Both the position numbers and the translations under genes were made by a program. Shown here in pieces: positions 1-27,290 of a stretch of 27,290 bases of DNA. The stretch lies in contig JAUYMQ010000462.1 in NCBI GenBank assembly GCA_030698575.1, positions 1 to 27,290 of the forward strand, given 5' to 3'. The notes beneath the pieces were generated by a model. That model had not been told where the DNA came from. It made no database searches and worked only from the letters and a program-made list of their open reading frames with translations. This DNA is from Deltaproteobacteria bacterium. GTDB taxonomy: Bacteria; JAUYMQ01. Position 1 is the first letter of the stretch. Every line of letters begins with the position of its first letter.

Positions 1-668
1 ACGCCAACCTCCTCCACGCGATAGCCGCGGCGCAGGGCAAGGTAGATGATCTCGGGATCGAAGGTGAAGCTGTCGATGCGCTGGCGCGAAAAGACGTCTC
101 GCGCGGCCTCGGCGCGGTAGGCCTTGAACCCGCACTGCGTGTCGTGAATGCCCCCGAAGAGCAGCGCCTGAACCATCAGGTTGAAGGCCGGGCCCAGCGG
201 CCGCCTGTACCACGGCTGGGCCACGGGGATGCTGGCGTCCGGCACGGCCCGGGAGCCGACCACGATGTCGGCGCCGGCATCGAGCTTCGCGCGAAGCTTT
301 TCCCATTCGGCGATCGGCGTTGCGCTGTCGGCGTCCATGATGAGGAGGTATCGGCCACGGGCGTGCAGCATGCCCAGCCGGGCCGCGCATCCCTTTCCAT
401 GATTGTTGGCGTGCCGGATAACGGCGAAGGCGTGGTGTGTTCTGGACAGCAGCGCCTCGGCCATTTCTGCCGTTCCGTCCAGGCTCCCGTCGTCGGCCAC
501 CACGATCTCGACCGGATCACGGAAGTAGCCCGCCACCTCGCGAAGAGTCCGCGGCAAACGCTGGCGCTCGTTGTAAGCAGGGACGATGACGGACAGCGAT
601 GGGCGGGCGGCGGGGGCGCGCTCGCGCAGCGTCACGGGAGGGGGGCAGGGTCGTCCTCGGAGATTCAT
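1..668 (-). CDS. Family 2 glycosyltransferase, DPM/ALG5-like (3' end beyond window)
   Basis: Translating the minus strand from the ATG at 668 gives 222 codons that run off the window edge without a stop. The product is a classic GT-A glycosyltransferase of family 2. It has IVPAYNE (about 28-34), VADDGSLDGT (57-66), HGKG (90-93), the metal/nucleotide-sugar motif MDADSATP (111-118), then DTQCGFKAYR and FDPEI. This order matches dolichyl-phosphate glucosyl/mannosyl transferases and bacterial polyprenyl-phosphate sugar transferases, which load a sugar onto a lipid carrier at the cytoplasmic face of the membrane. Any C-terminal membrane segments lie outside the window, so the substrate cannot be told. 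The gene diverges from the MFS gene. A sigma70-like promoter at 678-706 sits so close that the mRNA would have almost no leader. A GTG at 635 is an alternative start but has no better ribosome site. Confidence 0.9.
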   Translation of the reverse strand, partial: MNLRGRPCPPPVTLRERAPAARPSLSVIVPAYNERQRLPRTLREVAGYFRDPVEIVVADDGSLDGTAEMAEALLSRTHHAFAVIRHANNHGKGCAARLGMLHARGRYLLIMDADSATPIAEWEKLRAKLDAGADIVVGSRAVPDASIPVAQPWYRRPLGPAFNLMVQALLFGGIHDTQCGFKAYRAEAARDVFSRQRIDSFTFDPEIIYLALRRGYRVEEVG

Positions 669-677
669 GCTGGGATC

Positions 678-706
678 CCTATAGCACAGAGCGAGAGGGC
701 CACCAA
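678..706 (-). promoter_or_regulatory. Sigma70-like promoter of the glycosyltransferase gene
   Basis: On the minus strand, TTGGTG (701-706) is followed by a 17-base spacer and TATAGG (678-683), with an extended -10 TG (TGCTATAGG). The predicted start point, about position 671, is only a few bases from the ATG at 668, implying a leaderless or nearly leaderless mRNA. Confidence 0.5.
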
Positions 707-743
707 GACGGCGGTTTCCGCGCCGCCGCCTCCCGCGGGTTCC

Positions 744-772
744 TTGCGCCTGTGCCCGGGGAGACCTACCTT
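744..772 (+). promoter_or_regulatory. Candidate promoter of the MFS gene
   Basis: TTGCGC (744-749), a 17-base spacer and TACCTT (767-772). The -10 keeps only T, A and the final T, so the call is weak, but spacing and position before the ATG at 827 fit. Confidence 0.3.
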
Positions 773-826
773 GATCGCGCGCTCCGCGGACCCCGCATCC
801 GCCCCTCACCCGTTCCCCGAGCCTCG

Positions 827-2131
827 ATGCCGCCGGCACGACGAGTCCCCACGACGCCCAGCACGCCGCGCGTGTTCTACGGCTGGCGCATCGTGGGCGT
901 CAGCTTCCTTACGCACTTCATTGGAACCGGCTTCATTTTCTACTCCTACGGCGTCTTCTTCCGTCCCCTTCAGGATCTCTTCGGGTGGACCCGCTTCGAT
1001 GTTGGCGCCGGGCTCTACGTGATTTCCATCATGACCGCCGTCTTCTCCCCGCCCGTCGCGCGCCTCATCGACCGGCGGGGAATCCGGCTCACCATGCTTC
1101 TGGGCGCAATGGTTCTCTCCGCCGGATTCGTGGCCCTGCACTTCGTGGGGACGCTGTGGCAGTACTACGCTGTCCTGGGCAGCCTGGTGGCCCTCGGCGG
1201 AGTCTGCCTGGGGCCCATTGCCGGAAACACTCTCGTGGCGAACTGGTTCGAGCGACATCGCGGGAAGGCGCTTGGCGTGGCCACCACGGGCCTCTCGCTA
1301 TCCGGCCTCGTCCTCGTGCCCGGCATCACCGCCCTGGTCGGGAGCGTCGGTCTGCTCAACTCTTACCTGGTGATGGCGGCGGTTATCCTGCTCCTGATTG
1401 TTCCCCCGGTAGCGCTCATCGTCGTGAACCAGCCCGAGGACATGGGGCTGGGTCCGGACGGCGACACACGCCTGCCGGAGAATGCGGCGGATGTCCCCCT
1501 CATGGTGCCCGCCGCGACAGAGGGCGCCTACCTGTCACGCGGCGACTATCTCCGGAGCACCACTTCGGTGCTCCGGGAGCGCGAGTTCTGGCTGATCATC
1601 GCCACCTTCACGCCCGTCTTCATGGGACTCGGCGCGATCCTGATCCACATGATTCCCCACTTCACCGATGTCGGCCTCTCACCGTCGATGTCGGCGCTGG
1701 CGCTCTCGTCGGCGGCAGGCGCCGGCGTCGTCGGCAAGATCGTCTTTGGCTACCTGACCGATCACGCCAGCAAGAAGGCGGCCGTGTTTCTTTCCTTCGT
1801 CGTCCAGATAGCGGGGACGCTGCTGCTGATGACAGCTCAGACGCCAGCGGTCGTCTACACATTCGCGGCGCTCTTCGGGTTCGGGATGGGGGGCGTGGTG
1901 CCCCTTCAGGCGAGCGTGACGGTGGAGATCTTCGGGCGGGAGTCTTTCGCTTCCGTGAGCGCGCTCCTGACGCTCTTCATGGTGCCTGTTCAGGCGCTGG
2001 GGGCGCCGCTGGCGGGGTGGATCTACGACCGGCAGGGTTCCTACGATCTGGCCTGGAAGATCTTTCTCGCCAATTACATCCTGGCGACGGGGATACTCTT
2101 GCTGCTGCGAATCCGGCCCCGCTGGCGCTGA
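827..2131 (+). CDS. MFS transporter, monocarboxylate/oxalate-formate antiporter-like
   Basis: This 434-residue protein has about twelve hydrophobic segments in two halves. The loop after segment 2 carries ARLIDRRGIRLT, the DRxGxR signature of the major facilitator superfamily, and a related GYLTDHASKK loop lies in the second half. The opening RVFYGWRIVGVSFL and the overall plan resemble MCT/OFA-type carriers that exchange small organic anions across the inner membrane; the real substrate is not readable. The ATG at 827 is chosen because the frame upstream (open from 599) is proline/arginine-rich and unlike a transporter N-terminus, while the first membrane segment starts soon after 827. No convincing ribosome site precedes it, so the start is less certain than the family. 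A short GC hairpin plus TTTT at 2162-2178 may end the transcript. Confidence 0.85.
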   Translation: MPPARRVPTTPSTPRVFYGWRIVGVSFLTHFIGTGFIFYSYGVFFRPLQDLFGWTRFDVGAGLYVISIMTAVFSPPVARLIDRRGIRLTMLLGAMVLSAGFVALHFVGTLWQYYAVLGSLVALGGVCLGPIAGNTLVANWFERHRGKALGVATTGLSLSGLVLVPGITALVGSVGLLNSYLVMAAVILLLIVPPVALIVVNQPEDMGLGPDGDTRLPENAADVPLMVPAATEGAYLSRGDYLRSTTSVLREREFWLIIATFTPVFMGLGAILIHMIPHFTDVGLSPSMSALALSSAAGAGVVGKIVFGYLTDHASKKAAVFLSFVVQIAGTLLLMTAQTPAVVYTFAALFGFGMGGVVPLQASVTVEIFGRESFASVSALLTLFMVPVQALGAPLAGWIYDRQGSYDLAWKIFLANYILATGILLLLRIRPRWR

Positions 2132-2161
2132 AGCTTCTCCCGCCATACCGGCGAGGCCTCG

Positions 2162-2178
2162 GGCGCCGCGCGCCTTTT
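2162..2178 (+). terminator. Short hairpin terminator after the MFS gene
   Basis: GGCGC (2162-2166), a 3-base loop, GCGCC (2170-2174) and TTTT (2175-2178). It overlaps the stop codon of the convergent universal stress gene. The stem is short, so confidence is moderate. Confidence 0.4.
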
Positions 2179-2698
2179 ACACAGACTTCCCGGCCTTGAC
2201 CTCCGCAGCGGCGACGGCCGCCTGTTCCTCGTGAGGGCCCGGGTAACGGATAACCAGGACGGGGCAGGGGGCGTGCTTCAGAACATTGCTCATGGTGGTT
2301 CCGGTGAAGCTCTGCTGAAGCGTCTTCTCGGCGTGCGTTCCCATCACAATGAGATGGGCGTGGATGTCCTTGGCCTGCCGAAGGATCTCGTCCGCGAAAC
2401 CCCCGTGGGTAATGCTCGTCCTGGTCGTCTTGAAGGTTTTCTGGCTGGCGCCCGCCTGCTCGAGCATCTTCTCGATTCGCTGCCGGAAGATCCGGTCATA
2501 GAGATCGGGCTCGCGAATTTCCGGGGAGTAAAGCGGGTCCTTCTCTTTGGGATCCGCCATCACATGAATGGCGCAAATCTCGGAGTCGAAGCGCAGGGCC
2601 AGATCGTGCGCGAGTCGGAACGCTTGTTCGGAGTGGGAACAGAGGCTGACGGGAACCAGGATCCGCTCGACCTTGATGGGGATGACCGGCATCGACAT
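2177..2698 (-). CDS. Universal stress protein, UspA family
   Basis: A 173-residue single-domain Usp protein. The N-terminal strand VERILVPVSLCSHSEQAF is followed by the typical alternating strand/helix plan. The C-terminal signature VMGTHAEKTLQQSFTGTTMS plus CPVLVIR corresponds to the nucleotide-binding region. In the usual G-x2-G-x9-G(S/T) motif the second glycine is replaced by alanine (GTHA), so ATP binding may be weakened or absent. The start at 2698 is supported by AGGAGG six bases upstream; a second ATG two codons on is less well placed. The gene stands alone, convergent with the MFS gene and divergent from hflX. The Usp family is known for stress survival roles; the specific role here is not visible. 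Confidence 0.92.
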   Translation of the reverse strand: MSMPVIPIKVERILVPVSLCSHSEQAFRLAHDLALRFDSEICAIHVMADPKEKDPLYSPEIREPDLYDRIFRQRIEKMLEQAGASQKTFKTTRTSITHGGFADEILRQAKDIHAHLIVMGTHAEKTLQQSFTGTTMSNVLKHAPCPVLVIRYPGPHEEQAAVAAAEVKAGKSV

Positions 2699-2778
2699 GC
2701 GGCACCTCCTGAAGAGAGGCTTGCGGCGGCCCCCCGGAGGGAAGCCCGGCCCGCCTGGCGACGGCGAGGCCTTTCCGG

Positions 2779-2788
2779 CCTATAGCAC
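2779..2788 (-). promoter_or_regulatory. Extended -10 element upstream of the universal stress gene
   Basis: GTGCTATAGG on the minus strand, identical over ten bases to the element before the glycosyltransferase gene. No good -35 lies 17 bases upstream, so this would be an extended -10 promoter. The leader to the ATG at 2698 would be about 75 bases. Confidence 0.35.
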
Positions 2789-2853
2789 GTCCCGTCCCGG
2801 CGACACAATACGGGCCGGGTCCGCACCACCGGGCGTTGCAGATCATGGAATCG

Positions 2854-2882
2854 TTGATTTTCCCCCACGCGGCGTTTATGCT
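2854..2882 (+). promoter_or_regulatory. Promoter of hflX
   Basis: TTGATT (2854-2859), a 17-base spacer, TATGCT (2877-2882). Transcription would begin near 2889, so the open frame upstream of it cannot be part of HflX from this promoter. That favours a start codon between 2946 and 2964. Confidence 0.55.
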
Positions 2883-2945
2883 TCGAGCAGGCGCCTGAAA
2901 GTTGGGCCGTCCTCAAGCGGCCCGCGGATCAGGGCGGCCTCGAAG

Positions 2946-4691
2946 TTGTTGCGGGAGGCACTCACGAACCGGTTATACGGAAACATCCAGGGTCTCAAGC
3001 CCAATCAGATCAAGCGGATTCAACACGTTTACCGCCGCAGAATTCCGCCACACCAGATCGCGACCCCCGAGCTGGCCCGATACCTCGGCGAGCTGTCCCA
3101 GGAAACCGGACGCCAGATCGGCGTCCTCGTGAACCGGAAGGGGCAGATCGAATACGTCGTGGTGGGCGATGCGCGGTCGATCTTTCTCCCCGAGTTCGGG
3201 CGCCTGCGGGCCGGCGAGTCGAGGTTCCGGGGACTTCGCTTCATCCACACCCACCTGAAGAACGAACCCCTTACACGGGATGATCTCACCGACCTCTCGC
3301 TGCTCCGCCTCGATCTCGTGGTGGCAATCGGCCTCGACGACGAGGGAATGCCGGTGGTCAGCCACGCCGCCCATCTTCTGCCACGGCCCGCCGAGGAGAA
3401 TGGCAACGGCCACCCCCTGCGCGACGCCGATCGCGCTGGCGCCTACCGTTTCCTCGACCCCGTCCACCCCTCGCAGCTCGACCTCGACTTTCTCGATCTC
3501 ATCCGCAACCTCGAGGAGGAATTCGCGCGGGTGCACGGGGCGCGAACCGCCTCGGGCCGGCGCGAGAAGGCCATCCTTGCCAAGGTGCGCACGAACGGAT
3601 CAGCCGACGAGGCCGAAGCACAGCTCGAAGAGCTGAGGGAGCTGACGCTTTCGGCCGGGGTCGACATCGTCGACGCCTTCACCCAGGCGCGGCCGCGTTT
3701 CGATCCAAAGACGCTCATCGGCAAGGGGAAGCTCGGTGAGCTGACGATCCGTGCCACCCAGCTCGGCGCCGAACTCCTGATTGTCGATCAGAATCTCACC
3801 CCCGCGCAGAACCGGGAGATGGCGGCTGCCACGGGGCTCAAGGTGATTGACCGCACGCAGCTCATCCTGGACATCTTCGGGCAGCGCGCAAGGAGCCGGG
3901 ACGGCAAGATACAGGTCGAACTGGCCCGCCTGAAGTACATGCTCCCGCGGCTGGCCCAACGCGATGACGCGCTCTCACGCCTCACGGGAGGGATCGGCGC
4001 GAGGGGGCCCGGCGAGACCCGCCTCGAGGTCGACCGCCGGCGCACGCGCGATCGCATTGCCCGCCTCGAGCGCGAGATCAAATCGCTTTCCCGCGGACGC
4101 GCGCAGCGGCGATCGCGGCGCAGCCGCCGCGGGCTGCCGGTCATCTCGATTGTGGGTTACACGAACGCCGGAAAGTCCACCCTGCTGAACGCGCTGACCG
4201 GCAGCGAGACCCCGGTGGCGGATCGCCTCTTCGCCACCCTCGATCCGGCCTCGAAGCGGTTGCGTTTCCCCCGGGAGCAGGAGGCGATCATCACCGACAC
4301 GGTGGGATTCATCCGGGATCTCCCGAAGGATCTCATCGCCGCCTTCAAAGCGACGCTCGAGGAGCTGGCGGAGGCCGATCTCCTCCTGCACGTCGCCGAC
4401 GTCTCGAGCCCGCGCTTCGAGGCGCAGCGGGAGGCGGTCGAACGCATTCTCCGCGATCTTTCCCTCGACGCCATTCCACGGCTCCTCGTGCTGAACAAGA
4501 TCGACCGGGCGGACCCGCTGGAGGTGGCGGGCGAGGTCGCTCGCCACGACGCCGTCCCCGTTTCGGCCATTGACCTCACCACGGTCGCCCCGCTCGTGGA
4601 GCGAGTTCAGAACATCCTCTGGCGCGAGGCTCCCTCGACCCACGCCGCCGAGGCGATTCGCGCCTGGTCGTCTCCGGATCGCCAGGATTGA
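2946..4691 (+). CDS. hflX: GTPase HflX, long form with extra N-terminal domain
   Basis: A ribosome-associated GTPase of about 581 residues, longer than the roughly 430 of E. coli HflX. An extra N-terminal domain (about 1-180, beginning near LYGNIQGLKPNQIKR) precedes the HflX core. The core has the hallmark GARGPGETRLEVDRR, then the G domain with GYTNAGKS (404-411), DTVGF (451-455) and NKID (517-520). HflX rescues or splits stalled ribosomes and is linked to heat and antibiotic stress. The start is uncertain. No ATG or GTG lies in frame after the promoter; TTG codons occur at 2946 and 2949, and an ACG at 2964 has GGGAGG five bases upstream. I give 2946 as the first conventional start. The N-terminal domain holds HTHLKNEPLTRDD (101-113), reminiscent of JAMM metal-site spacing. 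The gene ends at a strong terminator. Confidence 0.93.
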   Translation: MLREALTNRLYGNIQGLKPNQIKRIQHVYRRRIPPHQIATPELARYLGELSQETGRQIGVLVNRKGQIEYVVVGDARSIFLPEFGRLRAGESRFRGLRFIHTHLKNEPLTRDDLTDLSLLRLDLVVAIGLDDEGMPVVSHAAHLLPRPAEENGNGHPLRDADRAGAYRFLDPVHPSQLDLDFLDLIRNLEEEFARVHGARTASGRREKAILAKVRTNGSADEAEAQLEELRELTLSAGVDIVDAFTQARPRFDPKTLIGKGKLGELTIRATQLGAELLIVDQNLTPAQNREMAAATGLKVIDRTQLILDIFGQRARSRDGKIQVELARLKYMLPRLAQRDDALSRLTGGIGARGPGETRLEVDRRRTRDRIARLEREIKSLSRGRAQRRSRRSRRGLPVISIVGYTNAGKSTLLNALTGSETPVADRLFATLDPASKRLRFPREQEAIITDTVGFIRDLPKDLIAAFKATLEELAEADLLLHVADVSSPRFEAQREAVERILRDLSLDAIPRLLVLNKIDRADPLEVAGEVARHDAVPVSAIDLTTVAPLVERVQNILWREAPSTHAAEAIRAWSSPDRQD

Positions 4692-4809
4692 CGCGGGTTT
4701 GCGCTCGCAACTGTTTCGTTGACAGCCGCGGATCGATATGTGAGCTTTACCCCCCAGAGAGAGGGGGGGGACCATCCCGGACCCACGGAGTCGGGTTTCT
4801 CCTCCTGTG

Positions 4810-4860
4810 ACCCCCATCGCCCGCGCCGTCCCGGCGCTCCGAACCCGGTGGGGGTTTTTT
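4810..4860 (+). terminator. Rho-independent terminator after hflX
   Basis: ACCCCCATCG (4810-4819) pairs with CGGTGGGGGT (4846-4855) with a single wobble. The loop contains a second small hairpin, GCGCC/GGCGC, and a run of six T ends at 4860. Confidence 0.75.
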
Positions 4861-4864
4861 CAGG

Positions 4865-4890
4865 CGCCTTCGTTCTCCGCCTTCGTTCTC
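4865..4890 (+). repeat. Perfect 13-bp tandem duplication before fabH
   Basis: CGCCTTCGTTCTC occurs twice head to tail (4865-4877, 4878-4890). It is directly followed by CGGAGG, the ribosome site of fabH. Confidence 0.9.
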
Positions 4891-4900
4891 CGGAGGTCTC

Positions 4901-5896
4901 ATGCCAAACGCCCGAATCACCGGCACCGGACGGGCCATCCCGTCCATCCGCGTTACCAATGAAGATCTCGCCAAGCGCATGGATACGTCGGACGAGTGGG
5001 TCCGGCAGCGCACCGGAATCTCGACACGATACTGGACACCCGACGACGTCGGGCCCCTCGATCTGGCTGTTGAAGCTTCCAGCAAGGCCATCTCCGCCGC
5101 CGGGCTCAAGAACGAAGATATCGACATGATTCTCCTGGCGACCCTCTCCCCGGAGCACGAGTTCCCGGGCACCTCGGCCTTCCTGAACGAGGCACTGGGC
5201 CTTCCAGGTGTGCCCGCCATGGACATTCGATGCCAGTGCACCGGCTTCCTCTACGCGCTCTCCATGGCGAACAGCTTCATCCGCTCCGAGGCCTACAAGC
5301 GCATTCTCGTGGTGGGAACCGAGGTGCATTCGACGGGCATCGACATCTCGGACCGGGGTCGGGACGTGGCGGTGATCTTCGGCGACGGGGCCGGAGCAGT
5401 GGTGGTGGAAGCCACCGATGAGGAGCGGGGAATCCTGTCCGCCCATCTTCACGCGGACGGCCGCTACGCCCGCGCACTCTGGATAGAGCACCCGAGCAGC
5501 GCCCAGCACCCGGTCCGCGCCACCACCGAGAATGTGGAGAACGGAACGATCTTCCCCAAGATGGAGGGGCGCCTCGTGTTCAAGCACGCGGTGGTCAAGC
5601 TCCCTGAGGTGATCAACTAGGCGCTCCAGTTCAACAAGCTCTCCCTCGATGACATCGATCATTTCCTCTTTCATCAGGCAAACCTGCGAATCAACGAGAT
5701 GGTCGCCTCGTCGCTCGGGATCCCGGAAGAGAAGGTCTACAACAACATCCAGAAGTTCGGGAACACCTCCGCGGCCGCCATCCCCATCCTTCTCGACGAG
5801 CTGATCGAGATGGGGCGCATCCAGCCGGGCCAGCTTCTCTGCATGGCGGGCTTCGGATCAGGGTTCACTTGGGGATCCAGCATTCTCCGCTGGTGA
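4901..5896 (+). pseudogene. fabH: 3-oxoacyl-ACP synthase III (FabH) interrupted by in-frame TAG
   Basis: The frame from ATG 4901 (GGAGG five bases upstream) to the TGA at 5894-5896 spells a normal-length, 331-residue KAS III apart from a TAG at 5618-5620 (codon 240). Catalytic Cys113 lies in CQCTGF before the stop; His258 (FHQANLR) and Asn288 (FGNTS) lie after it. KAS III condenses acetyl- or another acyl-CoA with malonyl-ACP to begin fatty acid synthesis, so the 239-residue fragment alone should be inactive. The part after the stop is not degraded: LDDIDHFLFHQANLRIN and GFGSGFTWGSSILRW are intact. One G-to-T change would turn GAG (Glu) into TAG. Explanations are a recent nonsense mutation, a sequencing or assembly error, or readthrough. 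The ATG at 5699 has no ribosome site, so reinitiation is unlikely. A terminator follows. Confidence 0.88.
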
Positions 5897-5918
5897 CCTG
5901 CTTCGTCCCGCCCCGGCA

Positions 5919-5951
5919 GACCTCGGGCCTCGGCCCGGGGTCATTTTTTTT
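5919..5951 (+). terminator. Rho-independent terminator after fabH
   Basis: GACCTCGGGC (5919-5928), loop CTCG, GCCCGGGGTC (5933-5942) with one wobble pair, one A, then eight T (5944-5951). Confidence 0.85.
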
Positions 5952-5971
5952 CCTGAGCCATTACAGCTATT

Positions 5972-6019
5972 TAACACGCTGCGGCAAAAAAGTGCTGGCG
6001 TAGTTAACGCAGTGTGTTA
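5972..6019. promoter_or_regulatory. Imperfect inverted repeat in the phasin upstream region
   Basis: TAACACGCTGCG (5972-5983) and CGCAGTGTGTTA (6008-6019) are inverted repeats with one mismatch, 24 bases apart. They lie in an AT-richer patch containing an A6 run. They could be an operator or a cruciform for the phasin gene. No convincing -35/-10 pair was found. TGGCGTAGTTAACGC has sigma54-like GG-N10-GC spacing but a poor -12 element. Confidence 0.4.
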
Positions 6020-6145
6020 TGACTATTGGCGCCGGCGCGAGATGAGACCGGCGGCCGCCTCGGGAGCCGTGGGGGCGTTTTGGAAGCAGAGGCGTCCACC
6101 GGCTCGGACGCCCGACTGAGAGTTTCACCAACGGAGGTATGAGCC

Positions 6146-6574
6146 ATGGCGAAGGCAAGGACGAAGTCGTTCGGTTCGACGACCCTTCCCAAGATCATCG
6201 AGGAGAACCTCGATCGCCTTACCGACACCCTCAACCGGATCCAGCGCGATGCAGAGAAGCTGCAGCGAAAGATCGTTCGGAAGGGGAAGGAAGCCGAGCG
6301 CGAGGGAAGGAAGCAGGTCAACAAGCTTCTGAAAGAGTTCCGCAAGAACGGCGTTGCCAGCCAGATCAAGACGGCTCGCAAGCAGGTCGAGAAGCAGGTG
6401 GACGAGGGCGTGACGCAGGTTTTCAAGGCGCTCAACATCCCCGAGCGGAAGGATGTGGATGCTCTCCGCCGGAAGGTGTCGGTGCTCGAAAAGCAGATTG
6501 GCACGCTGCGCCGGACCCGGCGCCGCACCGCCAGGCGAACCAGCTCGGCGAGTGGCCCTCAGGTTTCCGCCTGA
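6146..6574 (+). CDS. Phasin-like (PHA granule-associated) protein
   Basis: A 142-residue, highly charged and mostly helical protein. Heptad-like stretches cover about 17-75 (DRLTDTLNRIQRDAEKLQ, then lysine/arginine-rich). The segment LNIPERKDVDALRRKVSVLE (about 96-115) is typical of the phasin family, where an N-terminal helical region is followed by a leucine-zipper-like segment. The C-terminus RRTRRRTARRTSS is strongly basic, as in PhaF/PhaI-type phasins that bind DNA through basic tails. The start at 6146 has GGAGG eight bases upstream. Phasins coat polyhydroxyalkanoate granules, but no PHA synthase lies in the window, so a structural or nucleoid-associated coiled-coil role is an alternative. 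The gene has its own terminator. Confidence 0.8.
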   Translation: MAKARTKSFGSTTLPKIIEENLDRLTDTLNRIQRDAEKLQRKIVRKGKEAEREGRKQVNKLLKEFRKNGVASQIKTARKQVEKQVDEGVTQVFKALNIPERKDVDALRRKVSVLEKQIGTLRRTRRRTARRTSSASGPQVSA

Positions 6575-6662
6575 TCAGGCATCAGCAAGAACGCCCAGGG
6601 CGCCGGTCACGGAAGGATCCGTGATCGCGCCCGGAGGCGCGCCCCATCTCATGGGGGGGTGA

Positions 6663-6693
6663 CGGGGGCTCGAAAGAGCCCTCGTTTCTTTTT
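6663..6693 (+). terminator. Terminator after the phasin-like gene
   Basis: CGGGGGCTC (6663-6671), GAAA tetraloop (6672-6675), GAGCCCTCG (6676-6684) with one wobble, then TTTCTTTTT. Confidence 0.8.
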
Positions 6694-6736
6694 GCCTTCG
6701 CCCGCCCCAGGTCGCCCGGACAGACCGGGCCCGCCG

Positions 6737-6765
6737 TTGAATTAAGCCCCCGCCGGTGCTACGGT
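6737..6765 (+). promoter_or_regulatory. Promoter of the five-gene M28-to-kinase run
   Basis: TTGAAT (6737-6742), a 17-base spacer ending in TGC, and TACGGT (6760-6765). The start point would lie near 6772, about 75 bases before the ATG at 6849. Confidence 0.5.
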
Positions 6766-6848
6766 GGCGGCAAAACCCGCAGGATTTCAGGCGATTCGGA
6801 GCTCGTCGAGGGGCCCGAGCGGAGTTCGCCTGAAGGGGAGGGAGGCCG

Positions 6849-8018
6849 ATGAACGTCGACGCGATTCGGAGGGAAATCGAGGCCCTCTGCGCGCTGCCCC
6901 ATCGGGGTTCGACCACGGAGGAGGAAAGCCAGGCAGCCGACATCCTGGCCGAACGCTTCGGGGAACTGGGGCTCGAAGCCGACGTCGAGCGCTTTCAGTC
7001 CCATACCACCTGGTCCTGGGTCTACGCGATGCTCTTCGGCGGCTTCGTCCTGGCAAGCTTCATATCAGCCGGCTCTCCCTTCCTCGCGTTCCTCATCGCC
7101 CTGCTGATGCTCTTTTTCAACTGGGCCGAGCACACCACGCTGTTCGAAGGGCTGGGCCAGTTCCTCCCCAGGCGCTCCTCCCAGAACGTGATCGGCCGGC
7201 TGCCGGCGCAGAACCCCCGCGCGCACGTGGTGGTCACCGCCCACTACGACACCAGCCGGACGGGGCTTCCTTACGCCCCCGCGATGGTCCGACACTTCCG
7301 GAGCTCCTTCATCAGTTCCGTCGTGACCCAGGTGGGCCTGACGCTGGTATTCCTCATCCGGACCTTCGACGGCGACGGGTTCCTGATCGACGCATTTCAG
7401 GTGCTGGCCACCATCTACCTCCTCTACGGCATCGCCATCATGGTGGACCGCGAGTTGCGAGGGGAGTACGTGAACGGCGCGAACGACAATGCTTCCGGGG
7501 TCGCGGCGATGCTCTCGCTCGCGGAGGCCTTTTCGAAGAAGCCGGCCAAAGGGCTCGATCTCTGCTTCCTCGCCAATGGCTGCGAGGAGGTCGGAATGAC
7601 CGGCCAGCGCCACTTCCTCCTGAACCACGGCCACGAGCTTCCGCCGGATCGCACCTACTTTCTCAACATCGACAACGTTGGCGCGGGCCGGCTTCGCTAC
7701 TGCACGGGGGAGGGGATGCTCCGGTTCTTCCCCTACTCCCCCACGCTCGTCCATCTGGCCGGCCGGATCGCCGGGGGCGCCCCATTCCAGGACGTCACGC
7801 CCTACGCCTATACCCGCGCCTATTTCGACGCGCTCGTGCCGGCCGCGCGAGGCTACCAGGCGCTCTCCCTCATCGCGCTCGATGAGGAGGACCAGATCCC
7901 GAACTGGCACTGGCATACCGACACCATCGAGAACGTCGACATGGAAACGGTGAAGAAGGGGGCCGACTTCGCGGAAGCCATCCTCCGAAGGCTCGACAAG
8001 GAACTGGCCGCTTCATAG
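6849..8018 (+). CDS. M28-family zinc peptidase with membrane segments inside the catalytic domain
   Basis: A 389-residue member of peptidase family M28. The expected zinc and catalytic residues appear in order: HYD (132-134), NGANDNASG with Asp213, CEEVG with Glu246/247, NIDN with Asp275, and His356 in NWHWHTDT. The family contains aminopeptidases and carboxypeptidases. Two hydrophobic stretches stand out: about 57-92, before the first ligand, and about 156-198, between the first and second ligands. In soluble M28 enzymes that second interval is short. There is no signal peptide, so the protein is probably anchored in the inner membrane with its active site at the surface. The start has GGGAGG just upstream. 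The gene ends with TAG and leads a run of five genes; the hydrolase follows after 25 bases. Confidence 0.88.
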   Translation: MNVDAIRREIEALCALPHRGSTTEEESQAADILAERFGELGLEADVERFQSHTTWSWVYAMLFGGFVLASFISAGSPFLAFLIALLMLFFNWAEHTTLFEGLGQFLPRRSSQNVIGRLPAQNPRAHVVVTAHYDTSRTGLPYAPAMVRHFRSSFISSVVTQVGLTLVFLIRTFDGDGFLIDAFQVLATIYLLYGIAIMVDRELRGEYVNGANDNASGVAAMLSLAEAFSKKPAKGLDLCFLANGCEEVGMTGQRHFLLNHGHELPPDRTYFLNIDNVGAGRLRYCTGEGMLRFFPYSPTLVHLAGRIAGGAPFQDVTPYAYTRAYFDALVPAARGYQALSLIALDEEDQIPNWHWHTDTIENVDMETVKKGADFAEAILRRLDKELAAS

Positions 8019-8043
8019 AAACGCGCCTGGCGGAGAAAGCAGG

Positions 8044-8850
8044 ATGGAGATCGAGGTCAACGGGGTGAAGGCGCACTACGTGGACGAGGGCGAGGGGCCC
8101 GTCATCGTCCTGCTCCACGGCTTCACCATGAGCACCCACTCCTGGCGCTTCAACATCGCGCCCCTGGCAAAGCGCTTCCGTGTCATCGCGGTCGATCTGC
8201 CGGGCTTCGGCCAGAGCGAGAAGCCGCGGCAGTTTCTCTACGACATGACCGGCTTCGCGCGCTGGGTCTGCGACTTTCTGGACGCCCTGGGCGTGTGCCG
8301 GGCGGCCTTCGTGGGAAACTCCATGGGCGGGGGCGTTGCCTACACCGTGGCCACCACCGAGCCCGATCGCGTCTCGAGCCTCGTCCTAGTCGACGCGGTC
8401 GGCTACCAGCCGCGCAACGAGCGCTTCTTCATATTCCGGATCATGGGCATCCCCTGGCTCGGAGAATTCTCGACCGCCACGCTCAATGGCCTCGCCGTGC
8501 GCCTCATCCTGCGGACCTTCATCTTTCATGATCCGGGTTTCGTCACGGCCGACGTCGTGCGCGAGTACATAGCGCCCCTCAAGAGCGCCGGCGGGCGCGC
8601 GGCAGCGCTCCGCACCATCCGGACTATCGATTTCGACGCCGCGCCCGGGTCCGTTCCCTGCCGGCGGCCGACTCTCATTCTCTGGGGCGACCGCGATCGC
8701 ATCGTCCCGGTGTCCCACGCCCAGCTGTTCGCGCGCGATCTGCAGGACGCAAAGCTGCACGTCTTCGAGAATGCCGGCCACTTTCCCCAGGTCGAAAGGG
8801 CGGAAGCCTTCAACCACGAAGTCGAGACGTTCGTCGCCGCCCATCCCTGA
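8044..8850 (+). CDS. Alpha/beta-fold hydrolase
   Basis: A 268-residue hydrolase with the complete alpha/beta-hydrolase set. It has the oxyanion-hole HGF (25-27), DLPGFGQSE, the nucleophile elbow GNSMGG with Ser93, the acid in WGDRDRIVP (Asp218) and His246 in NAGHFPQVE. The layout resembles esterases and meta-cleavage-type C-C hydrolases of the 2-hydroxymuconate semialdehyde hydrolase/BphD class, but substrate cannot be inferred. No signal peptide is present, so it is cytoplasmic. The start at 8044 lies in AAGCAGGATG, a modest ribosome site placed close to the ATG. It sits between the M28 peptidase and glutaryl-CoA dehydrogenase in what looks like one transcription unit. Confidence 0.9.
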   Translation: MEIEVNGVKAHYVDEGEGPVIVLLHGFTMSTHSWRFNIAPLAKRFRVIAVDLPGFGQSEKPRQFLYDMTGFARWVCDFLDALGVCRAAFVGNSMGGGVAYTVATTEPDRVSSLVLVDAVGYQPRNERFFIFRIMGIPWLGEFSTATLNGLAVRLILRTFIFHDPGFVTADVVREYIAPLKSAGGRAAALRTIRTIDFDAAPGSVPCRRPTLILWGDRDRIVPVSHAQLFARDLQDAKLHVFENAGHFPQVERAEAFNHEVETFVAAHP

Positions 8851-8895
8851 ACACGCGCCCGCTCTCCAGGAACGGTGCGCTCGCAGGAACCGAGC

Positions 8896-10065
8896 ATGAA
8901 GGGTTTCGAAGCCCCCGATTTCATGGCCATGGACGGGCTCCTGACGCCCGAGGAGCGCGCCGCCGGCGCCACTGTGCGCAGCTGGGTGGAGGAGCGCTTT
9001 CTTCCGGTGATCGAGGAGCACAACCGTGCCGGCACCTTTCCGATGGAGCTGGTGCCCGAGGTCGCGAAGCTCGGTGTCTTCGGCGCGAACATGTCGGGTT
9101 ACGGCTGCGCGGGCATGTCGAACGTCGCCTATGGGCTCATCATGCAGGAGCTGGAGCGGGGCGACAGCGGCCTCAGGAGCTTCGCCAGCGTCCAGGGGGC
9201 GCTGTGCATGTATCCGATCCTCACCTTCGGAACCGATGCTCAGCGGGAGAAGTGGCTCCCCGCGATGGTGCGAGGCGAGAAGATCGGGTGCTTCGGTTTG
9301 ACGGAGCCCGACTTCGGCTCCGATCCGGGCGGCATGCGGAGCCGCGCTCGCCGCTCGGGAAAGGGCTACGTCCTGAACGGCACCAAGATGTGGATCACGA
9401 ACGGCTCGGTCGCAGACGTGGCCGTGGTCTGGGCGCGGACGGAAGAGGGCCCGGTGCGGGGGTTCCTCGTCGAGCGCGGCACGCCGGGCTACAGCGCCAG
9501 GGACATCAAAGGGAAGTTCTCCATGCGCGCCAGCGTCACGAGCGAACTGGTGCTCGATAACGTGGAGATCCCCGAGGAGAATCTGCTGCCCGGAACAGAG
9601 GGCCTCCGCTCGGCGCTCATGTGTCTGAACCAGGCCCGATACAGCATCGCATGGGGCGCCATCGGGGCGGCCATGGCCTGCTACGACACCGCCCTTCGCT
9701 ACGCCGGGAGCCGCATCGTCTTTGACAAGCCGGTGGCCGGCTACCAGCTCGTTCAGCAGAAGCTCGTCTGGATGATCACCGAGATCAGCAAGGCGCAGCT
9801 TCTCGTCCTCCAGCTCGGGCGGCTGAAGGATGACGGGCGGGCCAGGCCGGATCAGGTCTCGATGGGCAAGATGAACAACGTCCACATCGCACTCGAGATC
9901 GCCCGCATGGCCCGGGACATCCTCGGTGCAAACGGCATCATCGACGAGTATCCCGTGGCGCGGCATCTCTGCAATCTCGAAACCGTGAAGACCTACGAGG
10001 GGACTCACGACATCCACACGCTCGTGATCGGTGAGGCCATTACCGGTCTCGGCGCCTACCGCTGA
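8896..10065 (+). CDS. gcdH: Glutaryl-CoA dehydrogenase (acyl-CoA dehydrogenase family)
   Basis: The 389-residue product follows glutaryl-CoA dehydrogenase closely throughout: YGCAGMSNVAYGL, GCFGLTEPDFGSDP, GTKMWITNGS, VVWARTEEGPVRGFL, GKFSMRASVTS and ARYSIAWG. The C-terminal TYEGTHDIHTL carries the catalytic base Glu368. The enzyme uses FAD to oxidise and decarboxylate glutaryl-CoA to crotonyl-CoA, passing electrons to ETF, in lysine, tryptophan and aromatic-acid degradation. ATG 8896 has AGGA seven bases upstream and is preferred; an in-frame GTG at 8875 is the alternative. No other step of the pathway is adjacent, although a thiolase that could act downstream is partly present at the right edge. 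mutS2 begins 28 bases later. Confidence 0.93.
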   Translation: MKGFEAPDFMAMDGLLTPEERAAGATVRSWVEERFLPVIEEHNRAGTFPMELVPEVAKLGVFGANMSGYGCAGMSNVAYGLIMQELERGDSGLRSFASVQGALCMYPILTFGTDAQREKWLPAMVRGEKIGCFGLTEPDFGSDPGGMRSRARRSGKGYVLNGTKMWITNGSVADVAVVWARTEEGPVRGFLVERGTPGYSARDIKGKFSMRASVTSELVLDNVEIPEENLLPGTEGLRSALMCLNQARYSIAWGAIGAAMACYDTALRYAGSRIVFDKPVAGYQLVQQKLVWMITEISKAQLLVLQLGRLKDDGRARPDQVSMGKMNNVHIALEIARMARDILGANGIIDEYPVARHLCNLETVKTYEGTHDIHTLVIGEAITGLGAYR

Positions 10066-10093
10066 TCCCCCGGCCGGAGGGCCGGAACGTCCC

Positions 10094-12475
10094 ATGGACT
10101 TCGAAGTTTCCGATCGCGTGCTCGACATGCTCGAGTGGAGCGCCCTCGAGGCGGCCCTCGCCGGGGAAACCGTGACCCCCGGGGGGCGCACGCTGGCTTT
10201 GGCGCGTCGCTGGGCCAAAGACAATGAGGTCGAGGAACGGCTGGACGAAGTCACGGAGGGCCGGGCGCTGCTCGCACAGGGAGCCAATCCGCTCCGTGCC
10301 GGCCCGGAGGAGATCGAGATCCATCTCCTGCAGGCGGCCAAGGGAAAGGTTCTCGGCGGCATCGAGCTTCTCCGGGTCGGCGAAACGCTGCGGGAAGCCC
10401 GTCGAATTTCGAGTGCGCTGCACCAGAGGCGCCGCGAGGTCCCGCGCCTCGCGGCGCTGGCAGACGGCATTCCCGATCTCGCCGCACTCGAACACACGCT
10501 GCTCGGCGCCTTCGACGCCCGGGGCCGGCTCCTGGATCAGGCGAGCTCGCGACTCGCGGACGCACGTCGCGAGGCGGCGCTGCTCGCCTCGAAGATCCAG
10601 AAGCACATGACCGCGGCCCTCTCGTCCCCCTTTTACGCCTCCCATCTACAGGATCAGTTCTACACCCTTCGCGGCGATCGGTACGTCCTGCCGATCAAGA
10701 TTGAATCGAGGGGGCGCATCCGGGGGATCGTCCACGACGTCTCCGCCAGCGGCACCACGGTCTTCGTCGAGCCCGAGGCGGTGGTCGATCTGAACAACCG
10801 CCTTCGCTATGCAGAGCTGGAGGAAGAGCGGGAAAGCATCCGCATCCTGACCGCGCTCAGCGCCTCGGTCGGAAAGCAGCTCGACGCCATCCGAGAAGCC
10901 AGCGACAGGCTGAGCCGACTCGACCGCATCATGGCCGCCGGCCGGCTGGCCGAGCGTCTCTCGGCCACCCGGCCGCGCCTCGTGCCCGGCGCCGAGGTGA
11001 CGTTGCTGCAGGCGCACCACCCCCTCCTGGCCCTGCGAGAGGGCGACGACGTCCCGAACGACTTCGCGCTGGGAAAGGACTACGACGCGCTCATTCTCTC
11101 GGGGCCGAACGCGGGAGGAAAGACGGTCGGGCTCAAGACCGTCGGCCTGGCGGTGCTCATGATCCGCGCCGGCCTGCATCTCCCCGCCGCCGAGGGCTCC
11201 TCCATCGGGCTGTTCAGCCGCGTCTACGCCGACATCGGCGATGATCAGAATCTCGCGGAATCGCTCTCGACCTTTTCCGGCCAGGTCCAGCAGATCCGCC
11301 GCTTTCTCGACACATCCGACGGCCGCACCCTGGTGCTTCTCGACGAGATCATTGTCGGCACGGATCCCACGGAAGGCGCCGCCCTGGCCCAGGCGGTGCT
11401 CGAAGCGCTGGTCTCGCGGGGCGCGCGCGTCATCGTCACGACTCATTACTCAGGACTGAAAGAGTTTGCGGCCCGCCACCCGCGTTTCGAAAACGCCAGC
11501 CTGGAGATCGATCCCGCGACGCATCGCCTGACCTACCGATTGATCCCGGGCATCGCCGGCCGATCAGGCGCCCTCGATATCGCCGCGAGTCTGGGGCTCG
11601 ACGCCGCCGTCATCGAAGGCGCGCGAACGCTTCTCGGCTCCGACCGTCAGGAGGTCGAACAGCGACTTCGCCGCCTGGACGAGCTTCGGCTGGCGCTGGA
11701 GACGGAGAAGCGGGAGGTCGAGCGACGCAGAGCGCAGACCGATGAAGCCCGGAACACCTGGGTGGAAAAGTTGCGTCAGATCGAGCAGTCGCGGATCGAG
11801 ATCTCCCGTGGCATGAAGTCGGCGCTCGACGCCGAGGTGCGCCGCGCCCACGAGGAGATCGCCGCGGTCATTCGCGATCTGCAGCGCAAGGGGACGGCCC
11901 AGGAGGCGGGCGTTGCGCGTCGGCGCATCGTCCGCGTGGAGGATCGGCTCAAGGTCCGCCTCCCCGAACCGCCCGCGCCGGCCCCGCCGGTTGACTGGTC
12001 CGTGGTTCTTCCCGGCGCCCGGATTCGTCTGCGCCGCGGAGACGTCGAAGGCGAGCTGGTCGAGGGGCCCAACGCGGCCGGAAAGATAAAGGTGCGGGTG
12101 GGGGGCAAGCGCATGTGGATCCCCGCGGCCGACGCAGCGCCCGCTGTCGATCCCCCACGCGCCACTCCCGCCCGACGGCCATCATCGCCGCTGCCACTCC
12201 CGGCGTCCCGAGAGGATGCTGTCCGCACCGGGGCGAACACGCTCGATGTACGAGGGCTCCGCGTCGAGGAAGCCGAGTCGAAGCTGGTCTACTTCCTCGA
12301 CAAGCTTTACGGTGCGGGGGAGCCAACCGCCTATGTCATTCATGGCCACGGCACGGGCGCCCTCAAGAGCGCACTCCGGGCCTACCTGGCCGAGAGTCCC
12401 TATGTGCTCTCCTTCCGATCCGCCGATTCTCACGAGGGGGGGGACGGCGTCTCCATCGTGAGCCTGGGATCATGA
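10094..12475 (+). CDS. mutS2: MutS2 ATPase/endonuclease with C-terminal Smr domain
   Basis: A 793-residue MutS2 with the standard layout. The N-terminal core and clamp helices are followed by the ABC-type ATPase with Walker A GPNAGGKT (337-344), then Walker B LVLLDEIIVGTDPTEG. A long charged coiled coil (about 510-640, rich in Glu/Arg) follows. The C-terminal Smr domain (about 715-793) has LDVRGLRVEEAE and IHGHGTGALK. MutS2 lacks the mismatch-recognition domain of MutS; it acts against recombination in some bacteria and on collided ribosomes (RqcU) in others. The LDxR and HGxG motifs needed for Smr nuclease activity are both present. ATG 10094 is used because the upstream frame overlaps the end of gcdH; the GGAGGG upstream is rather far. 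The next frame's ATG at 12472 overlaps its stop as ATGA. Confidence 0.93.
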   Translation: MDFEVSDRVLDMLEWSALEAALAGETVTPGGRTLALARRWAKDNEVEERLDEVTEGRALLAQGANPLRAGPEEIEIHLLQAAKGKVLGGIELLRVGETLREARRISSALHQRRREVPRLAALADGIPDLAALEHTLLGAFDARGRLLDQASSRLADARREAALLASKIQKHMTAALSSPFYASHLQDQFYTLRGDRYVLPIKIESRGRIRGIVHDVSASGTTVFVEPEAVVDLNNRLRYAELEEERESIRILTALSASVGKQLDAIREASDRLSRLDRIMAAGRLAERLSATRPRLVPGAEVTLLQAHHPLLALREGDDVPNDFALGKDYDALILSGPNAGGKTVGLKTVGLAVLMIRAGLHLPAAEGSSIGLFSRVYADIGDDQNLAESLSTFSGQVQQIRRFLDTSDGRTLVLLDEIIVGTDPTEGAALAQAVLEALVSRGARVIVTTHYSGLKEFAARHPRFENASLEIDPATHRLTYRLIPGIAGRSGALDIAASLGLDAAVIEGARTLLGSDRQEVEQRLRRLDELRLALETEKREVERRRAQTDEARNTWVEKLRQIEQSRIEISRGMKSALDAEVRRAHEEIAAVIRDLQRKGTAQEAGVARRRIVRVEDRLKVRLPEPPAPAPPVDWSVVLPGARIRLRRGDVEGELVEGPNAAGKIKVRVGGKRMWIPAADAAPAVDPPRATPARRPSSPLPLPASREDAVRTGANTLDVRGLRVEEAESKLVYFLDKLYGAGEPTAYVIHGHGTGALKSALRAYLAESPYVLSFRSADSHEGGDGVSIVSLGS

Positions 12476-12537
12476 TTGCCCGCCAGCCCGGGGCAGGGGC
12501 CGGCGGTCGGGGAGGGGCCTTGACCGGGGAGAAGCGC

Positions 12538-13890
12538 ATGACGATCGGCGGCTACCGGTGGCACCTCGCGCCCGGGGCCGACGCGGACGAAGCGCTCTCC
12601 CGCATCGCCGCCGCGCTCGCTGCCCTCGCCGGGGGCGACGCGCCCAACCTGAAGTCGGGACAACAGAAGCAGCTCTACGCCCTCCGGCTCGGCGAGGGCG
12701 CCGCGCCGGACCATCTGCTCAAGGCCTACACCTACCGCTGGTTTCCCGGCTTGCTTCGGGCCCTCCGGCCCTCGAAATCCCGGCGGGAGCTCAACCTCTC
12801 CGCTGCCGCCTTGGCGCGCGGTCTCCCGGTTCCCATGCCGCTTGCCGCCGGCGAGCGCCGGCGCATGGGACGGCTCCTGGCCTGCTGTCTGCTGGTTCCG
12901 ATGGTGCGCGACGTGACTGATCTGCGCCGTCTCTGGTTCGACGAGCGCCCTTCGCCGGACCGGCGGCGCCGCCTCGCCACGGCGCTGGGCAGGTTTTCGC
13001 GCCGCGTGCACGACGCGGGGCTCTTCCAGGACGACTTCGCCCCGAACAATTTCCTCGTGCTGCCGGGCGCAGAGCCCGAGTTCCTGCTCGTGGACTTCGA
13101 GCGGGCGCGCCTCGCGCGGCGCCTTGGAGCCGGCATGCGTCGCTGGATGCTGTCCAAGCTCTCCCGTCACATGGACGACGCCACGGCCTCCGAGCGGATG
13201 CGTTTCTTGAAGGCCTATGCAGGAGGAGATCGCCGCGAGGCGCGGCGGTGGTGGCGCGAGATCCGGGAATTCGCCCCCCGCCTGGCGCTGCGCGATCACC
13301 GGCGAATGCGGCGCAACAGCACCGCCGAAGGACGCAACTACGCCCGTCATGCGGAAGCGGGTTCCCGGGGATTCACGCGGCGCCGGGGGGCCCGGGGGGC
13401 CCTTCCATCTCCCCCGAGGTCGGGATCGACGCCCGCCCCCCGCGTTCGGAGCTGTGAGGATTTCTGGTGCATCGAGTACGGCCGCATGGGACGGCGCCGC
13501 GGGAACGAGATCTGGGCGCGCGCGAACACGCTCTGGGCCAGCGGGCGGCTAATCCCCGAGCCCGTGGCCTGGATGCAGTCGGAAGCGGGAGGGGTGCTGG
13601 TGCTGGCGCGAGGGGTGGAGGCGCCACTGCCCGCCGGAAGAAAGATCGAGGAAGCGCGGGGTTCCGTTCAGATGCTGGTGAAACGCCTCGGCGGCCTGGC
13701 GACGCTCTCATCCGGGCTCGCGCCTGGCGACATTGCGCTCGGGCCCGTGGGACGGTGGCCCCGCCGCGCCTTGCTCCTGCGCCCGGATCTCGTGGCCTTC
13801 GAGGGGCGGCGAACGCCGCCCGCTACGCTCCGGGCGATCGCAGACAACACCATCAGCGCCGCCCGCGCCTCCTCGCCACCCGCGCCTTGA
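12538..13890 (+). CDS. WaaP/Kdo-kinase-like protein with a second degenerate kinase-like half
   Basis: A 450-residue protein. The first half has the protein-kinase-like landmarks of the lipopolysaccharide kinase family: Lys62 in HLLKAYTY, Glu84 in SRRELN, a catalytic loop QDDFAPNNFLV with Asp166 and Asn171, and LVDFER with Asp186. Such kinases phosphorylate lipid A/core sugars. A basic, proline-rich linker (about 260-300) leads to a second half that again looks like a kinase lobe plan (NEIWARANTLWASGRLIPEP, then LAPGDIALGP) but lacks a DFG-like motif. ATG 12538 has GGGGAG six bases upstream; ATG 12472, overlapping the mutS2 stop, is a weaker alternative. The family call rests on motifs only. 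Its last 38 bases overlap the convergent NAD kinase gene. Confidence 0.75.
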   Translation: MTIGGYRWHLAPGADADEALSRIAAALAALAGGDAPNLKSGQQKQLYALRLGEGAAPDHLLKAYTYRWFPGLLRALRPSKSRRELNLSAAALARGLPVPMPLAAGERRRMGRLLACCLLVPMVRDVTDLRRLWFDERPSPDRRRRLATALGRFSRRVHDAGLFQDDFAPNNFLVLPGAEPEFLLVDFERARLARRLGAGMRRWMLSKLSRHMDDATASERMRFLKAYAGGDRREARRWWREIREFAPRLALRDHRRMRRNSTAEGRNYARHAEAGSRGFTRRRGARGALPSPPRSGSTPAPRVRSCEDFWCIEYGRMGRRRGNEIWARANTLWASGRLIPEPVAWMQSEAGGVLVLARGVEAPLPAGRKIEEARGSVQMLVKRLGGLATLSSGLAPGDIALGPVGRWPRRALLLRPDLVAFEGRRTPPATLRAIADNTISAARASSPPAP

Positions 13891-14764
13891 CGGCCTTCTT
13901 CAATCCGAGAACCTCGAGTGGGTAGGCGCTCAGGCGGATGCGCACCTTCGCGCCGAATGGAACCCGGCGGGCGACATGCGGGCCGTCGATGAAAACCCTT
14001 CCCTGGCCGATGTGGCACTCGATCTCGAGCACGTCCTCCGCCCCCAGAACTCCCTTCAGCAGGCTGTAGCGCCGCCCCGGCTCACGGTAGGGTTCGCGCA
14101 CGACGAACTGGTACTTCCGGGCCGCGAGCGGCAACTGCCGGCCGCCGGCGGAACCCGCCCCTCCGCCCGAACCGGCGGGCGCGGCGATCCAGATTCCACT
14201 GCTCTTCTGTTCCTCCCGCCCTCGGGGGACTGTCAACAGATAGCGCGCCATTCCTGCCGGCTGAAGATGCGAGTAGAGGACGTCATTCAACGCCGGGACC
14301 GTCACGGGCTTGCCCGCTACCTCCACGCTCAGGCGGCTCAGCGAAGTGCGCGAAAGCTCGTCGCGGCGGATCCGTTCGAGGCACAGCTTCAGATCGCGCG
14401 CCGTCGCGGCGCAGAAAAAGCCGACGCTTTCCCGGGGCGCGGAGTTAACACCGAGCAGCGGAACGTCCCGCAGATGATGAGACGCCGCGATGAAGGTTCC
14501 GTCACCTCCAACTGCTATTACGAGATCGTAGCCGTTGTCGTCGAAGGGCTTTCCGCGCTGCAGGCGATCCACCGACAGCTTCATGCGGTTCAGCGTTTTC
14601 TCCACGACCTCCAGCGTGCGGTAGTGATCCTCGTGGCTCTTTAGCAGAGCCTTCACCTTTTCGCCGCGCACTTTCGAAAGCGCCACCCGCCCCGCTTCGG
14701 AGTCCTCGGCGAACAGCTCGTAGGTGCTTCGTTTCGTCACGAGGAGCACACGCTCGAGCTTCAT
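13853..14764 (-). CDS. nadK: NAD kinase (ATP-NAD kinase family)
   Basis: The 303-residue product has AVGGDGT (84-90), the invariant nucleotide-binding motif of NAD kinases. It also has VNSAPRESVGFF (the family's NT-GxLGFL position), LNDVLYSH, and a glycine-rich loop SSGIWIAAPAGSGGGAGSAGG matching the GSTAYSLSAGG region. The enzyme makes NADP from NAD and ATP in the cytoplasm. The central motifs are of the divergent subtype with Arg-Ser-Val in place of Asn-Leu, so substrate preference might differ, and a diacylglycerol-kinase-like relative is a less likely alternative. The ATG at 14764 overlaps the TGA of the upstream phosphodiesterase gene (ATGA), which indicates translational coupling. An upstream in-frame ATG at 14791 lies inside that gene and is not preferred. 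Confidence 0.9.
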   Translation of the reverse strand: MKLERVLLVTKRSTYELFAEDSEAGRVALSKVRGEKVKALLKSHEDHYRTLEVVEKTLNRMKLSVDRLQRGKPFDDNGYDLVIAVGGDGTFIAASHHLRDVPLLGVNSAPRESVGFFCAATARDLKLCLERIRRDELSRTSLSRLSVEVAGKPVTVPALNDVLYSHLQPAGMARYLLTVPRGREEQKSSGIWIAAPAGSGGGAGSAGGRQLPLAARKYQFVVREPYREPGRRYSLLKGVLGAEDVLEIECHIGQGRVFIDGPHVARRVPFGAKVRIRLSAYPLEVLGLKKAVKARVARRRGRR

Positions 14765-16014
14765 GAGGCATCTCCGGGGACAACCGCCCAACCCGGTTCG
14801 AGCAGGGCTCCGAGCGGGTGGCCATCAAGGCGCGGCGCGGGCCGGACGCCGAGGATCGCACAGATTGTGGGATTGACATCGACGCCCTGGGCCGCCGCCA
14901 GTCGCGCGCCTTTCATAATGCCAGGCCCCGCCGCGAACAGGATACCGTCGGTCCCCGGGACCCCGGGCGGGTAGCCGTGACCTCCACGGCGCTCGTCCCC
15001 CGCGCGGCCCACGACGAAGCGTGGGTCTTCAGAGAACGCAGCGCCAGGCTGGGCGACGGCGATGAGATCGCCGAGCCGTCCCTCGGCGGAAGCCCGCCAC
15101 TCCCGCGGCAGGTCCTCGCGCTCGTAGACCGAGATTTCCGGAATTTCAGACAGCGCCTTCCTTGCCCGCTCCCGTTCCCAGGGCGCTTCAAGATAGATGT
15201 TGGAAACGCCGCCCGTGGTGGACACCCGGGCCCCTAGCCCCACCGACCGCAGCCTCCGATCGAGGTTCACGAGCTGATCCAGCGGCACAACCCCGTGATC
15301 GGAAACCACCACGAGGGTGACTTGTTTTGACAGGCCGGCGCGCGCGATCCCCTCCCCCAACCGGCCCAGAAGCTCGTCCTGGCGCTCGAGCTGCAAAACC
15401 GCCTCCTCCGACGCCGGCCCGAAGCGATGCCCCTCGGTATCGGTCCCCCGGAACCATGCCATGATGAGGCCCGGGCGCTCTTCCTCCGGCAGAGAGAGCC
15501 AGGCCAGAATGCGTTCGACCTTCTGGTCATCCGCGGTGTGATTGCGAAACTTCATGTGATGGCTCGGAAGCGTTCCACGCCAGTCCCCCTCGCTGGTCAC
15601 CCACATGATGATGCCGGCGCGCACGCCCTGCTTCTCCGCGGTGACCCACAGCGGCTCGACCCGGAGCCATGAGGCCGGTCTTTCCCGATCGAAGTTCCCA
15701 CGCTTCCGGTCGAAAAACTTGTTGTTGATGATCCCGTGCTTGTCCGGGTAAACGCCGGTCGCGATCGTGGCGTGAGAGGGAAATGTGTTCGAGGGGAAAG
15801 GCGGCAGGACCCGCTCGACCCGGGCGCCCGCGGCGGCCATCGCATCAAGGGCCGGCGTCTTCGCCTGCTTCACCAGCCTCGCGGAAACACCGTCCAGCGA
15901 TATCAGGATCACAATCGGACGCTTGCCGGACGGCGGAGCTGCGACGGCGGGGGACCCGAGGGCTAAAAAAACCGCGCCCAGGAGCAGGATGAGCGCCCTA
16001 TCAAGCAAGCTCAT
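14761..16014 (-). CDS. Exported type I phosphodiesterase / nucleotide pyrophosphatase
   Basis: A 417-residue alkaline-phosphatase-superfamily enzyme of the nucleotide pyrophosphatase/phosphodiesterase type. A signal peptide is clear (hydrophobic 7-20, then SPAVAAPP with cleavage near 25). Metal ligands and the nucleophile follow the family order: LISLDGV with Asp41, PPFPSNTFPSHATIATG with Thr77, GTDTEGHRFGP with Asp192 and His196, VSDHGV with Asp239/His240, and RGGHGYPP late. Such enzymes split phosphodiesters or pyrophosphates outside the cytoplasm; the natural substrate is unknown. GGAG lies eight bases before the ATG. It leads a two-gene unit with NAD kinase from a promoter carrying a consensus -10. 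Confidence 0.92.
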   Translation of the reverse strand: MSLLDRALILLLGAVFLALGSPAVAAPPSGKRPIVILISLDGVSARLVKQAKTPALDAMAAAGARVERVLPPFPSNTFPSHATIATGVYPDKHGIINNKFFDRKRGNFDRERPASWLRVEPLWVTAEKQGVRAGIIMWVTSEGDWRGTLPSHHMKFRNHTADDQKVERILAWLSLPEEERPGLIMAWFRGTDTEGHRFGPASEEAVLQLERQDELLGRLGEGIARAGLSKQVTLVVVSDHGVVPLDQLVNLDRRLRSVGLGARVSTTGGVSNIYLEAPWERERARKALSEIPEISVYEREDLPREWRASAEGRLGDLIAVAQPGAAFSEDPRFVVGRAGDERRGGHGYPPGVPGTDGILFAAGPGIMKGARLAAAQGVDVNPTICAILGVRPAPRLDGHPLGALLEPGWAVVPGDAS

Positions 16015-16123
16015 GCGAAGGGCTCCGCCAGGGACCGTTGGCCCGGCATCGTCCGTCGCGCGGGATCTGCCGGTTCAGGGGAAAGGCCGGCCCGCGCAGG
16101 CGGAAACCGGCGCGGGTTCGGTC

Positions 16124-16151
16124 ATTATAAGGGAGGGAAATTCGGGAGCAA
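16124..16151 (-). promoter_or_regulatory. Promoter of the phosphodiesterase-nadK unit
   Basis: On the minus strand TTGCTC (16146-16151), a 16-base spacer and a perfect TATAAT (16124-16129). The leader to the ATG at 16014 is about 100 bases. Confidence 0.6.
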
Positions 16152-16183
16152 GTCAGCGAAGGCGCGGGCGCGCCCCCTGCCTG

Positions 16184-17698
16184 TCAGCCGCGCTTCTCAT
16201 CGCCACGCTTGACGGCCATGTAGAGCGACTGGCCCCCGCGTTCGATGAGCATGAGGACGGAATCGTCGCCGCCCGGCGGGACTGCGGCCGAGAACGAAGC
16301 TGTGTTCTTCACGGGCTTCTTGTTCACCTCGAGAATGAGATCGCCGGGACGAATGCCCGCTTCAGCCGCCGGACTTTCGGGCGCCACCTGCGCCACCACG
16401 ACACCCTCGCTCCGATCGACCTTGAGCTGCTTCGCTATTTCGGGAGTCAGCTCGCGAACCGCGAGCCCGAGCTTGCCCGCCGATCCGCCCCCGGCGGCCG
16501 CCACCGAAACGGCCTCGCCCTCTTCCTCGAGGCGCCCGATCTTCACATTCATGGCCTGTGCCGCGCCGGAGCGGAGGACCTTGATCGAGACCTCCTGGCC
16601 CACCGGAGTCGCTGCAACCAGGATGGGCAGGTCGTGGCTCACCTTGATGGGTTTATCCTGGTACTCGACGATTACGTCGCCCCGTCGCACGCCGGCTTTC
16701 CCGGCCGGGCCATCCGGCGCAACGTCCGCAACCAAAGCCCCTTGCTGCCCTTCGATGCCGAAGTGAGTGGCCATCTCGGGCGTGAGATCCTGGATCGACA
16801 CACCCAGCCACCCGCGGTCGACACGCCCCGTGGTCTGAAGCTGGGGGACGATCTGCTTGGCCAGGTTCACCGGAACCGCGAACCCGATGCCCTGGCCCCC
16901 CGCCACGATCTGCGCGTTGATGCCGATGACCTCGCCCTTCATGTTGAGCAGGGGTCCACCTGAGTTCCCCGGGTTGATGGAGGCGTCGGTCTGGATGAAA
17001 TCATCGTAAGGCCCCTCGAGTGTGCGGCCCTTTGCGCTCACGATCCCGGCCGTCACCGTATGATTCAGGCCGTAGGGGTTCCCCACAGCGACCACCCACT
17101 CGCCCACGCGCGCCGTATCGGAGTCACCCAGCCGGGCGGCCGGAAGAGGCGTGTCGCTCTCGACCTTCACCAGCGCCAGGTCAGTTTTCGGATCTCGCCC
17201 AACGACCTTGCCCTGCAGCTCGCGGTCGTCGAGGAGCCGGACAGAGATCTCATCGGAGTCCTGCACGACGTGGTTGTTCGTCAGGATGTAGCCGTCCTTG
17301 GAAATGATGAAGCCCGAGCCCACGCCCTGCTGCCGGGGGACCGAGGGCGTCTGCTCGAACTGCCGGAAAAACTCGCCGAAGGGATCACCTGAGCCGAAGG
17401 GGGATGGAACGCGGAAACGCACGCCCTCCAGCTTCCTGGAGACGGTGATGTTAACGACGCTGGGCGCCACCTTCTCGGCGAGATCGGCGAAGCTGGAGGC
17501 AGCGGGAACGACCGCCTCGACTGCCGGCTCTGCCGGCGCCGCCAGAGCCGGCGCAATGCTGCCCGCCCGGGGCAGCCGGCCGGACACCAGCAAGCCGATG
17601 CAGAGGGACAGAACCGCGGTCAGAACGAGGGTTCCGGCCGGCGCCGATCGCCGGCGCGCGTGCAGGGTTTCACTGCCGGAAGTTTTTTTCGAGAACAT
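16184..17698 (-). CDS. degP: Periplasmic serine protease of the HtrA/DegP family
   Basis: The 504-residue product has a basic N-terminus and one hydrophobic signal or anchor segment (about 21-40). The trypsin-like domain has catalytic His143 (LTNNHVV), Asp173 (KTDLALVKV) and Ser246 (NPGNSGGPL). Two PDZ domains follow (about 290-375 and 405-490, each with GLxV/GDxI-type carboxylate-binding and AG-rich loops). This is the DegP/DegQ/MucD layout, a periplasmic protease-chaperone for misfolded envelope proteins. ATG 17698 is chosen for GGGGAG six bases upstream; another in-frame ATG at 17734 overlaps the preceding stop (TGATG). It follows the Cys-rich small gene by 35 bases, downstream of a putative response-regulator box at 18101-18139. 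The assignment within the family (DegP versus DegQ or MucD) is not settled. Confidence 0.93.
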   Translation of the reverse strand: MFSKKTSGSETLHARRRSAPAGTLVLTAVLSLCIGLLVSGRLPRAGSIAPALAAPAEPAVEAVVPAASSFADLAEKVAPSVVNITVSRKLEGVRFRVPSPFGSGDPFGEFFRQFEQTPSVPRQQGVGSGFIISKDGYILTNNHVVQDSDEISVRLLDDRELQGKVVGRDPKTDLALVKVESDTPLPAARLGDSDTARVGEWVVAVGNPYGLNHTVTAGIVSAKGRTLEGPYDDFIQTDASINPGNSGGPLLNMKGEVIGINAQIVAGGQGIGFAVPVNLAKQIVPQLQTTGRVDRGWLGVSIQDLTPEMATHFGIEGQQGALVADVAPDGPAGKAGVRRGDVIVEYQDKPIKVSHDLPILVAATPVGQEVSIKVLRSGAAQAMNVKIGRLEEEGEAVSVAAAGGGSAGKLGLAVRELTPEIAKQLKVDRSEGVVVAQVAPESPAAEAGIRPGDLILEVNKKPVKNTASFSAAVPPGGDDSVLMLIERGGQSLYMAVKRGDEKRG

Positions 17699-17733
17699 CA
17701 AATTCTCCCCGTGGCCTCCTCGGGAGGGCACCA

Positions 17734-18006
17734 TCAGTGAAGGGTCTGTCCGCAGCGCTCCTCGAAAACACTCACCTCGAAGGCGCTCGACTTGTAGCGG
17801 GGCGAGAAGAAGAAACGGACGGTGTGGCCGCAGATGCGGCAGCGCTTGTAGCAGTAGTTATCCCCGGCATCCGTCTCGGTGCGGCCGACCTGCGCTCGAT
17901 TGCGCTCGACGCAGCACATCGAGGCCTGTGGGGGCGAGACGATGCGGACGGGGTACTCCACCCTTGCCTGTTCCACCTCCGTGTACCGGACGATGCTGAA
18001 CTTCAT
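17734..18006 (-). CDS. Small Cys-rich, zinc-ribbon-like protein of unknown function
   Basis: A 90-residue protein I do not recognise. Six cysteines lie at 31, 32, 52, 56, 59 and 85. CC at 31-32 and CYKRCRICGH at 52-61 resemble the two knuckles of a zinc ribbon or a small Fe-S/zinc site. The first 25 residues look like a beta strand pair. No signal peptide is present, so it is likely cytoplasmic. Reality as a gene is supported by AAAGGAG about ten bases upstream of ATG 18006, by its placement directly in front of degP on the same strand, and by the repeat-containing promoter region that precedes it. Being just downstream of a response-regulator gene and its probable box, it may act in the same response. 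Function is unknown. Confidence 0.65.
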   Translation of the reverse strand: MKFSIVRYTEVEQARVEYPVRIVSPPQASMCCVERNRAQVGRTETDAGDNYCYKRCRICGHTVRFFFSPRYKSSAFEVSVFEERCGQTLH

Positions 18007-18100
18007 GGCCTGGGCGCTCCTTTCGGGGGGATGTGCGCGAGCGCAGCGACTCCGGGAATCCGGAGTGGCCGCGTGATGCAGGGAGCTTAGGCGGGGGGGA

Positions 18101-18139
18101 ATTAAATGAAGCTTAGGGGCTCATTAGAAGACCCTTAAG
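18101..18139 (-). promoter_or_regulatory. Four 11-bp-phased direct repeats, PmrA-type response-regulator box
   Basis: Reading the minus strand, four half-sites follow each other with exactly five bases between: CTTAAG (18134-18139), TCTAAT (18123-18128), CCTAAG (18112-18117), TTTAAT (18101-18106). They match the known PmrA consensus YTTAAK-N5-YTTAAK with 6, 5, 5 and 6 of 6 positions. An 11-bp period is the binding pattern of OmpR/PhoB-family regulators. The last half-site can also serve as a -10 (TTTAAT), giving a start near 18094 and a leader of about 88 bases. A fifth CCTAAG at 18086-18091 is out of phase. Confidence 0.6.
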
Positions 18140-18151
18140 CGCATGGGGGCT

Positions 18152-18820
18152 TCAGGCTTTCAGGACGTACCCGACCCCCCTGACGGTCTGGAGGAGCTTG
18201 CTGCCGAAGGGCCGGTCAATCTTGTTTCGGAGGTAATTGACGTAAACGTCTATCACATTGCTGTCACTGTCGAAATGCACGTCCCAGACGTGTTCGGCGA
18301 TACTCGTACGCGTGAGGACCATGCCGGCGTTGCGCATCAGGTACTCGAGCAGGCTGTATTCCTTGGCCGTGAGATCGATGGGCTTCCCGCCCCGTGTCAC
18401 CTTCCGGCCCAGCAGATCCATGCGAAGGTCTCCCGCGAGTAGCACGGTGGGAAGATCGCTCTTGCCCCGGCGGAACAACGCGCGAGCGCGCCTGAGCAGC
18501 ACCGCGAACTCGAACGGCTTCGTCAGATAGTCGTCCGCTCCGCTGTCGAACCCCTGGATCTCGTCCTGCACCGCGTCGCGCGCGGTCAGCATGATGACGG
18601 GGGTCGTTACGCCTGTCGCGCGGAGATGTTTCAAGACGGAAGGCCCGTCGCGCTTGGGCAGCATCCAGTCGAGAATGATCAGATCGTATTCGTTGGTCTC
18701 GATGAGGAAGAGCCCCTGTTCTCCGTCGCCGGCGATATCGACGGCGTAACCTTCTTCCTCGAACCCCTTTTTCACGAAGTTGCCGACCTTGCGCTCGTCC
18801 TCCACGACCAGAATTCTCAT
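18152..18820 (-). CDS. OmpR/PhoB-family response regulator, CusR/CopR-like, orphan
   Basis: A 222-residue two-domain regulator. The receiver domain (1-118) has the acidic pair ED at 7-8, phospho-acceptor LIILDWMLP (Asp51), the Thr in MLTARD and Lys in LTKPFEF. The winged-helix domain (about 125-220) has LTAKEYSLLEYLMRN, the recognition helix SNVIDVYVNYLRNKID and TVRGVGYVL. It most resembles metal-responsive CusR/CopR-type regulators. ATG 18820 overlaps the stop of the upstream NRDE gene (ATGA) and has GGAGG six bases before it. No histidine kinase lies next to it, so its partner must be elsewhere or absent. The phased repeat box just past its stop codon suggests it controls the Cys-rich and degP genes downstream, as CpxR controls degP in E. 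coli. Confidence 0.93.
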   Translation of the reverse strand: MRILVVEDERKVGNFVKKGFEEEGYAVDIAGDGEQGLFLIETNEYDLIILDWMLPKRDGPSVLKHLRATGVTTPVIMLTARDAVQDEIQGFDSGADDYLTKPFEFAVLLRRARALFRRGKSDLPTVLLAGDLRMDLLGRKVTRGGKPIDLTAKEYSLLEYLMRNAGMVLTRTSIAEHVWDVHFDSDSNVIDVYVNYLRNKIDRPFGSKLLQTVRGVGYVLKA

Positions 18821-19608
18821 CCCTTGCCTCCTCCAGATGATCCGGCGGATGATCCGGCCGGGCGCCAGCGGGGGGCGGATTTGAAGAGATCCGAAACGTC
18901 CTTCCAGGGGGAGTTACAGGAGGGCCCTTCGGTGTGACGGTAGATCGAACGGCCGGGATCGCTGCGGTGGATCGCGAGCAAGGTCGCGGACCGCGTGCCG
19001 TAGTGCTCGGAGTGGATGCAGACCCGGTCGAGCACGTTCTCCCCGGCGTGATCCGCAAGGATGCCCTCGAGCACCGAAAGCGTGGCCTCAGCGGAGCCAA
19101 GGGCCCCCTCGTCGCCGAGCAGCTCGCGGATGCGCCGGCCCTTGGCGTCCCCGGACAGGCTCAGCCCCTGGTTCGTAAGGACGTGGACGCCCGGCCGGAG
19201 ACGCCGCGCGTAACCCCCGGGGCCATGGGCCACGATCCCGGCGCCATCGGATCCTGCGAAGAACAGATGGAAGCCGTCGTAGGTGCCTTCCGGAAGGGTC
19301 CCGATGTCGGACAGGATGGCCTCCATGCTTCCCGCCCGCAGGGCCCGCAAGGTCACCTCTCCGCGGGAGGGCCGCGCCGCATCACGCGCTTCCCCCCGGG
19401 GGCGATTCGTGAGGCCGGCGAAAAGCCCCCCGTCGGACACCCCGATCCAGGTCCCCCCGGCCTGCTCGTCGCGGGGGCCCACCACCCATGGATCGGCGTC
19501 GAGCGCCTGAGGCGGGCTCGCCGGACGGGCGTAGAACTCATCGCGGTTGGCGGCCGCAAGGAGCGGATAACCGGAGATCAAGCGATCCAGAACAATGAGT
19601 GTGCACAC
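18817..19608 (-). CDS. NRDE / TANGO2-family protein (putative Ntn hydrolase)
   Basis: A 263-residue member of the NRDE family. It begins MCTLIVLD, with Cys2 in the position of an N-terminal nucleophile, followed by AANRDEFYARP (the NRDE signature), GGTWIGVSDGGLFAGLTNR and RTEG-like HTEGPSC near the end. These features match TANGO2 homologues; an N-terminal hydrolase fold has been proposed and haem or acyl-CoA handling roles are reported for eukaryotic relatives, so the bacterial function is unsettled. The start is GTG at 19608, fixed by the need for Cys at position 2 and by the promoter just upstream. The C-terminus is a low-complexity Ser/Gly tail. Its TGA overlaps the ATG of the response regulator, implying coupled translation. 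Confidence 0.88.
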   Translation of the reverse strand: MCTLIVLDRLISGYPLLAAANRDEFYARPASPPQALDADPWVVGPRDEQAGGTWIGVSDGGLFAGLTNRPRGEARDAARPSRGEVTLRALRAGSMEAILSDIGTLPEGTYDGFHLFFAGSDGAGIVAHGPGGYARRLRPGVHVLTNQGLSLSGDAKGRRIRELLGDEGALGSAEATLSVLEGILADHAGENVLDRVCIHSEHYGTRSATLLAIHRSDPGRSIYRHTEGPSCNSPWKDVSDLFKSAPRWRPAGSSAGSSGGGKG

Positions 19609-19665
19609 CGACTTATCCGTCCTCCCGGTCCCGCGCTGGCCGGTCCCGCACCGGGGCCGGAATCG

Positions 19666-19694
19666 ATTATAGGAACCCCCCCGGAGCGCCGCAA
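19666..19694 (-). promoter_or_regulatory. Promoter of the NRDE-response regulator unit
   Basis: On the minus strand TTGCGG (19689-19694), a 17-base spacer and a perfect TATAAT (19666-19671). The leader to GTG 19608 is about 50 bases. Confidence 0.65.
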
Positions 19695-19709
19695 CGCACC
19701 CGGAGCCTG

Positions 19710-20036
19710 CTATCGATCACGGCGGCGCAGGTGTTCCCGGTTCAGGCGGCTCATGAACTTCTCTAGTTGCTTGAAGAGATCCTCGACCGCCGCATGGAGC
19801 GCCGGCATCAGCTCGGCGCCGGATTCCTTGGCCGTGAGAACCTTCTGCGGAAAGGAGAGACGGAGGGAGGCGGTATAGGTGCCGTTACGGGAGTGGCGGT
19901 TCAGCGTGCCCCGGAGGTGGACAGCATCGGGTTGAAAGGAGCGTGTGAAGCGGGAAATCTTGCGCGCCTTCGTTTCGAAAAAACCGTCGACCCGCGCGCT
20001 GGGCTCCAGCCCCTTGTAGTTGACATGGATAATCAT
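19710..20036 (-). CDS. hpf: Ribosome hibernation-promoting factor / RaiA-like (short form)
   Basis: A 108-residue protein of the HPF/RaiA (sigma-54 modulation) family. MIIHVNYKGLEPSARVDGFF starts the first strand and helix. The basic stretch KARKISRFTRSF, the strand VHLRGTLNR, and the final helix LHAAVEDLFKQLEKFMSRL complete the single domain. The family binds the small subunit and blocks mRNA/tRNA sites in starved cells. It lacks the C-terminal dimerisation domain of long HPF, so it is a short form. The ATG at 20036 matches the family N-terminus, though the ribosome site is weak. The gene follows the patatin gene by 43 bases on the same strand and may share its transcript. Confidence 0.85.
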   Translation of the reverse strand: MIIHVNYKGLEPSARVDGFFETKARKISRFTRSFQPDAVHLRGTLNRHSRNGTYTASLRLSFPQKVLTAKESGAELMPALHAAVEDLFKQLEKFMSRLNREHLRRRDR

Positions 20037-20079
20037 GGAGTGATCGCCGGATGAGCAGGGTGTCGCCCGCGGACGGCTG

Positions 20080-21483
20080 TCAGTCCGCCTGGGTCGATTT
20101 GCGCGACCCCCCCAACAACTTGATCGGGACTTTGGGCGTCTCCCGTTCCAGAACCCGGAGGACCTTCGCGGAGTGGTCCGAACGGCGCCCCGCCTTCCGC
20201 ATCTGGCGGATATCCTCCTCGACATAGATGCGCGTGGTCTCGATTCCGTAGCTCGAGAGGATGCCCCGGACCTGGGGATACTTCTTCTCGATGCTGGTCT
20301 TCACGGAATGGAACCCGCGCTCGGCGGACTGCGCGCGATCCCAGAAGGCGAGAGGATTGATCTCGAAGAAGCGGATGTCCTGCTCCTGGGGCTCGATGAG
20401 GATGATGTCGCCTTTGAATTTCATGTCGTCGACGTACTTCCTGAGGCCGATCTGCAGCCGCGAGTGCAGCAGCGTGCGGAAAACCTGATTGAGCACGCTT
20501 CGCATGCCCCGGCTTGCCAGATAGTCTCCCTTCGTCGTCACGTACTCGATCTTCTTGTTGACCTCCCGCGCTTCGACGTCGACGCGGTTATGGAAGGGGC
20601 GGAAGGGGTTGTAGCAGATGATCAGGTCGGCGCCGTGGTCGATGGCGATATCGATGTTGGCGGTGTGCCGCACGCCGCCGTCGACGTAATCCACGCCCCG
20701 GATCCGGGCGGGTTTGTAGAACCCGGGCAACGCGGTCGAGGCCTGGACGGCCTCCGAGATGGTCACGTCGCTGACCTCGTTGTGACCGAAGATCACCCGC
20801 TCGGCGGTGTCGAGGTTCATCGCCGCAATGTAGAGCTCCTTCTTCCGCAGCTTGTAGAGCTCGCTGAAATCGTTGGGGATCCCGTTGCTCGCCATATTGG
20901 CGGCCAGGTAGCGCTCGAGAGCCACGTTGTCGAAGATGCCTGACGGCAGGGCACGAAAGAGCGAAGGGGGTTGCCGGCGGGGCGAGATCACTTTCGCCAG
21001 CTCCTTGCTCACGGCCTCGAAATTCGTGTAGCTCGGGTCCTTGGCGTAGGTCCGGGCCGCGCCATAGACGCTGCCCGGTAGCGCCGGAATCGCCTTGAGG
21101 AAATCGTAGATGACCGCCGGCAGGAAGGTGGCCAGGCCCAGCCAGACGCTGAGCGGGCGAGTCACCCATTCACGGAAATTCGGGTAGTAGAAATCGACAG
21201 GGCGGAGCTGTTTGAACTTGGAGGAAGAGCCGTCCAGGCTCTTCAGCATCTCCTCGGGACTCACGCCTCCTGCGAGCGGGGCCGCGAGGAACGCGCCCGC
21301 AGAGAGCCCGATGTAGACGTCGAAGTCGGTGACCTTGCGGTTGACGAGGAAGTCGTTCAGCGCCTTCAGGCCGCCGACCTTGAAGGCCCCTCCCGACACG
21401 GCGCCGCCCGCCAGGACGAGGGCGACTTTCGGGTTGCGCTTCTTCTTAGAGAAGTCGCTCTTTTGGACGATGGATATTCCCAT
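20080..21483 (-). CDS. Patatin-like phospholipase
   Basis: A 467-residue patatin-family lipid acyl hydrolase. The oxyanion-hole loop LAGGAVSGGAF (24-34), nucleophile motif GLSAG with Ser61, and the catalytic-dyad Asp268 in YVDGG are all present in the expected order. The N-terminus KKKRNP before the first strand and the hydrophobic stretch at about 113-140 could let it touch the membrane, but there is no signal peptide. The long C-terminal part (about 300-467) is Lys/Arg-rich and has no motif I recognise. Relatives release fatty acids from phospholipids or storage lipids. ATG 21483 has AAGG six bases upstream; a TTG at 21501 is the alternative. A strong promoter lies about 190 bases upstream, giving a long leader. 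Confidence 0.92.
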   Translation of the reverse strand: MGISIVQKSDFSKKKRNPKVALVLAGGAVSGGAFKVGGLKALNDFLVNRKVTDFDVYIGLSAGAFLAAPLAGGVSPEEMLKSLDGSSSKFKQLRPVDFYYPNFREWVTRPLSVWLGLATFLPAVIYDFLKAIPALPGSVYGAARTYAKDPSYTNFEAVSKELAKVISPRRQPPSLFRALPSGIFDNVALERYLAANMASNGIPNDFSELYKLRKKELYIAAMNLDTAERVIFGHNEVSDVTISEAVQASTALPGFYKPARIRGVDYVDGGVRHTANIDIAIDHGADLIICYNPFRPFHNRVDVEAREVNKKIEYVTTKGDYLASRGMRSVLNQVFRTLLHSRLQIGLRKYVDDMKFKGDIILIEPQEQDIRFFEINPLAFWDRAQSAERGFHSVKTSIEKKYPQVRGILSSYGIETTRIYVEEDIRQMRKAGRRSDHSAKVLRVLERETPKVPIKLLGGSRKSTQAD

Positions 21484-21683
21484 CCCAACCCTTATCGGCA
21501 AGACCTTCGCGGAACCGTTGCCGAACCGCTTCTGACCCGGGAGATCGTTCAGTCCAGGGCGGACGGCTCACAAACGCCTTTACAATATCTCTTTAATAGA
21601 AAAATTCCGCCCGTGCGTTCTGTCTCGTCAAGGGCTGGAATCTTCCAAGCGTTTGATAAGACTCAGGTTTCAAGACTACAGGG

Positions 21684-21712
21684 AGCCTAAAAGAATGCCT
21701 TTGAAAAGTCAA
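21684..21712 (-). promoter_or_regulatory. Promoter of the patatin-hpf unit
   Basis: On the minus strand TTGACT (21707-21712), a 17-base spacer and TAGGCT (21684-21689). The predicted leader to ATG 21483 is about 190 bases. Confidence 0.6.
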
Positions 21713-21798
21713 CATTTTATTACGCTCTGTGTCAAAGCCTCGATTCGTGCGGCGGGTCGGACGAGGCGCTTAAGCCTGATTCTTCTCACGGACACCCA

Positions 21799-21832
21799 AA
21801 AAAAAGGGCCTGCCCGGAGTGGGCAGGCCCTT
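21799..21832 (-). terminator. Strong terminator after the OmpA-like lipoprotein gene
   Basis: A perfect 11-bp stem, AGGGCCTGCCC (21806-21816, plus strand) against 21822-21832, with a 5-base loop. On the minus strand it is followed by a run of eight T (21799-21806, partly within the stem). Confidence 0.92.
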
Positions 21833-21857
21833 CAGGTGTTCGCCTTCGCGTCCGCGC

Positions 21858-22700
21858 TCAGTAGGGCGGGGGGTTCCCGTAACCCGGGGGTGGGTTGCCG
21901 TAGCCCGGAGGCGGGTTGCCGTAGCCCGGAGGCGGATTGCCGTAGTCCGGAGGCGGATTGCCGTAGCCGGGCGGAGGCGCGCCATAGCCCGGGGGCGGCG
22001 CCGCGCCCGGAGGCGGCCCGCCGGGGGGCAGGATCTCCAGCTCCACGCGCCTGTTTTGCTGCCAGGCGCCGCTCGTGTTCTCGTTGACCAGAGGCTGGCT
22101 CTCGCCATAACCGATGGCGGTGATCCGCTGGGCCGCCACGCCCGACTGGATGAGGGCGTTCTTCACGGAATCTGCTCGCCGCTGGGAAAGTGACATGTTG
22201 TAGGCCTCGGACCCGCGACTGTCGGTGTGCCCCTTGACGATAATCTGGGTGCTGGGGTCCTCGTTCATCACACCCGCAATCTGGTTCATCTTCTGATAGG
22301 AACCGGGCCGAAGGGTGGATGAATCGGTGTCGAAGAGGAAGTCGCCGGCGAGCGTCACGACCAGCGCCTGCGTGCGCGAGTTTCGCTGGACGATCATGTC
22401 CTGCAGCTCCTGATCGCGCCGGTACGACTCGGCTTCGATGGCCTTGAGCTTGTCTTCCTGCTTCTGCAGCGCGTAGCCGATGAGGCCGCCCGCGAGCGCG
22501 CCAGTTGCGGCTCCGATGGCAATGCCCGCCCCTGTATTGCCCGTCTGGCTACCGATAATGGCGCCTGTACCAGCGCCGAGGAGGCCGCCCAGGAGCGCGC
22601 CCTTGCCCGTCTTGCTGCCCGCGGCGCTCTTGGTCTCCTCGCAACCGGTCAGCATCACAACCGAGAGCAGGAGTACCAGGGCCATGCGTCCGGATTTCAT
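21858..22700 (-). CDS. OmpA-family lipoprotein with glycine zipper and PPPGYGN repeats
   Basis: A 280-residue lipoprotein. The signal peptide ends in the lipobox LTGC with lipidated Cys20. A glycine-zipper region follows (about 34-76, GALLGGLLGAGTGAIIG...), then a charged helix (about 79-105). The OmpA C-terminal peptidoglycan-binding domain (about 110-228) has VKGHTDSRGSEAYNMSLSQR and GYGESQPLVNE, including the Asp and Arg that hold diaminopimelate. The last 50 residues are PPPGYGN-type heptads ending in PPPY. The YiaD/Pal-like part links outer membrane and cell wall. The start has AGGAGG five bases upstream. The gene ends at a perfect terminator. Confidence 0.93.
   Translation of the reverse strand: MKSGRMALVLLLSVVMLTGCEETKSAAGSKTGKGALLGGLLGAGTGAIIGSQTGNTGAGIAIGAATGALAGGLIGYALQKQEDKLKAIEAESYRRDQELQDMIVQRNSRTQALVVTLAGDFLFDTDSSTLRPGSYQKMNQIAGVMNEDPSTQIIVKGHTDSRGSEAYNMSLSQRRADSVKNALIQSGVAAQRITAIGYGESQPLVNENTSGAWQQNRRVELEILPPGGPPPGAAPPPGYGAPPPGYGNPPPDYGNPPPGYGNPPPGYGNPPPGYGNPPPY
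21861..22010 (-). repeat. In-frame 21-bp tandem repeats coding PPPGYGN
   Basis: At least six units of about 21 bp encode PPPGYG(A/N) or PPPDYGN. Several adjacent copies are nearly identical in DNA, which points to recent slippage or recombination. Confidence 0.85.
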
Positions 22701-22941
22701 GTTTGCCTCCTCCCTGAAGGGGAGATCCCCCCCTCGTTCATCCGTTCGTTTTTCGCCTGAGAGATAGAAACGGAACCGACGCGCCCCTCCGGACGGCTAT
22801 CCGGCAGGCCGGGCCTCCGGCGACTCCCCTCCGAACTCCGTGAACAATAGCCCGACCGGCTGTGGGCGCCAGTCAAAATCAGCGCACAGACGAGACGGGG
22901 CGCTCCTTCATTCAGGTCCATTGGCAGATTCTTGCCGCGTG

Positions 22942-23781
22942 CTACGCCTTGCCCGAGAGCCAGGCCTCCATGTCCTGGAAGACCTTCTCCTTCCCGTTCT
23001 CGTTGAAGATCTCGTGCAAAAAGCCGGGATAGAGATGAAGGCGCTTGTCCGGGGCCTGCGTCGTTTCGAAGAACTTCCGCGTGCCCGTGCTGTCCACCAG
23101 CGCGTCGTCCGCGCCATGCAGCAGCAGGATGGGGATCTGGACGCGACCGGCCGCCGACAGGGTCTCGCCCATGCTCCGGATGATTTCAAAGCCGAGGCGG
23201 GCGGTGATCTTGCGAATGACCAGCGGGTCCTGCTCGTAGGCCTTCACCACGGCCTGGTCGTGGGAAAGATCGGCCGGGTTGACCTCGTTGGGCATCGATA
23301 GCTTGGGCGAGATGCGGGAGAGAATCCGCGCGGCGGCAATCTTCATCCTGGAGACCGAAGCCCCCGGCACCAGCGCCGCGCCGGAGCTTACCAGCGCCGC
23401 CACCCGCGGCGCCCTGAAGGCGGCCCATCGGAGAACGATGAGCCCCCCCATGCTGTGGCCCACCACCACGATCTTCTCACCGGGCCGCCGCGCGCGGACC
23501 ACATCGACGAAGCTGTCCAGGTCGTCCAGGAAGTCGTCGAAGGAAGCCGTGAAGGCCCGCGTACCCGCGCTCTTGCCGAACCCCCGCTGATCGAAACCGT
23601 AGACGGCGAAGCCCCTGGGCGTGAAGTGATCGACGATGTTCTGGTACCGGCCCGAGTGCTCTCCGAGGCCGTGCACGACGACCATCGCCCTCCGCGCCTC
23701 CGGCGGCGTCCAGGCCTGGGCATAGAGCGAAACGCCCTCTTTCCCCTCGAACTGCCACTCCTCGTGCTTCACGTCCGCCAT
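22942..23781 (-). CDS. Monoacylglycerol lipase-like alpha/beta hydrolase (lysophospholipase)
   Basis: A 279-residue hydrolase with the monoacylglycerol-lipase pattern: VVVHGLGEHSGRY (oxyanion HG), FDQRGFGKS, the nucleophile motif VGHSMGGLI, LLHGADDALVD carrying the acid, and the histidine in YPGFLHEIFNE. Relatives release fatty acids from monoglycerides or lysophospholipids. There is no signal peptide. ATG 23781 has GGAGAG six bases upstream; the frame extends further but without a ribosome site. It lies upstream of the OmpA-like gene on the same strand, separated by 241 bases that hold that gene's ribosome site and no clear promoter. With the patatin it is the second lipid hydrolase in this part of the window. 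Confidence 0.9.
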   Translation of the reverse strand: MADVKHEEWQFEGKEGVSLYAQAWTPPEARRAMVVVHGLGEHSGRYQNIVDHFTPRGFAVYGFDQRGFGKSAGTRAFTASFDDFLDDLDSFVDVVRARRPGEKIVVVGHSMGGLIVLRWAAFRAPRVAALVSSGAALVPGASVSRMKIAAARILSRISPKLSMPNEVNPADLSHDQAVVKAYEQDPLVIRKITARLGFEIIRSMGETLSAAGRVQIPILLLHGADDALVDSTGTRKFFETTQAPDKRLHLYPGFLHEIFNENGKEKVFQDMEAWLSGKA

Positions 23782-23871
23782 TGGTTTCTCTCCGTGGGCT
23801 GTGTGCACTCCTGCGTCTAGATCACTCCCCGCCCGGCTGTCAACCCCGGGCCCTGCGCACGCGGGCGCTTC

Positions 23872-24600
23872 TCAGGGATAGGTGCTGTAGTAGGCCATCT
23901 CCTCCGGCCCGTATTGATACTCCTCGCCGTAAACGCAATGTATTCGCGAGAGGCAGCTCGAGCGGCAGACCTCTTGCGCCCGCTTCGCGGCGAGACAGGG
24001 CTCGGCCGCCCAGCGCCCCTCCGGAAAGGCGCCGCCCGGACAGACCGCGATGCACGGCGCCGGGCAGTCGCGGCAGGGATCGAAGCTGTCGAGCGGACGC
24101 GTGACTTCAAGGGGCGCGTCGGTGAGGATCGCCGCGCGGGCGGCTATCCAGGGCCCGAAGGCCGGGTGGATAACGAGGCCGAGCACGCTCATGGCGCCGA
24201 AGCCCGCCGCGGAGCCCAGCGCGCGAAATGAGAGCGCGTGATCCGCCCCGAAAAAAGGATAGAGCGTCTGCTCGGCGTAACCCGCCGCGCGCAGCATCGC
24301 GCGAAGCGGGGCAACGCTCTCGATCGTGAAGTCATCGAGCGGATCGCCCTGGCCCTTGGGCGGCAGGGTGCCGGGACGGGCGACCCTGAAGCGGCTCCAG
24401 TAGAGCGGACCTGCGCTGCCGATCACCACGGCCACGCCAGTACCGGGCCATACCTCCCCGATGCGGTGGCCGGAAGGCGCGGCTCGGTCGTAGGCCGCGG
24501 CGTCGACCACGCCGACGAGATCGAGCCCACGCCCCGCCGCCTCGCGGCGCAGCGCCGTGAGCAGGCCCGCCGTCTCGCCCGCTGTCTGGGACGACTGCAT
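23872..24600 (-). CDS. QueG-like iron-sulfur protein (epoxyqueuosine reductase relative)
   Basis: A 242-residue cytoplasmic protein. Residues about 120-170 (SFRALGSAAGFGAMSVLGL, IHPAFGPW, AILTDAPLE) match the segment of QueG-family reductases that precedes the clusters. The ferredoxin motif C176-x2-C179-x3-C183-x3-C187-P binds one 4Fe-4S cluster. A second set (C202, C212, C216, C222) is spaced unlike a normal ferredoxin motif, so a second cluster is uncertain. QueG itself uses cobalamin and two clusters and is longer. This protein is shorter and lacks a C-terminal HEAT-like part, so it is a relative of unknown substrate rather than QueG. The start has GGAGAG six bases upstream. It diverges from the 30-residue gene. 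Confidence 0.78.
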   Translation of the reverse strand: MQSSQTAGETAGLLTALRREAAGRGLDLVGVVDAAAYDRAAPSGHRIGEVWPGTGVAVVIGSAGPLYWSRFRVARPGTLPPKGQGDPLDDFTIESVAPLRAMLRAAGYAEQTLYPFFGADHALSFRALGSAAGFGAMSVLGLVIHPAFGPWIAARAAILTDAPLEVTRPLDSFDPCRDCPAPCIAVCPGGAFPEGRWAAEPCLAAKRAQEVCRSSCLSRIHCVYGEEYQYGPEEMAYYSTYP

Positions 24601-24631
24601 CAGTGCCTCTCCAGGTGCTTCCGCGGGCCCC

Positions 24632-24660
24632 TTGAAAATCGGGGCGGTCTGGGCTAGGTT
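24632..24660 (+). promoter_or_regulatory. Promoter of the 30-residue basic protein gene
   Basis: TTGAAA (24632-24637), a 17-base spacer and TAGGTT (24655-24660). It starts 32 bases inside the divergent intergenic space and leaves a leader of about 70 bases to ATG 24739. Confidence 0.6.
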
Positions 24661-24738
24661 TCGACCCTCGCAGACGATGGTGGATCAGCCTTTCCCAGGC
24701 TTTCGATCGCCAGATTCTTTCGATACGAGGAGCAGGGC

Positions 24739-24831
24739 ATGCGCAAGACCAGACACAAGAAGCGCCACAAGTTGAAGTGGAAGAGCAAGAAGGCCAATCA
24801 CGGGACCAAGCCCTGCGCGGGCCGCCGCTAG
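24739..24831 (+). CDS. Tiny 30-residue Lys/Arg/His-rich protein
   Basis: The ATG at 24739 opens a 30-codon frame ending in TAG at 24829-24831. GAGGAG lies six bases upstream, one of the best ribosome sites in the window. The product, MRKTRHKKRHKLKWKSKK then ANHGTKPCAGRR, has over half Lys, Arg or His and one Trp and Cys. The composition is that of small ribosomal or rRNA-binding proteins, but I do not recognise the family. A clear promoter precedes it and a hairpin follows at 24926-24943, so it looks like a complete gene on its own. It could be a ribosome-associated protein or a nucleic-acid-binding peptide; toxin function is less likely because no hydrophobic segment is seen. Confidence 0.75.
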   Translation: MRKTRHKKRHKLKWKSKKANHGTKPCAGRR

Positions 24832-24847
24832 CTGCGGCCCGCCGCTC

Positions 24848-24912
24848 CGTTCTATGGCCCCGCTGGTATGCTTCGTTCTATGGCCCTTCCAACGAGCTGC
24901 CCCGTTCTATTG
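24848..24912 (+). repeat. Three spaced copies of a CGTTCTAT(G/T)G element
   Basis: CGTTCTATGGCCC at 24848-24860 and again at 24874-24886, and the shorter CGTTCTATTG at 24903-24912. Spacing is 26 and 29 bases. They sit between the tiny gene and its terminator. Confidence 0.65.
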
Positions 24913-24925
24913 CTCCACTAACAAT

Positions 24926-24943
24926 GCCTCCCGGATGGGAGGC
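24926..24943 (+). terminator. Hairpin between the tiny gene and the SDR gene
   Basis: GCCTCCC (24926-24932), loop GGAT, GGGAGGC (24937-24943), followed on the plus strand by a T-rich stretch (CTTCGTGTTTTC). On the minus strand it is followed by ATTGTTAG, so it may serve both converging genes, more weakly for the SDR gene. Confidence 0.6.
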
Positions 24944-24973
24944 CTTCGTGTTTTCGTGCCCCGATATCCGCCT

Positions 24974-25774
24974 TCATCGACGCTCCCGGAGGTTGAACAT
25001 GTCCACCACGCTCTGTGCGCCGGCGGTCATGCCGCCGTCCACTGTGAGCGCATGGCCGGTGATGAATGACGACGCATCGCTCACCAGGAAGAGCGCAGGC
25101 CAGGCCACTTCCTCCGGCTTGCCGAAGCGCTTCAACGGATAGAGCGCCAGCATGGCGTCTCGGATCGCCTCTGCTCCCTCGCTCTCCCGCAGCGCGTGGG
25201 TCATGGGCGTCTCGATGACGCCGGGACAGAGACAGTTGGCCCGGATCCCGAATCGGCCGTACTCGACCGCCAGGTGCTTGGTGAGGAGGACCACGCCGCC
25301 CTTTGCCGCGTTGTAGGCCCCGAGCCCGCTGGAGCCGACGAGCCCCGCCACGCTGGCCGTGCTCAGGATCGTTCCCCCCTTCTGCCGCCGCATGTGGGGG
25401 ATGGCATACTTGACACCCAGGAAGGTCCCTTTCAGGTTGATGTCGATGACCCGGTCCCAGTCATCCTCTTTCATGCCGTGAAGGGGCCCCATGTAATCGA
25501 TCCCTGCGTTGTTGAACAGAACGTCGACGCGGCCATGCTCCGAGACCGTTTGCTCGACGAGTGATTCAACTTCATCGGCGCGGGAGACGTCGGTTCGAAT
25601 GAAAGAGGCCTTTCCCCCTTCGCTCTCGATGTCGGTCACCGTCGTCTTGCCCCCGGCTTCATTCACATCGGCCACGACCACGGTGCCCCCAACCCGGGCG
25701 AAGAGAAGCGCGGAAGCCCGGCCGATGCCGGAAGCGGCTCCTGTGATGATGCAAATCTTGTTCTCGAGCTTCAT
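24974..25774 (-). CDS. Short-chain dehydrogenase/reductase
   Basis: A 266-residue classical SDR. It has the cofactor motif TGAASGIG (11-18), an Asp at the end of strand 2 (VVADVNEAGG), which usually means NAD(H), then NNAG, the active-site Ser in STASVAGL, and the YxxxK in AYNAAKGG. The C-terminus has PGVIETPM and the typical TGHALTVDGG. Close relatives include 3-oxoacyl-ACP reductase, glucose dehydrogenase and secondary alcohol dehydrogenases; the substrate is not readable. GGGAG lies just upstream of ATG 25774. It stands alone on the minus strand, with a possible promoter at 25853. Confidence 0.92.
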   Translation of the reverse strand: MKLENKICIITGAASGIGRASALLFARVGGTVVVADVNEAGGKTTVTDIESEGGKASFIRTDVSRADEVESLVEQTVSEHGRVDVLFNNAGIDYMGPLHGMKEDDWDRVIDINLKGTFLGVKYAIPHMRRQKGGTILSTASVAGLVGSSGLGAYNAAKGGVVLLTKHLAVEYGRFGIRANCLCPGVIETPMTHALRESEGAEAIRDAMLALYPLKRFGKPEEVAWPALFLVSDASSFITGHALTVDGGMTAGAQSVVDMFNLRERR

Positions 25775-25852
25775 CGGGCTCCCTGGCGGAATAAGGGCCC
25801 CCGGCCCTGGGGCGGCAGCTGAGGAAATTCGCGGATCGGGTGGCGCCGCGGC

Positions 25853-25858
25853 ATTATA
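25853..25858 (-). promoter_or_regulatory. Consensus -10 before the SDR gene
   Basis: TATAAT on the minus strand, about 80 bases before ATG 25774. The -35 position (CCCACC) is not recognisable, so activity would need an activator or is doubtful. Confidence 0.35.
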
Positions 25859-26007
25859 GGCCATTGCGGAAGGCGGTGGGGCGGGGCCGGCCACCCCGTA
25901 CGACGCCCTGGGAAGCACTTCCAGGGCGCGATCCCGAGAAAACAAACCACCTGTTTTTGTTCCGGGTGTCACGGCCCAAGTCAGCGAAAACAGACTTCTA
26001 TTTTTTG

Positions 26008-26039
26008 TTTTCCACAGGTTTGCCAACAGCTGTGGACAA
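26008..26039. promoter_or_regulatory. Inverted pair of DnaA-box-like 9-mers
   Basis: TTTTCCACA (26008-26016) fits the relaxed DnaA box TTWTNCACA. On the opposite strand TTGTCCACA (26031-26039) has one mismatch. They are inverted around a 14-base centre, just before the DUF218 gene at 26052. Confidence 0.35.
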
Positions 26040-26051
26040 GCAGGGTGTGCG

Positions 26052-26780
26052 ATGGGCGGTTTCTTCAAATTTCTGATCGGGAGCGTCCTCGTCCTGGGGC
26101 TCCTGGCGGGCGGCGCGGTGCTCACCGGTCCCCGATGGCTTCCCGGCGTGGCGGGTTACCTGGTCACGGAGGATCCGCTCGCGCCCGCGGATCTGATCGT
26201 CGTTCTCTCCGGCTCCCCGGCCGATCGCGCCCGCTTCGCCGCCGAACTTTATCGAGAGAAGTACGCCCCGTACATCCTCTGCGCGTCGAGCCTGCTGGCG
26301 CCAGATCTGGAAATCATCGGCAAGCGCATGACCCACGCGGAGCTCTCGGCGGTCGTCCTCCGCCGGCAGGGCGTGCCCGAGAGCGCCATCCTCGTCGTGA
26401 ACATGAGCACCAGCACCTTCGAGGAGTTGAAGGTCGTGCGCGAGATGATGCGCGTCCAGGGGTGGAAGCGGGTCATCCTCGTCAGTTCGCCCTACCACCT
26501 CCGCCGCATCCGGCTCACCTGGGAACACGTCAACGAGGGCTCCGACCTCGTGGCGATCCTGCGCGCCACGCCTTACTCGAGGTTCCACCGCGAGGCCTGG
26601 TGGCGCCACGAGAGCGACCTCCTGACGGTCCAGAACGAGTACGCGAAGCTCCTCTACTACCGGCTTCTCCTCTTCCGCGGCATCGCCATCGATGAAACGG
26701 GCGGAAAGGCGCAGCAAAAAACCAATCTGGAATCAAAAAGGCATCGCGGCCGTTACGCCGCGATGCCCTCACAATCCTGA
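26052..26780 (+). CDS. DUF218 / YdcF-ElyC-like membrane protein
   Basis: A 242-residue protein with a single N-terminal membrane segment (about 5-26), then the DUF218 fold. It has ADLIVVLSGSPADRARFAAEL (about 46-66), PYILCASSL, MSTSTFEELKVVREMM and WKRVILVSSPYHLRR, the order seen in YdcF, SanA and ElyC. These proteins are tied to envelope integrity and vancomycin sensitivity in E. coli; the biochemical activity is unresolved. The last 15 codons or so are basic and contain a palindrome that serves as a terminator for the gene on the other strand, so the two ends overlap. Start ATG 26052 directly follows the DnaA-box-like pair; the ribosome site (GCAGGG) is moderate. Confidence 0.85.
   Translation: MGGFFKFLIGSVLVLGLLAGGAVLTGPRWLPGVAGYLVTEDPLAPADLIVVLSGSPADRARFAAELYREKYAPYILCASSLLAPDLEIIGKRMTHAELSAVVLRRQGVPESAILVVNMSTSTFEELKVVREMMRVQGWKRVILVSSPYHLRRIRLTWEHVNEGSDLVAILRATPYSRFHREAWWRHESDLLTVQNEYAKLLYYRLLLFRGIAIDETGGKAQQKTNLESKRHRGRYAAMPSQS
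26735..26767 (-). terminator. Terminator of the thiolase gene, inside the DUF218 coding end
   Basis: A perfect 11-bp stem (26740-26750 with 26757-26767), 6-base loop, followed on the minus strand by five T (26735-26739). It lies within the last codons of the plus-strand gene. Confidence 0.85.
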
Positions 26781-26822
26781 TGCCTCACCGGCTTGACGCC
26801 TCACCGGGATGCCGAGACGGCG

Positions 26823-27290
26823 CTAGGCCCGCTCCACCACCACCGCGATACCCTGGCCGCCGCCGATGCAAAGCCCTGCAACCCCCGTCTTGAGCCCCCG
26901 ATCCTGCAGCGCGTGAAGCAGCGTCACGAGGATGCGGTTGCCGCTGGCGCCGATGGGGTGGCCAAGCGCGATGGCTCCGCCGTTGACGTTCACCTTTTTG
27001 GCGTCGATCTTCAGCTCCTTCAGCACGCCCAGCGACTGCGCCGCGAAGGCCTCATTCAGCTCGAACAGCTCGATCTCGTCAATCGCGAGCTTGGCCTTCT
27101 CGAGCGCCTTGCGCGTGGCGGGCACCGGGCCGAGCCCCATGACCCTGGGATCGAGCGCTGCCGAGGCGTAGCCACGGATGAAGGCCAGCGGCGAGATCCC
27201 GAGCTTGTTCGCGCGCGCCTCGCTCATCAGCAGCGTCGCCGAACCACCGTCGTTGAGGCCGCTGGCGTTGGCCGCCGTCACGGTACCGTC
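26823..27290 (-). CDS. Acetyl-CoA C-acyltransferase (thiolase), C-terminal part
   Basis: The window holds the last 155 residues of a thiolase; the N-terminal part with the nucleophilic Cys lies beyond the right edge. [16 protein letters not shown] opens the visible part. NEAFA follows, then [17 protein letters not shown] with the active-site His, and CIGGGQG with the second catalytic Cys. These are the standard features of biosynthetic and degradative thiolases that join or split acyl-CoA chains, such as two acetyl-CoA to acetoacetyl-CoA. It ends with TAG and is followed by a strong terminator. Whether it serves fatty-acid oxidation, PHA precursor supply or glutaryl-CoA breakdown cannot be told. 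Confidence 0.95.

Follow-up and report, generated by a model that had tools for sequence, protein, structure and literature searches.

Regulator, phased repeats and degP in the window

The window, i.e. the whole stretch of DNA that was analysed, comprises 27,290 nucleotides of contig JAUYMQ010000462.1 (C154) from a Deltaproteobacteria bacterium (GCA_030698575.1). On its minus strand, a response regulator gene, which begins where a TANGO2-like gene ends, is followed by an intergenic region, a gene for a small Cys-rich protein and degP (Table 1). Both regulator domains, the receiver and the Trans_reg_C winged helix, scored above the Pfam cut-offs, placing the protein in the OmpR/PhoB family. Its best NCBIfam model was TIGR01387 (cztR/silR/copR), with 276.3 bits just under the cut-off of 279.2, and by these protein models the regulator is assigned to a cztR/silR/copR-like subfamily. 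The PmrA model (PRK10643, an NCBIfam equivalog) gave 187.1 bits versus a cut-off of 330; the regulator is PmrA-like in its DNA site, not PmrA by family model. No kinase was found beside the regulator in the window, nor an array ahead of the regulator's own operon there.

Table 1. Features of the regulator–degP locus, in window coordinates.
Feature	Position	Strand	Basis
OmpR/PhoB-family response regulator, 222 aa, receiver and winged-helix DNA-binding domain	18152..18820	-	PF00072, PF00486
Whole array, four phased half-sites, 11-bp period	18101..18139	-	direct reading; kept in relatives
Array unit 1, CTTAAG	18139-18134	-	direct reading
Array unit 2, TCTAAT	18128-18123	-	direct reading
Array unit 3, CCTAAG	18117-18112	-	direct reading
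Array unit 4, TTTAAT	18106-18101	-	direct reading
Predicted -10 box, TAAGCT	18084..18089	-	N10/N11 to TANNNT in relatives; N11 at C373 and C575
Strong hairpin with an ACTCCGG/CCGGAGT stem, within the predicted 5' UTR of the Cys-rich/degP mRNA	18047..18075	-	fold prediction
Cys-rich 90-aa protein, first gene after the array	17734..18006	-	alignment; conserved ISPP..S.CC and C..CG
degP/HtrA Do-family serine protease, two PDZ domains	16184..17734	-	TIGR02037, 493.5 bits (cut-off 416.2)

The protease belongs to the Do family of DegP proteins. The Cys-rich protein had no match in Pfam, NCBIfam or PADLOC, and its predicted structure, with a pLDDT of 49, was too uncertain to use. The family is rare: of 385 other genomes, two have a member. 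On contig C373 (L122), a paralogue makes up the C-terminus of an ORF flanked by nuoB- and nuoI-like genes. The region from 18007 to 18151, with the leader hairpin, had a fold z-score of -3.6, and the hairpin itself lacks a T-run.

Direct reading of the minus strand from 18139 to 18101 (CTTAAG-GGTCT-TCTAAT-GAGCC-CCTAAG-CTTCA-TTTAAT) bore out the sequence-only reading, which had described four units in exact 11-bp steps with five bases between them, placed between the stop codon of the regulator gene (18152) and the start of the Cys-rich gene (18006). The array has the direct repeats, half-sites of 5–7 bp and steps of ∼11 bp that mark OmpR/PhoB binding sites. The PmrA consensus YTTAAK-N5-YTTAAK, to which the array had been likened, holds for units 1 and 4, and fails at the second base of units 2 and 3, which is C. 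PmrA/BasR half-sites have been given as YTTAAK, CTTAAT, CCTAAG, or TTTAAG-N5-TTTAAG, in a direct repeat with an 11-bp period; those of K. pneumoniae are CTTAAT and CCTAAG, the latter identical to unit 3 (PMC10927774). A fifth CCTAAG (18091-18086), lying 15 bp past unit 4, is out of phase, as had been noted.

Genome-wide counts were obtained by pattern searches. Across the 4.13-Mb genome, three strict YYTAAK units with N5 between them occur once, in the window array (control 0), and the relaxed pattern of three YTAA units had no match in six simulated genomes. When the unit matrix was trained on the relatives alone, leaving out the window, the array was the best site at 23.1 bits; nothing in 40 Mb of simulated sequence reached 18. 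Another window position, 21570 on the plus strand (score 15.4), was set aside as AT-rich, with no annotated gene clearly starting behind it. A genome-internal repeat element was also considered and rejected: elsewhere in the genome the leader has weak DNA matches that appear incidental, the best of them lying inside a coding gene.

Conservation and promoter geometry

Conservation of the repeats had been proposed as a check on the sequence-only reading. Among 80 loci with related regulators (54–63% identical to that of the window, so that the comparison is with distant relatives, 63% identity at most), phased repeats with 11-bp spacing were kept in 26. These arrays lie downstream of the regulator and a histidine kinase, mostly directly behind the kinase gene, with the consensus TTTAAT-N5-TTTAAT-N5-TTTAAT and often an extra ATTAR-like unit one step upstream. 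Pairs of YYTAAK in the related loci numbered 24 at a period of 11 and 1–16 at other periods, of which the next highest (16 at 22, 14 at 21) are both near twice 11; nine of ten YYTAAK triples had period 11. The protease gene follows the array in 18 of the 26 array-bearing loci, and the array/degP co-occurrence table for the 73 loci with enough downstream sequence reads 18/4/7/44, its rows being related and uncorrected for kinship. This conservation supports the original proposal that the phased site is of the OmpR/PhoB type and belongs with the regulator and degP.

Array-bearing loci were found in Nitrospirota, Omnitrophota, Bdellovibrionota, Desulfoferrobacter and several delta-proteobacterial lineages. 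They are dispersed over the regulator tree, in which the long branch of the window regulator leaves its precise sister group uncertain. The recognition helix of the window regulator (SNVIDVYVNYLRNKID) matches that of the array-bearing relatives, in which it is nearly invariant. The array was absent beside related regulators in most Nitrospinota, Binatota and Geobacter loci, though the recognition helix is nearly the same, and in some Geobacter loci degP adjoins the regulator without an array. A Nitrospina genome has a regulator locus with neither array nor degP, and an array elsewhere, directly before degP (L166; 49% identity), which indicates that array and protease gene can associate without a linked regulator gene. 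In two relatives (L046, at -60; L058, at -166) an array also lies upstream of the regulator gene, suggesting autoregulation there.

The gene between array and degP can differ. A different 78-aa protein (M[YF]FKLVMEGGHVGAGKS...) occupies this place in L026 (5171-5407) and L172 (1571-1807), and its reading frame is also visible in L083, L042, L043 and L071; a second copy stands behind its own array in L172 and apparently in L162.

The distance from the third unit to a TANNNT box is 10 bases in 20 of the 26 loci and 11 bases in four. In the window's genome, two units followed by N11 and TANNNT occur only in the window and on contigs C373 and C575 (control 0), with the -10 boxes TAAGCT, TATTCT and TACGGT, respectively. 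Because relatives keep N10/N11 and the genome's other arrays share N11, the window -10 is probably the TAAGCT at 18089-18084, which begins 11 bases past the last unit. It is a weak box, and its spacing of 11 departs from the relatives' commoner 10. Its overlap with the fifth CCTAAG accounts for that out-of-phase copy. The earlier suggestion that the last unit overlaps the -10 is probably wrong: TTTAAT resembles TATAAT by its letters, but relatives have a separate -10 after N10/N11.

Direct observations comprise the array and its conservation, the constant distance from it to a -10, and its linkage to regulator, kinase and degP. The window array is a GC-rich version of the relatives' layout, in the order regulator, array, N11, TAAGCT, Cys-rich gene and degP, and on these sequence grounds we take it to be a real control site.

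A probable partner kinase, further arrays and a predicted envelope-stress regulon

A profile of the relatives' kinases had a single full-length match in the genome (C98:4901-6370, E 1e-128), the next best match covering the kinase domain only. This protein resembles the cztS/silS/copS model but misses the curated cut-off. Behind its stop codon lies GCTAAG-N5-TCTAAT-N5-ACTAAG and then the gene of a DUF2231 membrane protein; the array is degenerate (9.3 bits, two first bases off consensus) and is placed as the relatives' arrays are, behind the kinase gene. The C98 kinase is probably the partner of the window regulator, and the system as reconstructed is split in this lineage, the regulator gene and the kinase gene lying on different contigs and each having an array of its own behind it. 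The regulator had been described as an orphan that would form a compact module; it does lack a kinase locally, but with a partner-type kinase on C98 and kinases adjoining the regulator in relatives the idea of a self-sufficient module does not hold. A third array (TCTAAC-N5-TCTAAT-N5-CCTAAT) lies ahead of gspC and gspD, and a fourth (TCTAAG-N5-GCTAAT-N5-GCTAAT) at C373:9648. One further match, with one mismatch (C64:1757), adjoins a phage lysozyme gene and is probably due to chance.

We consider it very probable that the four repeats are bound as an array by the product of the regulator gene immediately upstream, and that this regulator, once phosphorylated by its kinase, activates the Cys-rich gene and degP from the TAAGCT promoter, with the other arrays of the genome acting likewise. 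A membrane histidine kinase, here probably that on C98, would phosphorylate the regulator, which would bind the phased half-sites head-to-tail on one helix face. The bound protein would replace the missing -35 element and recruit RNA polymerase to the -10 that lies 11 bases further on, and so turn on transcription of the Cys-rich gene and degP. The same regulator would also govern the array behind the C98 kinase (before DUF2231) and those ahead of gspC-gspD and of a probable small RNA. Since degP and type II secretion genes are among the predicted array targets, the system probably responds to misfolded or secreted protein in the envelope, and the array probably switches on an envelope-repair response. 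Binding by the window regulator, activation, the partnership with C98 and the envelope- or secretion-stress trigger are what we infer from these arrangements.

Could the array be true and conserved, yet bound mainly by another OmpR/PhoB-family regulator, its place beside the window regulator being incidental? With its many kinases, the genome presumably encodes several regulators, and some loci with a related regulator lack the array. Even so, we regard this as improbable, because the array stands downstream of the subfamily's own kinase gene in 26 loci from several phyla and again behind the partner-type kinase in the window's own genome, where only one regulator of the subfamily was found (E<=1e-40).

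Two other explanations were also considered. That the stretch terminates transcription of the regulator gene or forms its 3' hairpin, with CTTAAGGG...CCCCTAAG folding back, would agree with the fold z-score of -2.4 for 18105-18145, but no T-run follows, a terminator scan finds nothing there, and the units of relatives are direct TTTAAT repeats without inverted pairing; we judge it very unlikely. An AT-rich pattern arising by chance and picked post hoc had to be weighed because the consensus was fitted by eye in the sequence-only reading. The uniqueness of the array against a control of zero, its rank under the matrix built without it, with a score unreached in simulation, and its location as in relatives all oppose this explanation, and the cross-species match already refutes chance, leaving it the least credible of the three. 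Binding by the adjacent regulator is thus the reading that we retain, and the system is best read as an OmpR/PhoB-type two-component envelope-stress regulon. At the sequence level it has the components of a Cpx-like regulon, namely regulator, kinase and an envelope-protease target with a common conserved site.

Dedicated two-component systems that control degP are textbook examples in E. coli (Cpx) and Bacillus (Css), and the nearest systems by function are Cpx-degP, CssRS-htrA and CprRS. In E. coli, CpxRA likewise acts on degP, the gene of a periplasmic protease, by way of phased direct repeats, but the CpxR repeat is GTAAA, the regulator is of another subfamily, and E. coli degP does not lie beside cpxRA. 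CprRS of Campylobacter jejuni, whose genes adjoin htrA, also controls envelope functions, in another bacterial group. CssRS is Gram-positive, and its site and regulator subfamily differ from those of the window. It resembles the present system, in its secretion-stress control of htrA/htrB, as an OmpR-type two-component system controlling HtrA proteases in Bacillus and Streptomyces (PMC5157995). PmrA/BasR of Salmonella, Klebsiella and Acinetobacter shares similar half-sites, the 11-bp direct repeat and the OmpR/PhoB-type winged helix; aside from the failed family model, it differs in having two units where three or four occur here, and in governing lipid A modification rather than degP, gspC-gspD and small genes. 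Copper-type regulator sites are inverted repeats. The arrays are direct repeats; the likeness to cztR/silR/copR and cztS/silS/copS lies in the protein models, with regulator and kinase both below the curated cut-offs; no metal genes linked to the system were seen.

None of the papers found in our literature search describes a TTTAAT array together with degP, and a text search of a D. vulgaris regulator survey gave no htrA, degP or TTAA. The promoter architecture defined here, i.e. three or four phased half-sites at a fixed 10 or 11 bases from the -10, links a single regulator subfamily with degP in phyla that are largely uncultured and offers a searchable signature for envelope-stress regulons in organisms without genetics. 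It also assigns a probable kinase to a regulator that seemed an orphan, and among its further predicted targets are a type II secretion operon, the genes of a DUF2231 membrane protein and a small Cys-rich protein, and candidate small RNAs.

Candidate small RNAs behind array promoters

Seven related loci (L047, L053, L050, L056, L061, L040 and L057) have a leader behind the array promoter, marked by CCUCC and CUCCUU motifs and by a strong terminator (L047:5172-5320; equivalent positions in the other six). The five of these that were aligned (all except L040 and L057) have a conserved, structured leader with degP after it, in which five pairs are kept through changes on both sides. The leader is a candidate small RNA or attenuator. 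Behind the C373 array (L177, about 9490-9674, minus strand) come ∼150 bases with CCTCCTTG and a terminator; between this array and a convergent ilvE-like gene no plausible protein-coding frame was found on the array's strand, and the predicted transcript is a candidate small RNA of this genome. Four loci scanned against Rfam, including C373, L047 and L061 and excluding L167, gave no match.

Together, these loci suggest a small-RNA arm of the regulon. More tentatively, and with somewhat less than even confidence, we propose an ancient envelope-stress regulon spanning several phyla and split in the window lineage, in which several lineages would combine a protease arm (degP) with a small-RNA arm, the same array promoter driving short non-coding transcripts with CCUCC(UU) motifs, which are anti-Shine-Dalgarno-like, and a strong terminator. 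At a Nitrospina array (L167:1501-1660), CTCCTCC and a terminator-like hairpin lie 80–120 bases past the -10.
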